Shown here one piece after another: positions 1 through 64,000 of a stretch of 64,000 nucleotides of DNA. The first letter of the stretch is position 1; every line of letters begins with the position of its first letter. The translations under genes were made by a program, and so were the position numbers. This stretch comes from a virus: positions 62,001 to 126,000 of IMG/VR virus record IMGVR_UViG_3300037475_000240; one strand, written 5' to 3'. The notes beneath the pieces were generated by a model, which saw nothing but the letters and a program-made list of their open reading frames with translations, had not been told where the DNA came from and made no database searches.

Positions 1-861
1 AATAATGACCTCTTCTTTATTTCTAGATAACGGATCTATTTTTATATCTTTATCACCAATAACAGTTCTTATAACTTTAGTGCATCCTTTAATAGCATCT
101 AATAAAGTAATATTTAAATCACTAATTACAAATTCATCCTCAAGTCTCATATCTTTATCTTTTTCTACATTTAGAACAAGAAAAGCATCAGTATATTGAT
201 CTATATGTCCAAGATTACCTACAAAATTACCCATTTGATTTAATCTTAATGCATTTTGATCATGAACTCCACCAGGTATAGTTACATTAACAGATGATTC
301 ACTTTTAATAATTCCATCACTACAAACATCACATTTTTTAGATTGTGCTTTTCCAAAACAAAGATCGCAAGGTTGAACCATAATCATACCACGTTGTTGA
401 ATCATGACATGACCACTGCCACCACATTTTTTACAACCAGTATTTAATTTAAATTTACCTTGTCCATTACAGGTATTACACTTAATATCTCTAGTATATT
501 TTATTTCTTTTTTACATCCTAAAATTGACTCAATAAAAGAAATGTTTGTTGAACATTGAATATGTTCTGAGTGCCTAAATCTTTGTACGTTTCCTCCGCC
601 AGAAAAACCAAATCCACTAAAATCAAAACCTATTCCGCCAGTACCATCGCTAAATTGATCTTCATTTATTTCTCTTGGTCCAGGATTAATAATTCTTTGA
701 TAAGCCTCATTTATTTCTTTGAATTTGGCTTCGGCATCTTTATTTCCAGGATTTTTATCTGGATGGAGCTTTTTACTAAGTTCTCTAAATTTCTTCTTGA
801 CCTCATCATCACTTGCTGTCGGATCAATTTCTAACTTTGAATAAGCTTCACTACGATTCAT
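1..861 (-). CDS. dnaJ: DnaJ (Hsp40) co-chaperone, C-terminus cut by window edge
   Basis: Co-chaperone that delivers substrates to DnaK and stimulates its ATPase. The frame is open from the ATG at 861 to base 1 (287 codons), so the end of the gene is outside the window. Visible in order: a J-domain with the HPD triad at residues 33-35, a Gly/Phe-rich stretch at about 73-90, and four CxxCxGxG-type zinc motifs starting at Cys128, 143, 165 and 177. The last repeat has diverged from the Gly pattern. The substrate-binding domain begins after about residue 190. The start overlaps the stop of the RuvC-like gene as ATGA, so the two are probably translationally coupled. This is a full type I DnaJ rather than a stray J-domain. 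Confidence 0.95.
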   Translation of the reverse strand, partial: MNRSEAYSKLEIDPTASDDEVKKKFRELSKKLHPDKNPGNKDAEAKFKEINEAYQRIINPGPREINEDQFSDGTGGIGFDFSGFGFSGGGNVQRFRHSEHIQCSTNISFIESILGCKKEIKYTRDIKCNTCNGQGKFKLNTGCKKCGGSGHVMIQQRGMIMVQPCDLCFGKAQSKKCDVCSDGIIKSESSVNVTIPGGVHDQNALRLNQMGNFVGNLGHIDQYTDAFLVLNVEKDKDMRLEDEFVISDLNITLLDAIKGCTKVIRTVIGDKDIKIDPLSRNKEEVII

Positions 862-1412
862 TTTTTCTTACCTTTGGGTTTCACTTTGCCAGTCAACAAT
901 AAAGCATGATAAAGAGCAACAGCAATGCCATCCGCCATATCATAATTTTCTATTTTTATTTTACCTTTTTTGTTAAACTGGTAAGGGAATGTAATTCCTA
1001 AATGTTTAGCGACAAGCTCGGGCATTTGTTCTTTTTTTGGGAAGATATTATTTTCTTTTAATCCGTGCCTAATAGACATCACATTAAACATATCTGGACT
1101 GGCTTTTAAATAATCATAGGCTAATAAACAAACCATTCTATTAAATGTAGTTAACATAATAATTGTTTTAGCAGTACTTTTGCCTTGCATAAATTGAATA
1201 ATTTCTTCAATACCAATATAGTCTGGTTTTATTTCTTCTATAATAGACTTTATCTTATTTCTAGTATCAACTACTCTTTCTATAATAGAACCTTTTTTTA
1301 AAGGCTTTAAATAATTAGCAGAAATAAATTTAATTTCGTTATCATCTACTTCTAATACACAATATCCTATACATGAACTAGAACAATCTATACCTAAAAC
1401 AATTTTACTCAT
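858..1412 (-). CDS. RuvC-like Holliday junction resolvase
   Basis: Predicted RNase H-fold endonuclease that resolves four-way DNA junctions made during phage recombination. The acidic residues of the family are all visible: Asp9 in the opening GIDCSSS strand, Glu69/Glu70 after the second core strand, and Asp158 and Asp161 in NYDMADG near the end. At 184 aa it is close to the usual RuvC length. It sits directly upstream of dnaJ with a 4-base overlap. The gene seems to have its own promoter, because a terminator lies between it and the ssDNA-binding protein gene upstream. Confidence 0.85.
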   Translation of the reverse strand: MSKIVLGIDCSSSCIGYCVLEVDDNEIKFISANYLKPLKKGSIIERVVDTRNKIKSIIEEIKPDYIGIEEIIQFMQGKSTAKTIIMLTTFNRMVCLLAYDYLKASPDMFNVMSIRHGLKENNIFPKKEQMPELVAKHLGITFPYQFNKKGKIKIENYDMADGIAVALYHALLLTGKVKPKGKKK

Positions 1413-1417
1413 AGAGT

Positions 1418-1423
1418 ATTATA
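1418..1423 (-). promoter_or_regulatory. -10 box (TATAAT) just upstream of the ruvC-like gene
   Basis: A perfect TATAAT on the minus strand ends five bases before the ATG at 1412, and no Shine-Dalgarno sequence is present. If this is the -10 box, the transcript would start at or next to the start codon, giving a leaderless mRNA. No convincing -35 is visible, and AT-rich DNA produces such boxes by chance. Confidence 0.35.
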
Positions 1424-1431
1424 TAACAAAT

Positions 1432-1460
1432 AAAAAAGGGATACATCACTGTATCCCTTT
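1432..1460 (-). terminator. Rho-independent terminator after the ssDNA-binding protein gene
   Basis: On the minus strand, GGGATAC and GTATCCC (extended by A-T pairs) form a hairpin with a six-base loop, followed by a run of six T. It lies about 30 bases after the stop of the ssDNA-binding protein gene and before the ruvC-like gene. Confidence 0.85.
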
Positions 1461-1488
1461 CTTCACACTTCATTTAAGCTATTAAAGC

Positions 1489-2169
1489 TTATTGTCCATC
1501 ATAAGCTGGAAAAGAACCATCCAACTCTTCATCGTCAGTCATGCTAACGGTTGGGGCTTTTACGGCTGGCTTTACAGCTGCAGTAACGGCACCAGTTGAA
1601 CCACCATTAATCTTGTCAATTCTCTTTTGAACCAAATCAGGAGTTGGTGGAGTTACTTTACGCTTCAATTCATCTAAATCAGCACTATCTTTGATAACTT
1701 GATCCGCGGCAGATAATGGCTCTTTTGGTACTGGTTGTACTGAATAGTATCCAGTTGCGCCACCTTGTTTGTCAACTACGATATTAAGATCGTACTTGGT
1801 TGGATCTCCCCATTTTGGATTCTTGGCTAATTTTCTAACTGTAGAAAAAATAGCATAAGAAATATCTAAAATCTTATAGGTATTAGTCTTACGGCTAATT
1901 ACGCCAAGCAACCAACGTGGCTTTGCTTTATCTCCCATATCACACAATGGACAGCTGCCATGAACAGCTGAACAATATACTTTTTGACCAAACTTGTCAG
2001 TTTCGTCTTTTTTGTATTTATGAACTAAGAATTGAAAGGGTTGAGTAATAAGTCTAACCTCATTTTCACCCTCATCTAATTTAAGCCAAATATCCTTATT
2101 TGACTCTTTCTTGTTTCCACCAGTATATACGTCATCACTCCAATTAACTTCACCGAATGTTGTTGTCAT
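1489..2169 (-). CDS. Single-stranded DNA-binding protein (phage gp32-like)
   Basis: Likely coats single-stranded DNA at the fork and during recombination. The middle of the 226-aa protein has a Cys/His cluster (one Cys and one His around residues 66-69, then CPLC) followed by KPRWLLGVI, a pattern seen in zinc-containing phage ssDNA-binding proteins. The C-terminus is acidic (DDEELDGSFPAYDGQ), as expected for a tail that recruits partners. AGGAG lies well spaced before the ATG. The neighbouring recA-like and ruvC-like genes support the role. The family assignment rests on these motifs only. Confidence 0.65.
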   Translation of the reverse strand: MTTTFGEVNWSDDVYTGGNKKESNKDIWLKLDEGENEVRLITQPFQFLVHKYKKDETDKFGQKVYCSAVHGSCPLCDMGDKAKPRWLLGVISRKTNTYKILDISYAIFSTVRKLAKNPKWGDPTKYDLNIVVDKQGGATGYYSVQPVPKEPLSAADQVIKDSADLDELKRKVTPPTPDLVQKRIDKINGGSTGAVTAAVKPAVKAPTVSMTDDEELDGSFPAYDGQ

Positions 2170-2248
2170 TTTATTCTCCTGTTATTATCTATTGTACTAT
2201 AAGTACTTTTCTATTTAACATTAAACGAACTTATTATCTTTTTAACAC

Positions 2249-2566
2249 TTAACGTGAAAATCTAACATAACGAGTACGATTATGATCGGTTGTACGACCA
2301 AACTTTACACTAACTTTATTGTTACGTAATCTGCTAACGACTCTATTCAATACTACTCTAAGAGCACTTGGGGAGCCTGGTAACATAGCAGAATTTTTTC
2401 TACCTAAAGTTGATACTAGTGCATTGGTTAAATCGGTCATTGTACCGGTCCAAGCAGTGCCTTTTCTCATACCTTTTACCACACTTACTACTCCATTAAA
2501 AACAACACTTTCTACGCTGTTTTCAACGGTTCTTCTACGTACATTTTTCTTACTATTAGATGCCAT
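2249..2566 (-). CDS. Small basic protein resembling the C-terminal winged-helix domain of phage/plasmid primase-helicases
   Basis: A 105-aa, Arg/Lys-rich protein. Its pattern W-x-GT-x2-DL...LP-x-SP-x-ALR...L...R...V-x-FGR...R-x-R-x-VRF resembles the small DNA-binding module found at the C-terminus of AAA/DUF3631-type primases of mobile elements. No ATPase or primase domain is attached, so it would be a free-standing DNA-binding protein. It lies between the recA operon and the ssDNA-binding protein gene. The resemblance was judged by eye. Confidence 0.5.
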   Translation of the reverse strand: MASNSKKNVRRRTVENSVESVVFNGVVSVVKGMRKGTAWTGTMTDLTNALVSTLGRKNSAMLPGSPSALRVVLNRVVSRLRNNKVSVKFGRTTDHNRTRYVRFSR

Positions 2567-2597
2567 ATTATGCTCACTTTCTTACTATTTTTGTTAT

Positions 2598-2906
2598 TTA
2601 TTTTGCTTTAAAAAGCAAATTTTTTATTGATAAAACTCTATGTGATGGAAGTAACATTTCAAAAATATTTTCTTTTGAAATTTGAGTTATAAATGTAACT
2701 ATATCTTTTAACGCAACTTCAATTTCAGTTGACGATACAAAGCAACCTTTCACTTGAATAAATCCTAAAAGAAGTTCTGGTTTATCTAAAGACAAGAAAT
2801 AAATTTTATTTTTACCTTCAGTCATTTCCACTAAATGTGGTGGCTTTTTAGATACTCCACCAACATTTGGTATTCCTACTACACTTAATCCAATATCACT
2901 CGACAT
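2598..2906 (-). CDS. Hypothetical protein following recA
   Basis: 102 aa from the ATG at 2906, which overlaps the recA stop by 11 bases. An in-frame upstream start at 2963 would lie deep inside recA and is less likely. Mixed alpha/beta composition with no motif that I recognise. The tight overlap suggests a partner or accessory of the recombinase, but that is inference from position only. Confidence 0.7.
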   Translation of the reverse strand: MSSDIGLSVVGIPNVGGVSKKPPHLVEMTEGKNKIYFLSLDKPELLLGFIQVKGCFVSSTEIEVALKDIVTFITQISKENIFEMLLPSHRVLSIKNLLFKAK

Positions 2907-4083
2907 GGGCAGCCTTTCTTCCACGCTTTTTTGGAGCTTCATCAGAAGTGTCTTCAACGTCAATGGATTTTGCTAACTTTGCTTGTTGTTCAGCTCTTTT
3001 AAGTTCAAGCCTATTATCACGAGCACTAGAAATTTTTTCTTCTAACTCTAAACATAAAGCAGAATCATTCTGTAAAGCATCACAGAATTTACCAAATCCT
3101 ACCCACTTATAATCCCCATATTCATGAGATACTGTGCTTGGCTTCTTGACAACGTCATAATCAATCGCTAACTGAGCGACTTCGATGTGACGATCTATAA
3201 CACCAATTCCGAAGTCTACTTTAAATTCACATTTTCTTGGCCAAGGACCAAATTTTGATTTTTCTATCGTGGCACGGATAGTTTGACCAATTTTATTTTC
3301 TTTTTCATCAAGAATCTTAGCATCAGCTCTATTAACTGGTTCAAAATAAACGTTAGCGCTCAAAAAGTGAGCATAACTATTTCCGCCAGAGAAAGAATGA
3401 TCAACGCCATATGGATCCATATTGGCTTTTTTATGATTGATAATAATAAAAGGGATATTAGCTTTGCTAACCTCTAGTGACAATTTACGAAAAGTTGTAG
3501 TTAAAAATCTAGCAAGTAAAGCCATATTCATTTTACCAACAGCTGAAACGTCTTCGCCAGGAGGAATAATTGATCCTAATGAATCAAGTACAACAATATT
3601 AATATTGAATTCTCCTGCTACAATTTTATCTAATAATCCTTCTTTAGATTTACCTTTAAGAATATGTGTCTTAGCATCTTCTTTAGGAACACCAAGAACC
3701 ATTTCAAAACATTTTCTACCATTAACGGCAGTATCTCCTTCAACTAAGATAACTCTTGAAGTATCAACACCTAGAGCCTCTGCCCAAGTAGGATCAAAAG
3801 TACCTTCAGCATCAATAAATAGCTGTTGAGATGTTGGATCTTCTGCTTGAGCTTGTTTCATAGCAATCATTGCCATGAGTGTTTTACCTGATCCTGCTGG
3901 ACCATAATATTGAATAAGTCTTCCTTTTGGCAATCCACCTGAAGACAAAGCATCATCTAATAATAAAGAACCGGTTTGAATTACTGGTAGTTTTTGACCA
4001 ATAGTTTCATGTGCAAATTTATAATCTAATTGATCGGCTGAATCTGCATAACTCTTAAAAAACGCATCTAATTTGTCTGACAT
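2896..4083 (-). CDS. recA: RecA/UvsX-family recombinase
   Basis: Strand-exchange ATPase for homologous recombination and recombination-dependent replication. Walker A is GPAGSGKT at residues 61-68, Walker B ends at Asp167 in NIVVLDS, and the catalytic-Glu region lies in DAEGTFD near residue 91. The C-terminus is basic and Lys/Arg-rich (KKRGRK). I chose the ATG at 4083 because GGGAGA sits correctly before it; an in-frame GTG at 4095 is an alternative. At 395 aa the length suits both RecA and UvsX. Neighbouring recombination genes (SSB, RuvC-like) fit. Confidence 0.92.
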   Translation of the reverse strand: MSDKLDAFFKSYADSADQLDYKFAHETIGQKLPVIQTGSLLLDDALSSGGLPKGRLIQYYGPAGSGKTLMAMIAMKQAQAEDPTSQQLFIDAEGTFDPTWAEALGVDTSRVILVEGDTAVNGRKCFEMVLGVPKEDAKTHILKGKSKEGLLDKIVAGEFNINIVVLDSLGSIIPPGEDVSAVGKMNMALLARFLTTTFRKLSLEVSKANIPFIIINHKKANMDPYGVDHSFSGGNSYAHFLSANVYFEPVNRADAKILDEKENKIGQTIRATIEKSKFGPWPRKCEFKVDFGIGVIDRHIEVAQLAIDYDVVKKPSTVSHEYGDYKWVGFGKFCDALQNDSALCLELEEKISSARDNRLELKRAEQQAKLAKSIDVEDTSDEAPKKRGRKAAHVE

Positions 4084-4120
4084 TTTATCTCCCACGCTCC
4101 GGGACTTGATTTCCTACTAG

Positions 4121-4126
4121 ATTATA
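4121..4126 (-). promoter_or_regulatory. Possible -10 box for recA
   Basis: TATAAT on the minus strand, 37 bases before the recA ATG, in the only sizeable gap of this gene group. No clear -35 element is visible. Confidence 0.3.
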
Positions 4127-4187
4127 TCTGACCGCTATTTTACTTATTTTATCTTTAAAAGATTTTTAATTAAAGCTTATTTTCTAT

Positions 4188-4694
4188 TTATTCCCAGCCC
4201 TCAGCCGTTTTTTCTGGCTTTAGACCATATCCTAAGATAGTTCTTCTTAATCCGGCAGCAATATCTTTGTAATGATGGTGCGCTCGAATTAATATGTCAT
4301 ATTTTTTTTCTAGTACTACTTTACTACCCTTTGCTTTTGCTAATTTGATTTGTACTGCTTCTACGTCAGTGGAAGATTCACCTGCCCACTTTTTCATATC
4401 AGCTGTTGTTTTTGATCCATCAGGAGCAGTATACTCCAAGGATACTCTATTTTTTGTACTATTTACTTTAGTCTCTAGGTAGCCAACTGTCTTGACTATT
4501 TTACCTAAGTATTCTGTTAATATATCAGCCCCTCTTAAAGATTGTTGTTGCAACATTTCGGCATGTGCCAAATCAATTGCATCTTCAATTTGAAGTTTTG
4601 ATAATACTTGCTGTATTTCAGTTAAATCAAAACTTATAAAGTCTTCTTCTAACTGATCTCCTAACAAATCACCAAGTCTTACTTGTTCACTCAT
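4188..4694 (-). CDS. Conserved-looking hypothetical protein
   Basis: 168 aa, highly charged and mostly helical, with an acidic N-terminus (LGDLLGDQLEEDF) and a His-rich AHHHYKD stretch near residue 140. I do not recognise the family. It ends about 100 bases before the recA start and is probably transcribed with the genes upstream. Confidence 0.75.
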   Translation of the reverse strand: MSEQVRLGDLLGDQLEEDFISFDLTEIQQVLSKLQIEDAIDLAHAEMLQQQSLRGADILTEYLGKIVKTVGYLETKVNSTKNRVSLEYTAPDGSKTTADMKKWAGESSTDVEAVQIKLAKAKGSKVVLEKKYDILIRAHHHYKDIAAGLRRTILGYGLKPEKTAEGWE

Positions 4695-4747
4695 GGTGTC
4701 TTACCTCTTAATATAAACTGCTGAACTTTTTCTCGACAAATAAATTA

Positions 4748-5071
4748 TTATTTGTTTTTTAATTTTTCGTCATATTCAGCAATTTTTGCTTTCATTTGAC
4801 TACATATATCGGTTACTTGGTCTTGCATTAATCTTAAATGTTGATGCTGCATCAGTGACATTAAAAATAAAAATACTTCAAAACTTGTTTGCCGTTTGCT
4901 GGGTGGTTTTAAAAAAATAATAATTCCACTAGCATCTGTTTCAAACAAATCCATAAATAAATCTTCACCTTTATTAGTTAATGTAGTGTAAGATTTAACT
5001 ATTTTTTCGTACATACCCCATTCGTCTTGAGTCATTTCAAGTCTTTTATTATCTACAACTCTAATTGACAT
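4748..5071 (-). CDS. Hypothetical protein, helical
   Basis: 107 aa from the ATG at 5071, preceded by AGGAT; a longer version starting at 5107 would run into the gene upstream. Contains a hydrophobic central strand and a C-terminal helix rich in Gln/Met/Lys that could form a coiled coil. No family recognised. Confidence 0.7.
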   Translation of the reverse strand: MSIRVVDNKRLEMTQDEWGMYEKIVKSYTTLTNKGEDLFMDLFETDASGIIIFLKPPSKRQTSFEVFLFLMSLMQHQHLRLMQDQVTDICSQMKAKIAEYDEKLKNK

Positions 5072-5079
5072 AATTATCC

Positions 5080-5400
5080 TTACACATAATATATACAAAC
5101 GGCACATGATAATTCTTCTGGATCATCATAATTAACGTCTCCTACTAAAATTACTTTATCTTCAGGACAATCATCATTCAATTGAATTACAGAATTTATA
5201 TCAAAAGAGCATTCAGCCTTTAATTTTTTTTCTGAAATAGGATTAACAATAACTGTATTTACTTTTATATCCCATCTCTCAATACTTATCCAAGCATCAA
5301 TAAATTTAGTCTTTTCACAATAAACACAATGCGGATGAATATGATTTAATCCTGACTCAGCGAAGTCGATAAATTTTAAAATTTCTTGTTTAGTAAACAT
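5080..5400 (-). CDS. Hypothetical protein with two cysteine pairs
   Basis: 106 aa. A CVYC pair near residue 25 and a CAVC pair near the C-terminus could bind one metal ion, though they are far apart. Acidic overall. Lies nine bases from the next gene in the same operon. Function unknown. Confidence 0.7.
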   Translation of the reverse strand: MFTKQEILKFIDFAESGLNHIHPHCVYCEKTKFIDAWISIERWDIKVNTVIVNPISEKKLKAECSFDINSVIQLNDDCPEDKVILVGDVNYDDPEELSCAVCIYYV

Positions 5401-5408
5401 ATTATACT

Positions 5409-6176
5409 TTAACCTGACCTTGAAAAACTATTTTTTCCACGACTGGCGCCGGATTCAAAATTATCTCTAGAATTAGCTACGCGATCGTGCATTTGTTGCA
5501 ATTTTAATAAATCTTTATTTGAAGTTAATCCACCTTTAGAGTTAGCCATAGCCAACACTGCCGCTGGAATTTCATCATCATTAGTATCTAATAAAGAAGA
5601 AGCGATTGGGTTATCATATTGCATCATAGATCCTAATTCAGCTAGCTCTTCAGGATCTGCCCCTTCTCCGTCATTTTCAGATATGAGCGCAGCTCCAGAA
5701 CTTGATCCTGCTTTTTTGATTTGGGCTGCCAAGCTTTTAAGATGTTGAGTTTTGTCGGCAGTATTTTTGAATCCATCAATATTTGGTCTAACTGCTTCGG
5801 CTCTTTTAAAAAATTCATCCGTCTTCTGATCGGATTGAATTTTCTTCACCTCCACTTCTTCCTCTTCACCATTAGCGGATTTTACTTTAACAACAGTTGT
5901 TTTTTCTAACTTAGTATTTAAATCTTCAACTATAGATTTAGGTAAGAAATTAATTAGTGTAGGAGAATCAGTTTTTACATACGAGTGATTTAATAACATC
6001 CAATCATTAAGTTGATCTGGGTATGCAGACAAGCTCTCTATTGTAGCACTTAAAGTTAAGAATAAAGTCTTAAGTTGCTCATCCATAATTTCTGCGCCGC
6101 AAAAAGGACACTTGTTAGTATCAATTGCGTGTTTCCATTTTGGATTAATTTCGGTTTCACAAGATTTACATTTCAT
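5409..6176 (-). CDS. Zinc-ribbon protein of unknown function
   Basis: 255 aa. The N-terminus has CKSC followed about 20 residues later by CPFC, a typical four-Cys zinc ribbon. The rest is acidic and helical, with a polar, probably disordered Ser/Arg/Gly-rich tail. The start overlaps a preceding stop as TAATG. Zinc-ribbon proteins of this kind in phages often contact RNA polymerase or DNA, but nothing here proves that. Confidence 0.75.
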   Translation of the reverse strand: MKCKSCETEINPKWKHAIDTNKCPFCGAEIMDEQLKTLFLTLSATIESLSAYPDQLNDWMLLNHSYVKTDSPTLINFLPKSIVEDLNTKLEKTTVVKVKSANGEEEEVEVKKIQSDQKTDEFFKRAEAVRPNIDGFKNTADKTQHLKSLAAQIKKAGSSSGAALISENDGEGADPEELAELGSMMQYDNPIASSLLDTNDDEIPAAVLAMANSKGGLTSNKDLLKLQQMHDRVANSRDNFESGASRGKNSFSRSG

Positions 6177-6247
6177 TATTCGCTCACTTTATTTATATCT
6201 GCATATAAATTTAATAATTTAGATTTTATGACTTTTAAATTATTCAT
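6176..6247 (-). CDS. Possible 23-aa leader-like ORF
   Basis: ATG at 6247 to a TAA at 6176-6178 that overlaps the next ATG as TAATG. It fills the gap between the HTH protein gene and the zinc-ribbon gene exactly, which suggests translational coupling. The peptide is basic and helical. No strong ribosome-binding site is visible, so it may be only a chance frame. Confidence 0.3.
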   Translation of the reverse strand: MNNLKVIKSKLLNLYADINKVSE

Positions 6248-6248
6248 T

Positions 6249-7136
6249 TTATTTCTTTCTTGGTCTTCCTCTTTTAGGTTTTTCAGACAAAGCTGAATCT
6301 GCTTTATTAAGTGCATTATATAGTCCAACAAATACTGGACTATCATGAAGAGATAATGAAGCGTCTGAAGATCCAAGAAAACTACTGGAGGCATAGTTAG
6401 TAGAGTAGGTATAATTTTGTGGATTTAAATCCGAACATAATTGTACGCCTCCAGTAGATTCTGGAATTCCATTAAATGAAAGACTAGAAAAATTGACTTT
6501 AGTGGGAAAGTCAGAATTTACTATAAATAATTCATTTGATAACGTTTGTTGTAGGTCTTCCACTTCTGAAAAATTAGCTTCTTCCATACTAACTTCAGAC
6601 GTTACGAGGACACCTTCATCGCCGAGGCGAATTTGATTTACCAGCCCTTGGTCAGTTTTTTTTCCTGACTCATTAGTCCCTACAAAAGTTTCTGTGTTGT
6701 CTGTAATTGTTTCCCATACCTCTGGCTCAGGAATAAATGCACATGGAACAGGTTTCTCAACATTAGTTGGAAGAAACTTTTTAAAGTGCTTCTGTACTTC
6801 CTCTGGTTTTGGTTTATTTCTGGAATACTTAGGCTGATCTTGCCCGATTAACTTTAATTGAAAATTAGATAATATATAACCAGCAAAATCTTCTACGGTC
6901 GAATTATTTTTACTAAATTCAATTGTCTTTTTTAGAAAGATGGCTAAACTATTATCTTGTTGAGTTTCTTCTGAAGTAGGAGGTGCAAAAATATCTTCAT
7001 CATCCTCTACTAAAATTGTTCCTGTTTCTGTTTGAAAGGCATTTACTGGCATTTTATCTTTTTTAAACCAACGCCATGCTGTTAAATAGCTGACACCTCT
7101 TTTATCACACCACTCAGATAATTTTATAGTTTTCAT
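6249..7136 (-). CDS. DNA-binding protein with N-terminal MerR/IS607-type helix-turn-helix
   Basis: 295 aa. The first 45 residues (VSYLTAWRWFKKDKMP, then AFQTETGTILV) match the small winged HTH found at the N-terminus of IS607-family serine recombinases and some excisionases. No recombinase catalytic domain follows. Instead there is a long polar, Ser/Glu-rich, probably disordered region and a terminal AT-hook-like PKRGRPRKK. The likely role is a regulator or DNA architecture protein. A perfect 10-base inverted repeat lies 75-110 bases upstream and could be its operator. Confidence 0.6.
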   Translation of the reverse strand: MKTIKLSEWCDKRGVSYLTAWRWFKKDKMPVNAFQTETGTILVEDDEDIFAPPTSEETQQDNSLAIFLKKTIEFSKNNSTVEDFAGYILSNFQLKLIGQDQPKYSRNKPKPEEVQKHFKKFLPTNVEKPVPCAFIPEPEVWETITDNTETFVGTNESGKKTDQGLVNQIRLGDEGVLVTSEVSMEEANFSEVEDLQQTLSNELFIVNSDFPTKVNFSSLSFNGIPESTGGVQLCSDLNPQNYTYSTNYASSSFLGSSDASLSLHDSPVFVGLYNALNKADSALSEKPKRGRPRKK

Positions 7137-7211
7137 GTCTTACCTTTGAAGTACCATCTAATAAATTTTGTTTAACAGATAATGGTCTTAAATTGTCTAA
7201 TACCTAACATT

Positions 7212-7247
7212 GTTGCAATATATCATCATTACAATAAATATTGCAAC
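7212..7247. repeat. Perfect 10-bp inverted repeat
   Basis: GTTGCAATAT at 7212-7221 and ATATTGCAAC at 7238-7247, separated by 16 bases, in the 183-base gap between the dnaE C-terminal part and the HTH protein gene. There is no T-run on either side, so a terminator is unlikely. An operator for the neighbouring HTH protein is possible. Confidence 0.55.
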
Positions 7248-7319
7248 GTAAGCATATCTATATTTCACATTATTGATAGACTTGAAATAAAATCTATTCA
7301 ACATACATCATATATATCA

Positions 7320-8579
7320 TCAATCATTTACATCTTCATCCAAGTCAATTAGCCCTTCATCATACAAGGCATCTTCAATTCTTTCCATTAAGTTAGTGAG
7401 ATCATTAGGATTTTCGATTACATTTTCATTTATTGCGGCGGCACCTTTGGCTTTAGCTAGCTTTAAATTAACTTTTTTAGGCTTTAAATCTGCTGGAACT
7501 GCTGGTTGAACAGATAAATCAAACAATTGATTTAATATAATTCCAATATCATCTTCATAAATATTGGTAGTACCAGAAAAGCTTAATGCAATGCCCGTAT
7601 CAAATTCCGCCTTACTATTTACTTCTTTAATACGCTTTTGTACGTCTGCCCACCTATCTGGGAAAATAGTGCAAGAACACTGCTCACCATTCTTATCTTC
7701 GATAATAGCCTTAATCATTGGCATGCCGTAGTATTTGCTAGTTTCTTTTTTTACCTTAAATTCGAAAAAACTTCTAATAATACAGTTTACTGGCTCAATT
7801 GTAGATTTATTTCCCGCCTTTTTAATATCTTTGATTGTTCTATGATCCCCGGCAAAGAAAGCCTTGTAAGCTTGATATGGCTTACAAATAAAGGACTCGT
7901 TTAAGTAAAACTGTTCTAACGCATATTTTTCTGATAAACTCCAATCTTGTTCGTTTACCCAAGGATAAATAAAATCTTCCTTAGATGGATCATGTTTTTT
8001 CATCCAAACTTGTAGTTTCTTTCTATAATCTGAACAATATAAAAACATATGTTTTCTAGAAATATTAAAACTATCTAAGCAGCCTGAAGCTGCCAAAGCT
8101 TGAATTGTATTAGCTCTTACCTTCTTTGAATCTACTCTTGACATAAAATCTAAGAATGAAGTAAATGGTCTCTTAGTAATAATATCATTAATAGCATCTT
8201 CACCTACATACTTCAATGCATCCAAACCCGTAATTAATTTATCTTCACCTTCCATTGTATAGGACAATAGTGACTTATTTATGTCTGGGGCAATAATTTT
8301 TACTTTATGTTGTCTAATTTCTTTCTTAATTTTTTCAATATTTGCTTTTGCATCTGGAGAATTTGATTTTACTTCCATCATTAAATTAGATAATAAAAAT
8401 TCAATAGGATAATGTGCTTTCAAATACGCAGTTTTATAACTTGTCATAGAGTATAAAACAGAATGTGAATTAGATGTCAGCATCCCATTAGATAAATAAA
8501 ACTGATGATCTGGATGATTAACTTCTAAATCATAAGTTTGAAAATTACCGACTGGTGTTATTTTTTTAATATTACCCAT
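7320..8579 (-). CDS. dnaE: DNA polymerase III alpha subunit, C-terminal part carrying an N-terminal C-intein
   Basis: 419 aa from the ATG at 8579, chosen because AGGTG precedes it at a good distance; a GTG at 8588 is part of that site. Residues 1-37 are a C-intein: YDLEV followed by H-x-FYLSNGMLTSN, ending in the catalytic Asn. Residue 38 is Ser, the first extein residue, and from there the protein reads SHSVLYSMTSYKTAYLKAHYP, matching the block after the GYGFNK motif of bacterial DnaE. The remainder covers the C-terminal fingers, helix-hairpin-helix and OB-type regions. The C-terminus is acidic. Only after trans-splicing with the N-terminal part would a full polymerase of about 1,180 residues form, close to the 1,160 of E. 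coli DnaE. Confidence 0.93.
   Translation of the reverse strand: MGNIKKITPVGNFQTYDLEVNHPDHQFYLSNGMLTSNSHSVLYSMTSYKTAYLKAHYPIEFLLSNLMMEVKSNSPDAKANIEKIKKEIRQHKVKIIAPDINKSLLSYTMEGEDKLITGLDALKYVGEDAINDIITKRPFTSFLDFMSRVDSKKVRANTIQALAASGCLDSFNISRKHMFLYCSDYRKKLQVWMKKHDPSKEDFIYPWVNEQDWSLSEKYALEQFYLNESFICKPYQAYKAFFAGDHRTIKDIKKAGNKSTIEPVNCIIRSFFEFKVKKETSKYYGMPMIKAIIEDKNGEQCSCTIFPDRWADVQKRIKEVNSKAEFDTGIALSFSGTTNIYEDDIGIILNQLFDLSVQPAVPADLKPKKVNLKLAKAKGAAAINENVIENPNDLTNLMERIEDALYDEGLIDLDEDVND
8469..8579 (-). other. C-intein segment (37 aa) of the split dnaE intein
   Basis: Blocks F (YDLEVNHPDHQF) and G (NGMLTSN) of the Hint fold. The C-terminal pair is Ser-Asn rather than His-Asn, as in the Npu DnaE C-intein, and the +1 residue is Ser. 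Length matches known split C-inteins (about 35-40 aa). Confidence 0.9.
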
Positions 8580-9627
8580 ATACTTCACCTATCTTATAAA
8601 TTCCTGGTTGATTATCATTAAGTATCTTTAATAATCTATCTAAACACTCTTGTTTAAAATATGAATTATCTATTTTTTCTTTATTAATTTGTTTAGTTGA
8701 ATATTTAAATTGATCATGAGATATTCTAATTAATAAATAATTATGTTCTTTAATAAAAATTTCTACTTCTTGATCTCTAGTTTGATTTTTGATTAAAATT
8801 TCTTCACCAAAAATATCTTTAAAATGAATAGCTCCATCAAACTCTATAAATATTTTGTTTGTATTATCTTTAATATCTATTTGTCTTCTTAATGACTTAG
8901 AAGAAAAAGCCTTTGAATTAATAAATTGATTTCTTTTAAAATCAAATCCTGGTAAAGAAACCACAAAATCAAATAATATTTTTTCTGGTTTACTTTGAAA
9001 AGAAGAAATCATTGGAACAATACATTTTTCGTAAAAATCTTCTGGATTTTCATCTCTCCATTTTTGTAATTGTTTAGTTCTTTGTTCTAAAATTTCGGGG
9101 CGGGCAGAAGTTTTTTTAGCAGCTTCAGACGCTTTTGTTTTCATTACATCAGATTGATTAACTTCTGTCATCACTTTAGCGCGCCGTTGGCGCTCTTCTG
9201 GATTATTTATAATGGCAGCTTTTACTCCTATACTAACTTTCTCCCAATATTCTGTTAAATCTGTACCGTTTTCAATAGCTTGATGTAGCCAAGAATTTTC
9301 TGAAGCATTTTTAGCATATTTTTGTGAAGACTTTTCAGAAGTAGTAGTTCCTTCATAATCTTTTGGATTAATATTGTGTATCTTTTTTAAATGAATTCCT
9401 AAATTTTGAGCATGAAAATTACAAATTTTACACACAACAAAATCAATACCTTCTATTAAGTTTTTACTATCTTCAATACATTGTTTTAAATGAACTATTA
9501 TTGTGTCTTTTGATCTACATTTATAGTTGCAATATTGACAATAATAGTCAAGTCTTCCTTTATTATCTTCCACAATGGAAGCATCTCCCCACTCTCCTCT
9601 ACGCGAAATTTGTGGCTCATTGTACAT
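8572..9627 (-). CDS. Free-standing homing endonuclease, Vsr-like PD-(D/E)XK fold with two zinc fingers
   Basis: 351 aa. The first 85 residues hold two Cys/His fingers: C30-C33 with H46/C50, and C66-C69 with H79 and H84. The middle is basic and helical. The C-terminal domain has the nuclease core RRQIDI (Asp251) then IEFDG-x2-H (Glu262, Asp264, His268), as in very-short-patch-repair-like (EDxHD) homing enzymes. Predicted to cut intein-free dnaE alleles and promote spread of the split intein. It starts inside the N-intein coding sequence (130-base overlap, with GGAGAG before its ATG) and ends 8 bases into the C-terminal dnaE gene. Confidence 0.85.
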   Translation of the reverse strand: MYNEPQISRRGEWGDASIVEDNKGRLDYYCQYCNYKCRSKDTIIVHLKQCIEDSKNLIEGIDFVVCKICNFHAQNLGIHLKKIHNINPKDYEGTTTSEKSSQKYAKNASENSWLHQAIENGTDLTEYWEKVSIGVKAAIINNPEERQRRAKVMTEVNQSDVMKTKASEAAKKTSARPEILEQRTKQLQKWRDENPEDFYEKCIVPMISSFQSKPEKILFDFVVSLPGFDFKRNQFINSKAFSSKSLRRQIDIKDNTNKIFIEFDGAIHFKDIFGEEILIKNQTRDQEVEIFIKEHNYLLIRISHDQFKYSTKQINKEKIDNSYFKQECLDRLLKILNDNQPGIYKIGEVYG

Positions 9628-12230
9628 TTAACTTTCTCTCCAGATTCAAGTTCTATTTCTACTAAAGGTAGAAAGCCATGATCATATTTATTAATAATTT
9701 CTACTAAAATATTTTCTTTTGTTTGTTCATCACGAGATTGAATCCAATCACCAATTTGAACATCTTGTAATGTTTTGGTAGATTTAAAATTACCTTCTGA
9801 ATCATATATATCAACTGTTTCAGAAAACAACACCGACTGGTTAAAACCATAACCCTGAAACTTTTCAACTACTTCATCCCAAATACGTTTAGCAATTTCT
9901 TCATTTACTCCACATTTTACAGAATCTGTAATAAATTCTAATCTCCATTGCTGAGCCTTCTTAGGATTCTTTCCCTTTTCTTTAGTTAATTTTCTGAGTC
10001 GATCTGCTGAATGCAAACTCCAGCCCGCAATATCTTGCGCAAGATACATAAGAGACTCTTCATATAATCCGAATCCAAAAGTATTATTAAACGCTCTTGC
10101 CAAATTAGGATGTAATAAACTAAATTTCTTTCTACCATCTTTGGTAGCAATAAAATCTTCTCTCATATCACGAGCTGATGGTCTTGCCAAAGAGTTAATG
10201 TAGCTAATATCATTTACTGATTTTGGTTTAATTTTTCTACACAAATCAATAGTTCCACCTGAAGTTCCTAATTGAAATACACAAAATGTATCTCCTTTAG
10301 AAATTAAATCATATGATTCTTGATCATAAGTATCATAGCTTAGCGCATCTAAAGGTGAAGCATCCTTGCCCGAAGCTTTAATTAATTTAATTGTCTGTCC
10401 AATAATATCCAGTGTAGATAATCCTAAAGTATCCATTTTTACTAAGCCGTTTTCTTCAGCTTTATCTTTATCATATTCAAGAGCTAATGAACCATCTTTA
10501 TCTCGACGTAGTGGAATTAATCCAGTTAATGGGCGTGCTGAAATAATAATACCACCAGCATGTGTCGACCAAGCTCTAAATTTACCGCAAATACTTTTAT
10601 ATTTTTCTAACTGAGGATATTTTTTTACATATTCTGTAAATAATGGAACTTTAATTAAAGCTTCATCAATAGACTTAATGTCTGCTGGTAAACAATCGGC
10701 AACATCAGTTCCTATCTTAACAGCATCTTCACGTGATCCACCCAACTCACATGACCTTGAAATGTCTCGGGCATAAACTTTGGGCGTAATAGTATTGACG
10801 TTTGAAACGTGAGCTACGTGATCTTCGCCATATTTTTTTCTTAAATATTCTTGTACGAGCGCGCGACCAGATGGAGCAAAATCTGTATCAATATCTGGAA
10901 AGCTTGATTTTTCTTTATTATGAAATCTAGCAAAAATTAAACTATACTTAATTGGATCTGCTTGGTGGATACCTAATAAATAAGCAATAAGAGATCCTCC
11001 AACAGAACCTCGACCTTCGCCAACAGCAATATTATTTTTTCTCGCCCAATTAATATAATCAGCAACAATTAACATATAACTGGAAAAATCGTGGAACTCT
11101 AATACATCAAGTTCTTCTGCGACTCTATCATCATATATTTTTTTATCTTCTATAGTTTGTTCACCTATTCTAGCAAAATAAGATTTTTCACATTGAAATC
11201 TTAAATAAAGTTTATCATCAGCTAATTGTTTTATTTGCTCAATTTGACTATTTCTCCAATTAAGAAAATCTGCATAGTCGGGTTCATCTTTGAAAGGGAA
11301 AATAGGTAACTCTTTTCCAGAAGGATTAGAAAACTTCGGGTCGATCCAATCCGGAAATTCACAGAGGCTAGCAAAATGAATAGTATTCTCGCACAAATTT
11401 TTGGAGAAACCTTCACCATATAATGTATCATAGTTTCTGGCAAAAAATGCTTCAACTTCATCTCCAGTTTTTAAATAAAATTCAGAAACAGGATATTTTA
11501 ATCTAAAATTAGAATATACTGGCTGATGCGAGCCGATCGCCAAAAGCACATCATGAACTTCATGATCTTCTTTATTAAGATAGTGTGCATTACATGCTGG
11601 CACAATCTTAATATTGTGTTGCAGACCCAGCTTAATTAATTGTCTATTTAAAAAGAACTGATCGATTTCATCAGTAAAAATATTTCCGCCACGTTTCATA
11701 TTATTTGGTTGAACTTCAATTCCTAAATTATCTCCAAATAAATCTTTTAATCTTAATAAGGCTTTTTCGGCTTCTTCACTTTTACCATTATTTAACAGCT
11801 GAGAAACGATACCGTTTCCACACGCAGTTAAACAAAGCATACCTTCTTTATATTGCTCTAATAATTTCCAATCAACCAAAGGATAAACTCTTTTGCCTAA
11901 AAATGAGCCTTGATCGAAAGCTTTTTTATTAATAGTTAATAAATTTCGATATCCCTCTGCGTTCTTTGCTAATAAAATGATGTGCCTAAATTTGCCTTCA
12001 ATGTTTGAAGCATCATCCACGAAATAACATTCACAGCCCATAATTAACTTAACACCAGTTTCTCTGGAAGCTTTAAGTGCATCCCAAGCAGCAGCTAAGG
12101 TACCATGATCAGTAATTGCAATTGCAGTTTGACCTAAATCTTTAGCCTTTTTAAAAAGATCTTTTGTTGAAATAGTAGAATCTAGAATAGAATAATCAGT
12201 TTGATTGTGCAATGATACAAAATCAGTCAT
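9498..12230 (-). CDS. dnaE: DNA polymerase III alpha subunit, N-terminal part ending in an N-intein
   Basis: Replicative polymerase, 910 aa, of which the first 798 are DnaE. The PHP domain comes first; its metal motif reads HNQ where HxH is usual, so proofreading activity is doubtful. The palm follows with PDIDTD (Asp446 and Asp448, matching E. coli D401/D403) and KMDTLGL (Asp600, matching D555). The polymerase sequence stops at FQGYGFNQ and passes straight into an N-intein beginning at Ser799. AGGAAG precedes the ATG. The gene cannot give a working polymerase alone; its partner is the C-terminal part at 7320-8579. Confidence 0.95.
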   Translation of the reverse strand: MTDFVSLHNQTDYSILDSTISTKDLFKKAKDLGQTAIAITDHGTLAAAWDALKASRETGVKLIMGCECYFVDDASNIEGKFRHIILLAKNAEGYRNLLTINKKAFDQGSFLGKRVYPLVDWKLLEQYKEGMLCLTACGNGIVSQLLNNGKSEEAEKALLRLKDLFGDNLGIEVQPNNMKRGGNIFTDEIDQFFLNRQLIKLGLQHNIKIVPACNAHYLNKEDHEVHDVLLAIGSHQPVYSNFRLKYPVSEFYLKTGDEVEAFFARNYDTLYGEGFSKNLCENTIHFASLCEFPDWIDPKFSNPSGKELPIFPFKDEPDYADFLNWRNSQIEQIKQLADDKLYLRFQCEKSYFARIGEQTIEDKKIYDDRVAEELDVLEFHDFSSYMLIVADYINWARKNNIAVGEGRGSVGGSLIAYLLGIHQADPIKYSLIFARFHNKEKSSFPDIDTDFAPSGRALVQEYLRKKYGEDHVAHVSNVNTITPKVYARDISRSCELGGSREDAVKIGTDVADCLPADIKSIDEALIKVPLFTEYVKKYPQLEKYKSICGKFRAWSTHAGGIIISARPLTGLIPLRRDKDGSLALEYDKDKAEENGLVKMDTLGLSTLDIIGQTIKLIKASGKDASPLDALSYDTYDQESYDLISKGDTFCVFQLGTSGGTIDLCRKIKPKSVNDISYINSLARPSARDMREDFIATKDGRKKFSLLHPNLARAFNNTFGFGLYEESLMYLAQDIAGWSLHSADRLRKLTKEKGKNPKKAQQWRLEFITDSVKCGVNEEIAKRIWDEVVEKFQGYGFNQSVLFSETVDIYDSEGNFKSTKTLQDVQIGDWIQSRDEQTKENILVEIINKYDHGFLPLVEIELESGEKVKCTMSHKFRVEESGEMLPLWKIIKEDLTIIVNIATINVDQKTQ
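9501..9836 (-). other. N-intein segment (112 aa) of the split dnaE intein
   Basis: Begins at Ser1 directly after GYGFNQ. Block A-type strand (SVLFSETVDIYDSEG), a GDWI turn, and block B with the TxxH motif (CTMSHKF) are visible. Length compares with 88-102 aa in known split N-inteins. The last third is read in a second frame by the endonuclease gene. Confidence 0.9.
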
Positions 12231-12290
12231 AGTACTTCCTTGCTGTCAAGTATTATAATAAATCACATCTGGCTCATTCAAAGAGCACTA

Positions 12291-12308
12291 ACACTTAAGG
12301 ATAAGTGT
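12291..12308. repeat. 7-bp hairpin upstream of dnaE
   Basis: ACACTTA and TAAGTGT around a four-base loop, in the 100-base gap between the M41-like peptidase gene and dnaE. No T-run follows on the minus strand. It could be an operator, an RNA processing site or a weak terminator. Confidence 0.4.
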
Positions 12309-12332
12309 CGTGTGTTTGTTAGAGAATACAAT

Positions 12333-12995
12333 TTAGAGTGACATAATAGATTTTAATTTTTTATTGTCAACGTTGCCGTAATTATCTGAAATATAATCAA
12401 TTAACTTAAATTGCTCTTTCCAAAAAGATTTATTTTTAGAATTTTTGCAAAGTAAAGATTTTAGATCAGAATAGTATAATCTTTTTTTATTAAACAAAGA
12501 ATGAGATACAAGAGTTACGTCGTCCCAATATTGTTCTAAAATATTGGAGCAATCTTTAATCATTTTTTGTTTAAAAGCATATCTTTTTTTTCCTGCTGGT
12601 GCAAGATTATATTTTCTAATGAATTCTGAGGCTTCTGAAATATCATCTTCTGACCCATCTTTTAAGAACTTAGGAAACTTATCAGATCCACTAATAGATT
12701 TAAAATAATATCTTTCAGCACAATTTCCTGCATAACATAATCCAATTTCAGATTTTAACCAATAATTGAATAATGTCATGTCTTCTGTAGATTCTTCGAA
12801 GACAGCCTCGTAATTCGTGGTTCCTTCACCTCTAGAACTTTTAGAGTTGTTAAAGACGGTTACAGAACCAATTTTCATGAAATGAAGTAATCCATAAATA
12901 GTATGACCAGACTCATGATAAGATACAGCAATAAGTTCGTGGGTTTTAGTCACCTTTTTACGAAGATTATTGATGGATCCTGAACCATTTGACAT
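12333..12995 (-). CDS. Stand-alone FtsH-type (M41) metallopeptidase domain
   Basis: 220 aa. HESGH at residues 27-31 gives the zinc-binding HExxH site. Further on, IGLCYAGNCAERYYF and SEDDISEASEF (Asp117/118, the likely third zinc ligand) match the conserved blocks of the FtsH protease domain. The AAA+ ATPase and membrane segments of FtsH are absent, and nothing upstream supplies them. It may work with a host AAA+ unfoldase, degrade unfolded proteins directly, or mimic FtsH. AGGAT precedes the ATG. Confidence 0.75.
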   Translation of the reverse strand: MSNGSGSINNLRKKVTKTHELIAVSYHESGHTIYGLLHFMKIGSVTVFNNSKSSRGEGTTNYEAVFEESTEDMTLFNYWLKSEIGLCYAGNCAERYYFKSISGSDKFPKFLKDGSEDDISEASEFIRKYNLAPAGKKRYAFKQKMIKDCSNILEQYWDDVTLVSHSLFNKKRLYYSDLKSLLCKNSKNKSFWKEQFKLIDYISDNYGNVDNKKLKSIMSL

Positions 12996-12998
12996 GAT

Positions 12999-13277
12999 TT
13001 ATCCTATTGTTTGCATTAACACCTCAAAATCAGTTATTTTTTGCTCACAATTAGCATTTTTACACTTAACTTGGAGGCGATCAGATCCAAGCGGACCCGT
13101 TACTATTAAGTCCAAATTATCGGCATATAATATACCTGCCTGTGTAAAATGTTTCGCCTCATTGAACCCTAAATCAACAAAAGCCTTTAAATGTTCAACA
13201 GTTAGCGGCTCTCCAACTTTAAAAATTACTGAGGTTTTACCACAACAAGCTTGTACAGTAAATCGCTCGGTCTTCAT
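12999..13277 (-). CDS. Hypothetical small protein with cysteine motifs
   Basis: 92 aa, with a CC pair near the N-terminus and C-x4-C near residue 74. It looks like a compact alpha/beta domain. It abuts the genes on both sides in the trigger factor operon. Family not recognised. Confidence 0.7.
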   Translation of the reverse strand: MKTERFTVQACCGKTSVIFKVGEPLTVEHLKAFVDLGFNEAKHFTQAGILYADNLDLIVTGPLGSDRLQVKCKNANCEQKITDFEVLMQTIG

Positions 13278-13592
13278 TTAGTCTGAATCCTTATTATCTA
13301 AATCTTCTCCCTTGCCTTCAAGTAAGAAAAGAGCATATTTAATTTTAGCAGTTTGAGCCTTAATGGCATCTCTATATGGTGCAGAGTATTCTTTTACTAA
13401 CTCTTTTGCTCCATTAAGTTTGGTATCATCATTTTTTTCTTTTTCAACTGTATAAATATTACCTTCGCAAGTAACAATAATTTTTTTCAAATCATCGGCA
13501 CTAGCAGCATCAGCAATATCTTTAAACTCTGGCAAATCTTTTAATACTTTTGCCCACTTCTCTGGAAATGTTACTGGATCATTATCGCTCAT
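13278..13592 (-). CDS. Hypothetical acidic helical protein
   Basis: 104 aa, strongly charged, mostly helical, with an Asp-rich C-terminus. Lies directly after trigger factor with 13 bases between. No family recognised. Confidence 0.7.
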   Translation of the reverse strand: MSDNDPVTFPEKWAKVLKDLPEFKDIADAASADDLKKIIVTCEGNIYTVEKEKNDDTKLNGAKELVKEYSAPYRDAIKAQTAKIKYALFLLEGKGEDLDNKDSD

Positions 13593-13605
13593 ATTTTATT
13601 TTCCT

Positions 13606-14853
13606 TTATTGTACAATGTTTACATTTTTTGCAACAAAATCTAATGTATATTCATCTTTAATTCTAGAGAATAGAATTTGTAAATATCCTGTTCGATTTG
13701 CTTCTTTTATAATTTCATCTACTGATTTATCAGTCCTAGATTTTGCTATATTTGCTTTAATCATATCAAATACTTCTTGATCGCTTAATTGAGCTTCTGG
13801 TTCTTCTTCTCTAATTTTATCTAGAACAAGAGACAATTTACAATTCTTTTCAGCTAATGCTAAGAATCTTTCTTTATCTTCATCCGGACAAGTTTCCCAA
13901 TTTAAACTAGATTGATGTGCTAAATATTGTGCTTCAGATAATGAAATCCAATTAGGCACATCAATTTTATTATCATCAATTAATCTGTAACTAATTGCCT
14001 CCATAAGAGCTGCTCGTTCGCCCTCAACACTCTTAGCTACGGCAATACCATTAACATATTCTCTTAACTCTTCTATATTATTTTTTTGTAACTTGACTGC
14101 CAACTGATCATCTAAAGGACAAGGAATATTTTTTGATCCCATATTTAAAGTCACTTTAAATTTTACAGTTTTACCTTTTAACGAAGGTAATCCATCTTCT
14201 GGCACAATAATATCAAACTCTCTAACATCACCAATTACCATACCTAATAAATTAGAATCAAATTCTTTGAGTTGACTAAATCCTACTGTAAGCATTTCTC
14301 CCTCAGCAACCAAAGATTCTACTTTCTCTCCGTCAACAGAACCTTCATAATCTAAAATTACGGTATCTCCATCTTGAACAAAATCTGTCTCTGTATATGG
14401 ATTAGTTTCACCTAAACGAACTCTAAGATCTTGCAGCATTTTCTCTGAAAACTCTAAGGCAGATCCTCTTGAAGAAGGCTTTGGAATATCTATCCCTTTG
14501 AAAGGGACAAGTTCAAAGGTAGGTTTAGTTAAAACTTCAAATTCACAAGTAAATTTTCCATCTGCCAAAAGAGCTGAATTAAACTTGGGCGCCCCATGTG
14601 GTTTAATCTTTTTCTCAAAAAGAGTGTTATGGTAAGCATCTTCAGCAAGCGCGCGCTTCAGAGACTCTTCGATTTGAGTATTGTAATGTCTTTTAATAGC
14701 ATCAACGCTTGCCTTTCCCTTACGAAAGCCTGGGACTGGTGCCTTCTTAAACGAAGTTATAATTTCGCCTCGTTTATTTAAAATTTGCTCGGCATCTGCC
14801 TCATAAACAACTGATAGCTTGCACGGTTCTAATTCTGTGACTTGAATTTGCAT
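13606..14853 (-). CDS. tig: Trigger factor chaperone
   Basis: Ribosome-bound chaperone and prolyl isomerase that meets nascent chains at the exit tunnel. The ribosome-docking signature GFRKGK lies at residues 42-47. An FKBP-type PPIase domain (DGDTVILDYEGSVDG) starts near residue 160, and a long helical C-terminal arm completes the protein. The 415-aa length is close to the bacterial 430, so it is a complete three-domain trigger factor. Such a gene in a phage implies help with folding virion proteins or steering of host ribosomes. Confidence 0.95.
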   Translation of the reverse strand: MQIQVTELEPCKLSVVYEADAEQILNKRGEIITSFKKAPVPGFRKGKASVDAIKRHYNTQIEESLKRALAEDAYHNTLFEKKIKPHGAPKFNSALLADGKFTCEFEVLTKPTFELVPFKGIDIPKPSSRGSALEFSEKMLQDLRVRLGETNPYTETDFVQDGDTVILDYEGSVDGEKVESLVAEGEMLTVGFSQLKEFDSNLLGMVIGDVREFDIIVPEDGLPSLKGKTVKFKVTLNMGSKNIPCPLDDQLAVKLQKNNIEELREYVNGIAVAKSVEGERAALMEAISYRLIDDNKIDVPNWISLSEAQYLAHQSSLNWETCPDEDKERFLALAEKNCKLSLVLDKIREEEPEAQLSDQEVFDMIKANIAKSRTDKSVDEIIKEANRTGYLQILFSRIKDEYTLDFVAKNVNIVQ

Positions 14854-14862
14854 TTTATTTCC

Positions 14863-15657
14863 TTACCAATTTACTTCACCATTAAAAATATTTGCTCTTT
14901 TTTGTCCTGGTTCACATATATTTACATATGAACAATATGCGCACAATGCAGAAACTGTTGGCTTATATTCAGTTTCATTTAAAATCTTTTCACTATATTC
15001 AAGATAAAGATCTTTTGCTTTCATAGCATCTTCTCTTGTATACTCATATGTAACATACTCAAAGTCATGTCTTAATAAAATATATGAACATCTAACTTTT
15101 TCTGCATCCGGATATTCTTGAGATAACATATAATAAGCATATGTTAATAATTGAAGATCATTATTCTTCAAATATTTTTTGTTTTTTATCGTTTTATAAT
15201 CTCCAACGTGAATGATACCATCGTCATCAAGCTGTACTCTGTCAATCATTCCGTTTAAAATAAGATTTGGAGCGCATTCAAATTCAAATCTTTTTTCACA
15301 AGACAAAACATTTGCTGATAAATTATTTTTCTTATCATCAGATACTATTTTCAAATATTGATTAATAATATCAAAACATTCTTTTTTCATTTCAGAGGTC
15401 ATTTTTTCTTTGTACTCAACTAAAGTATCTTTAAATGCTTTAGACATAACTACATTATATTTTTCTTGAGATCCTGCCAAATATGCTAAATGAAAATCTT
15501 CTAATACTTTATGACAAAACTTACCAAAAATAGTATAAGTATTATCTTTTTGCGGCATCTTTAAAACATATGAAAACTTATATTTTGCTTGACAATCTAA
15601 ATATGTTTTAGTTTTTGATACAGATAAGCGCAAGTCTTTTTTTAATTCTTCTGTCAT
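14863..15657 (-). CDS. PD-(D/E)XK nuclease, Cas4/RecB-like with Fe-S type cysteines
   Basis: 264 aa. Motifs in order: N-terminal YLDCQAKYKF (first Cys), GKFCHKVLEDF (GxxxH...E motif), GMIDRV and DYKTIK (catalytic Asp and D-x-K), QLLTYAYYM, then CAYC-x4-IC near the end. Four Cys in this arrangement mark the iron-sulphur RecB/Cas4/AddB nuclease group. Probable 5'-to-3' single-strand exonuclease in phage recombination or DNA processing. No CRISPR array is present, so an adaptation role is unlikely. Confidence 0.85.
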   Translation of the reverse strand: MTEELKKDLRLSVSKTKTYLDCQAKYKFSYVLKMPQKDNTYTIFGKFCHKVLEDFHLAYLAGSQEKYNVVMSKAFKDTLVEYKEKMTSEMKKECFDIINQYLKIVSDDKKNNLSANVLSCEKRFEFECAPNLILNGMIDRVQLDDDGIIHVGDYKTIKNKKYLKNNDLQLLTYAYYMLSQEYPDAEKVRCSYILLRHDFEYVTYEYTREDAMKAKDLYLEYSEKILNETEYKPTVSALCAYCSYVNICEPGQKRANIFNGEVNW

Positions 15658-15763
15658 TTAATTCTAATTTTGTTTGAGTGTACAGAATATATATCCTGCG
15701 TCAAATAAAAACTAATAATTTCGTAATTTTATCTAAAAATTCATCTACGTTATTTTTATAAAA

Positions 15764-16756
15764 TTAAAACAAATGTCTTCTTTGAAATTTTATCCACTCG
15801 AATACATATTTTGCTCCTGGCTGACTATTGCCGGAACTAAACATTCCTGCCATATTACCATCCCAAGTACCGGTTGGTTGATATGGAGATTTAGATATAA
15901 TCCATCTATTAGATGAAGAGTCAAAATAATAATATGTGATGGTATTATCTCTTGGATTATAATGAGATCTTAAAAAGGCGCCGGTTGCTGCTGGTGCATC
16001 AATAGCAGTAGTAAAAAAAGCACTTCCATCTCGAGCACGTTCAGGATTTTCTAAACTAAAAAATTGCCTATTAATATTAGGCGGATCATTAGGATCTTCA
16101 TTAGCAAAGTCTTGAAAAATAACTAAAGCTTTAGGATTAAACATATTACTAAATTGCTCAACTTCTTCGGGTGGAGCTGGTGAAACTTCTACATTTACAT
16201 TTCCAGGCAATGTTCCGATTCCACGACCCATTTCACCTTGAGCATTAGTAGTACTATATACAATACTATAATTTTCAGTATTATATGGCTCATTAGTAAA
16301 AGCTGCTGGATAACCATCAGCATCAAAAGCATTTGAATTTGTATTTAAACTTGGATTATCAACTGTAATACCTGCATCACCAGGACTTAAAAATTCGCCT
16401 GTTGGTTGCGATTCATTTGTTCCAAATGGATACAAAGCCTCTCCAGCCGCACCAACTGGTTGAGTAGTTGCAGAATGAGGTAGTCTTGTATTATCTAACA
16501 TATTAGTTTGATATGTTTCTTCTATAATAGGAGAGAAATCAGAACCATTTGTTGCTAACACTTTTAGTGTAATTGAAATTGTAGAATTTGGAATAGCAAT
16601 TGGTGAAATATAAATATCAGAAGAAAGTGTTGGGTCTGTACCATCTAAAGTATAAAATATACTGCTAGGAATATTTGTAGAAATAGCAACAGTTCTAGGT
16701 ACTCCTGAAACTACTTGTTCTTCTGATGCTGTGATGGTAACACTAATTACTGCCAT
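15764..16756 (-). CDS. Virion appendage-like protein with an N-terminal beta-sandwich (CHB_HEX_C-type) domain
   Basis: 330 aa. The first 85 residues resemble the small Ig-like domain found in chitobiase-type proteins, with the IFYTLDGTDPT signature. The rest is rich in Asn, Pro, Thr and aromatic residues without charged clusters, typical of tail fibre or decoration proteins. No signal peptide. Probably a surface-exposed structural protein; receptor binding is possible. Confidence 0.55.
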   Translation of the reverse strand: MAVISVTITASEEQVVSGVPRTVAISTNIPSSIFYTLDGTDPTLSSDIYISPIAIPNSTISITLKVLATNGSDFSPIIEETYQTNMLDNTRLPHSATTQPVGAAGEALYPFGTNESQPTGEFLSPGDAGITVDNPSLNTNSNAFDADGYPAAFTNEPYNTENYSIVYSTTNAQGEMGRGIGTLPGNVNVEVSPAPPEEVEQFSNMFNPKALVIFQDFANEDPNDPPNINRQFFSLENPERARDGSAFFTTAIDAPAATGAFLRSHYNPRDNTITYYYFDSSSNRWIISKSPYQPTGTWDGNMAGMFSSGNSQPGAKYVFEWIKFQRRHLF

Positions 16757-16757
16757 T

Positions 16758-17075
16758 TTAAACCAAAGTTAGAAATTTTCTATTAGGAGAAGTCATATCT
16801 TTTTTCAACATGATTCTATATATTTTGTGGGCAACTTTTCTAAACAATTTAGCTAGTTCGAGATAAATCTCATCACCCTCTCTTCTATACAGAATTATGA
16901 ACTTATCATGACATTCTATAAACTCTAAATTGGGTAAAATTCCTTTATAATTATCTTTTTCTATTAAAACAAGCTTGTTTAAAGCATAAACTAATAGGTG
17001 TCTATAAAACTTATATGGTCCTATTTCTTTATATTTGGATACAAATTGTACTTTTAAAATATCTACATCTGACAT
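16758..17075 (-). CDS. Hypothetical protein
   Basis: 105 aa, basic, Tyr/Lys-rich, alternating hydrophobic strands and helices. One base from the next gene. Family not recognised. Confidence 0.65.
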   Translation of the reverse strand: MSDVDILKVQFVSKYKEIGPYKFYRHLLVYALNKLVLIEKDNYKGILPNLEFIECHDKFIILYRREGDEIYLELAKLFRKVAHKIYRIMLKKDMTSPNRKFLTLV

Positions 17076-17100
17076 TTTATAATATGCAAAAATATACTTA

Positions 17101-17682
17101 TTATAATGCTAATTTTATTTTAGCTACTATATTATTAGCTTCAGACTTAAGATCAGTCAATGTCCCATTATTATGAATAATATAATCAAAATCTTTGTCT
17201 AAAATTTGATCTTGTGTTTCACTAAGATGATTAATAACAGGAGAATCATTTCTATATAATCTAATAAGCAAAAAATCTTTATTTTTAAGATAATCTAACT
17301 CATTTTTAAATCTTAAATCTGGAACAATAAATAAACATTTTCTTACATTATAAGAATCTATTTCTTTTAATTTTTGATCAAAAGCTTTAATCCAAATTTC
17401 ATTATCATATTCTCGGGCAGCAGATCCTATATCTATTAATAATTGTCTAACAGATAATGGCTGATTATTCTTAATGGCTCCCTCAATTAATTCTTTTCTA
17501 AAGGAAGATGAACCAAATAAATGTTTTTTAGGAATGTGCGGAAACATTATCTTTGCTATTTTTTTAATAGGGTCTGCGAAAGCTACCTGATAACTGCTAT
17601 CATAACTAATTTGTTTAATAAGCAATTTTGCTAAAGCATTTTTTCCAGAATTTGCTTTTCCGCATATAGCTATTTTAATCAT
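17101..17682 (-). CDS. Deoxynucleoside monophosphate kinase (T4 gp1-like)
   Basis: 193 aa. P-loop GKANSGKN at residues 8-15 and a downstream VPDLRFKNELDYL block, the pattern of phage dNMP kinases. It would phosphorylate dNMPs to dNDPs to feed phage DNA synthesis. It sits in an operon with the SbcC/SbcD-like genes. Confidence 0.8.
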   Translation of the reverse strand: MIKIAICGKANSGKNALAKLLIKQISYDSSYQVAFADPIKKIAKIMFPHIPKKHLFGSSSFRKELIEGAIKNNQPLSVRQLLIDIGSAAREYDNEIWIKAFDQKLKEIDSYNVRKCLFIVPDLRFKNELDYLKNKDFLLIRLYRNDSPVINHLSETQDQILDKDFDYIIHNNGTLTDLKSEANNIVAKIKLAL

Positions 17683-17691
17683 AAAAATTCC

Positions 17692-19926
17692 TTACCATGA
17701 TGAAACCACTCTTGCTCTTGATATCATATTTATATCTTGCTCAACTAAGATAGCATGTGAGAATTTATCTTTCAATCTATCGTTGTGAGTAATAACTAGA
17801 ATAGTATAGTCTTTTTGAAAAAACTTAACTATATCTGCAAAAGCATCAACACTTGCTTTATCTAAAGATTGATCTATCTCATCTAACATCAAAAACTTAA
17901 TATCTGTACCAATACTCTTTTGAAGTAAAAATGATAATCCTAATTTTAGACTAAAAGTAATAGCAATTTTTTGAGCACCAGAAAGTTGTTCATAATATCT
18001 TTCTTTGCCATTAATATGATAATTAATTTCTAAAGTATCAGCTAAGTCACCCGTTTTTTCAACCGTTTTTTCTACAAAGAAAGAAAGTTGAAGTCCAGGT
18101 TTTAATTGAGTTAATAAATTGTTAGCCTCTACTTGTAAATCATCTAATACGTTTTGAATTATTAGATTTGGTATTCCAGTAGTAGAGAATCCATGAATAA
18201 CATCTGGATACATGTTTACTTTAGCATCAAGCTTAATAAGTTCTTCTTTTATTTCTTTGATCTTTATTTTGTCTTTAATTTTTTGATCAATGTTATGTTG
18301 AATAACCGCTTTACTACTAGTTGCTTGAGTAAGATCTTTATTTAAAGAATTAACTTTAATGTTAAAAACATGTGATTCTTGTTTTAAAATTTCAATATTT
18401 TTCTTGACTGTTTCCGCTTCAATCATTGAAGAATTTTTTAAATCTTCTTCAGCTACTTCTAATTCACCAGTCTTGGCAAGTAAATCAGCTTTAAATTTAT
18501 CTAATAAATTAGAGTATTCTGAGTGTAAAGTTTTTTTATCTTGAATTTCTTTATTCTTTGAAGAAATATTTGTATTAATAGTCTCTAATTGTTTTTTGGA
18601 TAAACTTAAAGAGTTAATGGTTTGTTGAGATTTTTGAACATCATCATTAATATATTTAATTTCTTTTTTTGACGATTCAATTATTTTTTGACAATTGGCA
18701 AGCTCTAAATCAATTTGTCTTTTACATTCTTCTCGATGTTCTTCTGTAGAGACTTGACGACAATGTCTGCATACACTATCATCTGGTAAAGGAATTTTTA
18801 ATTCCTCATATTGATCTAATGTATTTTTAATTAAAACATTAAGATGAGTTAATCTTTCTTTTTTTGTAGAGATATCTTCATTAATAATATCAATTTGAGA
18901 ATAATCTATTTCAACTAATCTTTTTTGATTTTCTTTTAATAAATTAATTTGATCTAATATCTCTTTAGCTGTTCTAGAGGCATTTGCTTTTTTAGACGTA
19001 TATTCTTTTACAGATATTTCTAATTTCAATTTTTCATTTAAAATAGTTTGTTTTTTTGTAAGCAAACCAGAAAATTTACTCTCTAAATTAGAATGTGTAA
19101 CGGTTAATTCATTAATTTTAATATTTAAATCAGAGATATATGATTTAACTTTATTTAAATCATCAGTTTTATCCATTATTAATTTATCTAAAGTTACTAT
19201 TTGACTCTCAAACATTTTAATATCTTCTTTAGGATTACCTAAAGTATCTAATATTGTTTTTAATTTATCAATATCTTTTGATAAAAAATTAAATTTATCC
19301 TTTGCCATTTTTTCTAACTTAGAATAAATCATAATATTTAAAGCATCTTTAAGAATACTTTTTCTTTTTTCTGGTGTTGAGGTGGCGAGCCCCCCAAAAT
19401 CATTTTGAATAAAGTGAATCGTACTTCTAAACGATTTGTAGTTAATTTTAATTAACTTATCTAAATCTCTTTCAGTATCAGATGCTCTAGATCCAGATAA
19501 ATCTTTCCAGAATTTATTATCTTTGTTGATAATATTTGGTTTATAAATTTCTTCAGAATTATCAACTAAAGTATGATATGCTTCTTCTTCAGATCCTGAT
19601 TCTTTTGTTCTAATATAAAGAGAAAAATCTGTGCTTTTTTTGGTGCGCTTTCTAGAAATTCTATATTCATCATCACCAATAGTAAAATCAAGAACAACCA
19701 TACAAGAATCACATCCATCTCTAATTATTTTCTCTAAATTAACATCAGCTTGGTTAAATAAAACATATTCTAAAGCTTTAAAAATGGTGGTCTTACCAAC
19801 GCCATTTGAATAAAGATCATTATTATCTACTTTACCAACAATTAAAGCAGTACTGAATTTAGTAAAATCAATATAACTAACTTCATGGCACATGAAGTTT
19901 TCCAAATATAATCTAAGAGGTATCAC
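17692..19926 (-). CDS. sbcC: SbcC/Rad50-like ATPase (phage gp46 type)
   Basis: SMC-like partner of the SbcD/Mre11 nuclease; processes DNA ends for recombination-dependent replication. N-terminal Walker A (SNGVGKTT) near residue 40, long coiled-coil arms, a zinc hook CRHC near residue 385, then the ABC signature LSGAQK and Walker B FLMLDE near the end. At 744 aa it is shorter than E. coli SbcC and nearer phage/Rad50 lengths. Start is GTG, overlapping the sbcD stop as GTGA. Confidence 0.93.
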   Translation of the reverse strand: MIPLRLYLENFMCHEVSYIDFTKFSTALIVGKVDNNDLYSNGVGKTTIFKALEYVLFNQADVNLEKIIRDGCDSCMVVLDFTIGDDEYRISRKRTKKSTDFSLYIRTKESGSEEEAYHTLVDNSEEIYKPNIINKDNKFWKDLSGSRASDTERDLDKLIKINYKSFRSTIHFIQNDFGGLATSTPEKRKSILKDALNIMIYSKLEKMAKDKFNFLSKDIDKLKTILDTLGNPKEDIKMFESQIVTLDKLIMDKTDDLNKVKSYISDLNIKINELTVTHSNLESKFSGLLTKKQTILNEKLKLEISVKEYTSKKANASRTAKEILDQINLLKENQKRLVEIDYSQIDIINEDISTKKERLTHLNVLIKNTLDQYEELKIPLPDDSVCRHCRQVSTEEHREECKRQIDLELANCQKIIESSKKEIKYINDDVQKSQQTINSLSLSKKQLETINTNISSKNKEIQDKKTLHSEYSNLLDKFKADLLAKTGELEVAEEDLKNSSMIEAETVKKNIEILKQESHVFNIKVNSLNKDLTQATSSKAVIQHNIDQKIKDKIKIKEIKEELIKLDAKVNMYPDVIHGFSTTGIPNLIIQNVLDDLQVEANNLLTQLKPGLQLSFFVEKTVEKTGDLADTLEINYHINGKERYYEQLSGAQKIAITFSLKLGLSFLLQKSIGTDIKFLMLDEIDQSLDKASVDAFADIVKFFQKDYTILVITHNDRLKDKFSHAILVEQDINMISRARVVSSW

Positions 19927-21125
19927 TTTTCGTTTTCCTCTTTATATTCTTTATAAATTTCCATAGCCAATTCTATGTAATCTGATCGCTTACTATCTTC
20001 TATATAATTTTCAGCATATGCTTTAATAGCTGAAGTTACATCCATCTTAGTATCAATTTTATTATTAATGTTTCTTTTAACTAAAGAAATCTTTTTAGAT
20101 TCTGAGATGGATGAAATATTAAATACGCCCAACTCTAATAAATATTTTTCAATCAAAGATTTATTAACGGAATCAAGCTCTGGAGCAGCCAAAGAAAGTT
20201 CTAACTTAATTATAGATTTATTAAGATCTTCTTTTTTACCCTTAATCTCATCAATAACATATTGAGTTGGATTTTTAGTATCTTTAGGAATTGTTATAGA
20301 ATATTTTTTTAAAGTACGTGTTGGTAAATCAATTAAAACAAAGTCATCTGACTCTGAATCACAATCAAAAATAACTATACTCTTTGTATGATCTGTTTCA
20401 CCAAAATTAGAAATATCCATACTTCCAACATGAGCAATATAAGGTTTCTTTTTTTTCATCACTTGTGGTTTATGGACATGCCCCATCCAAACATAATCAT
20501 AGCCTTCAAACATATCTGTTGGACAAAATAGCTCATTAGTAATATCATCAATTTCATCGCCGACTGGAATTGATCCTTCTATAGCTAAGTGTCCAACTAT
20601 AACTTTTTTATAAGTTATTGGTATACCTGCCAACTCATATACTAAAGAATCCTTTAATAAAACCATTGCTTCTGCATTTGAGGTAGTCCCAAAAGATTTT
20701 CTATCTCTAAACGGCATTAAAGTGAAAGCTGTTGTTCCAATAAAAACAGTATTAATATTTTTATGAACAGTTACGTTTGGTAGATCTACTTCTCCAATGA
20801 TATCTAGACAAGATGTAAATACTGATCCACTACGTAACATATCATGATTGCCTAAAATAATATGCACATTAACACTATTAGTTTCACATTTCTTTAACCA
20901 AGAAATAAAAACTGCAATAAGTGTAGGATGTGGTTTAGGATCTTCAAATATATCGCCAGTAATAATGATATCATCAATATCACGATCAATAGCTTGATCT
21001 AAAGTCCAATCAAGTAAATTTATTTGATCAACAATTCTACTATTTAAATTTGCACCAATACTTGTTTTTCCGATTGAAATCGATTTTCCAAGATGTACAT
21101 CGCCTAAAATTATAACTTGTAGCAT
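19923..21125 (-). CDS. sbcD: SbcD/Mre11-like nuclease (phage gp47 type)
   Basis: Metallophosphoesterase-type nuclease. All motifs are present: GDVHLG at residue 8 onward, GDIFED, GNHD, a central HL and GHVHKP. 400 aa including a C-terminal capping domain. Four-base overlap with the SbcC-like gene and 16-base overlap with the primase-type zinc finger gene upstream. Confidence 0.93.
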   Translation of the reverse strand: MLQVIILGDVHLGKSISIGKTSIGANLNSRIVDQINLLDWTLDQAIDRDIDDIIITGDIFEDPKPHPTLIAVFISWLKKCETNSVNVHIILGNHDMLRSGSVFTSCLDIIGEVDLPNVTVHKNINTVFIGTTAFTLMPFRDRKSFGTTSNAEAMVLLKDSLVYELAGIPITYKKVIVGHLAIEGSIPVGDEIDDITNELFCPTDMFEGYDYVWMGHVHKPQVMKKKKPYIAHVGSMDISNFGETDHTKSIVIFDCDSESDDFVLIDLPTRTLKKYSITIPKDTKNPTQYVIDEIKGKKEDLNKSIIKLELSLAAPELDSVNKSLIEKYLLELGVFNISSISESKKISLVKRNINNKIDTKMDVTSAIKAYAENYIEDSKRSDYIELAMEIYKEYKEENEK

Positions 21126-21742
21126 GGTGAATAAGAATCTATTATGTAAATAAATTTACCAATAGTTGACTTTAATCTTTCATTATTAGTTAACTTGTGT
21201 TTATGGTTCATCTGATCATATAACGAGCAAATATGTTCGATAAATACTTCCGATTTTTCGTCAAAATGAGATTGACGAAAAATTCTCACAGCACTAGAAA
21301 ATTTTATCATTAATTCAAGTGTTTCTCCAACATCTTGAATATCTAAAAAATTAGAATCATCAAATGATGATTCGAAAAGTGATAATATTTTATGGGCAGC
21401 ATCTACTTTAGATGTTCCTTCTAATTTACAAACAAAATCTGTTGTCTTACTACCTGCAGTACAACCATAGCAATAAAAACTATTTGTTTCTGGAAAAATC
21501 TGAAATGATGGAGTTTTTTCCCGCCCACCTTTATGACTTTTAAATGGACAAATTATTTTAGTAACGCCTGAAGTTAATTTAGGATTATAATATTTAATAA
21601 CTCGATAAATTGAAACGCTATTAGCTTGAGCTATTAATCTTTGATAATAGTCTTGTCCTGTAAAAGCGCCTGCAAGATCTCCATCCTCCCAAGATGTCTT
21701 GCCTTCACTATCGGATCTTCTGGAGTTTGATAATTCGCACAT
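21110..21742 (-). CDS. DnaG-type CHC2 zinc finger protein without primase catalytic domain
   Basis: The core reads ICPF-x-SHKGGREKTPSF then FYCYGC, the Cys/His/Cys/Cys zinc-binding domain that lets DnaG primases choose start sites. No TOPRIM catalytic domain follows; the remaining 100 residues are helical. The protein may act with a separate catalytic primase elsewhere. The start is uncertain: the only ATG (21742) makes the first 37 codons overlap another likely gene in a different frame, and no later ATG/GTG/TTG precedes the conserved part. Confidence 0.7.
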   Translation of the reverse strand: MCELSNSRRSDSEGKTSWEDGDLAGAFTGQDYYQRLIAQANSVSIYRVIKYYNPKLTSGVTKIICPFKSHKGGREKTPSFQIFPETNSFYCYGCTAGSKTTDFVCKLEGTSKVDAAHKILSLFESSFDDSNFLDIQDVGETLELMIKFSSAVRIFRQSHFDEKSEVFIEHICSLYDQMNHKHKLTNNERLKSTIGKFIYIIDSYSPCYKL

Positions 21743-21812
21743 GATTGTGAATATTTACTAAAAATTTCCTTTTCTTCGGCAAAAAGATTTAACAATACTT
21801 GTTTGGTTATCA
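21633..21812 (-). CDS. Small 59-aa protein overlapping the CHC2 gene
   Basis: Frame open from the ATG at 21812 to a TAA at 21633-21635. Its composition looks coding: hydrophobic/charged helix periodicity, then a TPEDPIVKARHLGRMEILQALL helix split here by position around residues 30-51. It shares about 110 bases with the N-terminal extension of the CHC2 protein in another frame, so at least one annotated N-terminus is probably wrong. Confidence 0.5.
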
Positions 21813-21819
21813 TAACAAC

Positions 21820-22323
21820 TTATTCATTAGTTTTAATACCGTCAAGAGGCAACAATTCTTTTACAATAGATTTTAAATTATTATTTTCTAACTTTTTCTC
21901 CAATAAAGAGATTTTATATTCTAAATCATTAATTTTATTATTTTGAGATAAAGAAACTTTTAACAATAAAGTTATCCACCCTAAAGATCCCATTCCCTCT
22001 TGTTCAGCAGGATCATTATTAATATCTATAGCTAACTGTACCATAGAGGTAATAATTTCTTGTTCCATTTCACGAACAAATAAACTTTTATTTTGTTTTA
22101 AAGTTTTATCTTGAAGTAATCCAATATATTTTTTAGATAGCTCCGCACCATCAGCTCTATATCCAGATAATTTATCTTGGGTTTTTTTAACTCTATTGTC
22201 TAAATCTTTCTGAGTAGGTTTTTTAGGCATATCATCAAAAATAGATTTTTGAGAACTTGCTTTTTTTAAACCCGATTTTTTAGGAGGTAAAACTTCTTCT
22301 TGTGATTCTTCGTCAAATGGCAT
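21820..22323 (-). CDS. Hypothetical protein with C-terminal coiled coil
   Basis: 167 aa. Polar Lys/Pro/Ser-rich N-terminal third, probably disordered; central helix; heptad-like leucines in the last 45 residues (NDLEYKISLLEKKLE). Might be a scaffold or adaptor. Family not recognised. Confidence 0.7.
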   Translation of the reverse strand: MPFDEESQEEVLPPKKSGLKKASSQKSIFDDMPKKPTQKDLDNRVKKTQDKLSGYRADGAELSKKYIGLLQDKTLKQNKSLFVREMEQEIITSMVQLAIDINNDPAEQEGMGSLGWITLLLKVSLSQNNKINDLEYKISLLEKKLENNNLKSIVKELLPLDGIKTNE

Positions 22324-22331
22324 ATTAATCC

Positions 22332-22616
22332 TTAACCAATTGGTTGTTCAGTATAAGAAATAGCAAGAAATCTTCCTGCATTTTCTACTTTATAAGAAGA
22401 TCCTAAAGCATTTTCAAGAGCAGGTAAAATAGAAGACACTGTATATGTAACATATAATTTACTTGGCTCGATTGATGTTGGAACACAATATTGATTAACT
22501 AATTGATTTGGTAAGGTAAACATATTAATTTGTTTATCCTTAATTTCTTCCCAAATTTTCTCAGCATTTGTCTTTGCTTTACTTTCGCCTTTAACTTTAT
22601 TTTCTTTATTTTCCAT
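22332..22616 (-). CDS. Hypothetical protein
   Basis: 94 aa from the ATG at 22616, preceded by GGAGAG; the frame stays open to 22664, inside the next gene. Charged N-terminus, then a small alpha/beta domain. No family recognised. Confidence 0.65.
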   Translation of the reverse strand: MENKENKVKGESKAKTNAEKIWEEIKDKQINMFTLPNQLVNQYCVPTSIEPSKLYVTYTVSSILPALENALGSSYKVENAGRFLAISYTEQPIG

Positions 22617-22641
22617 AATCTCTCCAAAAAAAATGATAGTA

Positions 22642-22950
22642 TCAAGATTTACATATATCAACAAACGCCGCTTTAATTACTGAAGTTAATATTAATCCTT
22701 CTAAACGCTTAATTTCTTTGCCATTATTTAAAATAATGATAGTTGGAATAGAACTAATTCCAAATCTTTTAATAAATGGTTTAAATCCATCAACATCTAC
22801 AGCAAAAAAATCTATATCTTTATATTTTTGTTCCATTTTAGAAACCATATTAACCATCTTTTTATGATATGGCATCCATGATGCATAAAAATATAATGTT
22901 TGAAGTTTTGGTTTTAAAATCAATCCTTCTTCTGAAGATAAGAATAACAT
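22642..22950 (-). CDS. Thioredoxin-fold protein lacking the redox cysteines
   Basis: 102 aa with thioredoxin order: a strand ending FYASW, the active-site position, then FAVDVDGF, and the cis-proline loop ISSIPTIIIL followed by NNGKEIKRLEG. Where WCGPCK would stand the sequence is W-M-P-Y-H-K (residues 25-30), so both catalytic cysteines are gone. It probably works as a binding module rather than a reductase, as T7 uses host thioredoxin for polymerase processivity; that comparison is speculative. Confidence 0.7.
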   Translation of the reverse strand: MLFLSSEEGLILKPKLQTLYFYASWMPYHKKMVNMVSKMEQKYKDIDFFAVDVDGFKPFIKRFGISSIPTIIILNNGKEIKRLEGLILTSVIKAAFVDICKS

Positions 22951-23192
22951 TAATTATCCGTATTTTTTTTAGTAATGGTTCCCAAAGTTTCCAATAATTT
23001 ATCTAAGTCTCCAGGTACCTGAGCCTTTTGCAAAATAGCTTTCAATATATTATTGGAAACTTCTTTAATTTCAACAGAAAATTCTTCGTTAGTAAAGTAT
23101 CCCTTACGAACTAAAATATTTTGCATAGATTGCAATCTTAAAATTGCATCAGCAACCAAAACATCACTTGTTGTTTCTTTTTTATCAGACAT
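22950..23192 (-). CDS. Hypothetical small helical protein
   Basis: 80 aa, charged and helical. Its stop overlaps the next start as TAATG and it begins directly after peptide deformylase, so it is part of the same operon. Family not recognised. Confidence 0.65.
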   Translation of the reverse strand: MSDKKETTSDVLVADAILRLQSMQNILVRKGYFTNEEFSVEIKEVSNNILKAILQKAQVPGDLDKLLETLGTITKKNTDN

Positions 23193-23729
23193 TTAACCTC
23201 GGCAACATTTTTTGTATTTTTTACCAGATCCACAATAACACGGATCATTAGGTCCGATTTTTGATTTATTAATAATAGATTCTGGTTTTTGTAAAATATG
23301 ATCTATAAATAATATTGAGTTTAAGTGATCTATCTCATGTTGACAAACTACACCTAATAATCCGGTAATTATAAGTCTTTCAGATTTAATGAAATTATTA
23401 GTAATATGAACTTCATTAAATCTAGTTGTATCCTCTACTCTTCCAGGAAAAGATAAACATCCTTCTTGCCTAAACATAAGCGGATCAAATCCAGCATCAA
23501 TGATAGGATTAACCAAATTAATATTTAAATCACTAACATTGCCTAATCTAACAATAGCAATTTTTTTAGCAACCCCGATTTGGGGTGCAGCTAAACCAAT
23601 ACCACCTTTACCTAATCTATTGGCATTAGCAAGTTCACTCTCCAAAAGAGCAACTAATTCACCAACTTCTCCTGGTAAAACCTCTTCACATTTTACACGA
23701 AGAGCCTCTTCATTATTTATGATAATCAT
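23193..23729 (-). CDS. def: Peptide deformylase fused to a SEC-C zinc motif
   Basis: Removes the formyl group from nascent proteins at the ribosome exit. The three family motifs are intact: GIGLAAPQIG at residues 43-52, EGCLSFP with metal ligand Cys91, and HEIDHLN with His131, Glu132 and His135. After the catalytic domain comes PNDPCYCGSGKKYKKCC (Cys164, 166, 175, 176), the zinc-binding tail seen at the end of SecA. Phage deformylases usually lack this. It could bind the ribosome or nascent-chain machinery. Confidence 0.95.
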   Translation of the reverse strand: MIIINNEEALRVKCEEVLPGEVGELVALLESELANANRLGKGGIGLAAPQIGVAKKIAIVRLGNVSDLNINLVNPIIDAGFDPLMFRQEGCLSFPGRVEDTTRFNEVHITNNFIKSERLIITGLLGVVCQHEIDHLNSILFIDHILQKPESIINKSKIGPNDPCYCGSGKKYKKCCRG

Positions 23730-23756
23730 ATAAATTCTATATATCAGGCGTTAATT

Positions 23757-23963
23757 TTATCGCTTACACGACCCGCAACCACCAAATTTATGTTTTGTTG
23801 TTACTGAATTTTGAATTTTCTTTAAACATGCAGAACATTGCTTTGCCGTAGCTGAACAAGTATCACAAATTACACAAATAGTATTTGTAACGGATGACTG
23901 GCATCTCATGCAAACTTTGTTGGTATATTGATACGATAACTTAGTACAACCTTGACAAAACAT
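23757..23963 (-). CDS. Small cysteine-rich zinc-binding protein
   Basis: 68 aa with twelve Cys, mostly as CxxC pairs (CQGC, CMRC, CVIC/CDTC, CSAC, CGSC), enough for two or three zinc sites. Resembles stacked zinc ribbons. Function unknown; may bind RNA, DNA or RNA polymerase. Confidence 0.65.
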   Translation of the reverse strand: MFCQGCTKLSYQYTNKVCMRCQSSVTNTICVICDTCSATAKQCSACLKKIQNSVTTKHKFGGCGSCKR

Positions 23964-24009
23964 ATTAAACTCTTATTAATATTATAATATTAATAAAGAT
24001 GGAGGTTAC

Positions 24010-24159
24010 ATGTTTCCGTTTTATCCATTTATTTACGAAAAATATAAAAAAGAAGAATTTCAACAAATCCCACTTTATATAGAGGATTATTTTCCTTTAG
24101 AAGAGATTAAAAAAGAAAATATTGAAGAGGAAACTATAATCATAATAGATTTACTATAA
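24010..24159 (+). CDS. Small 49-aa protein on the plus strand
   Basis: ATG at 24010 with GGAGG at 24001-24005, a strong ribosome-binding site on the strand opposite to the surrounding genes. Encodes an aromatic/Pro N-terminus (MFPFYPFIYEKY) and an acidic, Ile-rich C-terminus. The TAA is immediately next to the stop of the convergent gene at 24160. Not similar to anything I recognise. Confidence 0.55.
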   Translation: MFPFYPFIYEKYKKEEFQQIPLYIEDYFPLEEIKKENIEEETIIIIDLL

Positions 24160-24387
24160 TTATTTTTTTATAGAATCAAGAATTTCTTTAGCTTCATTAA
24201 ACAATTTTTCTGGATTTAAAAAATAAGATTCTACAATTTGACGTGCTTGACGATAATCATCAGCTGGGTCAGATTTATCAAGACATGCTTTGCAAATTTT
24301 AAAGTTATTAGACAAAGCTATGCTTTCTAATTCATCAACGTTAAACTCAGAGGCACATACTATGCAATTACAGCTTACTTGTTTCAT
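24160..24387 (-). CDS. Small zinc-finger protein
   Basis: 75 aa. CNCIVC at residues 6-11 and CKAC near residue 33 form a plausible four-Cys site, followed by an acidic helix. Convergent with the plus-strand ORF. The 130 bases upstream (24388-24519) show no gene. Function unknown. Confidence 0.65.
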   Translation of the reverse strand: MKQVSCNCIVCASEFNVDELESIALSNNFKICKACLDKSDPADDYRQARQIVESYFLNPEKLFNEAKEILDSIKK

Positions 24388-24519
24388 GGTCAGTCCTATA
24401 TATCAGAGAGACTATTTATTATTCGTAAATATTGAATGATATTCAGGATAATAATAAATATGACCATTTTATATATTTCTATTAAAATAGGTAAATTTGT
24501 TTATTATTAAACACTTAAC

Positions 24520-25032
24520 TCAATTTGTTCCCAAAAAATCGTCCCAACCATCGTGCCAATATTCTTGCGGATCAGCAACATAAAGTGCAGAAGAAAAAGA
24601 TGGATGTGTTGCTTTTTTCAATAAAACCATATTTGCTTGTTCTGGAGTTCTATCTGCTTTTGTGTTATTGCATATTTGGCAACAAACTACACAGTTTGTA
24701 AAAGATGTAATTCCACCTTGTGCTCTTGGAAGAACATGGTCAACCGTTACTTGTGATGCAGTTAATTTACGAGCACAATATTGACAAGTTGAACGATCTC
24801 TTTTAACCAAAGCTTTTCTGCTAAAATTAGAGTTAAAGTAATGTCTTTTGACTGGATTCTTTAATCTTATAATCGCTGGATGCATTATCTTCTCTTTTCC
24901 CCAAGCAATACTGTCTTCCCAACTAGAAACGACTTCAACTTTATCTTTAAATAAAAGTTTAAATACTTTTCTTTCTGGAATAAAAGAGATAACTTCATAG
25001 CCTGCGCTTAATAATAACGTTTTTTTAGACAT
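24520..25032 (-). CDS. HNH endonuclease
   Basis: 170 aa. CQYCARKL, then VDHVLPRAQGG and the second pair CQICNNTKADRTPEQA: a complete zinc-stabilised HNH site of the McrA/5-methylcytosine-nuclease-like type often found as single genes in phages. It lies next to the MT-A70 methyltransferase, so a restriction-modification-like pair is conceivable, but it may equally be a homing nuclease. Confidence 0.85.
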   Translation of the reverse strand: MSKKTLLLSAGYEVISFIPERKVFKLLFKDKVEVVSSWEDSIAWGKEKIMHPAIIRLKNPVKRHYFNSNFSRKALVKRDRSTCQYCARKLTASQVTVDHVLPRAQGGITSFTNCVVCCQICNNTKADRTPEQANMVLLKKATHPSFSSALYVADPQEYWHDGWDDFLGTN

Positions 25033-25077
25033 AATATTTTAATAATTCCTTTAAATTAAAGGTCAAGTGGATCTAAT

Positions 25078-25749
25078 TTATAATAATTTAGCGAGAGAAA
25101 CGGTAATATCTTCACCATTACAGACTTCATTTCCTATACAAGTCCAACCACTAAGCTCACGGCGAGCAAAGATTTCTAATTTTTCAACGTCTGGAAACAT
25201 GATTTCCAAAGAATTTTGAAGATGGTCAGGCTTTTTAGAATGTTTTAAATTCTGATCTAATGATACAGAGCGTTGTGACTTATTTTTTAAAAGCTTATAT
25301 ATTTTGTTATTGCTAACGCCTATTAAACATATTTCATGAGTTTGTCGAAACAATCTTCCCATGCCAAATGCTAAGGTTTCATTTAATGAAAAACCTTTAA
25401 ATATATTTTTAATATCTAATTTTTCTTTTTTTAAATCTTTAATAAGAGATTTTAACAAAGAAATAAGTGGCTGTTTTTTAGTTTTAACCCAGATATAAGT
25501 TTGTTTATGTTTAAATCCCCATGCCTTCATAACATCTAAACCTTCTTGTAATAAAGAAGAAGGAACCCATAAAGCCAAAATGGCGCCATCAGGAGACGTT
25601 ATTTCTTTAACTTTTAAATCTTTAATTTGATTAACAGTCATAGTATTGTAATTAGCCAATGCACCACGTGCTACATCTGACATTTTAAGTGTATCAGAAA
25701 ATGACCAAGCAGGATCTGCAACAATAACTTGAAATTTCTTTTTACTCAT
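25078..25749 (-). CDS. MT-A70-family adenine methyltransferase
   Basis: 223 aa. ADPAWSF near residue 11 (canonical DPPW), then YNTMTVNQIKDL, LALWVP, AWGFKHKQTYIWVK and a C-terminal SLEIMFP-x-KLEIFAR block, in family order. Likely N6-adenine methylation of phage DNA, giving protection from host restriction. The Pro-to-Ala change in the catalytic tetrapeptide may lower or alter activity. Confidence 0.85.
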   Translation of the reverse strand: MSKKKFQVIVADPAWSFSDTLKMSDVARGALANYNTMTVNQIKDLKVKEITSPDGAILALWVPSSLLQEGLDVMKAWGFKHKQTYIWVKTKKQPLISLLKSLIKDLKKEKLDIKNIFKGFSLNETLAFGMGRLFRQTHEICLIGVSNNKIYKLLKNKSQRSVSLDQNLKHSKKPDHLQNSLEIMFPDVEKLEIFARRELSGWTCIGNEVCNGEDITVSLAKLL

Positions 25750-25781
25750 GATCTAATTTATATCAGATCGTCTTAAAGAAT

Positions 25782-26519
25782 TCACTTAATAATCATAACA
25801 GGTAATTCCAAAGGATTAACTGAGCCATCAACTATAATATTGTTTTGAGGTATATCTATTTTATCTTTTGTAATAGGATCTCTTTTTCTTACAATTATAT
25901 TATAAGTACCAATTGGTAAAGATGTCATCCATTTACCAGTACCATTTGTTTTTAATTTTTGAACAACTTCAATACTTGAAGCATCTATAATTTCAACTTC
26001 TGCAAGAAAAACTGATTTTCCATTTTTATCAACAACTCTTTGAACAATAGAAACTACACCAGATCCATGATTAGAAATTATATTGGATGGCGGAATAATA
26101 CTTGGTATTTTTTTATTTAAATTTATTGCCTCTTGTGGTACAACAATTTCAACATGATTTCCTTTAGGAACTTGAACAGGCATTTTTGTATGTTGTTCTT
26201 TTTTATTTGGTTTCTGTAAATAAGAATTATCACCAGAAAATGTTTCTGGTCTTGATGTTCTAGAAAACCCTTTCTCACTTGGATTACTTGCCATGGATAA
26301 AGATTGTTCTGAATTAATTTGTACAGTTGTAGTAGTGTTTACTGTTTCTGCCGTAAATGTAGGAGGAGCTTTATTTTCTGATAAAATAGATAATAATTTA
26401 TTAAGTTTATTTGATAAAATTTTATCAGACAAATCTTTACTTCTAATTAAATTTATTAGAACATCTAATTTTTGTTCAACAGATAAAAGAACATCTGTTG
26501 CTTTTCTTTGTTCTGACAC
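25782..26519 (-). CDS. Probable structural protein with C-terminal carboxypeptidase-regulatory-like Ig domain
   Basis: 245 aa. N-terminal helical segment (about 45 residues), a Pro/Ser/Thr linker, then a beta-sandwich: VFLAEVEIIDA, KTNGTGKWMTSLPIGTYNIIVRK. That resembles the surface-display modules of the CarboxypepD_reg/PEGA type in phage baseplate and capsid decoration proteins. Neighbouring gene 26529-27125 may be its partner. Confidence 0.55.
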   Translation of the reverse strand: MSEQRKATDVLLSVEQKLDVLINLIRSKDLSDKILSNKLNKLLSILSENKAPPTFTAETVNTTTTVQINSEQSLSMASNPSEKGFSRTSRPETFSGDNSYLQKPNKKEQHTKMPVQVPKGNHVEIVVPQEAINLNKKIPSIIPPSNIISNHGSGVVSIVQRVVDKNGKSVFLAEVEIIDASSIEVVQKLKTNGTGKWMTSLPIGTYNIIVRKRDPITKDKIDIPQNNIIVDGSVNPLELPVMIIK

Positions 26520-26528
26520 AAATTCTCC

Positions 26529-27125
26529 TTATCCTAAAAATACTCCAACTTTAATTTTAATTCTTTTAATAACAATTAAATCTTCTTCTGGAACAGGAAC
26601 CCCATCACATAAATTATGCTCTCCAAAAATTAATGCTCTAGTTTCATCTTCAATTTGATCTATTGGACCTGAACAAATTGGTTCACCTTTAACCAAAAGA
26701 AGATAGGAATCAATCTCTAAATCTTCAACAACATTTAACAAATCATCAGAAATAACTTGATTCCTATCTATTCTTGGTGAAATACCAACAGCATTTTCTG
26801 TATAAAATTCATTATTATCAATAAGCTCTTCAGTATCTTGATTAAAAACATCATCTAAAATATTTCCATCTAGTGATGCCCAAGTTTGCCCCATACCAAC
26901 ATTTGGTAATGGAATTTGCTTAGGAATCTCAATCTCTCTGATGCCTGGTTGTCTATTTCGATTGGCAGCTTCAGAAGGAATTGCTATTGGAGTATTTACT
27001 GGAACATCCCCACCCCTATATTCTTGCGGCTCAATACCAAGAATTTGGTATTGAGGAACATATGGCTGAACAAGTTCCGAATTATTTCTCAGCTTATTTT
27101 TATAAATTTTTATACCTTTATTCAT
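26529..27125 (-). CDS. Hypothetical, possibly structural protein
   Basis: 198 aa from the ATG at 27125 (GGAG three bases before); an in-frame TTG at 27134 is also possible. Pro/Asn-rich N-terminal half, acidic C-terminal domain with strands (SYLLLVKGEPICSG). Ten bases before the Ig-domain gene. No family recognised. Confidence 0.6.
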   Translation of the reverse strand: MNKGIKIYKNKLRNNSELVQPYVPQYQILGIEPQEYRGGDVPVNTPIAIPSEAANRNRQPGIREIEIPKQIPLPNVGMGQTWASLDGNILDDVFNQDTEELIDNNEFYTENAVGISPRIDRNQVISDDLLNVVEDLEIDSYLLLVKGEPICSGPIDQIEDETRALIFGEHNLCDGVPVPEEDLIVIKRIKIKVGVFLG

Positions 27126-27135
27126 AAACTCCAAA

Positions 27136-27465
27136 TCAATCTAAAGCGTCATTTTTGAATTTATACTTAAGTCCCTTAAATTCAAGTTCTTTCATTTTTC
27201 TGATAGACTCATTACGCTTTCTTCTGCGTTTATCAGAGGGTTTCTCATATGTCTGTTTATCCTTATAGACTGAGAGTATTCTCTCCTTCTGGACTAGGGC
27301 TCTAAAAGCTTTCAAAGCTTTATCAAAGTTATTATTATACACCTTAACTTCTAATGGGCGAGCTTGCAACGGTTGAATGTGTGCAAACTTATCTTGGCTA
27401 ATAGATTCACCCCCTTTCAATGCCTTTTTGAAGGGTTTCTTACTTCTATAATTTTCTTTACTCAT
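27136..27465 (-). CDS. rpsU: Ribosomal protein bS21
   Basis: 109 aa. The middle matches bS21: LEVKVYNNNFDKALKAFR, then ILSVYKDKQTYEKPSDKRRRKR, with the basic C-terminal helix. bS21 sits near the anti-Shine-Dalgarno end of 16S rRNA and influences translation initiation. Phage bS21 homologues are known from huge phages and are proposed to bias host ribosomes to phage mRNA. Longer than the usual 65-71 aa because of an N-terminal extension of about 40 residues. ATG at 27465 chosen; a TTG at 27474 has a better-placed AGG. Confidence 0.88.
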   Translation of the reverse strand: MSKENYRSKKPFKKALKGGESISQDKFAHIQPLQARPLEVKVYNNNFDKALKAFRALVQKERILSVYKDKQTYEKPSDKRRRKRNESIRKMKELEFKGLKYKFKNDALD

Positions 27466-27498
27466 TCGTATCAACTAACCTATATTTAACTTTCGTTA

Positions 27499-28866
27499 TC
27501 ACGTCAAATATTTTTCGGTATCGACCGTTTTATCGCTACCTAAAATATTTTTATCTTTAATTAAACACTGTAACACTTTATTCACATCAGCTTTAGTAGG
27601 GGCTTTTCTATTATTAGAAATAACTTCATACATAGAGGAGATGTAAAGCTCTTTTAGATGGACATATGAAAATCCATATTTTACTGAAACTATGGATAGT
27701 CTCTTATACTCGGCATCAGGAAGCAATTTTCCAAACCACTTCTTAAGATATATATAAGCCATTTTCTGATTTGGTAGTGGTATTTCAAATTTTCTATCAA
27801 ATCTTGACGGTCTATCTGTAATTGATGATTTTAATTTTTTAATTTCATTGGCGGTGGCAACAATAAATAATCCATTTTTAGATGCGACACCATCCATTAA
27901 ATTCAAAAAAGAAGATAAATCAACTTTTTGAAATAAAGAATCCAAATCTTCAAAATACAATAAAGCTGGACTTTGATTCTCAGAATAAGAAAATGCTTCT
28001 CTTACAGTATCATCATTTGCATTAGATGTAATCGTAACTGGTTTAAAATTATATACTGATATTAAAGTTCTAATTAAAGAAGTTTTTCCATTACCTGGCT
28101 TACCATACAATAAAATCCCCCTTTTCCAAGGAATCTTTTTAGATAAATAAAAATCTTTACTTGATAAAAATCCTTCAACAACAGACTTTAATTCTGTTTT
28201 AAGATCTTCTGGAAAAAACAAATCATTCCAAGAATGATCTTTAGTATAAGGAATATCGTCTCCATCAATAACTCTAATATGAAGATTGCTTCTATCTCTT
28301 TGTTGCACCCAATCATCAAATTCATTTCTTATTTCAACATAACTATCATAATTGGAATTTGAACAAAGAACAAAAAAGCTTACTTCATCTTCATGCTGAT
28401 TACCCTTATGATAAAGAGCGGCATGAATAAATTCACAATTTTTATATTCAATTTTAAATACACCTTGAACAAAATATTTTTCAAAATTATTATCTGTTTT
28501 CCAGGAAATAATTGCATCCTTATACAGACAAGTAATTTTTACTTTTTTCTCTTTAGCAAAAGCTATAAACTGACCGTCAATAATTACTCTATTGTGCACA
28601 AATCTATTTATATTTGATGTATCTTTTAGATGCTTTTTAAAATTTTCCTCTGTCCATTTCATTAATTCTAAAAAGCTCTCGCGAGGACGAGAAGATTCAA
28701 AATCTAAGTCTCCAGGACTTCTCTTATCTTGAGGCACTCTAAACAAAGAATTTAACGATTCTTTTGATAGATTTTCTTGTTGTTCAACAGTGGTATTTGT
28801 TAGAAACTGCGAAATTTCAGTTTTATTCATTAAAAATAAACTCATTCTTTCTTTAAATTTAAACAT
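27499..28866 (-). CDS. AAA+ ATPase (BCS1-like domain)
   Basis: 455 aa. A 200-residue N-terminal domain precedes the ATPase: Walker A GKPGNGKT near residue 255, Walker B LLYFEDLD, sensor-1 VATANE, and an arginine-rich SRFDRKFEIPLP. This layout, with a protein-specific N-terminal domain and one AAA module, suggests a protein-remodelling ATPase; phage homologues are poorly characterised. Overlaps the topA stop by eight bases. Confidence 0.85.
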   Translation of the reverse strand: MFKFKERMSLFLMNKTEISQFLTNTTVEQQENLSKESLNSLFRVPQDKRSPGDLDFESSRPRESFLELMKWTEENFKKHLKDTSNINRFVHNRVIIDGQFIAFAKEKKVKITCLYKDAIISWKTDNNFEKYFVQGVFKIEYKNCEFIHAALYHKGNQHEDEVSFFVLCSNSNYDSYVEIRNEFDDWVQQRDRSNLHIRVIDGDDIPYTKDHSWNDLFFPEDLKTELKSVVEGFLSSKDFYLSKKIPWKRGILLYGKPGNGKTSLIRTLISVYNFKPVTITSNANDDTVREAFSYSENQSPALLYFEDLDSLFQKVDLSSFLNLMDGVASKNGLFIVATANEIKKLKSSITDRPSRFDRKFEIPLPNQKMAYIYLKKWFGKLLPDAEYKRLSIVSVKYGFSYVHLKELYISSMYEVISNNRKAPTKADVNKVLQCLIKDKNILGSDKTVDTEKYLT

Positions 28867-30640
28867 TCTTAGTATTATAGCATTTCGGATAAGAAGAACA
28901 TGCTAGAAATTTGCTTCCGGTTTTAGAGGTTCTGTTAGACATTGGAGAACCACATTTTTCACATAAAGTTCCACCCTGATTTAAATAAGCTGCATCTAAT
29001 TGATCTTTGAATTTAGGATAGAATTTTTTTAACATATCAATATGATCCACTTTACCACTTTCAATTTCATCCAATAAAAGTTCCATTTTTGCAGTATAAT
29101 CATAATCCATAAAAGAAAAATATTTTGACAAAACATCTGTAACTTTTTTACCTAAATCAGTAGCATAAAATACGTTTCCTTTTTTCTCAACATAATTTCT
29201 TGCACAAATTTTAGAAAGAAGTTCAGCATAAGTTGCAGGTCTACCAATATTTTTAGTAACTAATTCTTTAATTAATTTATCTTCTGAAAATCTTGGTGGT
29301 GCTTGTGTAGACTTTTTTTCCATCTTTAAGTCATTCTTACCTTTAAGATAGACTATGTCACCAATTTTGACGTTTGGAATTTCTATTTTTGAATTATCTT
29401 TGTCATCGTCGGCACTGAATATTTTTAAATATCCTTCAGATTTTAGAGCTTTACCAGTAGCTTTTACTTTTGATTTTACATCATCTTTAGGGTGAGCTAT
29501 AACAGCCAAAGTATCATATACTGCGGGATTCATTTGACTAGCAACAAAAGAGTTCCATACTGCTTTATAAACTGCTTTTTCATCGGAATCAATGATTGCA
29601 AAATTATCCTCGTTTGGTAGCAATGAAAGATCTGTTGGATGAATACACTCGTGCGCGTCTTGAGCCGCTTCTTTATTCTTATAGGCGTTTGGTTTTTTAG
29701 GAACTTCAAACTTATTTTGTTTTAACCAATCTCTAACTCCTTGAATATCTTCATCTGCGACTCTTACTGAGTCTGTTCTAATATAAGAAATATATCCATT
29801 CTCATATAAAGATTGTGCTGCTTTCATAGTTCTCTCTGCATTAAACCCAAAAGACTTTGACATAAATCTTTGTAATGTAGATGTAACAAATGGGGCTTGT
29901 GGAGATTTTTTCTCTTCTTCAGCGACAACATGTAATATTACATATTCGTTGCTATTTAAAGTCTTTTTAACATTCTCTGCAGTATTTACATCAACAATTT
30001 TATTTATATATTTAGCAACAAAAGAACTATCATTAGTGTCAGTTAATTTAACTTGTAAGGTCCAAAAATCTTCTGAAACAAAATTTTCAATTTCTCTCTC
30101 ACGATCTATGATAATTTTAGTTACAACTGATTGAACTCTACCAGCAGAAAGCTTTGGTCCAAAGAAATTCATAAGGAAAGGTGATGCTTTAAATCCAACC
30201 AATCTATCTAAAATACGTCTAGCTTCTTGTGCATGAAAAAGATTCATGTCTATATCTCTAACATCTTTAACTGCTTTTTGTAGTAAATCTTTGGTTATTT
30301 TATTAAAAACCATTCTTTTAATAGGTTTGCCAGTATCAAATAATCTATCTGATAGATGCCAAGCAATAGCTTCACCTTCACGATCGGGGTCGCTTGCCAC
30401 TAAAATTCTTCCAACTTTCTTAGAAGCTGCCAATAAAGAATCCATTACTTCAAGTTTATCGTCAGATAAAATATAGTGAGGCTTAAAATCATTGTCAATA
30501 TCCACGCCAAGACCATGTTTGCCACCTTTTGCTAAATCTGTAATATGACCTTTACTAGCCATTACAATAAAATCTTTGCCAAGATATTCTTGGATTTTGT
30601 GCCCTTTGGCTGGCGACTCAACAATAACTAAAGTTTTCAT
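28859..30640 (-). CDS. topA: DNA topoisomerase I (type IA)
   Basis: 593 aa. TOPRIM domain starts with VIVESPAKGHKI and has the DPDREGEA motif; the catalytic tyrosine is in YISYIRTDS near residue 290. The C-terminus has one four-Cys zinc finger (CEKCG...CSSYPKC), while E. coli TopA has several. It relaxes negative supercoils during phage replication and transcription. Confidence 0.97.
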   Translation of the reverse strand: MKTLVIVESPAKGHKIQEYLGKDFIVMASKGHITDLAKGGKHGLGVDIDNDFKPHYILSDDKLEVMDSLLAASKKVGRILVASDPDREGEAIAWHLSDRLFDTGKPIKRMVFNKITKDLLQKAVKDVRDIDMNLFHAQEARRILDRLVGFKASPFLMNFFGPKLSAGRVQSVVTKIIIDREREIENFVSEDFWTLQVKLTDTNDSSFVAKYINKIVDVNTAENVKKTLNSNEYVILHVVAEEEKKSPQAPFVTSTLQRFMSKSFGFNAERTMKAAQSLYENGYISYIRTDSVRVADEDIQGVRDWLKQNKFEVPKKPNAYKNKEAAQDAHECIHPTDLSLLPNEDNFAIIDSDEKAVYKAVWNSFVASQMNPAVYDTLAVIAHPKDDVKSKVKATGKALKSEGYLKIFSADDDKDNSKIEIPNVKIGDIVYLKGKNDLKMEKKSTQAPPRFSEDKLIKELVTKNIGRPATYAELLSKICARNYVEKKGNVFYATDLGKKVTDVLSKYFSFMDYDYTAKMELLLDEIESGKVDHIDMLKKFYPKFKDQLDAAYLNQGGTLCEKCGSPMSNRTSKTGSKFLACSSYPKCYNTKNV

Positions 30641-30674
30641 CCAAAATCTCTTTCAATATTAATGCATTTAATAT

Positions 30675-31082
30675 ATGTTTGTTGTTTATAATAATGTTAA
30701 TAATTTTTTTAACGAAATATTATCTGACATAGACTGTCAGCGTGATACTAAAGCTTATATCATCAGTATATATGATAAATATAAGTCCAGTCAATTTGAT
30801 TTTTCGAAAAATAGTGTAACATTATTATATGCTGAGGCAAAATATAAACATGATTTTTCAATTTATCAAAATATAGGAGATTGGATATTTTTTAGTAATA
30901 CATTAGTTTCCAATCATCTACAGTGTGCCTCAAAAGATTATTATGATACTATCGCACAATTATCATACTATTCATGCTATCGTTTAATTAATAAACAATG
31001 GAAGCTATTTGAAGAATTAGCTGATAATTTTCAAAACATTGAAATTCAAGTAAAAGACAGACTTCAAAAAATTAATAGCTAA
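30675..31082 (+). CDS. Hypothetical protein on the plus strand
   Basis: 135 aa, helical, rich in Tyr and Ser, no signal peptide. Divergent from topA with 34 bases between starts, so promoters overlap. A hairpin with T-run follows the stop immediately. No family recognised; the long clean frame supports a real gene. Confidence 0.75.
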   Translation: MFVVYNNVNNFFNEILSDIDCQRDTKAYIISIYDKYKSSQFDFSKNSVTLLYAEAKYKHDFSIYQNIGDWIFFSNTLVSNHLQCASKDYYDTIAQLSYYSCYRLINKQWKLFEELADNFQNIEIQVKDRLQKINS

Positions 31083-31497
31083 ATTCTTTATTAAAGAATT
31101 TTTTTGACTGTCTCATTGAAATTTCTTTTCTATCCTTTGTTGATTTATAATTAAATTTCCAGCCAGTCTTACCACAATCACAAAATAAAAATTCTTCATA
31201 GTTGTTTTTATTATTAACGCCCTTTGTGCGATGCATTTTTATATTGAATTTATTCAAATCAAGAATAAAAGAGTGCTCTTGAATAGAGGCATGACGACAT
31301 TTAATTATCGCATCATTATGATCATAATTTACATTGTATATTGTTTTATTTTTAAAACAAAGATCTGGAGACTTATACATTTTTTCATTTTTATAAAACG
31401 AATAAAAAACAGGTCCAGAACAACAAAATTTGCACAAAGACCTAGTAGGAAATGTTGTTGATGTTTTTATTTTAGTAGAAAAATTTTTTCTATTCAT
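31072..31497 (-). CDS. Hypothetical zinc-binding protein
   Basis: 141 aa. CKFCC near residue 22 and CDCGKTGW near residue 107 are possible metal ligands. Basic overall. Starts within the final codons of the upstream gene (8-base overlap). No family recognised. Confidence 0.65.
   Translation of the reverse strand: MNRKNFSTKIKTSTTFPTRSLCKFCCSGPVFYSFYKNEKMYKSPDLCFKNKTIYNVNYDHNDAIIKCRHASIQEHSFILDLNKFNIKMHRTKGVNNKNNYEEFLFCDCGKTGWKFNYKSTKDRKEISMRQSKKFFNKEFSY
31081..31105 (+). terminator. Terminator of the plus-strand gene
   Basis: AAATTCTTTA and TAAAGAATTT pair around a minimal loop directly after the stop codon and are followed by TTTT. The stem is AT-only, so it is weak. It lies inside the end of the convergent minus-strand gene. 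Confidence 0.5.
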
Positions 31498-32818
31498 TGT
31501 TTTTATTTAACAAAATCTTTACTTTATCTATTATTTTTTTTCTTACTCTATTAACGTAAACCATACCACCCATTTGATAATGAGGAGGAACTCTTAAATG
31601 AGTTACAATTACATTTGTTCCTGGTGAAACATCTTTTAATTTTATTTTGGAAAAACTGTATTCTTTTACTTGATGCAAAATAGAATATTTATTATCCTCA
31701 ATAATAACATTAAGCAATTTACCAATATAATATGGTTTTGTGTAAGTGGCTTTTCTTCCACCAATATAAAATTCTTGTGTATTATTTTTTATTTCACCTT
31801 TAGCTGTCACTATTGCTTTAAAAGTAGATATTCCTTCAAATAAGGATAAATTTTCATCTAACAAAGATGTTATATTATAAATATTCTTTTTTTTCTTAAG
31901 AGAGATTGGAAGATTTGATTCTAAAATAGAAATATATTCTTGAAAAATTTTATGTTGAAATCCTCCTGACCTACTGTTATCTAATAAATATGGTACCATT
32001 TCTAATGGATATTTTTCTAATATAGACTTAAATGCTTGATATACAAATATTTTATGTTTAATTGTAAAATTAACACTACTCCAATGAGCAGAATTTACTT
32101 GTTGATCTATTACTTCTTTAATAAGTTTGAGTTTATTATTAAACTCTTCTTCAATTTCTATTTTAGATAAAGCATCAACTTCTTGATATTGAACTTGAAT
32201 TTTACTAGCATTCATTGAAAAATGTTTTATATTAGAAGTTGAATTTGGGTGATTCATCTTATTTAAGGATGAACCTTCTCCTATAAAACAACAATCAATA
32301 TAAGGACAAGTTACATTATCAGATCCATCTAATGGTTTAGGAATAAATCTTTGACAATCAGAACATCTCCAACCTAATTTGGAATGTTTTTTAAAAGTAT
32401 TAAAAAATGTAATCCACTTTAAATCCGTTGTTTTTTTAAGCTGTATAGTGCATTCAACACAAGATAATGTTTTTTCTAGAGTTATGTGATTTTCTTTTCC
32501 TAAGAATAGACATCCGGGGCAAAGATATTCTGTATTCTTTTTTACAGTTAAAATAGCTCTTTTTTTACAAAAAGAATTTGTAATATAAAAAAGATAGGTA
32601 TCTAAACCTTCCACATGATTATTTTTATTAATAAAAGCTATGCATCCAGTTTTTAATACATCAATTAGTTCTTCGACTAAAGCTCTATAAGAAAGTTGAT
32701 CTGTTCCTTTAAACCAATTATTATGTAATTTAACAATTCCTGGCTGCTTGTCAAGCAAGAATTTATTTACTAAATTATCAACATCCATCATATTAAATTT
32801 TAAATTATTAACCGCCAT
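31490..32818 (-). CDS. Multi-zinc-ribbon protein of unknown function
   Basis: 442 aa from the ATG at 32818. Helical N-terminal 80 residues, then three Cys pairs (CPGC, CVEC, CSDC) plus CPYIDCC between residues 95 and 180, suggesting two zinc ribbons, and a C-terminal beta-rich domain. It could be a transcription or DNA-processing factor; I recognise no family. It overlaps the FtsK-like gene by 11 bases. One of only two genes in the window ending in TAG. Confidence 0.7.
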   Translation of the reverse strand: MAVNNLKFNMMDVDNLVNKFLLDKQPGIVKLHNNWFKGTDQLSYRALVEELIDVLKTGCIAFINKNNHVEGLDTYLFYITNSFCKKRAILTVKKNTEYLCPGCLFLGKENHITLEKTLSCVECTIQLKKTTDLKWITFFNTFKKHSKLGWRCSDCQRFIPKPLDGSDNVTCPYIDCCFIGEGSSLNKMNHPNSTSNIKHFSMNASKIQVQYQEVDALSKIEIEEEFNNKLKLIKEVIDQQVNSAHWSSVNFTIKHKIFVYQAFKSILEKYPLEMVPYLLDNSRSGGFQHKIFQEYISILESNLPISLKKKKNIYNITSLLDENLSLFEGISTFKAIVTAKGEIKNNTQEFYIGGRKATYTKPYYIGKLLNVIIEDNKYSILHQVKEYSFSKIKLKDVSPGTNVIVTHLRVPPHYQMGGMVYVNRVRKKIIDKVKILLNKNNE

Positions 32819-33800
32819 AATAATTACAAACTTCTGTGGGGGTAGTATAAGCAACTTGAAATCTATCTAGATGTCTAAAATTATCTCTTACTAAGGCATC
32901 GCCACGCCCTAAAAGATTTTCAGCGCCACTCGTGTCAAGCACAACTTTAGAATCTACATGACTTGCAACTTTACAAGATATTCTTGCCGGAAAATTAGCT
33001 TTAATAGTGCCATTAATAATATTAACAGAAGGTCTTTGTGTTGATAAAATAATATTCATTCTAGCTGCACGACATTTTTGTGCTAATCTACATAATTTAT
33101 TATAAAATTGATCTTCTTTATCTTGCATAATCAAGTCTGCAAATTCATCAATTATTAATACAATATATGGTAATTTACTTGCTAAAAATCCTTTTCTTAA
33201 CATATTGTATCTAGAATCCATTATCTCTAATAAATTATCTAACATAAAAATACATTCTTCATATGTGTATGATACTTGAACTTTAGATTTAATCCTTTTA
33301 TCATATTCTGAAAATTCAATATTTTTAGGATCCATTAAAAATAATTGAGCATTATTATAATTAAATAAATTAGCAATAATATTATGCAATAAACTACTTT
33401 TACCCGAACCAGTTGTTCCAGAAATAATCATGTGTGGATTTTGAGATAAATCCATCCACATTCTTTTTCCATCAACTGTTTGCCCTAATAAACAAATTAA
33501 ATCTCCTTTTGGAATATTTTTATTTGTAAAATAATCAAATAAATTTAAAATATCTTTTCTAGGCTGTGCAAACTCCAATCTTACAACACCTTCATTATGA
33601 ATAACTTTTAAAGAAGGTTTACAAGGGGTACGTAAAATTAAAGAAATTTCTTCTATATACTTTATCAAATCTTTTACTTTAGCGCTTGGGTTTAACTTAA
33701 TATCATAGTAAAAATAATTATCTACTTTATTAAAATGAACACATGAGGCTTTAATCTTAAAACTAGTTAAGATTTTATTGAATAAATTAATTTCTTCCAT
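32808..33800 (-). CDS. FtsK/SpoIIIE-like DNA-translocating ATPase
   Basis: 330 aa. GTTGSGKS Walker A near residue 131, Walker B YIVLIIDEFADL near residue 212, then the FtsK motif ILSTQRPSVNIINGTIKANFPARISCKV and GRGDAL. It has the motor domain but no membrane segments and no C-terminal gamma domain that reads KOPS sites. Likely a soluble DNA pump used in segregation, decatenation or packaging of the phage genome; which of these cannot be told from sequence. Confidence 0.88.
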   Translation of the reverse strand: MEEINLFNKILTSFKIKASCVHFNKVDNYFYYDIKLNPSAKVKDLIKYIEEISLILRTPCKPSLKVIHNEGVVRLEFAQPRKDILNLFDYFTNKNIPKGDLICLLGQTVDGKRMWMDLSQNPHMIISGTTGSGKSSLLHNIIANLFNYNNAQLFLMDPKNIEFSEYDKRIKSKVQVSYTYEECIFMLDNLLEIMDSRYNMLRKGFLASKLPYIVLIIDEFADLIMQDKEDQFYNKLCRLAQKCRAARMNIILSTQRPSVNIINGTIKANFPARISCKVASHVDSKVVLDTSGAENLLGRGDALVRDNFRHLDRFQVAYTTPTEVCNYYGG

Positions 33801-33883
33801 GAGATGTTAAATAGTATAAATTTATTAAATAGGGGCGCAAGGGGTCCGTATTTTTTTACAATCTAAACGGATTCTCTCGACTT

Positions 33884-34249
33884 TTATTTTTTAAAATTTA
33901 AAGAAGACACAAGCCCAACATCTTGACCAATTTTAATATCAGTTGATGCTACAGTGCCATGAGGAAATTCTATTATTAGATCAGATAAATCATTGGGTCC
34001 AATAATTTTTGTAGATAAAGGCTCTCCATAACAAATATCAATTACTTTGCCATTACGACAAAATACTATATCTAAAGGGCTTGGTGTCTGGTGCATCCAA
34101 AATTTATTTATCTTAGGGTATTTATAAATAAAAGACATTATTGGTGGTGGCCAAGATTCATGCATAAGTCCATGCTCTTGCTCTTGTTCTGATTCAGCAA
34201 GTAAAGAGTGAAACACATTATTGTTAATAAAAACATAACCTGATTTCAC
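33884..34249 (-). CDS. DUF192-family protein
   Basis: 121 aa. Family hallmarks: EQEHGLMH near residue 24, a KFWMHQTPSPLDIVF block and a CYGEPLS stretch. The structure of the family is a small beta-barrel; function unknown even in bacteria, where a signal peptide is often present. None is seen here. Confidence 0.8.
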   Translation of the reverse strand: MKSGYVFINNNVFHSLLAESEQEQEHGLMHESWPPPIMSFIYKYPKINKFWMHQTPSPLDIVFCRNGKVIDICYGEPLSTKIIGPNDLSDLIIEFPHGTVASTDIKIGQDVGLVSSLNFKK

Positions 34250-34250
34250 T

Positions 34251-35630
34251 TTATTTCCTTGAATACATATTAGTTAGGTCTCTAAATTGCTTGGTTTGAA
34301 TCATCTTTTCAAGTTGCTCTTTTTGCTTCTTGTCAAGTTTAGATTCATAATCTGTTAGTTTATTGTCACCCAATAGATCTACGAAAGTTTTATCAAACAA
34401 CTTTCCTTTAATAGTAGCCTCTAACGGTCTCATTAGAGATTTAATCATAATCATCTTGTTATTTATTTCTGACAAAGATGATTTAACGTCTTCTGGATTT
34501 AATCCTTTTTCTAAAGAATTCATTAATTGATTAAGTATAGTACGAGATTCTTTAGCTAATTTACTGATGTCTAATCTGATAGCTGAAGTTTTATCAAATG
34601 GATTTAGTTTATGATTAAGCTTACCTACCCATTTATCAAGTAAATTTTGGGCAACTACCTGCATAGCGCTTTTAGTTTTCATTAGAACTTCAGATAAAGT
34701 AGCTGCCGAAGTACCTCTTTTATTATTAATGTCGGTTAATAATAATTGATAAGACCTATTAATTTCTGGGGCTAGCGCCTCTTTTACACTATCATCAGAT
34801 AAGAATTTTAAAATTAAAGATGAAAATTGTTTAACTAAAGTTCCATCTAAGTCATCAAAATTGGCAAAGTTTTTGCGAAAATCTGTAATAGCAGCAGTTG
34901 CACGATCTACTTCAGAAGAAGCTACTGGAATGTTTTCTTCCATTGGTTGTGCTGAAGACACGCTTTCATTTTCCAATGACTTAAGGGCATTAAGTGATTC
35001 AAGTACAAATTTTAAATGGTTATCAATTTGAAATAACAATTTACTTGCAACGAAAATACTTTCTCCAGAAGATCCTAAAATTTGAATTTCAAATTTTTCT
35101 AAATCTTTTTCCAAAAGAGCGGTTGCTCTTAACATAGCTAAACGATATTTTCTAGCTCTAACTTCAGGTGACGAGCCAAACCAAGGACCTTTAAGCCTAG
35201 AGAAAAACCTAGTTACCGAATTAGATCCTTCTACCGTTAAATTATAATCTAAACTAGCAGATAGCTGTTGAGTTAAGTTTGAAGCAGGAGATGTTGAAAT
35301 GGATGGTGTTGATACATTAGTAGTTTTAGGTTGTTTCTTTTTTCTAGCTTTAGAATACTCTATTTGTTGTTGAATAATAGAGTTGCCAGATTGAGCTAAT
35401 TCTTGAAAATCAGAAGCTAAAACTCCTAAAATAGAATGTGGATCTGATGGAATTGGATCTTTAATAAAGGATCTTTCCATATGAAATTTAGATGGCCAAC
35501 CATTCATTGTCTTCTTAAGATTAATTAAATCTGTAATAAAAGTAGACACATCCTTATTCCATTGAGATTTAGATTGTCTCAATTTTTCTTGAATAGGGTC
35601 TGAGGATGGTTTTCTAGCCGTTTTATTCAT
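34251..35630 (-). CDS. Large helical hypothetical protein
   Basis: 459 aa, charged, almost all helix with Leu/Lys/Ser-rich stretches, a disordered Ser/Thr/Pro linker near residues 100-120 and a block near residues 45-75 (SFIKDPIPSDPHSILG). Could be a structural, scaffolding or internal virion protein. Family not recognised. Confidence 0.75.
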   Translation of the reverse strand: MNKTARKPSSDPIQEKLRQSKSQWNKDVSTFITDLINLKKTMNGWPSKFHMERSFIKDPIPSDPHSILGVLASDFQELAQSGNSIIQQQIEYSKARKKKQPKTTNVSTPSISTSPASNLTQQLSASLDYNLTVEGSNSVTRFFSRLKGPWFGSSPEVRARKYRLAMLRATALLEKDLEKFEIQILGSSGESIFVASKLLFQIDNHLKFVLESLNALKSLENESVSSAQPMEENIPVASSEVDRATAAITDFRKNFANFDDLDGTLVKQFSSLILKFLSDDSVKEALAPEINRSYQLLLTDINNKRGTSAATLSEVLMKTKSAMQVVAQNLLDKWVGKLNHKLNPFDKTSAIRLDISKLAKESRTILNQLMNSLEKGLNPEDVKSSLSEINNKMIMIKSLMRPLEATIKGKLFDKTFVDLLGDNKLTDYESKLDKKQKEQLEKMIQTKQFRDLTNMYSRK

Positions 35631-35659
35631 TACTAAAGAATAGGTAATTATTGATATTA

Positions 35660-36244
35660 TTAAATAATATCATCAATAATACCATAATCTAAAGCTTCTT
35701 TTGGCGACAGCCAAACATCTTGTTCAAAATCTTTTTTAATTTTAGCTAGAGGATGACCTGTATGATTGGCTAAAATTTTCATAATATTATCATCATTATC
35801 TTTTAAGAAAGAAAAATAATTCTTAGAAGATGCAATATCTTCTCCTGGAAGAGGAAAAATACATTGAATTCCATGAACCATTATTTCTGAATTTTTAAAC
35901 GCAAATCTTCCACCAGTTCCTGCTGCTAATAAAACCGCTCCAGCAGAATATGCTCTACCCATACATATTGTTTTTACTGGAGCATTAATCATTTGCATAA
36001 TATCATAAATACAAACTAAGCCCGAAGCATCTCCACCAGGAGAATTTATATATAAATATATTGGTTCTTCATGACTCATATTATCATAATATAATAACAT
36101 TGCTGCTAAATCAGCAGCACTTTTTTTTGTAACTACATCAGAAAAAAATATTACTCTACTTTTAGATGCTTTAACATAAGTTTCAAAATATCCATGGGAT
36201 GGAGCTTCGGGCTCTTTAACAGAATGATCATCTAATTTTTTCAT
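35660..36244 (-). CDS. clpP: ClpP serine protease, catalytic triad intact
   Basis: 194 aa. Ser100 in GRAYSAG, His124 in IMVHG and Asp176 in QDVWLSPKEA make up the Ser-His-Asp triad at the expected spacing. The handle and PGG-x2 oxyanion region (NSPGGDASG) are present. Forms barrel-shaped proteases with ClpX/ClpA-type unfoldases. Directly followed upstream by a dead paralogue, with seven bases between. Confidence 0.92.
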   Translation of the reverse strand: MKKLDDHSVKEPEAPSHGYFETYVKASKSRVIFFSDVVTKKSAADLAAMLLYYDNMSHEEPIYLYINSPGGDASGLVCIYDIMQMINAPVKTICMGRAYSAGAVLLAAGTGGRFAFKNSEIMVHGIQCIFPLPGEDIASSKNYFSFLKDNDDNIMKILANHTGHPLAKIKKDFEQDVWLSPKEALDYGIIDDII

Positions 36245-36251
36245 AAAGTCC

Positions 36252-36839
36252 TTATTTTTTATTAGGTTTTATAACACGATCAATAAATCCATACTTAACA
36301 GCTTTAAGTGGATCCATAAATACAATTCTATCAAAATCTGCAGAAATTTTCTTTATTGGCTGTTTACAATGTTTTGCAAGAATATCCATCATTCTTTTGT
36401 TATCTCTAGTAACTTGAATTAATGTTTTCTTTGCATCTAATAAATTAGATCTTTTAGCCCACTGAGAAGTCAATTGTCCTGCAGAAATGATAGCATTTTT
36501 TGTCGCATATCTCATTCCTGAAGTTCCTCCAGCTAATAAAATTACTGCTTCATTCATAGCTGAGCCAAAACAAACTACTTCTATTGGTGCTTGTATCATT
36601 TGCATTGTATCATAAATCATAAATACACTTCTAATATCACCCCCTTCAGAATTAATAAACATAGTTATTTTATTTTTAGAATCTTCTCCATCCTTTAATA
36701 AAAGGGTAGCTGAAATATCAGAAGCTACCCTATCATCTATAAAATCTGTTAGAAATAAAATTCTATCATTAGACAATTTTTGATAAATATCAATTGGAAC
36801 TTCACCGTGCTCAGTAGTTTCTGTTATGATTGTGTTCAA
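36252..36839 (-). CDS. ClpP-like protein with no catalytic triad (ClpR-like)
   Basis: 195 aa, the full ClpP fold by pattern (FINSEGGDIRS, MIQAPIEVVCFGSAM, LAGGTSG, MDPLKAVKYGFID). At the Ser position it has Asn96 (GSAMNEA instead of GRAYSAG), at the His position Ala120/Gly121, and the Asp position is not conserved. It therefore cannot cleave peptides. Cyanobacteria and plastids use similar inactive ClpR subunits in mixed rings with ClpP. Adjacent to the active gene, so a hetero-oligomer is the simplest idea. Confidence 0.88.
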   Translation of the reverse strand: MNTIITETTEHGEVPIDIYQKLSNDRILFLTDFIDDRVASDISATLLLKDGEDSKNKITMFINSEGGDIRSVFMIYDTMQMIQAPIEVVCFGSAMNEAVILLAGGTSGMRYATKNAIISAGQLTSQWAKRSNLLDAKKTLIQVTRDNKRMMDILAKHCKQPIKKISADFDRIVFMDPLKAVKYGFIDRVIKPNKK

Positions 36840-36841
36840 GA

Positions 36842-37201
36842 TTATGACCTCTTATGTTTTTCCTGTAACTCCCTATCTTCAGCGCACGAAATACATGTTA
36901 AAAAGTAAGGATTTGCTTCTAATCTTTTTTCAGGAATATTTTCAGTACAATCCTCACATATACCATATGTTAACTCTTTGATTCTTAAAATAGCATTATC
37001 AATGCGGGCAATTTTTTCAGCATGTCTCGTTGCAATTCTATTCTGCATTTCAATTAACATTGCACCTTGAATTTCATCTGTTTCATCACCATCTAAATCT
37101 ATAGATTCTATATCTTGATCTATTTGAGTTTTAGATAATAAATTTTTTCTTTCATTAACTAATTTTTCACTTACTTTTTTTAAAAATGTTTTATTCAGCA
37201 T
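36842..37201 (-). CDS. DksA/TraR-family zinc-finger protein
   Basis: 119 aa. Long N-terminal helices with an acidic tip (DLDGDETDEIQ), then RIDNAILRIKELTYGICEDCTENIPEKRLEANPYFLTCISC summarised by its Cys87/90 and Cys108/111 spacing: one C4 zinc finger. Family members enter the RNA polymerase secondary channel and modulate initiation. Phage copies may redirect host transcription. Confidence 0.85.
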   Translation of the reverse strand: MLNKTFLKKVSEKLVNERKNLLSKTQIDQDIESIDLDGDETDEIQGAMLIEMQNRIATRHAEKIARIDNAILRIKELTYGICEDCTENIPEKRLEANPYFLTCISCAEDRELQEKHKRS

Positions 37202-37589
37202 TTAATAACCTCAAATCATAAATTGGAACAACTATAATTCCTTGTGGTTTTAGCACATTTTGACCATCTATTCTACTTTTAAAAAGCAGGTGTGCATGAT
37301 CTGTTGGTTTCTTTAAAATATTTGCGCTTACAATCCAACCATTGTATTCAGCTGTTTTATAAACAGTTGAGAAAATTAATTCTGTAGTGTTTACTAATAC
37401 TTGAGTTTTCTTTTTATGGAAAGGTCCATAAACATCTTTTGGTTTATATCCAAACTGGCTAGTAAATAAACTAATAGCTTCGTCAAGATTTAAAGCCTGA
37501 ATAGATTTTGTTTGTAATTCATTATTTGTTGAGATTCCGGCACAAACAAAAAAAATAGGTTTTACACGCTTATCCCGCTTATTAAACAT
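37191..37589 (-). CDS. Hypothetical protein in frame after an HU-like gene
   Basis: 132 aa, basic alpha/beta, no family recognised. Its ATG follows the TAG stop of the HU-like gene with no base between, in the same reading frame. AAGGA lies before it, so normal initiation is possible; amber readthrough would make a 243-residue fusion. Confidence 0.7.
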   Translation of the reverse strand: MFNKRDKRVKPIFFVCAGISTNNELQTKSIQALNLDEAISLFTSQFGYKPKDVYGPFHKKKTQVLVNTTELIFSTVYKTAEYNGWIVSANILKKPTDHAHLLFKSRIDGQNVLKPQGIIVVPIYDLRLLNAE

Positions 37590-37922
37590 CTAATCATCCT
37601 TAAAAGTTTTGTCAATGTCTAGCGAATTACATAATTTTTTTCTTATCAATGGTGCTAGTGAAAATTTTAAAATACGTGCGCCTGATGAAAGCATGATTTT
37701 ATTATATCTAACATCATGATATTTTCTTGGTTTAGTTTCTTCTAAAGATAAAATTCCAAAATTAAAAATCTTTATTTTGTTGCCATTTTTTAAATCTTTT
37801 ATCATTTCATCAATTAAAATTGTAATAACAGATCCAATATGATAAAAGTGAAGAGATTTATTTAATTTTTTATTAACATATTTCCATAAATCTCTTCTAC
37901 TAATATTGTTAATATCTTTCAT
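37590..37922 (-). CDS. HU/IHF-like DNA-bending protein, ending in TAG
   Basis: 110 aa. The N-terminal helices are followed by KDLKNGNKIKIFNFGILSLEE, matching the HU block leading into the beta arms, and by a basic arm (KPRKYHDVRY). Probably compacts or bends phage DNA. The stop is TAG, one of only two such stops in the window. Confidence 0.75.
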   Translation of the reverse strand: MKDINNISRRDLWKYVNKKLNKSLHFYHIGSVITILIDEMIKDLKNGNKIKIFNFGILSLEETKPRKYHDVRYNKIMLSSGARILKFSLAPLIRKKLCNSLDIDKTFKDD

Positions 37923-38245
37923 TTACTTACTCTTCCTTGACAATATGTTTTAATTATTTTTAAATTCTTAAGGTGCCTTTTACCTTTATTATAAATTTTA
38001 TAATGTTCTTGATTTAATATTATATTTTGTTGATTATAAGTATAAGTAAAATTACTATCATTTTGCCCATAAATACTTTCATAAATAAAAATACATTGCT
38101 TGCAAAACTTTTCATTTTTTTGATTGAAAGAAATTATATTAAATTTATTTTTCTTATATTTTTTACCACACATAGAATAATGATTAATAGAACTGGATTC
38201 TCTTTCCTTAATACAAATTGATTTATCTATAATTCCAACGAACAT
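37919..38245 (-). CDS. Hypothetical basic protein
   Basis: 108 aa, Lys/Asn/Tyr-rich with an MCGKKY and a CKQC pair that might hold zinc. Overlaps the HU-like gene by four bases (ATGA). No family recognised. Confidence 0.6.
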   Translation of the reverse strand: MFVGIIDKSICIKERESSSINHYSMCGKKYKKNKFNIISFNQKNEKFCKQCIFIYESIYGQNDSNFTYTYNQQNIILNQEHYKIYNKGKRHLKNLKIIKTYCQGRVSK

Positions 38246-38706
38246 TAATTATTTCCTGTTATTGTTTGTAAGTATTCATTAAATTTATTTCCTCGTAACA
38301 GACAATCTCCAGTTCTGTATATTATTTTATGCTCTAATAATTGTTTTATACAAAATAAAATATCATCGGAAGAATGAATGGTTGATTTTATTGAATCTAT
38401 TTTTAAACCAGATAATTGCAAGGAATCGCAAATAAATTTACATATATTTTGATTTTTAATATTAAAATATGGAAGAGACTTAATTTCATTTTCATTATTT
38501 TTATTTTTAATATCAAACATATTAATAACATCTAATAATTTAGATCTTTTAATTTTAAGCGTTTCCACTTCTTTAATTTTATTATCAATTTCTGAAATCA
38601 AATCTTTTGCACTTGCAACAATTTCTTTAGCCGAACCTTTTCCTAAGGAAGCACATTCTGCAATAAAAGAACTTAAAAAGTCATTATCTACTTTTTTACC
38701 CCTCAT
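38245..38706 (-). CDS. Hypothetical protein, coiled coil plus winged-helix-like end
   Basis: 153 aa. Residues 20-60 form a likely coiled coil; the last 70 look like a winged helix (ICKFICDSLQLSG, then ILFCIKQLLEHKIIYRTGD). It might bind DNA. Family not recognised. Confidence 0.6.
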   Translation of the reverse strand: MRGKKVDNDFLSSFIAECASLGKGSAKEIVASAKDLISEIDNKIKEVETLKIKRSKLLDVINMFDIKNKNNENEIKSLPYFNIKNQNICKFICDSLQLSGLKIDSIKSTIHSSDDILFCIKQLLEHKIIYRTGDCLLRGNKFNEYLQTITGNN

Positions 38707-39229
38707 TTATTTCTCCGTAAACTGAATTATGAAATCTTAAAAAAGATTTAAGTAAATTTATTTGATCTTCCGGCTTAGTTGATTTAACCCAATCTAAATT
38801 AGAATCTTTTATTTGTTCCATACCTGCTAAAAATGTGGCTTGTAAATAAGTATTACATTCCATCCAATTTGTACCATTTAATGTACAAGCAATCATTGCA
38901 TCAGAATTATAACCTTCAGTAGATACTAAATATAATCCATAAGATGGAGCATCTTCAAGTTGAAATATTAAACAGTATTCTAATATATTTTTATCAATAG
39001 AACAATTTGCAACTAACAAATTTAATGATTTATTTCCAGTACTAGATGTACATCCCCAAATTTTATTTTGGTATAAATCAGTACTATCATTTAAATCAAG
39101 CGTTTCTTTCAGTAAAAAATCTTTACTTAAAGCAGATTTACTATTATCATAGTTAATAAAATCTGAAGGTATAATTTTTAAACTGGCATAAATATGTCTT
39201 ATTATTTGTTTAGTTAATTCTAAATTCAT
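38696..39229 (-). CDS. Hypothetical protein
   Basis: 177 aa, acidic, alpha/beta. Overlaps both neighbours by a few bases, so it is part of a translationally coupled run. No motif recognised. Confidence 0.65.
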   Translation of the reverse strand: MNLELTKQIIRHIYASLKIIPSDFINYDNSKSALSKDFLLKETLDLNDSTDLYQNKIWGCTSSTGNKSLNLLVANCSIDKNILEYCLIFQLEDAPSYGLYLVSTEGYNSDAMIACTLNGTNWMECNTYLQATFLAGMEQIKDSNLDWVKSTKPEDQINLLKSFLRFHNSVYGEINEG

Positions 39230-39540
39230 TTTTTATTACCTATAACTTGATTTAATACCTGTCTAATATCAAATCCTGCTAAAGAAAAATCTAAAGTAGG
39301 CAATTCTTTGTAAGCTTCATCAATATAAGATTCAAATTCAAATAAATCTCCATTTATTCTTCTTTTAGCTAATTCTTCCATACAATAAACATCAATATCT
39401 TCATTAAATCCAAAATATCTTCCTGTAACAATCATTTCACATAATTTTTTAGAACTATGTGTTGGTATTTTACTTTTAATTAAATCAATGTTTAATTTAA
39501 TTTCTTCATAAGGCTCATTATCTTCATCAAAATTAATCAT
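39226..39540 (-). CDS. Hypothetical acidic helical protein
   Basis: 104 aa, Asp/Glu-rich, helical. Four-base overlap with the gene after it and eight bases with the gene before. No family recognised. Confidence 0.65.
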   Translation of the reverse strand: MINFDEDNEPYEEIKLNIDLIKSKIPTHSSKKLCEMIVTGRYFGFNEDIDVYCMEELAKRRINGDLFEFESYIDEAYKELPTLDFSLAGFDIRQVLNQVIGNKK

Positions 39541-39880
39541 GTTTCCTCATTGGGGGTGGCGTAGAAATTTTTACTTTTAAAGCAGGTAATATGCGTTTAT
39601 TTTTACGATATGTAAAAAAATGAAATTTTGTATCAAAAAATAAATTGTTAAAATTTAAAACTTTACCTAAAACCATTAAATCTCTAATGGATTCAAAAAT
39701 AAATTTAACAATAGTACTTAATTCTGTTTTTGATATTAAAGGATATCTAGCATAAATTCTATTTACTAATTTTTGATTATACTTAAGATTAATTGGGTGA
39801 TCTATATTTAACTGATCACATATTTCTTGATGTAAATGATCCTTAAAGAAGAATGGTTTTACTATCTTAGGTTTCTTCAT
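39533..39880 (-). CDS. Second HU-like protein
   Basis: 115 aa. ELSTIVKFIFESIRDLMVLGKVLNFNNL, a helix pair leading to a strand, resembles the HU dimer core; the C-terminus (KVKISTPPPMRK) resembles the HU end. Divergence from the HU-like gene at 37590 is large. First gene of a leftward operon that starts at the divergent region 39881-39998. Confidence 0.5.
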   Translation of the reverse strand: MKKPKIVKPFFFKDHLHQEICDQLNIDHPINLKYNQKLVNRIYARYPLISKTELSTIVKFIFESIRDLMVLGKVLNFNNLFFDTKFHFFTYRKNKRILPALKVKISTPPPMRKHD

Positions 39881-39998
39881 GGGTTCCTATATAACACTAC
39901 TCCCCTATAGATCCCCTCGGTGAGTGTCGAGAAAAAGTTCACTTTATTTTTTACAATTAATAATAAAATCAATTTTTGGTTAGTTATATGCTTGGCTA

Positions 39999-40595
39999 AT
40001 GACTGCCCTAACTATTAAAAACTTTAATCATAAAATATTAGTTGTAGGCTCAATTTATGATAAAATCAATAAACTTGAAGATATTAAAAAAATTGAGCAT
40101 AATTATAATTTAATTATAATTGCTGGAAACATTCTTTACCCATTTAAAAAAGCAGAAGAATTAGAATTTAGAATTAAATTATTTAATAATTCAAAATATC
40201 ATTATGTTATAGGAAGTTATGATTTAAAAGTACTGAGTAGTAATCTTTCAACTACTATTAATAATTGGATTATATCTCAACCTAATGCCATTATAGTTGA
40301 ATTTATTAATCAAACTAGATTAATTGTAATTAATGGAGGAATAACTCCACAAATAAACAAAACTAATTTTAATGACAGTTTAGAAATTAGTTTTGTTTCA
40401 AATATTGAAAAGAAACCATGGCATCAGTTTTATGGTGGTGGTTTTGGATATATTATCAGTAATAATCCTTTAACTAATGAAAAGCCCGTTTTTTATAATT
40501 ATTCTGCTCAAATAGGTAATATTTATGAAAATGTATTAAATACTTATGCGCAGGAAATAGATCAATATGGCTTAAAAAAAACAATTTTAATATAA
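39999..40595 (+). CDS. Degenerate metallophosphoesterase-like protein
   Basis: 198 aa. The order of calcineurin-type motifs can be followed, but each metal ligand is changed: VGSIYD (residues 16-21) for GDxHG, AGN (42-44) for GDxxDRG, GSYD (72-75) for GNHD, and INGG (111-114) for the HGG motif. The scaffold is kept while catalysis must be lost. Begins a short rightward operon. No clear ribosome-binding site before the ATG. Confidence 0.55.
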   Translation: MTALTIKNFNHKILVVGSIYDKINKLEDIKKIEHNYNLIIIAGNILYPFKKAEELEFRIKLFNNSKYHYVIGSYDLKVLSSNLSTTINNWIISQPNAIIVEFINQTRLIVINGGITPQINKTNFNDSLEISFVSNIEKKPWHQFYGGGFGYIISNNPLTNEKPVFYNYSAQIGNIYENVLNTYAQEIDQYGLKKTILI

Positions 40596-40643
40596 GATAC
40601 TAATAAAAACATATCTTTTTGAAAATTCTTTTAAGAGAAAAAT

Positions 40644-41087
40644 ATGAATAAATGTAATAAAGTTGCAGCCTTGTATATTGCTACATTAAAAAGTTTAGCT
40701 ATTATACATCAAAATAATCATTGGAACACCAAAGGCGCTAACTTTTATGGAGATCATTTATTATTTGAAAGACTTTATAAATCAGTTTTAGAAAATCTTG
40801 ATTTAGCTGCAGAAAAATTCTTAGGTATTCTGGGTGACGAATGTCTTGACTATGAATTCCAAAATGACCTTTTAGGTAAAGTGCTATCAAAATATAATAA
40901 TCTTGAAGGCTCTCCAGTGGAGATGTCCTTGTCTGCCGAGAAAGATTTTATTAAATTGTCCAGGGATGCTTATAATTGTTTTGAAGATGAAGATAAAATG
41001 ACATTAGGATTAGATGATATGATTATGTCAATATCTAGTAAAAGAGAAGAAGCGATTTATCTTTTACAACAAGTAATAAAAGGGTAA
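40644..41087 (+). CDS. Dps/ferritin-like protein
   Basis: 147 aa. HQNNHWNTKGANFYGDHLLFERLYKSVLENLDLAAEKFL-type helix pair with His, Asp and Glu spacing of the Dps ferroxidase region (listed by position: residues 22-60). Dps proteins bind DNA or iron and protect from oxidation. A phage copy could guard DNA during infection. Short for Dps (about 160-170 aa). Confidence 0.7.
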   Translation: MNKCNKVAALYIATLKSLAIIHQNNHWNTKGANFYGDHLLFERLYKSVLENLDLAAEKFLGILGDECLDYEFQNDLLGKVLSKYNNLEGSPVEMSLSAEKDFIKLSRDAYNCFEDEDKMTLGLDDMIMSISSKREEAIYLLQQVIKG

Positions 41088-41088
41088 T

Positions 41089-41442
41089 ATGAACAACAAA
41101 AAATTGTTAAGTAAATTATTAAAAATCGCAAAAAATCAACAAAAATCCATAATTTCAATAGCTCAATTATCTAATGATATAGAGTATATAAAGAAATTTA
41201 TTAAAAATAGCATCGCTTTGTGGCTAGTAAATAATGGAATAATAGCTAAAGAACAATTTTCTTTAGAGCAAATTGATAGCAATAGTTATTATATAACTAT
41301 TCAATTATCTCCTGCCACTAAAACGCCATTATCAGAGAGTGTTGTTAATAAATTGAAAGATTTTTTAACAGCTAAGATTCAAATAGATCCTAATCTTAAA
41401 TCTAAATCAATTGATTTAGATGTTCAAACCTTACCCCTTTAA
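41089..41442 (+). CDS. Hypothetical protein sharing an N-terminal motif with the next gene
   Basis: 117 aa. The first 25 residues (LLSKLLKIAKNQQKSI) match the next gene. The remainder is an alpha/beta domain. Two bases from the Dps-like stop. Confidence 0.65.
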   Translation: MNNKKLLSKLLKIAKNQQKSIISIAQLSNDIEYIKKFIKNSIALWLVNNGIIAKEQFSLEQIDSNSYYITIQLSPATKTPLSESVVNKLKDFLTAKIQIDPNLKSKSIDLDVQTLPL

Positions 41443-41456
41443 TTGAGGATATCCAT

Positions 41457-41816
41457 ATGAGTGACAAAGAAGTACTTAAGAAATTATTAAGAATTGCTGA
41501 AAATCAACAAAAAATTATTAGCAAACTTGCTCAAGCAGTAAATGCTCCAGCAAATGAAATGCCAACTCCTGTTTCTGCTAATAAACATGAAGCAGAAACA
41601 ATTTTAGGGGCATTACCTCCACAAGTTAAGGCTCTTATTTCTGTTTTAGAAGTTCATCCATCTCATGATGGAACTTTTGACGGCGAAGTTAAAGTAAGAT
41701 TTGCTCCAGGCAAAGCTTCTGATGCTGGATTTAAAGCTGTTCAAAAAACAGTAGAAAACTTGGCAAGCAGAAATATGCTTCCAGGTGCAAGTTATGCAGT
41801 TAAACAAGTAGCTTAA
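41457..41816 (+). CDS. Hypothetical protein, paralogous N-terminus to previous gene
   Basis: 119 aa. N-terminal LLRIAENQQKIISKLAQ matches the gene before it; then a Pro-rich linker and a small beta-rich domain. Ends directly at the stop of a convergent gene. A shared N-terminal peptide could be a packaging, targeting or oligomerisation signal. Confidence 0.65.
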   Translation: MSDKEVLKKLLRIAENQQKIISKLAQAVNAPANEMPTPVSANKHEAETILGALPPQVKALISVLEVHPSHDGTFDGEVKVRFAPGKASDAGFKAVQKTVENLASRNMLPGASYAVKQVA

Positions 41817-42104
41817 TCACTTATACTTTTCAGTATAATGCTCAATACTTCTAAATTGAAGTGCTTCAGAAAGCGCTTTAAATACGTTGATATTGTCAAC
41901 TAAAGATATGTTTGTAATAGTTAATAAAATCTCGCCTAAAACGCGAGATTTTATTTTTTCAGCCTCTTCACTTGGTAAACCTTGGACATCAATTTTTTTA
42001 TAAAGACTAAATTTTAAATCTAATTCCATTAAGGAAGTAGAAATTGTTGTTCCTGCTTCCTTATGTAATTCTTCACATTTCTCCCACAAATTTTCAAAAT
42101 GCAT
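41817..42104 (-). CDS. Hypothetical protein
   Basis: 95 aa, helical, charged. Converges with the rightward operon without any gap; TTATACT/AGTATAA forms a perfect small hairpin at 41821-41838 within its last codons. No family recognised. Confidence 0.65.
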   Translation of the reverse strand: MHFENLWEKCEELHKEAGTTISTSLMELDLKFSLYKKIDVQGLPSEEAEKIKSRVLGEILLTITNISLVDNINVFKALSEALQFRSIEHYTEKYK

Positions 42105-42106
42105 TT

Positions 42107-42307
42107 TTATTTACCATCATCTAAATTTTTACTATCCATTGGAGCTATTTGCAATTGTTCATCTCCTTTATCAGAAATAAAAATTAAAAAGACAACTCCT
42201 TTAGAGCAATCAATAAAAACGGGCGCCTCAACTTTACCTACGTAAAATACTTCACCATCAACATCTTTTCTAGACTTCAAATCAATAGTAATGTTTTTGT
42301 TAGACAT
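42107..42307 (-). CDS. Small hypothetical protein
   Basis: 66 aa, beta-rich, with alternating hydrophobic strands. Two bases from the next gene. No family recognised. Confidence 0.6.
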   Translation of the reverse strand: MSNKNITIDLKSRKDVDGEVFYVGKVEAPVFIDCSKGVVFLIFISDKGDEQLQIAPMDSKNLDDGK

Positions 42308-42318
42308 ATAATCTCCAA

Positions 42319-43176
42319 TTAAATATTTTTCACATAATTATTCATACAAATTTTTAAAGCTTCTATGGCTGGTGTCATGGTAAATCCAGCAGCTTTTAAT
42401 TTATTTGAGTTCAATAAACAATTAGACCTTTTAGCAATTGTTAAAGATCCTAATGTATTCTCATCAATTATTGAAAATTGATGTTCTGGTACATACTTTT
42501 TATATTCGTTCATGATTTGAGCCGCTGTTAAAGTTCCAGGATTAGTTACATGATAAATTCCCGTTTTACTATTTTTAGCTGCCCAATCTATACACTTAAC
42601 AAAATCATCCATGAAAGTCATTGAGTTTGGTATATCAATAACCTTAGAATATTGTCTTAATTTGTTAAGTAAATTTCGAGAGTTGTTTTTTTCTGAAATC
42701 GGCATACGCACTCTTAAGATAGAGACGTTAGACATCTTTCCTAAAAGTAAATCTGCAGAAAATTTTGTTTTTGAGTAATATGATTCAGGGTTAGCAAAAT
42801 CTTCTTCTTCCCAACCCGTACATTGAGAGAAGTAATTATAAGGTGCAATCTGTGATTGTCCATACACCATATGAGGTGAATTACCATAAAATATACATCC
42901 AGAACCAATGTGAATGAAGTGTATATTTCTTTTTGCACATTCAGTTGCAAATATAGTGGGAATAATTGTATTGGCTAATGCAGTAGATTCTTTGTTATTT
43001 TCACACCAATCAACATTTGGCATACCTGTACGACCAATACAATTAATTAAAACATCTGGTGTGTACTTATCTAAAAGTGCGCTAATCTGAGTTTCAGATG
43101 CTGTAAGTCTATCAGAAATTACTGGATAGGGCAAATGATCGCTTACAAAACCTGTGCCTAAAGTCAAAATTTTCAT
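42319..43176 (-). CDS. RmlD-like nucleotide-sugar reductase/epimerase (SDR family)
   Basis: 285 aa. N-terminal nucleotide-binding strand (ILTLGTGFVSDHL), INCIGRTG, and the YYSKTKF catalytic Tyr-x3-Lys near residue 133. Resembles dTDP-4-dehydrorhamnose reductase and the 3,5-epimerase/4-reductase enzymes. The Gly-rich loop is less conserved than usual. Paired with the RmlA-like gene next door, suggesting deoxysugar synthesis for glycan modification of virion or host surface. Confidence 0.75.
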   Translation of the reverse strand: MKILTLGTGFVSDHLPYPVISDRLTASETQISALLDKYTPDVLINCIGRTGMPNVDWCENNKESTALANTIIPTIFATECAKRNIHFIHIGSGCIFYGNSPHMVYGQSQIAPYNYFSQCTGWEEEDFANPESYYSKTKFSADLLLGKMSNVSILRVRMPISEKNNSRNLLNKLRQYSKVIDIPNSMTFMDDFVKCIDWAAKNSKTGIYHVTNPGTLTAAQIMNEYKKYVPEHQFSIIDENTLGSLTIAKRSNCLLNSNKLKAAGFTMTPAIEALKICMNNYVKNI

Positions 43177-43211
43177 ATTACCTCAATATAGAATTATAAT
43201 TTAAATTATGA

Positions 43212-43946
43212 TTAAAACGATTCGGAATCTTTATTATAATAAAAATTATTTACAAAATTAATAGATTCATGTGTGCCCGCATCACTCCACATACCATCAA
43301 CAAATGTATAGTGAAGTTTTCCATCTTCTAAATATTTTTTAATAATATCTACGATCTCATATTCACCACGCGCACTTGGTTGTAAATTTGCAAAATATTT
43401 AAAGAAATTACTATCAAACTTATAACATCCTGTAACAGCATAATGATCATATGCACGATCTAAAATTATAGGATTGGGCTTTTCCACCAATAATTTTACT
43501 TCATTATTATAGATGCTTGCGACACCAAAACGATGTAATTCTGTATGATTATGCAAAACAATTTGAGCGCCTTCCAATTGTTCTGGATTTAATTTTATAG
43601 GTTTCTCAAAAATATTATCTCCAAGAATTACCATAAAATCATTACCCATAAATTTTTTACATAAATTTACGGCTTGTGCAATTCCCATTGGCTTATCTTG
43701 ATATACATAATTAACTGTCATTCCTAAATGACTTCCATCTTTAACATGAGATACCACTTGACTAAAATGGGCACCACCAAGTACTATTGTTAAGTCTGTT
43801 ACTCCTAAATTTTTTAAAGTATCTAAAGGATAATCTATAATAAATTTATTATAAACTGGAACTAAATGCTTATTAAATAAGGAATTTAAAGGAGCTAATC
43901 TCGACCCAGTACCACCAGCCAAAATAATTCCGGATGTAACTTTCAT
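43212..43946 (-). CDS. RmlA-like sugar-phosphate nucleotidyltransferase
   Basis: 244 aa. GIILAGGTGSRLAPL near the N-terminus with the Lys of NKHLVPVYNK, GIAQA and MVILGDNIF: a glucose-1-phosphate thymidylyltransferase pattern. Shorter than RmlA (about 290 aa). Likely makes dTDP- or similar activated sugars together with the RmlD-like enzyme. Confidence 0.85.
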   Translation of the reverse strand: MKVTSGIILAGGTGSRLAPLNSLFNKHLVPVYNKFIIDYPLDTLKNLGVTDLTIVLGGAHFSQVVSHVKDGSHLGMTVNYVYQDKPMGIAQAVNLCKKFMGNDFMVILGDNIFEKPIKLNPEQLEGAQIVLHNHTELHRFGVASIYNNEVKLLVEKPNPIILDRAYDHYAVTGCYKFDSNFFKYFANLQPSARGEYEIVDIIKKYLEDGKLHYTFVDGMWSDAGTHESINFVNNFYYNKDSESF

Positions 43947-43959
43947 ATTTTAGTATATA

Positions 43960-44490
43960 TCAACCATTCTTTTTAGTTGGAGATACAAGTAAATACATAA
44001 ATTTACCTTCAAGAGAAATATTAGGAGAAGCAACAATTAAATCTTTTAACTGATCAATGATCCAATTAAGTTTATCAGCTCCAACCTCAGGATGAACAAT
44101 TTCACGTCCGCGAAATCTGATAGTGAATTTTACTTTATGACCTTCTAACAAAAATCCTTTAGCAGAATCAAGTTTATGATTTAAATCATTTTCATCTGTA
44201 TTAGGTCTAAAAGTAATTTCTTTTAATTCTTGAATTTTCTGATTTTTTTTAGCTTCTGAAAGCTTTTTCTTCTCATCATATTTAAACTTACCATAATCTA
44301 TAATTTTACAAACTGGCGGAATTCCCTTTGGATTTACTTCCACTAAATCCAAACCTTGATCTATTGCCATTTTAAGAGCATCGCGAATAGACATAATTCC
44401 TGGGGATGTTCCATCTTCTAAAATAACTCTAACCTGAGGAACACGAATTTGATTATTTATACGAATTTTATATTGATTATTTGTTTGCAT
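43960..44490 (-). CDS. infC: Translation initiation factor IF3
   Basis: 176 aa, full length. N-domain (INNQIRVPQVRVI, GLDLVEVNPKGIPPVCKIIDYGKFKY), Lys-rich linker, and C-domain (KFTIRFRGREIVHPEVG). IF3 guards start-codon choice and keeps 30S subunits free. AAAGG precedes the ATG. With bS21 and peptide deformylase it implies phage control over translation initiation. Confidence 0.95.
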   Translation of the reverse strand: MQTNNQYKIRINNQIRVPQVRVILEDGTSPGIMSIRDALKMAIDQGLDLVEVNPKGIPPVCKIIDYGKFKYDEKKKLSEAKKNQKIQELKEITFRPNTDENDLNHKLDSAKGFLLEGHKVKFTIRFRGREIVHPEVGADKLNWIIDQLKDLIVASPNISLEGKFMYLLVSPTKKNG

Positions 44491-44507
44491 TTGCCTTTAT
44501 TATAAAG

Positions 44508-44690
44508 TTATCTAAGTAATGGTAAATTGTGCGAGTGTATGACTCCAAATGCTTGAAGTACATATAAAAATACTATAAGAAAAACTATAGCATTGATTAC
44601 TGTTTTAATTCTAGAATCCATTGGAACAAGAACATTAAGTAAATATAAAAGAACACCTATTACAACTAGCGCGATTAAAAGGGAAACCAT
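44508..44690 (-). CDS. Small two-TM membrane protein (Thivi_2564-like)
   Basis: 60 aa, two hydrophobic helices separated by VPMDSRIK, the pattern of a small bacterial membrane-protein family. AAGGAG precedes the ATG. No known function. The 207 bases upstream (44691-44897) show no gene. Confidence 0.65.
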   Translation of the reverse strand: MVSLLIALVVIGVLLYLLNVLVPMDSRIKTVINAIVFLIVFLYVLQAFGVIHSHNLPLLR

Positions 44691-44897
44691 AGAAACTCCT
44701 TAAGGATATTAGGTGATTGCTATTAATTTTGTTAATCGTTTAATTGCATGCTATGCCTCAATGTGCATTTCACCATCTATAGATATGTCAATAAAGTCTA
44801 TGCTTTTAAAGATAATCAATTTATAATTATAAAGATAGCTGTTTTAGCATAATTTTGCTATTTTAAGTTATTAAAACGAGTAAATATGCCACATTAA

Positions 44898-45320
44898 TTA
44901 CCATTGTACATAATAAGAATAATCTGCAGGTATTAAACAAGTATGACTCTCATCATTAGGATGGTAGTCAGGAGGATTATATTGTTCCCTCACTCTTAAT
45001 CCGTCAACTTCTTTAATAGCTATCACAATTGATTCCACAGGGATATTATTTGGAATAATTGAAGATCCTAAAAAAATCTCTTTAATATGTTTATTATAAA
45101 TATCTCTTTTAATATTATTATCTATTTTTATATCTTCTTTTGCAATTAAATCAAATAAAGTGCTTTCAACCCAAACTTTAGCTTCAGGAATTTTAGTTTG
45201 TATCTGTTTATTTTTTCGATCACGTTCAAGCGCTTTTGCACGTAATTTTTCAGAAATTTTCTTATTTTCTTCTTGTTTTGCTTGATTTATTTTTTCTTCT
45301 AATTTTGGGTGCATTAACAT
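44898..45320 (-). CDS. Hypothetical protein
   Basis: 140 aa. Lys/Glu-rich N-terminal helix (about 40 residues), then an alpha/beta domain. GGAG precedes the ATG. Overlaps the end of the HNH gene by 59 bases, a long overlap that suggests horizontal arrival of one of them. Confidence 0.6.
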   Translation of the reverse strand: MLMHPKLEEKINQAKQEENKKISEKLRAKALERDRKNKQIQTKIPEAKVWVESTLFDLIAKEDIKIDNNIKRDIYNKHIKEIFLGSSIIPNNIPVESIVIAIKEVDGLRVREQYNPPDYHPNDESHTCLIPADYSYYVQW

Positions 45321-45753
45321 CTACTCCATAATTTTTTAATATAGAAATATCCAGTTTCCATTGTTTTGTGGAACGTTCAACCCATTTAATAAAAATATCC
45401 TCAATATATTTCTCAGCCGTTTTCTTTGACCAAGAATTAATTTTCATTAAATGACGTAAGGCGTGTTCGCTTTTATTTTGGATATTTGCGAGCCCAATAT
45501 GTTTAACCATATGACAGTCCGGGCACAAGGCGATCATTCCGACTAAAATTTGAATTAAATTTTTATCATCATATTCCCAAATTTCGTGACATTCTACAGG
45601 GTGTTTTTTACCAACATCACCACAAATTTGACAAACGTAATAAGCTTCTGAATATACTTTCTGGCGAATTATATCCCATTGTGTTTGAGTTACTTCTGAA
45701 CGTATGTTGGAAAACCAGCAGGTAGATGGAACAAGATCAATAGTTAACTTCAT
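45262..45753 (-). CDS. HNH endonuclease next to a tRNA
   Basis: 163 aa from the ATG at 45753, where MKLTIDLVPSTCW-type phage HNH proteins begin; an upstream extension would run through the tRNA. CQIC, VECHEIWEYD and CPDCHMVKH form the HNH core. The gene starts three bases after the CCA end of the tRNA at 45757, has no ribosome-binding site and probably shares its transcript. Likely a mobile nuclease. Confidence 0.85.
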   Translation of the reverse strand: MKLTIDLVPSTCWFSNIRSEVTQTQWDIIRQKVYSEAYYVCQICGDVGKKHPVECHEIWEYDDKNLIQILVGMIALCPDCHMVKHIGLANIQNKSEHALRHLMKINSWSKKTAEKYIEDIFIKWVERSTKQWKLDISILKNYGVDVNAPKIRRKNKSSKTRRK

Positions 45754-45756
45754 TTG

Positions 45757-45831
45757 TGGTGCGTCTAGGGAATTCTGCCATCCCAACCTACCAGTTTAGA
45801 ATTGGTCGCTCTACTTTTGAGCTATAGACGC
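45757..45831 (-). tRNA. tRNA-like gene with CUA (amber) anticodon
   Basis: 75 nt with all standard segment lengths: a perfect 7-bp acceptor (GCGTCTA/TAGACGC), GCTC/GAGC D-stem, a 5-bp anticodon stem with one A-C mismatch, loop TTCTAAA (U33, A37), encoded CCA. Anticodon CTA at 45797-45799 reads UAG. Unusual: the T-loop is GGCAGAA without the TTC motif, the D-loop AAAAGTA lacks the GG pair, and pair 53-61 is T-T. Elbow contacts would be lost on both sides, so it is either a divergent functional tRNA or a decaying one. Confidence 0.65.
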
Positions 45832-45889
45832 ATATTTCGAACTCACTATCAATACTATAACATAATATTACTATATAATAGGAGATATA

Positions 45890-46591
45890 ATGAAAAAAAT
45901 GACTGAAGAAAAATTAAAAGAAGCTGTAAAAAAATCAATTAGTATCGCTGGCGCTTTAAAATTTATGGAAATGAGTGTTACTACAGGTAACTATAAGTCT
46001 TTCCATAAGAAAGTAAAATTATACAATATAGATATAAATCATTTTTTAGGACAATCTCATTTACGTGGAGCTTCACATCAAACTAAAAAAAGTATACCTC
46101 TTGCAGATATTCTTGTAGAAGATAGTATGTTCTCTAATACTGCTTCACTTAAAATAAAATTATTAAAGACAAATTTGTTAAAATATGAATGTTATAACTG
46201 TGGAATTTCTAGTTGGAAGGACAAAGATTTAATATTACAATTAGATCATATTAATGGCATTTGGAATGACAACCGTTTAGAAAACTTACGATTATTGTGT
46301 CCAAATTGTCACTCCCAAACAGAAACATTTGCTGGTCGTAATATAAATAAAAATAAAGCAAAGGAAACAATTATTTATTATTATAGTAAGTGTGAAAATT
46401 GTGAAGAGCTTGTTCAACAAAAAAACACAACTAAATGTTTAGATTGTTATCTAAAATTACAACCTACTAAAATTTCATGGCCATCAACTAAAAATTTAAT
46501 CAAAATGGTAGAAGAAAGTAGTTATTTAGCGGTTGGGAAAAAACTAGGAGTTAGTGATAATGCTGTTAGAAAGAGAATAAAAAATCATTAA
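45890..46591 (+). CDS. HNH endonuclease with C-terminal helix-turn-helix
   Basis: 233 aa. CYNCG then LQLDHING-x-NDNRLENLRLLCPNCHSQT gives a complete HNH core; a second Cys pair set (CENC, CLDC) follows, and the last 40 residues form a helix-turn-helix (SYLAVGKKLGVSDNAVRKRIK). AGGAG precedes the ATG. Inserted between two CUA-anticodon tRNA-like genes, opposite to their strand, which fits a homing-type mobile gene. Confidence 0.88.
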   Translation: MKKMTEEKLKEAVKKSISIAGALKFMEMSVTTGNYKSFHKKVKLYNIDINHFLGQSHLRGASHQTKKSIPLADILVEDSMFSNTASLKIKLLKTNLLKYECYNCGISSWKDKDLILQLDHINGIWNDNRLENLRLLCPNCHSQTETFAGRNINKNKAKETIIYYYSKCENCEELVQQKNTTKCLDCYLKLQPTKISWPSTKNLIKMVEESSYLAVGKKLGVSDNAVRKRIKNH

Positions 46592-46596
46592 AATAG

Positions 46597-46671
46597 CTCT
46601 CTAGGTAGGATTTGAACCTACAATCATCTATTTAGAGTAGATAGCTTTAGACCACTGAGACTTACAGGAGA
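46597..46671 (-). tRNA. Second tRNA-like gene with CUA (amber) anticodon
   Basis: T-arm is canonical (GTAGG TTCAAAT CCTAC) and the anticodon arm is perfect (ATCTA CTCTAAA TAGAT), with anticodon CTA. The acceptor TCTCCTG/CTAGAGA has two mismatches (pairs 5 and 6), the D-stem pairs poorly, and CCA is not encoded. It could be a degenerate or edited tRNA. Some of the stem assignments may shift by one base. Confidence 0.5.
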
Positions 46672-46679
46672 ATAGTTGA

Positions 46680-46796
46680 GGCGGCAGGTAAGATTCGCAC
46701 TTACATCCTCTTCTTTAACTAAGAAGTGCTCGGTCATAAATTATTTATCATATCACGTTAATATGAGATATTTCATTTTAATTGAGCTACTGCCAC
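46680..46796 (-). tRNA. tRNA-Asn(GUU)-like gene with a 52-nt D-loop
   Basis: Acceptor GTGGCAG/CTGCCGC (one G-U pair), D-stem GCTC/GAGC, anticodon stem CTTCT/AGAAG with loop TAGTTAA, T-arm GTAAG TGCGAAT CTTAC, discriminator C, no encoded CCA. The D-loop is 52 nt instead of 7-11 and contains its own hairpin (TCATAT/ATATGA). Base 33 is A in place of the nearly invariant U. May be a tRNA with an insertion, or a pseudogene. Confidence 0.5.
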
Positions 46797-46837
46797 ATAA
46801 AATCTATAACAACTATAATTTATTTTTTAATGAAAAA

Positions 46838-47572
46838 TTAAACTTGAACTCCAGCACCATAATAAGATGTAACCCATGCATCTAAAGCAGCTTTTTCACC
46901 TGATGTGGGTTCTCCATTCCAGGCTCCAACAGCCGCAATATCTACATCAGAACTTGTTGTTGATGCATTTGATCTAGCGAATAAAACGAAAGATGGAGCA
47001 TCGGAATTACCAGCATTAGCTCCAGTAACGGATGTAGATCCAGCTTTTACGTAATCAGAAGTGCTATTAGTAAATGATGTTTCTACACGAGTGGCAACTC
47101 CAATTGTTGCTCCACCATTTACGTTAACTTGAGTTGTGTTGCTTTGTCGAATATTGACTCCACCTGATGCTTGTGAAATCGCTAAAATACCATTACCACC
47201 AGCCATAATGTATCTACCTGATAAGCTTGAACGTTGACGCAAAATTACCCAGAACCACACTGGCGTGGTACCAGGTACTGGTGGATCCCAAGTCATTGTC
47301 ATAGCAGCATTATTACTACTAGTTAGACTATTTCGTGAACCAAAATTAGAATCTGCAATATTATAAGCTGGTTGTAAGCCGGTGTTAGCTTGAACAGCAT
47401 TATTTCCATTTCCACTTTGATCTGCCCATAACGATGCACCTGTTACAACTGTAACTCCAAGATCCGCAATTAAATAGAAAAAGGCTGATCTACTAGTTAT
47501 AATAGACAAAGGATCAGTTGGTCCTATTTGTACTGAATTTTTTATCCAAGATATTGTTGCTGTACCAGGCAT
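46838..47572 (-). CDS. Tail-fibre-like protein with LamG/lectin-type domain
   Basis: 244 aa, rich in Ser, Thr, Asn, Gly and Ala, few charges. WADQSGNGNNAVQANTGLQP near residue 48 is the start of a concanavalin-like (LamG) sandwich as used in phage adhesins. No signal peptide. Probably a receptor-binding appendage. Confidence 0.65.
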   Translation of the reverse strand: MPGTATISWIKNSVQIGPTDPLSIITSRSAFFYLIADLGVTVVTGASLWADQSGNGNNAVQANTGLQPAYNIADSNFGSRNSLTSSNNAAMTMTWDPPVPGTTPVWFWVILRQRSSLSGRYIMAGGNGILAISQASGGVNIRQSNTTQVNVNGGATIGVATRVETSFTNSTSDYVKAGSTSVTGANAGNSDAPSFVLFARSNASTTSSDVDIAAVGAWNGEPTSGEKAALDAWVTSYYGAGVQV

Positions 47573-47599
47573 ATAAATATGCCGTTACAGTAATATAAA

Positions 47600-47887
47600 T
47601 TACTTAAATGCTAACTTTAAATTATTAACTAATTTTTTAGTTAATTTGCCGGGCTCTATACAAATTGCAGTAAGAGAATTATTTAAATCTGGTTCTAAAA
47701 ATTTTGAATATTTTAACTCTAATTCTTCTGATTTATTAATTAAATTAATTAAATCACTTTCAGAAGCTACAGCTAATAGACAAATATAATTTGAATTATT
47801 AAACCATTCTTTATCTATTTCAGGATGATCATTTGAGAATTGTCTTAAAGCATGACATAGTTGTGATGCTTGTTGACCAAAATTCAA
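47600..47887 (-). CDS. Hypothetical protein
   Basis: 95 aa, helical with Leu/Asn-rich stretches. No motif recognised. Confidence 0.6.
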   Translation of the reverse strand: MNFGQQASQLCHALRQFSNDHPEIDKEWFNNSNYICLLAVASESDLINLINKSEELELKYSKFLEPDLNNSLTAICIEPGKLTKKLVNNLKLAFK

Positions 47888-47915
47888 ATCATTTCTAGTA
47901 ATTACGTATAACTTA

Positions 47916-48302
47916 TCATTTTGTTGAATCTACGACATTTTTTATTTCCTTCATTTTTGACACAAATTTACGACCATGTTCACGCCATTTTTCAACAGCT
48001 TCAGCATACCTATTTCCATTATCTTGGCATTCTGATAAATCAATAGGCACTTCTGGATCTTCTAATAATACATCAGCCAAACTTAGTGGATTAATAAATA
48101 TTTTCATTCCTCTGGAAGTAATTTTTCCGCCCACTATATTATAGTATGGAAGGCTTTCATCTCGATTAAGTATTTCTAATCTTCCATCATAATAAGCTGG
48201 AACAATTTCTACAAAATGTATATCATTGTTACCAATACAACATTCAGCCTCACCTGACGGATCTTCTTTCATTAATAACTCAATTAATTTTTTAGTTTTC
48301 AT
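47916..48302 (-). CDS. Hypothetical protein
   Basis: 128 aa, acidic, alpha/beta; overlaps the HD-like gene by four bases (ATGA). A CCIGNNDIH stretch lies near residue 22. No family recognised. Confidence 0.65.
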   Translation of the reverse strand: MKTKKLIELLMKEDPSGEAECCIGNNDIHFVEIVPAYYDGRLEILNRDESLPYYNIVGGKITSRGMKIFINPLSLADVLLEDPEVPIDLSECQDNGNRYAEAVEKWREHGRKFVSKMKEIKNVVDSTK

Positions 48303-48844
48303 TTAATAAATAATTTCTGACAAATAGCTTTGCCTCGCTTGTTAATTTGATTCCATTTAATTTTAAATGATTCAGATGTGCAACCACCAAACATTTTAGA
48401 ATTAGAATGAATTTCGGCTAATCCTACTATTAACAAAGTAATAGCCTCTGGATACTTAATAAAATTATCTACATCTATTGCTTTCATTTTATGAATAAGC
48501 ATATCCATTTTCATTAGTTGAGCGGCTTGTAAATTACCACCCACGCTCAACCAAACTTCATAAGATTTTTCTGCATGATTAGGAAAATGTTTCTTACCAA
48601 GACTATCTATTTCTAAACAATAAATTTTTCCACAATCATGATAGATTGTATATTCTTCAATAATACTTTCAGATAATAAGTTATTTAATATTTGTTCGCG
48701 AAATTGAAAAAACCATTCAGGTAATCTCCAGCCTGACAATTCCACATTGTTTTTTAACATAAATAATAATTCAAAATAGTGCTCTTTTACAGAAATTCCA
48801 TGTTGGTAAATGGTTTGATTTTCTGTTTGCAAACAGCTCTGCAT
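48299..48844 (-). CDS. HD-domain phosphohydrolase-like protein
   Basis: 181 aa. QHGISVKEHYFELL (first His), YHDCGK near residue 68 (the HD doublet), NHAEKSYEVW and DMLIHKM (later ligands) follow HD-domain order. Members hydrolyse nucleotides or phosphodiesters. Phage roles include nucleotide salvage and cleavage of signalling nucleotides. The specific substrate is unknown. Confidence 0.7.
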   Translation of the reverse strand: MQSCLQTENQTIYQHGISVKEHYFELLFMLKNNVELSGWRLPEWFFQFREQILNNLLSESIIEEYTIYHDCGKIYCLEIDSLGKKHFPNHAEKSYEVWLSVGGNLQAAQLMKMDMLIHKMKAIDVDNFIKYPEAITLLIVGLAEIHSNSKMFGGCTSESFKIKWNQINKRGKAICQKLFIK

Positions 48845-48898
48845 ATCTAAAATTAATTGACTCTATAACATTTTAACTCCTAATTATATATACCGTTA

Positions 48899-49252
48899 TT
48901 ACATAAAAGCTTTAAGCCCTAAAATTTTTTCAAATTCTTTTTGAGAAGAACACTCAATATTTTTACCTTTATAAAACCAAGCGACAGCTCCAGTTATAAA
49001 AATAACTGCAGGTCCATCTAACCTGTGAATTAATCCATATTCATACCATTCTTTATATTTTCCACTTTGTGAGATATAAGCAGGTCCATTAATTCTATGT
49101 AATTTTCCTTCAAAATACCATTCTTCATCACCATTAGAATATTCAATGGCAGGTCCATCTACTCGATGTAAAACATTATTTTTATACCATTTGAATCCAT
49201 TTGCATATTCAAACACACCATTTTTTATAACGTCTTCAGCCATGCTGCACAT
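48899..49252 (-). CDS. Repeat protein with GxxHRxDGPA repeats
   Basis: 117 aa composed of three to four units of about 23-25 residues: LHRVDGPAIEY, LHRINGPAYIS, IHRLDGPAVIF, separated by WYxxG segments. Similar MORN/YwqK-like repeats occur in bacteria, phages and giant viruses, mostly without a known role. Overlaps the Orn-like gene by 28 bases. Confidence 0.7.
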   Translation of the reverse strand: MCSMAEDVIKNGVFEYANGFKWYKNNVLHRVDGPAIEYSNGDEEWYFEGKLHRINGPAYISQSGKYKEWYEYGLIHRLDGPAVIFITGAVAWFYKGKNIECSSQKEFEKILGLKAFM

Positions 49253-49746
49253 TCTTTTGCATGAGAAACTGATTCAATAATATCATCTTTAGCTCTATGA
49301 GCTTCAGCTTTTTTAAATTCAGGCATACCTAAACTTTGGCAAAATAACTTCACTGAAGATACATCATAGTGACGATGAGAAAATCTATCATGAAGTGGTG
49401 CCATATATTGTTTAATAAACCCAGCATCAAAATGAATTGCGCTACCAGCATAGATTGGCATGCTTTTTCTATTTACAGCAGTAGGAATTAATTTTAATAA
49501 ATCCTCTTGAACATCTTCAATAGTTGCAGTGCTTTCTAAGCACTCTTTAAGCAAACCATTTTTAGTATGCATTTCTCTTACAAAAGGATCTAAAGATTCA
49601 TCTTGGCTAAATTTTAAAACATTTTGATATACAAAATTAATGTTAAAAGGATCTTCTAGAGTTGCTTTATAAACTGCAACTTCTAATATTTTATCTATTT
49701 CAGGTTTAAGTCCAGTTGTTTCTAAATCAATCCAATATAAATCCAT
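49225..49746 (-). CDS. orn: Oligoribonuclease-like 3'-5' exonuclease (DEDDh)
   Basis: 173 aa, the usual Orn length. WIDLETTGL (Asp7, Glu9), AGSAIHFDAGFI (second Asp), YDVSSVKLF, and HRAKDDIIES (His and last Asp) match oligoribonuclease. It degrades 2-5 nt RNA to nucleotides, recycling products of host RNA breakdown. One-base overlap with the M23 gene. Confidence 0.9.
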   Translation of the reverse strand: MDLYWIDLETTGLKPEIDKILEVAVYKATLEDPFNINFVYQNVLKFSQDESLDPFVREMHTKNGLLKECLESTATIEDVQEDLLKLIPTAVNRKSMPIYAGSAIHFDAGFIKQYMAPLHDRFSHRHYDVSSVKLFCQSLGMPEFKKAEAHRAKDDIIESVSHAKECAAWLKTL

Positions 49747-50237
49747 TATGTGCCCTTCAGTTTTTCTAAAAAGGTTCTTGGGTCCAATAGTTCTTCTGGC
49801 TTAGGCTCATCATGCTTCCAAGTAACATGATGTCTTGTACCTATCGTATACTGCTCTAAATGCAGCATAGTAGTACCATTGCCTTTATCTTTTTTTAAAA
49901 CCGGAACAATGTGTGCTATAACTTCGCCTTCGGTCACTTTATAATTTTTAATTATGTGTGGCAATGGTTTTAATTCGCAATAACCTACTACGCCAGAATT
50001 TCCTTCAATTAAGATTGACCAAGTATCTAACCACCAAGGACTTGGAGGCTCGGCTTCAGCTCCAGTAAAGTGTTCAATATGAACAACAACTCCATCTTCA
50101 ATAGATTGAACTTCTTCTCCTGATGAACAATAAAGATCTATTCCAGGATGATAATAAAAAGATCTTTTGAAGGCAAAGTCTCCGACAGATCCAAGATCAG
50201 GTATAGAGGGCTGTTTATTTTTTAATGGCCATTTCAT
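49746..50237 (-). CDS. M23-family metallopeptidase-like protein
   Basis: 163 aa. HPGIDLYC-x2-GEEVQSIEDGVVV and later MLHLEQYTIG are the zinc-site and beta-core segments of M23 (lysostaphin-type) peptidases, which cut peptidoglycan cross-links. The HxH motif reads HLE, so catalysis is doubtful; it may be a wall-binding or structural relative. No signal peptide. Divergent from the endolysin gene. Confidence 0.65.
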   Translation of the reverse strand: MKWPLKNKQPSIPDLGSVGDFAFKRSFYYHPGIDLYCSSGEEVQSIEDGVVVHIEHFTGAEAEPPSPWWLDTWSILIEGNSGVVGYCELKPLPHIIKNYKVTEGEVIAHIVPVLKKDKGNGTTMLHLEQYTIGTRHHVTWKHDEPKPEELLDPRTFLEKLKGT

Positions 50238-50309
50238 GTAAAATTATTATATATTTTTTATAATATTGATGTTTACCATTATTATCTTATATAAGAGTAG
50301 GAGAATATT

Positions 50310-50945
50310 ATGACAGCAAAATTAGTTACAGCCGTAAGAACAACATATAATCAACAACAAATGATTAAAGGATTCGTTGAGGGCTGGTTTAAACAATTTG
50401 GATCAGTTCCAAAAAAAGAATCTATTGGGGTTTTATATTCTCAAAATGCATTAGAGACTGGCGGAACAGTTTCAATGTGGAACAATAATGTTGGTAACGT
50501 TAAATTTGTACCTAATAAAGATCCTAATCTTGATGCAGGCAAAGAATATATGATGTTAGCAAATGTTTGGGAGATTATTGGTGGAGTAAAGAAAATATTT
50601 AATCCACCAGATCCAGCCACTTGGTTTAGATCTTTTCCAACTTTAGCTGAAGGCATTAGCTTTCATCTTGATACATTAAAAAATAAAAATTTTAAAAGTG
50701 CATGGACTGCAGTCGATTCAGGTAATCCAGCAGCCTTTGCTCATTTGTTAAAACTAAAAGGATACTATACTGCACCTGAAGCAGATTATATTAAGTTAAT
50801 GAATTTTTATTATTCAAAATATATGAAGGATAGTACGTTTGAAGTTGCTATTAAATCACTACCAGTAGCTCCAGTTATTGAGGTTGATCCAGCTCCACCC
50901 GTAAGTGATTCCTTTTTTGATAAATTTAAAAAAATCTTAGGATAA
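50310..50945 (+). CDS. Endolysin/virion glucosaminidase-like peptidoglycan hydrolase
   Basis: 211 aa. SQNALETGGT (catalytic Glu), MWNNNVGNVKF, FRSFPTLAEGISFHLDTL and GYYTAPEADYIKL match glucosaminidase/lysozyme-fold hydrolases that cut glycan strands. A Pro-rich C-terminal linker follows, ending in a basic amphipathic helix (FDKFKKIL) that might interact with membrane. TAGGAG precedes the ATG. The short divergent gap with the M23-like gene suggests a lysis module. Confidence 0.75.
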   Translation: MTAKLVTAVRTTYNQQQMIKGFVEGWFKQFGSVPKKESIGVLYSQNALETGGTVSMWNNNVGNVKFVPNKDPNLDAGKEYMMLANVWEIIGGVKKIFNPPDPATWFRSFPTLAEGISFHLDTLKNKNFKSAWTAVDSGNPAAFAHLLKLKGYYTAPEADYIKLMNFYYSKYMKDSTFEVAIKSLPVAPVIEVDPAPPVSDSFFDKFKKILG

Positions 50946-51230
50946 AGTTACTGTAGAATTAGTTAATACTGCAACAAATTTAGCTTTGAATTTTTCTTGT
51001 TCAGGATAATCTCCCAACATAAAAACTGCATTTGCATTTATAATTGTCAAATGATAGTCTGTTAAATGTTGACTAATTTCATCTGGCATTCCACCAAACT
51101 CTGGATAATAAACTTGAAACCCATAATGGTCTCCGACTAAAAGCACATTATCATTAACGTCTTTAAGGATCCTGTCTCTATTATCCCAAAACCAATTAAC
51201 TAATGGTTCTAACCAAACTACCATTTTCAT
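50937..51230 (-). CDS. Hypothetical protein downstream of tmRNA
   Basis: 97 aa from the ATG at 51230; the longer frame would run into the tmRNA 3' end, so the internal start is preferred. Small alpha/beta protein. Converges with the endolysin gene, with nine bases overlap. No family recognised. Confidence 0.6.
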   Translation of the reverse strand: MKMVVWLEPLVNWFWDNRDRILKDVNDNVLLVGDHYGFQVYYPEFGGMPDEISQHLTDYHLTIINANAVFMLGDYPEQEKFKAKFVAVLTNSTVTLS

Positions 51231-51252
51231 AATACATAATTTCCTAATAAAT

Positions 51253-51608
51253 TGGTGTAGGCGCAGGGTATCGAAGCCCTGGTCCACAAAACGTCATTAT
51301 CGAAATTCATTCACAAGCTTAGTTAATGTTAACGTCACTAACAACGTTGAAAGAATTCGCTCTCACGGGCTATCTACATTAATTTCATGTTGAACTATAT
51401 AGAGTTATCCAACACTATCTTTAGTGGGTTTATACTTCTTTGATTACCAAAAATATCTCATCTGGAAGTATCAAGTGTGCCCTTAGGCTGCTTGAGCAAT
51501 GCTATTATCGTTTGCATTTGGACGTTTAATTGCTTTTTATAAGGTTGCAATCATCCTTAGCTTGCATCATTTCGACAAATCTTTTCCATGTCGAATCCAT
51601 TCGCCCAC
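51253..51608 (-). ncRNA. ssrA: Transfer-messenger RNA (tmRNA)
   Basis: 356 nt. The 5' end GTGGGCG pairs with CGCCTAC before A-CCA, and the single wobble is G3-U70, the alanine identity pair. The 5' domain carries ATGGATTCGACATGG, matching the conserved tmRNA start, and the T-arm is CAGGG..TTCGA..CCCTG. The tag frame at 51515-51483 reads ANDNSIAQAA then TAA; with the charged Ala the tag is A-ANDNSIAQAA. Rescues stalled ribosomes and tags nascent chains for proteolysis. The usual tag end LAA is QAA here. Confidence 0.93.
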
Positions 51609-51627
51609 ATATTCGTAACAACAGAAT

Positions 51628-51813
51628 TTAACTTCTGCTTTTAAATTGATTTGCTGGTATTGGATGAGCACCATTCAAATAAGAATTATATCCACCTCTA
51701 CCATCATCAATCCAAACACTATTATTACCACAACTACATATTAAATAGTAATCAACACCCATGCGAGTGTCTTTACCACAAATATGTCCGCAATTTGAAC
51801 AAACATAATCCAT
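51628..51813 (-). CDS. Small zinc-ribbon protein
   Basis: 61 aa. CSNCG-x2-C near the N-terminus and CSCG near residue 27 make a four-Cys zinc ribbon followed by a Gly/Asn-rich tail. Lies between tmRNA and tRNA genes and may bind RNA, but nothing shows this directly. Confidence 0.65.
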   Translation of the reverse strand: MDYVCSNCGHICGKDTRMGVDYYLICSCGNNSVWIDDGRGGYNSYLNGAHPIPANQFKSRS

Positions 51814-51828
51814 ATTAATCCTAATAGT

Positions 51829-51903
51829 TGGAGCTACAGGTGAGAATCAAACTCACGACAACCTACCTACCAAGTAGGGATTCTATCACTGAATTACTGT
51901 AGC
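51829..51903 (-). tRNA. tRNA-Thr(GGU)
   Basis: 75 nt: acceptor GCTACAG/CTGTAGC perfect, D-stem ATTC/GAAT, anticodon stem CCTAC/GTAGG perfect with loop TTGGTAG (anticodon GGT), T-arm GTGAG/CTCAC, discriminator T and encoded CCA. Odd points: the T-loop is TTTGATT (C56 changed to T), and the D-arm resembles tRNA-Gly. Confidence 0.85.
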
Positions 51904-51910
51904 TTACTAA

Positions 51911-51989
51911 GATATTGATGGAGTAACAAGAGAACATTACCACCTGCCCTTTTTCTCTTAAAAATGTATAAGGTGTTTTCTTCAATATC
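51911..51989 (-). ncRNA. Possible structured RNA with pseudoknot between two tRNAs
   Basis: Plus-strand coordinates: GATATTGA (51911-51918) pairs with TCAATATC (51982-51989), enclosing AAGAGAA (51928-51934) with TTCTCTT (51953-51959) and CACCT (51941-51945) with AGGTG (51971-51975). The inner two pairs interleave, as in an H-type pseudoknot. Strand assumed from the flanking tRNAs. Could be by chance in AT-rich DNA. Confidence 0.35.
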
Positions 51990-51991
51990 TG

Positions 51992-52068
51992 TGGAGCCCT
52001 GGACCAGGATTTGAACCGGTGACCTGTGCCTTACAAGAGCACTGCTCTACCAACTGAGCTACCAGGGC
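51992..52068 (-). tRNA. tRNA-Thr(UGU)
   Basis: 77 nt. Acceptor GCCCTGG/CCAGGGC perfect, D-arm GCTC AGTTGGTA GAGC, anticodon arm GTGCT CTTGTAA GGCAC (anticodon TGT), T-loop TTCAAAT, discriminator T and encoded CCA. The T-stem has one extra base (ACCGG against CCTGGT, a bulged T). Confidence 0.92.
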
Positions 52069-52141
52069 ATGTATAACATATTTTGTTATGCGTATATTAT
52101 AACCACGACAAACTGACTGTCAATGGTTTTTATTTTAAAAA

Positions 52142-52927
52142 TTACAGTCCACCTTCTCTAAAAATATCCATACCATTTTTTAATATATTACTTAAAAATG
52201 ATTGATCTCTAGTAAAAATAGGAAGCTCAGAGTTTAAAAACCACTTAGCCTTCATTTTACCATCAACTACTTTAGGGACTTTATAGTAAGCTGTCCCTCT
52301 TTTGAAAGCGGATGGATAGTCATTAAAATCAATATTAGATTCTTGTTTTAAGAGTTCAATTTTTTCGTCTGCTCCTAATCCTGATAACATCTCTCTAATT
52401 GTATTTTTATCATGTTTCTTTAATAATTCATATAGACAGGCTTGATGAAGAGAACTCAAAAAGCTATGTTGTTGCTTATAAACCATTGTATTAATAGCTT
52501 CACCAACAGTGGGTACAGGAAAAACCTGAGATATAAAAATCGGATCACCTAATGTGTTTAACTTAATAGTACTAGCACAATCATTGAAATGCATAGTAGC
52601 AATAGCTGATGTTACTGAACATATTTTTTGAATGTTATTGTCAAACCAAGCTTCAGTATCATTGTTTTGATCATTTCTAAGTATTAAAGTGATTTCATCA
52701 CTATGTTGATAGGCAAAAACTACACCTTCAACTTCATTACATATTCTTAATGAAGTATTAAAAATACATTCAGCAAATTTATTATCATAAGGCTTATCTA
52801 ATAAAGATGTTAATTTAGAAAAATTCTTTCCATTTATATTAATAATAATTGGAACCTTAGCAATTAAAGTATAATTTGTAGTTTTTTGATAAGACTCTAT
52901 TCGGTCTTTTAAGGTGAGGCTAGACAT
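52142..52927 (-). CDS. Thg1-like tRNA 3'-to-5' polymerase
   Basis: 261 aa. IIININGKNFSKLTS then PYD, and YQHSDEITLIL at about residues 73-83, correspond to the Thg1 family blocks RIDGRxF and YxxSDE. Family members add nucleotides to the 5' end of tRNA, either G-1 on tRNA-His or repair of truncated tRNAs. The first metal ligand position is Asn32 instead of Asp; the second (Asp77) is kept. Lies next to several irregular tRNA genes, which suits an end-repair role. Confidence 0.75.
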   Translation of the reverse strand: MSSLTLKDRIESYQKTTNYTLIAKVPIIININGKNFSKLTSLLDKPYDNKFAECIFNTSLRICNEVEGVVFAYQHSDEITLILRNDQNNDTEAWFDNNIQKICSVTSAIATMHFNDCASTIKLNTLGDPIFISQVFPVPTVGEAINTMVYKQQHSFLSSLHQACLYELLKKHDKNTIREMLSGLGADEKIELLKQESNIDFNDYPSAFKRGTAYYKVPKVVDGKMKAKWFLNSELPIFTRDQSFLSNILKNGMDIFREGGL

Positions 52928-52948
52928 TCTACTTTAACTATAACTGCT

Positions 52949-53482
52949 TTATTTTATTTGCAATAAGTAATTTTGAATAATTGTTTTTAAATTTCCACCT
53001 AATTTTGTAGTTAATTGCCCGCTTGTGTTAGATGAGGGCAAATTATTTAAAGATGGTTGAGATTTAATATAATTAATTTTTTCAGCAATTTGTTCTGATG
53101 TAAGAGCTTGTTTAAATTCTTGTCCCAAATTAGTATAAACATATGTGTACATTAACTTACAGAAAGCCATTATGTTTTTTAAATCTTGAGAGGGTATCTG
53201 TGAGATGCCGGCGCCAAAATTATTAGTTTTCATCCACTGTAAATTAACCTGTCCATTACTAGTATAATAGAGTGCGTCATTCAAGACATTTGATAGTCCA
53301 TTAATCCATGGAACGTTTTTAGTATTAAAGCCAATTACTAAGCTAGGATAAGCACTAGATGCAGTAAAGGAAGGGGGTGCGCCCGCCACCGATTTATTTT
53401 TATTAACCTCATCAGTCGCCATCTGATTAGTGGCAGCTTGAGCAAGCTTTTTTAAAATAGCAAGTTTGGCAGTAGTCTTCAT
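52949..53482 (-). CDS. Hypothetical, possibly virion-associated protein
   Basis: 177 aa. N-terminal LAILKKLAQAATNQ resembles loosely the N-terminal peptide of the genes at 41089 and 41457. The rest is polar, Asn/Ser/Thr-rich and helical at the end. No family recognised. Confidence 0.6.
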   Translation of the reverse strand: MKTTAKLAILKKLAQAATNQMATDEVNKNKSVAGAPPSFTASSAYPSLVIGFNTKNVPWINGLSNVLNDALYYTSNGQVNLQWMKTNNFGAGISQIPSQDLKNIMAFCKLMYTYVYTNLGQEFKQALTSEQIAEKINYIKSQPSLNNLPSSNTSGQLTTKLGGNLKTIIQNYLLQIK

Positions 53483-53508
53483 GTAAAAATATAAAGATAT
53501 GTATAGAT

Positions 53509-54195
53509 TTATCTCAAAATACTAAAGTGACCATCACACCATTCTGCTGTGAAATCTTTCTTATTTAAAGACCACATCATGAATTTTTCAGGATAATACT
53601 CTTCTCTTATATGAAAATACTCAGGAATATCAAAAAAGGCGGAAGAATAAACATCCATATTATTTGGAGAAGCAATGGCAAATTGGTCATTATACCAATG
53701 AGAGTGAAAGGTCGACCGAGGCATAAATATTTTATTTTCTATATCATGTTCAGGAATAGTTACATTACCATGAAATAGTAAATCAGTACGTGAACGAACA
53801 ACCCAATCATATTCTACATTAGTTTCTAATTGATAGTGTTTTCTAAGTTCATTGCAAGCATATATTTTATAAAACATAGATGCCATGTGATGAGCCGGCT
53901 TTGGTTGAGTAACTAGATGAGGAGCATAAATGTTAGCCTCTTTGCGAAGTTCATCTATAAAGCTAGAGTGCTCTACTATTATTTTCTTTGGTTTAAAAAG
54001 AAAGTTAATATCATTAATTCGATCATTAGTATTATTAATTATTTGATCTTTTCTAAAATTAGACTGATACCCTAATTTGTCCCAAGTATGAATAAAAATA
54101 TCACAATCATATCTATCTAAAAAATATTTTTGCAATGAAGGGTATGTTTGATCAAATTTTCTTAAATGACCAGATAAACATAATGCTACTTTCAT
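53509..54195 (-). CDS. Glycosyltransferase-like protein (paralogue 1 of 3)
   Basis: 228 aa. KVALCLSGHLRKFDQTYPSL, CDIFIHTWD, PKKIIVEH, FYKIYACN and a WVVRSRTDLLFHG block recur in the C-terminal half of the next gene and in 59552-60223. The RxRxD motif is a plausible nucleotide-sugar site. Role: probable glycan assembly. Confidence 0.75.
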   Translation of the reverse strand: MKVALCLSGHLRKFDQTYPSLQKYFLDRYDCDIFIHTWDKLGYQSNFRKDQIINNTNDRINDINFLFKPKKIIVEHSSFIDELRKEANIYAPHLVTQPKPAHHMASMFYKIYACNELRKHYQLETNVEYDWVVRSRTDLLFHGNVTIPEHDIENKIFMPRSTFHSHWYNDQFAIASPNNMDVYSSAFFDIPEYFHIREEYYPEKFMMWSLNKKDFTAEWCDGHFSILR

Positions 54196-55709
54196 TTAAC
54201 AAACCCCAATACTCTTTCTAACATCATATTATCTTGAACCATTCCATTGGCTCTTCTAATATTATATTTAATATAATCTTTAACTATAGGTAAGTTATTA
54301 TAATTGATATGGGCGAGCAATAATTTTTCTGGATTTAAATTGGCTCCTGCTTGCAATAAATTTTCTAAATTAGAATATAATGAAGAGTATGTATCCATAA
54401 CACTTGAACTACCATAAGCTAATTGATCATTAATTCCGCCGAAATTACCATGTAATGGTACATGAAGACAAGTTAAATTAGTATTAGCATCTAAAGGTAA
54501 AGGTTGTTCAATATGTAAGTCACTTCTAAATCTAATAACACAATCATAAATTATATTATTTTCTTTTTCATAATCTTTTTTTAAATTATTACAAGCTTCA
54601 ATTTTATAATACATACTTATAGTTCCGCCCGCATCTCTTCCAGGAACAGCACGCTGTTTCATTAAATTATTTAATTCAAAATATTTAAATGGCTCTATTA
54701 TAAGTTTTTTAGGATTATAAAAAGATTCTATTTTTTCAATATACTTAGCTGTATTTAAAAGATGTAATTTACTATCAGTGAATCTATAGGATGATCCTAA
54801 AATATCCCAAGTGTGAATAAAAACATCGCAATCATATTTAGATAAAATATTATCTTTAAGACTTTGATAATTATTTTCAAATGTACGTAGATGACCAGAA
54901 ATACAAATAGCAACTTTTAATATTTTGCCACCAGGATTAATTTGTTTTGGACTAGCATTTATTGGATAAACATGTCTAACTGGTATATTAGTATCTTTTA
55001 AGGTTGGCACATAACCTTTAACTGGGGCAGGAGGTGGAGCTTTAGTAATACTGTTTGGTAAATTAAATTTGGAAGCATTAGTAGATTTTGAGGCAAACCA
55101 AAGTCTTCTTTTATTTAAATCTAAAGAATCATCATTTTTTTCTTGCCAGTCATAAGAATAAGGTTTAGAGTTATATTTAGAGCCATCAATTCTTTTAAAA
55201 GACATTCCTGCTTCATTAAGAATTCTTTCGATGGCAGCGGCACTAGGACGGCTTCCTAAGCCATTTATAGATAGGTCCGCAATATTCTTGTTCTCATAGA
55301 CCGGAATGCATTTAAAGGGGTCACTAGAGTCACAGACAGCCGTTTCTAAGACTAGATGAGATGTTGATTGACAAACTGCCTTCAAATGCGCCTCATAGTC
55401 TCGCAAATGACACAATAAACCTAAATCTAAGATTAAATCAAATTTTTTACCATAAAATGGCCAATTAGAATCTAAATCAGCTTTTACAACTTTTATACCT
55501 TCAAATTTTTTTGAAACGACCTTAAGGAAATCTTGGCGTGCATCTACACAAGTAATATCAGCACCCAAACGATAAAGAACTCCTCCAAGGTCACCATGAC
55601 CACAACCAAGATCTAATACTTTTTTGTGTGCCATAAACTCATGACCATAAAAATCAAGAATTGCTTTTATACGTTTCTGATTCCAATCTAATTGATTAAC
55701 TCCCGCCAT
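54192..55709 (-). CDS. Bifunctional protein: SAM methyltransferase fused to glycosyltransferase-like domain
   Basis: 505 aa. N-terminal Rossmann methyltransferase (VLDLGCGHGDLGG near residue 36, DARQDF, DLILDLGLLCH) to about residue 215; a Pro-rich linker; then the glycosyltransferase-like domain (KVAICISGHLRTF, CDVFIHTWD, YKIEACN, IRFRSDLH) to the end. Likely modifies and extends a sugar or an acceptor. Overlaps paralogue 1 by four bases. Confidence 0.85.
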   Translation of the reverse strand: MAGVNQLDWNQKRIKAILDFYGHEFMAHKKVLDLGCGHGDLGGVLYRLGADITCVDARQDFLKVVSKKFEGIKVVKADLDSNWPFYGKKFDLILDLGLLCHLRDYEAHLKAVCQSTSHLVLETAVCDSSDPFKCIPVYENKNIADLSINGLGSRPSAAAIERILNEAGMSFKRIDGSKYNSKPYSYDWQEKNDDSLDLNKRRLWFASKSTNASKFNLPNSITKAPPPAPVKGYVPTLKDTNIPVRHVYPINASPKQINPGGKILKVAICISGHLRTFENNYQSLKDNILSKYDCDVFIHTWDILGSSYRFTDSKLHLLNTAKYIEKIESFYNPKKLIIEPFKYFELNNLMKQRAVPGRDAGGTISMYYKIEACNNLKKDYEKENNIIYDCVIRFRSDLHIEQPLPLDANTNLTCLHVPLHGNFGGINDQLAYGSSSVMDTYSSLYSNLENLLQAGANLNPEKLLLAHINYNNLPIVKDYIKYNIRRANGMVQDNMMLERVLGFVK

Positions 55710-55715
55710 GAGTTA

Positions 55716-57095
55716 TTAACCTTTGTAATTATCTAAAAACAATTGATAATCTTCTGGTGTACCTAATCCCCAAAAAGAAGATGTTGGTATTTCATATGAA
55801 ATTATTTTCTTGTTATGTTTAATTAAGTAATTATAAGTTGGAGCCAAATAATATTCATTATTTGTTTTATCTTGATTTACAATCATTTCTTCGGCGGCAG
55901 AAACAAAATCTTCTCCCTTATTAAAATAATACCCTCCAATAGTAGCTAAATTGCTAATTGGATTTTTCTCTTGAACATCAATAATAAAGTTATCTTCATT
56001 TAATTTAACATAGCTCCACTTAGGATCATTCTCTTTTTTAAAATTTATGATGCCGCCATCCGCCTTCGATACTAACATCTTATTAAAAAAATCAATGCTA
56101 TCCCATTCTAAATATTGATCAGAGTTAATTATAAACAAATGATTATCATTATTAATAAATTTTTTGGCTTTTAGAACAGAACAAGCTGCTCCTTCTGTCA
56201 TTCCATCCAATTGAACTATTTTACAATTAGGGGCAATAAGTGGAAGAAGATAACCAAGATTATATTGTTGATAATGAGACTTTTGGACAATAAATATAAA
56301 GTTAGCTTCAACATTCATATTTTCAACAACTTGTTGAATCATTGGTTTACCATTAACATTTATTAATGGTTTAGGTAATTCAAATCCCATTAAACTAAAA
56401 CGACTGCCTGCACCAGCCATAGGCAGTACAATATTTAATTTATTATCAATCCATTTATGTTTCTTGGTTGGCAAACTATTTATTACATTTTTAATATGTT
56501 CATAGGTAGTATCTTTTTCACAATCTACTGTACAAACATAAGCCCCTGAACGTTGAGCTGATTCTCTGCCATGACCACTGTCTTCTATAATTAGACACTC
56601 TTTAGGATCAAGCGATGCATGTAAGAAACTTTGTAAATAAATATCTGGGGCAGGTTTTTGTCTTTTAACACTGTCATTTCCAACAATATGATCAAAAATA
56701 TCAAAAATTCCCAATTTTTTTAAACCTAATTCTACCGTTTGATACATGGCATTAGATACGCAATAAATTAAATAACCTTCAGATTTTAGTTTTTGTAAGT
56801 CTTTTTTTAGAGTTAAGTTTTCTGAAATTTTATTTTCTATATATTCAACGGTATATTTTTGTTTTAAATCATTAATAGGCTTGACATATTCTTGTAAAAG
56901 ACCTTTTGATTCAACAAGCATTTTTAATTTAGTTTTAGTTGACAAACCATTGAATGTTTTGTTCTGTTCTTCTCTGGTGATAGTATATTGCATTCCAGCT
57001 ATTTCTGTAATAGCTTGATTTAATGAAATATAGTGAGCCTCAACTAATTGGCATAACGTTCCATCAAAGTCCATCATAATAGCTTTAATAGTCAT
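55716..57095 (-). CDS. Bifunctional HAD phosphatase fused to sugar nucleotidyltransferase
   Basis: 459 aa from the ATG at 57095 (AAGGA before it). N-terminal HAD hydrolase: MMDFDGTL, YCVSNA, QKPAPDIY and IEDSGHG match the four HAD motifs. C-terminal nucleotidyltransferase: LPMAGAGSRFSLMG near residue 225, then LINVNGKPMIQ. Would dephosphorylate and/or activate a sugar phosphate. Such fusions are found in capsule and lipopolysaccharide clusters. Confidence 0.88.
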   Translation of the reverse strand: MTIKAIMMDFDGTLCQLVEAHYISLNQAITEIAGMQYTITREEQNKTFNGLSTKTKLKMLVESKGLLQEYVKPINDLKQKYTVEYIENKISENLTLKKDLQKLKSEGYLIYCVSNAMYQTVELGLKKLGIFDIFDHIVGNDSVKRQKPAPDIYLQSFLHASLDPKECLIIEDSGHGRESAQRSGAYVCTVDCEKDTTYEHIKNVINSLPTKKHKWIDNKLNIVLPMAGAGSRFSLMGFELPKPLINVNGKPMIQQVVENMNVEANFIFIVQKSHYQQYNLGYLLPLIAPNCKIVQLDGMTEGAACSVLKAKKFINNDNHLFIINSDQYLEWDSIDFFNKMLVSKADGGIINFKKENDPKWSYVKLNEDNFIIDVQEKNPISNLATIGGYYFNKGEDFVSAAEEMIVNQDKTNNEYYLAPTYNYLIKHNKKIISYEIPTSSFWGLGTPEDYQLFLDNYKG

Positions 57096-57103
57096 GCAAT
57101 CCT

Positions 57104-57880
57104 TTATCCTAGATTCCAAAAATCTTTAATTCTAAAGTCATCTACTTCATTACAATATTTTTGTTGAATATAAAATAATTCTGGATCCATTCTTGTGCCA
57201 GTATCTGCTCTTAATTTATTATTTTTAATAGTAAACTCTTCTTTGCTTTTTAAAATATAATGAGCTACAAAAATTTTATTTTGAGTATGTTTTTCATGTA
57301 ATGAAATAGTTCCATTATGATCTCCTATCTTAATACAATTTTCATCAACAGAAATTTCTCCAATTTTAGGAATTAAACGATGTGGATCTGGAGGAACAAT
57401 TGGTTGCATTTTACTTATATCACATATAGATTGTGTATGATTATTAATACCAGACTCGCTTTTTGCACGTTTAGTAAAACGTGTATAAACTGATCCTGGT
57501 TCTTTTTTTTCTAACCAAGAGTCACCAAATGTTTCCCATACTGGTTGCATTTGCGCAAATTTTTCATATTGTTGCATAGTAATTTTTAAATCAGTATTAG
57601 TTGGTGAAAATAATACTTGATCACAATCAATAAAAGCCATCCATTTAGAATGACCTTGAAAATTTTTAACTGTATAGGCATGGGAATGATGATGTCTATT
57701 TGGTTCAGGATATTTAACTACAGTGACATTTTTTTTATCTTTAAATTTATTAGTTAAATTATCTCCATCCCTATCATAAAAAATAAAAGATTCTACACCT
57801 AATTTTTCATGAATTTTTATAAAATCATCAATATAATCGTCTTCTTGTTTAATACAAGTTACTACAGTTAAATAATACAT
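57104..57880 (-). CDS. Glycosyltransferase family 92-like protein (copy 1)
   Basis: 258 aa. VVTCIKQEDDYIDDFIKIHEKLGVESFIFYDRDGD gives family start features (by position, residues 7-41), then the DxD-type FIDCDQVL and NNHTQSICD with HEKHTQ. A paralogue lies at 61701-62483. Nine-base overlap region with the HAD fusion was avoided by the later start of that gene. Confidence 0.85.
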   Translation of the reverse strand: MYYLTVVTCIKQEDDYIDDFIKIHEKLGVESFIFYDRDGDNLTNKFKDKKNVTVVKYPEPNRHHHSHAYTVKNFQGHSKWMAFIDCDQVLFSPTNTDLKITMQQYEKFAQMQPVWETFGDSWLEKKEPGSVYTRFTKRAKSESGINNHTQSICDISKMQPIVPPDPHRLIPKIGEISVDENCIKIGDHNGTISLHEKHTQNKIFVAHYILKSKEEFTIKNNKLRADTGTRMDPELFYIQQKYCNEVDDFRIKDFWNLG

Positions 57881-58783
57881 TTATACCTTTATATTTAAAA
57901 TATGTTTTCCTGGATCTTTAGGCAGATCAATTTTTATACCATTATAATTTCTATTCATTGGTTTTCCAGTTAAAATATTATTAGGATTTCTAATCATCCA
58001 TTCATTTTTACTTGGATTACTTAACATTGGAGTTATAGGAATAACATTATCAAATAAATAATGAGTTACTTGACTCCATCTTGTTAAGGTATGGTTTTCT
58101 ATTTTTGAACCACCATGTAATAAATTAGACGCCCAAATTAAACAATCACCCTTTTTAATTTCTAATTCTTTTCTAAGAAATTGTTTAGCAATTTTATCAA
58201 TTTTATTTTCATATTCATGATAGCTTTTACTAAAATAAGAAGTATCTAAATATCTGTCCCCATTTGTGTCAATAATTAATTTTTCATACTCCATAGCTTC
58301 ATGTTTATGGGATCCTACATAATAATGTAATGGTCCTTGTTTTAAAGATACGTCTTCAAGTGCTACCCAAACACCACACATATAATGATATGGAATAGTA
58401 TTAAAATGAATAAAATCACTATGTGTGGCTTGTTGTGTTCCTGTTATAAAATTTAATGTTTGAAATGGTACTGGAGTTCTATTATAAATAATTTTTAAAG
58501 TTTCTAAAATTATTTTATTACAAGCAATTTGTTTAGATTGTTCACAAAATAAATGGGCATCTTGTACTCTATTAGTTTTCCAATCATATTTTAGTCTGAT
58601 AGATTTCTCTAAAGATTTAAAATCTATATTATTAATAATATTAGTATTTTCTAATATTAAAAATCCATTATTAACATAATTGTCAATTTTTGACTGATAA
58701 TCAGATGATAATGTTAGATAATATGGGTTATTTTTATAATTTGGATCTTCAATCCAAGGAAGGTTTTCTAAACAATAATTCAT
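57881..58783 (-). CDS. Phytanoyl-CoA dioxygenase-like 2-oxoglutarate/Fe(II) oxygenase
   Basis: 300 aa. Iron ligands: THSDFIHF (HxD) and LLHGGSKIENHTLTRWS (distal His and Arg). The family hydroxylates small molecules, lipids or sugar-linked substrates. Its place in a glycan cassette suggests modification of a sugar or its attached group. Confidence 0.85.
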   Translation of the reverse strand: MNYCLENLPWIEDPNYKNNPYYLTLSSDYQSKIDNYVNNGFLILENTNIINNIDFKSLEKSIRLKYDWKTNRVQDAHLFCEQSKQIACNKIILETLKIIYNRTPVPFQTLNFITGTQQATHSDFIHFNTIPYHYMCGVWVALEDVSLKQGPLHYYVGSHKHEAMEYEKLIIDTNGDRYLDTSYFSKSYHEYENKIDKIAKQFLRKELEIKKGDCLIWASNLLHGGSKIENHTLTRWSQVTHYLFDNVIPITPMLSNPSKNEWMIRNPNNILTGKPMNRNYNGIKIDLPKDPGKHILNIKV

Positions 58784-58821
58784 TGTACCTTTAAAAAATT
58801 AATTGCAACAAACAATATATA

Positions 58822-59526
58822 TCACGATTTTTTGGCTCTAAAAAATATCCAATTCGTATGTCTATCACCAGGTCCAACTGGTCTAATATCATAATCAAAA
58901 TCTATAAATCCAATTTTTTCTAAATCTGATTTTAATTGACCAGGATCTTCTACCCTTACATCACAGGCACTGTTAGTACCATTAGCATCATAAAAATTAT
59001 CATAATAATTAACACTATTTGGATGACTGTTTCCAAATCCCATTTGAAAACAAATATAACCATTATTTTTTAAAACTCTAAAATATTCTTTAAATAAATT
59101 AAATCGTATTTCATAAACACAAATATGTTGCATAACTATAGTGCTAAAAACAATATCATAAAGTTCAGATGGTATTATAGATAAATCTGTTCCATTATTA
59201 TGATATAAATTAGGAACAGATTTATTATTATTTTCGCACCACACTTTAACATTTTTTAAGTTAAAATCAGAAATATCTACTCCATCAATTTGTTTAAATC
59301 TATCATTAAATTTAACAATATTTCTGCCTGGACCACAACCAAAATCTAATGCGATTTTATTTTTAGTATCTATATTTTTAAAAAGAAAATCATCATAATC
59401 TTTCCAATTATTATGATGATCAAATACCCCTACAACTGGATCTCTATTACTGAGAGACCATTGTTTAGCTTCATGATCATATTGATTTTTTTGCATTTTA
59501 CTATATTTATTATCTGAATTAACCAT
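58822..59526 (-). CDS. SAM-dependent methyltransferase
   Basis: 234 aa. Motif I LDFGCGPGRNIVKF near residue 51, VDISDFNLK, and the motif IV-like DIVFSTIVMQH. Likely methylates a sugar or other small acceptor in the glycan pathway. Substrate unknown. Confidence 0.85.
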   Translation of the reverse strand: MVNSDNKYSKMQKNQYDHEAKQWSLSNRDPVVGVFDHHNNWKDYDDFLFKNIDTKNKIALDFGCGPGRNIVKFNDRFKQIDGVDISDFNLKNVKVWCENNNKSVPNLYHNNGTDLSIIPSELYDIVFSTIVMQHICVYEIRFNLFKEYFRVLKNNGYICFQMGFGNSHPNSVNYYDNFYDANGTNSACDVRVEDPGQLKSDLEKIGFIDFDYDIRPVGPGDRHTNWIFFRAKKS

Positions 59527-59551
59527 AATATTTATCTAATAAAATTAGTAG

Positions 59552-60223
59552 TTAAGACTTAATGAGTCCAAAATCAATTTCTTTTTGTTTCATATTATGA
59601 ACATGTCCATTGTACCAAATAATATCATAATCAATATCTTGCCGAGCAACAATTAAATTTTCAGTAAAAAAATGATGTTTTAATAAAACTTCTGGACAAA
59701 ACTCAACATTATTTTTACAATAATCTATTATTTTATTAAAACAATTAGAATATTTTTTCATATCATTCATTGAACCATATGCTATTTGATCATTGTATCC
59801 TGAAAAATTTCCATATAATGGAATAATAACTTTATCATAATGATCTAATAAATTCCAATTATTTTTTAATAAAATATCGCCCCTAAATCTAATAATAAGA
59901 TCATAATTTTCTTCAACCATATTTATTGATTTAAATATTGAATTATACATTGAAAATACTCCATTAATATCATATGATGTATTTCCAACTTTATTTTGAT
60001 TATTAAAGTTAATAGGATCTTCTATTATTAATTTTTTAGGATTATATATTTCTTTTATTTTGCTTTCAAATTTATTTAAATTTGTTTTAACGCCACGATC
60101 AATTTCTGACCAAGTATGTATATAAATATCTGGATTATATTTTGATAAAAAATATTTTTTAAGATTAATAATATTTTTATTATAAGTTCTTAATAATCCG
60201 GATATACATAGTGCTATTTTCAT
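59552..60223 (-). CDS. Glycosyltransferase-like protein (paralogue 3 of 3)
   Basis: 223 aa. KIALCISGLLRTYNKNIINL, PDIYIHTWSE, PKKLIIEDP, and DLIIRFRGDILL repeat the pattern of the other two paralogues. AAAACATG start context, no strong ribosome-binding site. Confidence 0.78.
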   Translation of the reverse strand: MKIALCISGLLRTYNKNIINLKKYFLSKYNPDIYIHTWSEIDRGVKTNLNKFESKIKEIYNPKKLIIEDPINFNNQNKVGNTSYDINGVFSMYNSIFKSINMVEENYDLIIRFRGDILLKNNWNLLDHYDKVIIPLYGNFSGYNDQIAYGSMNDMKKYSNCFNKIIDYCKNNVEFCPEVLLKHHFFTENLIVARQDIDYDIIWYNGHVHNMKQKEIDFGLIKS

Positions 60224-60239
60224 GTTTTTACTATATCAA

Positions 60240-61133
60240 TTAATACATAATGTAAAGATAGCCCGAGCCACCATAACCACCTATTCCACCTTGCACAGTA
60301 GCATTTCCGCCGCCACCTCCACCTCCAGCTCCAGTATTGTTTAATGCAGAATCTGCAAAATTACCACCATCACCACCATTGGCACCATCTCCTTGAGGAC
60401 CTGCACCACCACCTCCACCCCCACTTTGTGTTCCAGATGCTGTTGAAGCTCCACCAGCACCAGGACTATATAAACTTATAAAATTAATTTCCCCTGGATT
60501 ACCACTTACTGATTCTGGTGTTCCACCTGCTCCCCCACCAGCTGACATGAATGAAATTTGAATTCCTCGACCCATTATATGAGGAAAATTACATCCACCT
60601 AAACCTCCAGCAGAATCAAATCTTCCTCCACCGCCTCCGCCCCCCGCCCCAGTTGCAGAAAATAAAATAATACTACTTAATTGAATCTGAGTTTCTCCGC
60701 CCGAAGAACCAGCAGAAGCATTTCCACCAATAGCACCAGCAGAAGGTGTGCCGCCAGCCCCAATAATAATATCATAAGTTAATCCTGGAGTAACTTGTAA
60801 ATTACTTACTTGCTGTATAGATCCTCCTCCACCACCTCCGCCGAATGCTTTTGCAGTAAATCCTTGACTACTTCCGCCGCCACCTCCGCCGCCGCCACCT
60901 CCAGCCGCAATAACCAATATATTAGTTACTCCTTCTGGACATGTCCAAGTATCATTTGAGGTAAAATATTCTTTTCTAAGTCCACTAGATGCTGGAATTG
61001 GTTTTGGCCCCCAATATCCGTCTCCTGAACTATCATAAGTTAATACATAGCCATCAGTTGGAGTTTCATCAGAGACTGGAACATTTTGTAAGCCAACTAC
61101 AACGCTATCATTAATAATTAAATCACTCGACAT
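60240..61133 (-). CDS. Glycine-rich tail-fibre/adhesin protein
   Basis: 297 aa from the ATG at 61133 (GGAGATAAT before it). N-terminal 60 residues are a short tail-attachment-like module; the rest has GGGGGGGG runs separated by short strands (LVIAAGGGGG, GAGGTP, GSGYLYIMY), typical of the polyglycine-rich receptor-binding adhesins of phages (T4-like gp38 type). It likely decides host range. A companion sugar-modifying cassette surrounds it. Confidence 0.8.
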   Translation of the reverse strand: MSSDLIINDSVVVGLQNVPVSDETPTDGYVLTYDSSGDGYWGPKPIPASSGLRKEYFTSNDTWTCPEGVTNILVIAAGGGGGGGGGGSSQGFTAKAFGGGGGGGSIQQVSNLQVTPGLTYDIIIGAGGTPSAGAIGGNASAGSSGGETQIQLSSIILFSATGAGGGGGGGRFDSAGGLGGCNFPHIMGRGIQISFMSAGGGAGGTPESVSGNPGEINFISLYSPGAGGASTASGTQSGGGGGGAGPQGDGANGGDGGNFADSALNNTGAGGGGGGGNATVQGGIGGYGGSGYLYIMY

Positions 61134-61200
61134 ATTATCTCCATAAATTTCTTTATTTGATGGCATAATATGTACAAAACAAAATTATAAATTTAATAAA

Positions 61201-61662
61201 TTATTTTACAATTCCGTTTAATTTATATTTTTCAGGATAGTCAGTGCAGATACCACCAGAATAATACAAATTACTTGGAATAATTTTTGAAATTTCTGGC
61301 ATTACAGCAATACTCTTAGAATGACCCACAAGTCTATTTGGATAAGTCCAAATCCATCCTTTGGATGTAAGTGTAGCATCATCTGTATTATGAAAGAAAT
61401 AATGTATTAAATTACCTGAGCTTGCTAACACATGTAATGTTTCAATATTTTTGGCGTGAACCCAAAATTTGTTGTTAGATAAAAAGTGCTTATCTACTTC
61501 ATATTGAGGTTTATCATGACCTAATATAAATTTATTGTTAATGAACCATACGTCAAGCTCAGCTTGATATCCAAGTTTAAGAGCTTCTTTTAAATAATCT
61601 GGATGGTTTTCTTTTGAAAGATTTGGACCATTAATGTTACCACGATGGGCAATGTAAATCAT
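61201..61662 (-). CDS. Glycerophosphodiester phosphodiesterase-like protein (short)
   Basis: 153 aa. IAHRGNINGP then KENHPD, and AELDVWFINNKFILGHDKPQ reproduce the N-terminal catalytic features of GDPD (HRG, E-x-D, HD). About two-thirds of the usual 240-aa length, so the barrel is reduced. Could act on teichoic or lipid-linked glycerol phosphates of the cell envelope. Confidence 0.75.
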   Translation of the reverse strand: MIYIAHRGNINGPNLSKENHPDYLKEALKLGYQAELDVWFINNKFILGHDKPQYEVDKHFLSNNKFWVHAKNIETLHVLASSGNLIHYFFHNTDDATLTSKGWIWTYPNRLVGHSKSIAVMPEISKIIPSNLYYSGGICTDYPEKYKLNGIVK

Positions 61663-61700
61663 ATAGTATCCTTAAGAGAAAAATAAATCTCTTATATGTA

Positions 61701-62483
61701 TTATATTTTATTAGCAGTATTCCAAAGTTCTAAAACTCTATCCTCTTTTTCTGCATTGCAGAACCTATCATGCTCATCAAACAAATCAAAGGGCATCTTT
61801 TCTCCAAAAATATCAGCCCTTCCTTTTGAATTTTTAAAAGTCCATTCTTCTTTTGACTTGCTAATATAGTGTGCAACATACATTGTATCATGAAGTGGAG
61901 GAATGTTAAAAGCACTATTATGTACTAGTCCATGATTAGTATTAACAGAAACTTCGTGTTGAGCTAATCTAGGGTGATGTGGGTCATGAGTTCTTAATGT
62001 TAATGTTCTGTCAGGCTGACAAATAAATTGTGTGTGATTATTTATTCCTTCTTGACTTTTAGCTCTCATTAAGAATCTTTCGTACAGAGATCCTTCTCCT
62101 TTTTCAATTCTTCCAGAAGATCCAAAGGTATGCCAGTTACATTGTAAACTAGCATAGCTTTCATAGCTCTTTAAAGTTTCTTTAATATCATCATTTTTAA
62201 CTGGAACTAAGACTTGATCGGCGTCAATTAAAGCTAACCATTTAGTTTTTCCTTGGTTATGCTCAATTAACTTTGCCCAACCTTCAGCATGAACATTTTG
62301 AGGAATATCTGGAAAATGAACAATTTCAATGTCAGGTTCTCCACCCAAAAGCTTTGTTAATGGAGAATACTCTCGATCAAAAAATACGAAGTGTTCAACG
62401 CCAACATGACGATGGAATTTCACAAAGTCAATCATATACGCTTCTTCTTGTTTTAAACACGATCCTAAAGTTAAATATTTCAT
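61701..62483 (-). CDS. Glycosyltransferase family 92-like protein (copy 2)
   Basis: 260 aa. GSCLKQEEAYMIDFVKFHRHVG, FVFFDREY, LIDADQVL, NNHTQFICQ and FVAHY-like VAHYISKSKEEW parallel the copy at 57104 along its whole length. Both sit in the glycan cassette and probably act in the same pathway on different acceptors. Confidence 0.85.
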   Translation of the reverse strand: MKYLTLGSCLKQEEAYMIDFVKFHRHVGVEHFVFFDREYSPLTKLLGGEPDIEIVHFPDIPQNVHAEGWAKLIEHNQGKTKWLALIDADQVLVPVKNDDIKETLKSYESYASLQCNWHTFGSSGRIEKGEGSLYERFLMRAKSQEGINNHTQFICQPDRTLTLRTHDPHHPRLAQHEVSVNTNHGLVHNSAFNIPPLHDTMYVAHYISKSKEEWTFKNSKGRADIFGEKMPFDLFDEHDRFCNAEKEDRVLELWNTANKI

Positions 62484-62507
62484 ATGTTCCTTGTCATAAT
62501 AGATATA

Positions 62508-62669
62508 TCATTCGCTGATCGGGCGCCTCTTTAGAATAACAATTTCTGGTTGTTTCTTTTCTCCATTAGAGAAGCCGCACTTTTTACATTTAATTTTTTT
62601 AAATACAGATCGTTCATTTCCAATAATATCACACTCACCCATACAAATCTTACATACAAGAAACTTCAT
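62508..62669 (-). CDS. Small 53-aa zinc-ribbon protein
   Basis: ATG at 62669 with AAAGGA upstream, TGA at 62508-62510. CKIC at residues 6-9 and CKKC at 28-31 form one zinc ribbon; the C-terminus is basic. Too short to have been called by length alone. Function unknown. Confidence 0.6.
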   Translation of the reverse strand: MKFLVCKICMGECDIIGNERSVFKKIKCKKCGFSNGEKKQPEIVILKRRPISE

Positions 62670-62677
62670 TTTTTCCT

Positions 62678-63208
62678 TTATCTGAAAGCCATTAGCTTTT
62701 TTATTTTTTCATCAAGATGCTTTGCATTAATTTTATAGCTTGGATACTTATCAATAAACTCTAAAATCTTTATTCTACAATCGTTAAGCATATCAATGTT
62801 AAAATTATTGTTCTTAAAATTAACTTGAATTTTAGAAAAATTAATTTGTCTTTCTATTGTTTTAAAATTACCATTAATATCTTTGGTATGATATCTACTA
62901 ACATATGCTAATCGACTAGAGCCTGGACTAGAATGAATTCTGATGATTTCGGTTTTTCCATTATAAGTAAAATCTAATAATAAATAAGGTGAAACATATA
63001 ATGTATCATAACTTTTTCTGAATTCTATTCCGGTATAAGTTTGATTAACTGAGGCAGAAACAAATTTAGGATTTAATGAAATTAAATCTCCATAAGGTTT
63101 GGCTTGAACATCTGGAATTTTTTCTTTTACAAATTCAAGTTTTTTAGTAATATAATCAATTTGTATGAATTGCTCATCTAAGCCTTTTAAGCTTTTGTTC
63201 TTTCTCAT
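62678..63208 (-). CDS. Hypothetical protein
   Basis: 176 aa, basic, mixed alpha/beta, with an IRIHSSPGSSR stretch near residue 90. Eight bases from the phosphatase gene. No family recognised. Confidence 0.65.
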   Translation of the reverse strand: MRKNKSLKGLDEQFIQIDYITKKLEFVKEKIPDVQAKPYGDLISLNPKFVSASVNQTYTGIEFRKSYDTLYVSPYLLLDFTYNGKTEIIRIHSSPGSSRLAYVSRYHTKDINGNFKTIERQINFSKIQVNFKNNNFNIDMLNDCRIKILEFIDKYPSYKINAKHLDEKIKKLMAFR

Positions 63209-63216
63209 TATAATCC

Positions 63217-63933
63217 TTAATCAAAATCTGATTTATAATATACTTGTTTAGCTTTAACTTGAACTATTTCTTTAGTTTCTAGAATAAGACAACTTAAATT
63301 GCCTCCAAAACAGCAACCAGTATCTAATCCATAACAAAATACACCCGGGATAACCTCTTCAATTAAAGGCTTGTCATATGAGTGAACATTATGTCCGTAC
63401 ACAATAGACTCTGGACCTTTCCAGAATTCTGTCCAGAAATGCGCTCCAGCTGCTTCTTTACCTAATTTATGTATCTTTTTTAAGGATAAAAATTTCATAT
63501 CCTTATCGGTATACCTTAGATATAACAGCTCGTCTTTAGATTGTTTTTCTATGGGGGTGCCAGGTTTAGCTCCACCATGTACTGCAACGACTTCGCCAAG
63601 ATTAATATAGATTGGCATTTTAAAAATGTAATCTACATCTTCTTGACAAAAATCTTGGTAGTAAGATTTCTTATCATAAACGTCTACCTTAGTGCCAAAA
63701 GTTTTGTACCACTTTAAGAATTTATGTTCATGGTTTCCCATAATACATTCTAAGTTAAGTTGACGCGCTCTTCTAACAACTCCGACAGGATCTGGTCCTC
63801 GATCCAAAAGATCTCCTAATAAAACAACTCTATCATTTAAAACGTTGTAATTTAATTTATTTAAAAGTAAATTAAATTCTTCTAAGCAACCGTGGATATC
63901 TCCTATAATTATAGTTCTTTCTTTAATTTCCAT
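63217..63933 (-). CDS. ApaH/PrpE-like metallophosphatase
   Basis: 238 aa. Complete motif set: GDIHG at residues 12-16, GDLLDRGPD near 41, GNHE near 66, VVAVHGGAKPG and VYGHNVHS. Hydrolyses diadenosine tetraphosphate, phosphoserine/threonine or RNA caps in relatives. In T4-like and lambda phages such enzymes act on host phosphoproteins. The start overlaps the stop of the next gene by 11 bases. Confidence 0.9.
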   Translation of the reverse strand: MEIKERTIIIGDIHGCLEEFNLLLNKLNYNVLNDRVVLLGDLLDRGPDPVGVVRRARQLNLECIMGNHEHKFLKWYKTFGTKVDVYDKKSYYQDFCQEDVDYIFKMPIYINLGEVVAVHGGAKPGTPIEKQSKDELLYLRYTDKDMKFLSLKKIHKLGKEAAGAHFWTEFWKGPESIVYGHNVHSYDKPLIEEVIPGVFCYGLDTGCCFGGNLSCLILETKEIVQVKAKQVYYKSDFD

Positions 63934-64000
63934 TCCCTTTTACGTCCCCTGAATCTTCAAAGACGATTTTTGTTTTACCTTCATGACCATGAATTAATTC
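63923..64000 (-). CDS. C-terminal end of an upstream gene (partial)
   Basis: A frame enters the window at 64000 and ends in TAA at 63923-63925, overlapping the phosphatase start by 11 bases. Only 25 codons are visible (ELIHGHEGKTKIVFEDSGD and a few more), too little to identify. Confidence 0.55.
   Translation of the reverse strand, partial: ELIHGHEGKTKIVFEDSGDVKGNGN

What the first reader, a model, noticed from the sequence alone, without database searches (positions are those of the whole stretch)
7320..12230. Replicative polymerase dnaE fractured by a split intein with a homing endonuclease gene between the halves
The sequence shows dnaE cut at GYGFNQ|SHS. The left protein ends with an N-intein (Ser1, GD turn, TxxH block), the right one starts with a C-intein (YDLEV, NGMLTSN), and a separate two-zinc-finger Vsr-like nuclease gene lies between them. 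Established knowledge: cyanobacterial DnaE is split by a trans-splicing intein, but four residues upstream in the same conserved block, and 'fractured genes' with Vsr-type nucleases are known mainly from metagenomic phage genes. Inference: this is a complete mobile fractured-gene locus that splits the phage's own essential polymerase, with nuclease and intein still unlinked in protein.
Basis: partly seen in the sequence, partly recalled or inferred. Interest (0 to 1): 0.85.

Follow-up and report, generated by a model that had tools for sequence, protein, structure and literature searches.

The report
Phage polymerase gene broken by split intein
A large bacterial virus carries its DNA-copying enzyme as two separate pieces that almost certainly stitch themselves together after translation, with a DNA-cutting "homing" gene wedged between them; relatives show the gene intact, freshly invaded, decayed, or with the cutter hidden in another reading frame, so the life cycle of this kind of genetic parasite can be read off directly.

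Summary
On the minus strand dnaE is interrupted exactly at GYGFNQ|SHS by 1,368 bp (8469-9836): an N-intein ending the left protein, a two-zinc-finger Vsr-like nuclease ORF, and a C-intein opening the right protein. The closest relative (L004) has an intact dnaE with a clean empty site, as do 28 other relatives. At least 26 further viral contigs carry the same fracture at the same residue, so it is not an assembly error. The intein fold matches Npu DnaE best; the nuclease fold matches Vsr best. This is a "fractured gene" (Dassa et al. 2009), here in the replicative polymerase.

Relatives supply other stages: contiguous mini-inteins (L085, Rhodococcus phage NiceHouse), nuclease remnant (L005), split inteins with the nuclease gone (L059, L067), a different nuclease in the same intein (L027). 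Most surprising, ten related loci carry a contiguous intein whose long linker is stop-free in the intein frame while the nuclease is encoded inside it in the +1 frame (eight tested: 0 stops; 11-18 expected). I found no published precedent for an intein with an out-of-frame nuclease; a hidden HNH in a non-intein insertion was described in 2025. Splicing and cleavage are inferred, not shown.

The parts
9837..12230 (-). N-extein: DnaE residues 1-798, ends ...KFQGYGFNQ
   Evidence: PF02811, PF07733, PF17657; TIGR00594; phrog_405 E=2.9e-197
9501..9836 (-). N-intein ORF tail, 112 aa from Ser1; block B C-T-M-S-H; conserved part about 101 aa
   Evidence: TIGR01445, PF14890/PF01079 weak matches; alignment with 5 relatives; nearest solved structures are cyanobacterial-type DnaE inteins
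9636..9641 (-). Shine-Dalgarno-like GGAGAG for the nuclease, inside N-intein codons just upstream of the TxxH block
   Evidence: read from sequence; similar placement of an SD and start in most relatives with the +2-frame overlap
8572..9627 (-). Stand-alone Vsr-like homing endonuclease ORF, 351 aa, frame +2 to the N-intein, overlapping it by 130 nt
   Evidence: AlphaFold model pLDDT 85.6; Foldseek matches Vsr 1cw0, 1vsr
9478..9540 (-). Zinc finger 1 of the nuclease (C30, C33, H46, C50)
   Evidence: C33 and C50 nearly invariant in 31 relatives; C2H2 matches in PDB
9376..9432 (-). Zinc finger 2 (C66, C69, H79, H84)
   Evidence: C66, C69 nearly invariant, H79 invariant; ROS_MUCR in 16 of 31 members
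8587..8994 (-). Vsr-like catalytic domain; invariant D251, D264, H268, D285, R301, nearly invariant E215, E262
   Evidence: DUF559 in 7 of 31 members
8577..8579 (-). Probable ATG start of the C-part, overlapping the nuclease stop (ATGGGTAA): translational coupling
   Evidence: C-part starts close to the nuclease stop in about half of relatives
8469..8579 (-). C-intein, 37 aa, block F YDLEV...HPDHQFYLSNG, block G MLTSN with terminal Asn; +1 residue Ser
   Evidence: TIGR01443 weak; alignment A3 with invariant N37 and S38
7320..8468 (-). C-extein: remaining 382 aa of DnaE, starts SHSVLYSMTSYKTAYLKAHYP
   Evidence: HHH_6 PF14579; DnaE models continue where the N-part stops; matches intact DnaE of L004

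Best explanation
The locus is a fractured dnaE. Three overlapping cistrons yield three proteins: DnaE-N with the N-intein, a free two-zinc-finger Vsr-like homing endonuclease begun at its own Shine-Dalgarno inside the N-intein codons, and C-intein with DnaE-C begun by coupling at the nuclease stop. The intein halves associate, Ser1 and Ser+1 act as nucleophiles, the terminal Asn cyclises, and the two exteins are joined into a normal ~1,180-residue polymerase. The nuclease cuts intein-free dnaE of co-infecting relatives at GYGFN(x)|SHS, and repair from this copy inserts intein and nuclease together. Shown: architecture, recurrence, empty sites, conserved blocks, folds by prediction. Inferred: splicing, cleavage, homing.
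For: Extein halves abut in the same DnaE model (left part ends at 752, right part starts at 752 of NF004226). Clean empty site in the nearest relative and 29 empty-site rows in all; occupied and empty states change at least 7 times on the DnaE tree, and the window pairs with an empty relative at support 100. 27 loci, this one included, with nuclease, both junctions and the same residue context. Intein blocks with conserved T72, H75, terminal N and +1 S. Contiguous homologue L085 folds as an intein with Npu DnaE as top match, E=9e-8. The nuclease keeps its catalytic residues across 31 members and folds like Vsr. A decay series L005, L059, L067, two of which still show remains of the same nuclease.
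Against: No splicing or cleavage assay. The penultimate residue is Ser, not the usual His (TSN), though invariant in the six aligned relatives. The Foldseek E-value for Vsr is only 7.5e-3, though probability is 1.00. Nucleases of the window's DnaE clade form one clade, so transfer is mostly among relatives, and tree counts cannot tell gain from loss. Overlap codons show no extra synonymous constraint.
Confidence: 0.88

Rival explanations
1. The intein still splices but the nuclease is no longer active or mobile; the split intein is a fixed relic inherited vertically.
For: Nucleases of the window's DnaE clade group together; decayed forms exist (L005, L059, L067).
Against: The window's nuclease ORF is intact, keeps all invariant residues, and its closest DnaE relative is empty with no scar. 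Vertical fixation would need several precise losses of both intein halves and the nuclease.
Confidence: 0.2
2. The two DnaE parts work as a two-subunit polymerase without splicing; the intein parts only dock them.
For: Split inteins bind each other tightly (established knowledge); no splicing was shown here.
Against: Ser/Cys/Thr1, TxxH, terminal Asn and +1 Ser are conserved across very divergent loci, which docking alone would not require.
Confidence: 0.05
3. Group I intron or plain nuclease-gene insertion removed at the RNA level.
For: Nucleases of this kind also occur in group I introns (established knowledge, Dassa 2009 abstract).
Against: No Rfam group I or II match at this place in the window, although the same search found a group I intron elsewhere in L057; intein blocks are complete on both sides.
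Confidence: 0.01
4. Assembly artefact.
For: Relatives have intact dnaE.
Against: Same fracture on at least 26 other contigs from different metagenomes with diverged sequences.
Confidence: 0.01

Closest known systems
Fractured genes of Dassa et al. 2009 (NAR 37:2560; abstract from memory, paper not held)
   Same: Conserved DNA-metabolism gene broken by a split intein with a free-standing, often Vsr-related, endonuclease gene between the halves; mainly phage.
   Different: I could not check whether dnaE is among their eight enzyme types. Here the nuclease start lies inside N-intein codons, and a graded set of relatives (empty, contiguous, fractured, decayed, hidden-frame) exists at one site.
Pseudomonas jumbo phage MIJ3 split PolB (PMC6892783)
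   Same: Jumbo phage, replicative polymerase split by an intein with a nuclease gene between the halves.
   Different: PolB, not DnaE; HNH nuclease, not Vsr-like.
Cyanobacterial DnaE split intein (Npu, Ssp; 4kl5, 2keq)
   Same: Same host protein; among the nearest solved relatives in sequence and the top fold match; similar halves of ~100 and ~36 residues.
   Different: Insertion four residues away in the same block (established knowledge); Cys nucleophiles; halves far apart in the genome; no nuclease.
gp41-1, NrdJ-1, IMPDH-1 and cysteine-less PolB split inteins (6qaz, 8ubs, 9hth; PMC12707363)
   Same: Canonically split at the endonuclease insertion point.
   Different: Other host genes; lower-ranking fold matches.
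ShiLan domain hidden HNH (PMC11855218)
   Same: A homing endonuclease in a frame different from a stop-free host frame, like the hidden-frame relatives found here.
   Different: No intein splicing domain, HNH type, retained in the host protein; here the out-of-frame nuclease sits inside a contiguous intein.
Vsr mismatch endonuclease (1cw0, 1vsr) and the EDxHD homing endonuclease family (I-Bth0305I, from memory)
   Same: Predicted fold and conserved acidic/His pattern.
   Different: N-terminal zinc fingers and long helical linker; I-Bth0305I itself was not among the matches listed.

Membership tests
Fractured gene (split intein with free-standing endonuclease between) | Conserved host gene in two ORFs that together cover the intact protein | tested here: met
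Fractured gene (split intein with free-standing endonuclease between) | N- and C-intein at the break, with splicing blocks | tested here: met
Fractured gene (split intein with free-standing endonuclease between) | Endonuclease as its own ORF between the halves, not fused to either | tested here: met
   different frame from the N-intein
Fractured gene (split intein with free-standing endonuclease between) | Empty-site alleles in relatives | tested here: met
Class 1 split intein | Ser/Cys at 1, TxxH in block B, terminal Asn, Ser/Thr/Cys at +1 | tested here: met
   S1, T72-M-S-H75, N37 of the C-intein, S+1
Class 1 split intein | Penultimate His (usual, not strictly defining) | tested here: not met
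   Ser (TSN) in all six aligned relatives; inteins without it are known to splice (established knowledge)
Class 1 split intein | HINT fold | tested here: met
   Shown on the contiguous homologue L085, not on the window's own halves together
Class 1 split intein | Trans-splicing activity | not testable with these tools
   Needs expression
Vsr-like/EDxHD homing endonuclease | Vsr-type fold and catalytic residues | tested here: met
   modest E-value 7.5e-3, probability 1.00
Vsr-like/EDxHD homing endonuclease | Site-specific cleavage of the empty site | not testable with these tools
   Needs protein
Cyanobacterial DnaE split intein allele | Same insertion point (Y|CFN) | tested here: not met
   Break is after GYGFNQ, four residues further on
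Cyanobacterial DnaE split intein allele | Closest sequence relatives among inteins | tested here: inconclusive
   Closest among solved structures; no wide intein tree was built

The most novel reading that the evidence does not exclude
Inteins of this dnaE family house a nuclease gene read in another frame in two ways: by fracture with trans-splicing, as in the window, or by keeping the whole nuclease gene stop-free in the intein frame, so that one stretch of DNA codes both a spliced-out linker and an active homing endonuclease. Loss of the nuclease from the first route leaves nuclease-free split inteins (L059, L067) of the cyanobacterial DnaE kind, and from the second an in-frame shrunken contiguous intein (L131, L136). 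The cyanobacterial DnaE split intein would then derive from such a phage element. (The dual-frame part alone I hold at about 0.85; the cyanobacterial origin is the speculative part.)
Probability: 0.4. Interest if true: 0.88.

Novelty: new variant of a known kind. Interest (0 to 1): 0.7.

Why it matters
How split inteins arise, and why the best-known one sits in cyanobacterial DnaE, has been argued from scattered end products. Here one site in one gene shows the empty site, the contiguous mini-intein, the fracture with nuclease, a swapped nuclease, the remnant, and the nuclease-free split intein, in some cases between close relatives (L083 and L085 share 92% of the DnaE region compared). It also gives natural split inteins related to Npu DnaE for protein engineering, and an apparently new way of housing a homing nuclease: in a second reading frame inside a spliced protein element.

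Tried and rejected
Single-sequence search of viral contigs with the nuclease found nothing; the four-member profile worked. Pfam and NCBIfam gave no family for the window's nuclease alone. I tested whether the 130-nt N-intein/nuclease overlap carries extra synonymous constraint: it does not (0.43 against 0.42), so the first ~25 nuclease residues are probably not under strong selection, in line with pLDDT near 45 there. I tested incongruence of nuclease and DnaE trees: the window's DnaE clade keeps its nucleases together, while the distant clade's nucleases do not form one group (AU p=0.00026, group named from the DnaE tree); so I do not claim rampant transfer across distant lineages. Group I/II intron: no match. 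A mixed alignment with C-inteins misaligned and was replaced. Dassa 2009 is not held, so its list of host genes could not be checked. Cultured phages hold only weak relatives of the nuclease and none of the hidden-frame nuclease. The non-dnaE host genes of L107, L109, L138 remain unidentified.
Full report
WHAT IS THERE. The window is bases 62001-126000 of a 126,875-base virus record. On the minus strand, ORF 12230..9498 encodes DnaE residues 1-798 (PHP, polymerase III alpha and finger domains) and then, without a stop, an intein N-terminal half beginning SVLFSETVDIY. ORF 9627..8572 (351 aa) is a nuclease. The right protein, probably from ATG 8579, begins with a 37-aa C-intein ending NGMLTSN and continues SHSVLYSM with the rest of DnaE. 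In the NCBIfam DnaE model NF004226 the left part ends at position 752 and the right part starts at 752. The insert is 1,368 bp, 8469-9836.

EMPTY SITE AND RECURRENCE. L004, a 447-kb contig, has an uninterrupted dnaE; the joined window flanks align to it with 83% and 85% identity over 300 bp each side and no footprint. Twenty-nine empty-site rows were found. The same break is occupied in many others; counting one locus per contig with both junctions and a nuclease, 27 including the window. On a DnaE tree the window is paired with L004 (empty) at support 100, and empty/occupied changes at least seven times. Intein and host do not keep pace: relative to the window, L005 is 81% identical in DnaE but 51% in the N-intein, while L065 is 29% and 55%. 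The nuclease tree keeps the window's DnaE clade together, so movement seems mostly among relatives; gain and loss cannot be told apart by the count.

THE INTEIN. Six N-halves align with Ser1 and the C-T-x-x-H-K-F-R block conserved, and all C-halves end TSN|S. Nearest solved structures are DnaE inteins of the cyanobacterial type: with the N-half profile 7qil E=1.7e-6, with the contiguous homologue L085 7qil 6e-12 and Npu 2keq 8e-10. The model of L085 (pLDDT 82.8, last ten residues poorly defined) has Npu DnaE as top fold match. The cyanobacterial insertion point lies four residues away in the same block (established knowledge).

THE NUCLEASE. Two C2H2/C2HC-like zinc fingers, a helical middle and a C-terminal domain with invariant D251, D264, H268, D285, R301 and nearly invariant E215, E262 in 31 relatives. 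The model (pLDDT 85.6) has Vsr endonuclease entries 1cw0 and 1vsr among its top three fold matches, probability 1.00; DUF559 and ROS/MUCR matches occur in family members. Its start codon is formed by the Lys-Cys codons just before the intein's TxxH block, with GGAGAG upstream; about two dozen relatives place the nuclease in the same +2 frame, with its start mostly 50-130 nt before the N-intein stop. In the window the C-part start overlaps the nuclease stop (ATGGGTAA).

THE SERIES OF STAGES AT THIS SITE. (a) Empty: L004 and others. (b) Contiguous mini-intein without nuclease: L085 (147 aa), whose close relative L083 is fractured with a nuclease (DnaE region 92% identical, N-intein 69%), and gp90 of Rhodococcus phage NiceHouse (150 aa, Cys1). 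(c) Fractured with nuclease: the window and others. (d) Another nuclease in the same split intein: L027, 667-aa frame, homing endonuclease phrog_559/3339. (e) Nuclease remnant of about 60 aa: L005. (f) Split intein without nuclease: L067, and L059, which still has both ends of a window-type nuclease around an internal deletion.

HIDDEN-FRAME RELATIVES. In L054, L055, L056, L057, L106, L107, L109, L111, L137 and L138 the intein is contiguous: N-half, a linker of roughly 240-300 codons and C-half are one open frame, and the Vsr-like nuclease lies inside in the +1 frame. For the eight tested, shuffling synonymous codons of the nuclease predicts 11-18 stops in the intein frame (minimum 3 in 5,000 shuffles); observed 0, while the third frame has 11-21. 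In four compared loci the nuclease frame is more conserved (29-51%) than the linker frame (18-32%), so the nuclease is the constrained product and the linker is merely kept open. Catalytic residues are retained. L057, L055 and L106 have a good Shine-Dalgarno before the nuclease ATG. Pfam scores the intein of L090 (same contig as L057) as one intein over residues 17-427, above its cut-off. L131 and L136 have lost most of the nuclease by deletions that keep the intein frame open, a further sign that the frame is selected. Fractured loci by contrast have 18-60 stops in the N-intein frame. Seven of the ten are in dnaE at this site; L107, L109 and L138 are in other genes.

MECHANISM. Most likely: three overlapping cistrons give two polymerase halves and a free nuclease; the halves trans-splice; the nuclease spreads the whole insert into empty dnaE copies. 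Anatomy and recurrence are shown; splicing, cleavage and homing are inferred.

COMPARISON. This is what Dassa et al. 2009 called a fractured gene (abstract known to me; paper not held); the jumbo phage MIJ3 has the same arrangement in PolB with an HNH nuclease (PMC6892783). New here are, as far as I can see, dnaE at this residue, the overlap of nuclease and N-intein, the complete series of stages, and the hidden-frame inteins. The closest precedent for the latter is the ShiLan insertion with an out-of-frame HNH, which has no splicing domain (PMC11855218); literature searches for an intein of this kind gave no other relevant paper, within an open-access library.

Noticed in passing
L057 5370-6653; L055 5361-6650; L106 3709-4875; L111 3733-5013; L054, L056, L137: Contiguous dnaE inteins with the Vsr-like nuclease encoded inside the linker in the +1 frame, both frames open (dual coding).
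   Followed up: yes
L107 3748-4962 (L108), L109 3283-4542, L138 about 4001-5221 (L140): The same hidden-frame intein type in host genes other than dnaE; the host proteins could not be identified.
   Followed up: partly
L131/L132 4019-4687; L136 4019-4723: Contiguous inteins with the hidden nuclease mostly deleted but the intein frame preserved; nuclease ends still readable in +1.
   Followed up: partly
L033 6242-9922, L034 8007-11510 (DnaE residue about 408): A second, contiguous intein of over 300 aa (looks LAGLIDADG-containing) at GxGRG|C..HN|SVGGS in the same dnaE that is fractured downstream: two inteins in one polymerase, one cis and one trans.
   Followed up: partly
L002 6311-6760 (MT521992 gp90); similar in Rhodococcus phages Trina, Weasels2, Grayson, Peregrin: Mini-intein in a cultured phage DnaE, annotated only as DnaE-like polymerase; the related phages match the intein query at low identity.
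   Followed up: partly
L027 10667-12649: A 661-aa nuclease with repeated zinc-ribbon-like domains in place of the usual nuclease within the same split intein.
   Followed up: partly
L057 734-1290: tmRNA match overlapping the start of a group I intron match by 18 nt (Rfam), in a phage contig.
   Followed up: no
window 51253-51608, 46596-46671: Phage-encoded tmRNA; ARAGORN also calls a tRNA with CTA anticodon (labelled Pyl), an amber-suppressor candidate, not supported by Rfam at that place.
   Followed up: no
window 13606-14853: Phage-encoded trigger factor-like protein (Trigger_N E=1e-20, FKBP_C, Trigger_C).
   Followed up: no
L129 96-1343: Same split intein on a 3.2-kb contig binned in a Thioploca MAG; possibly a phage fragment, the only hit among bacterial genomes.
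   Followed up: no
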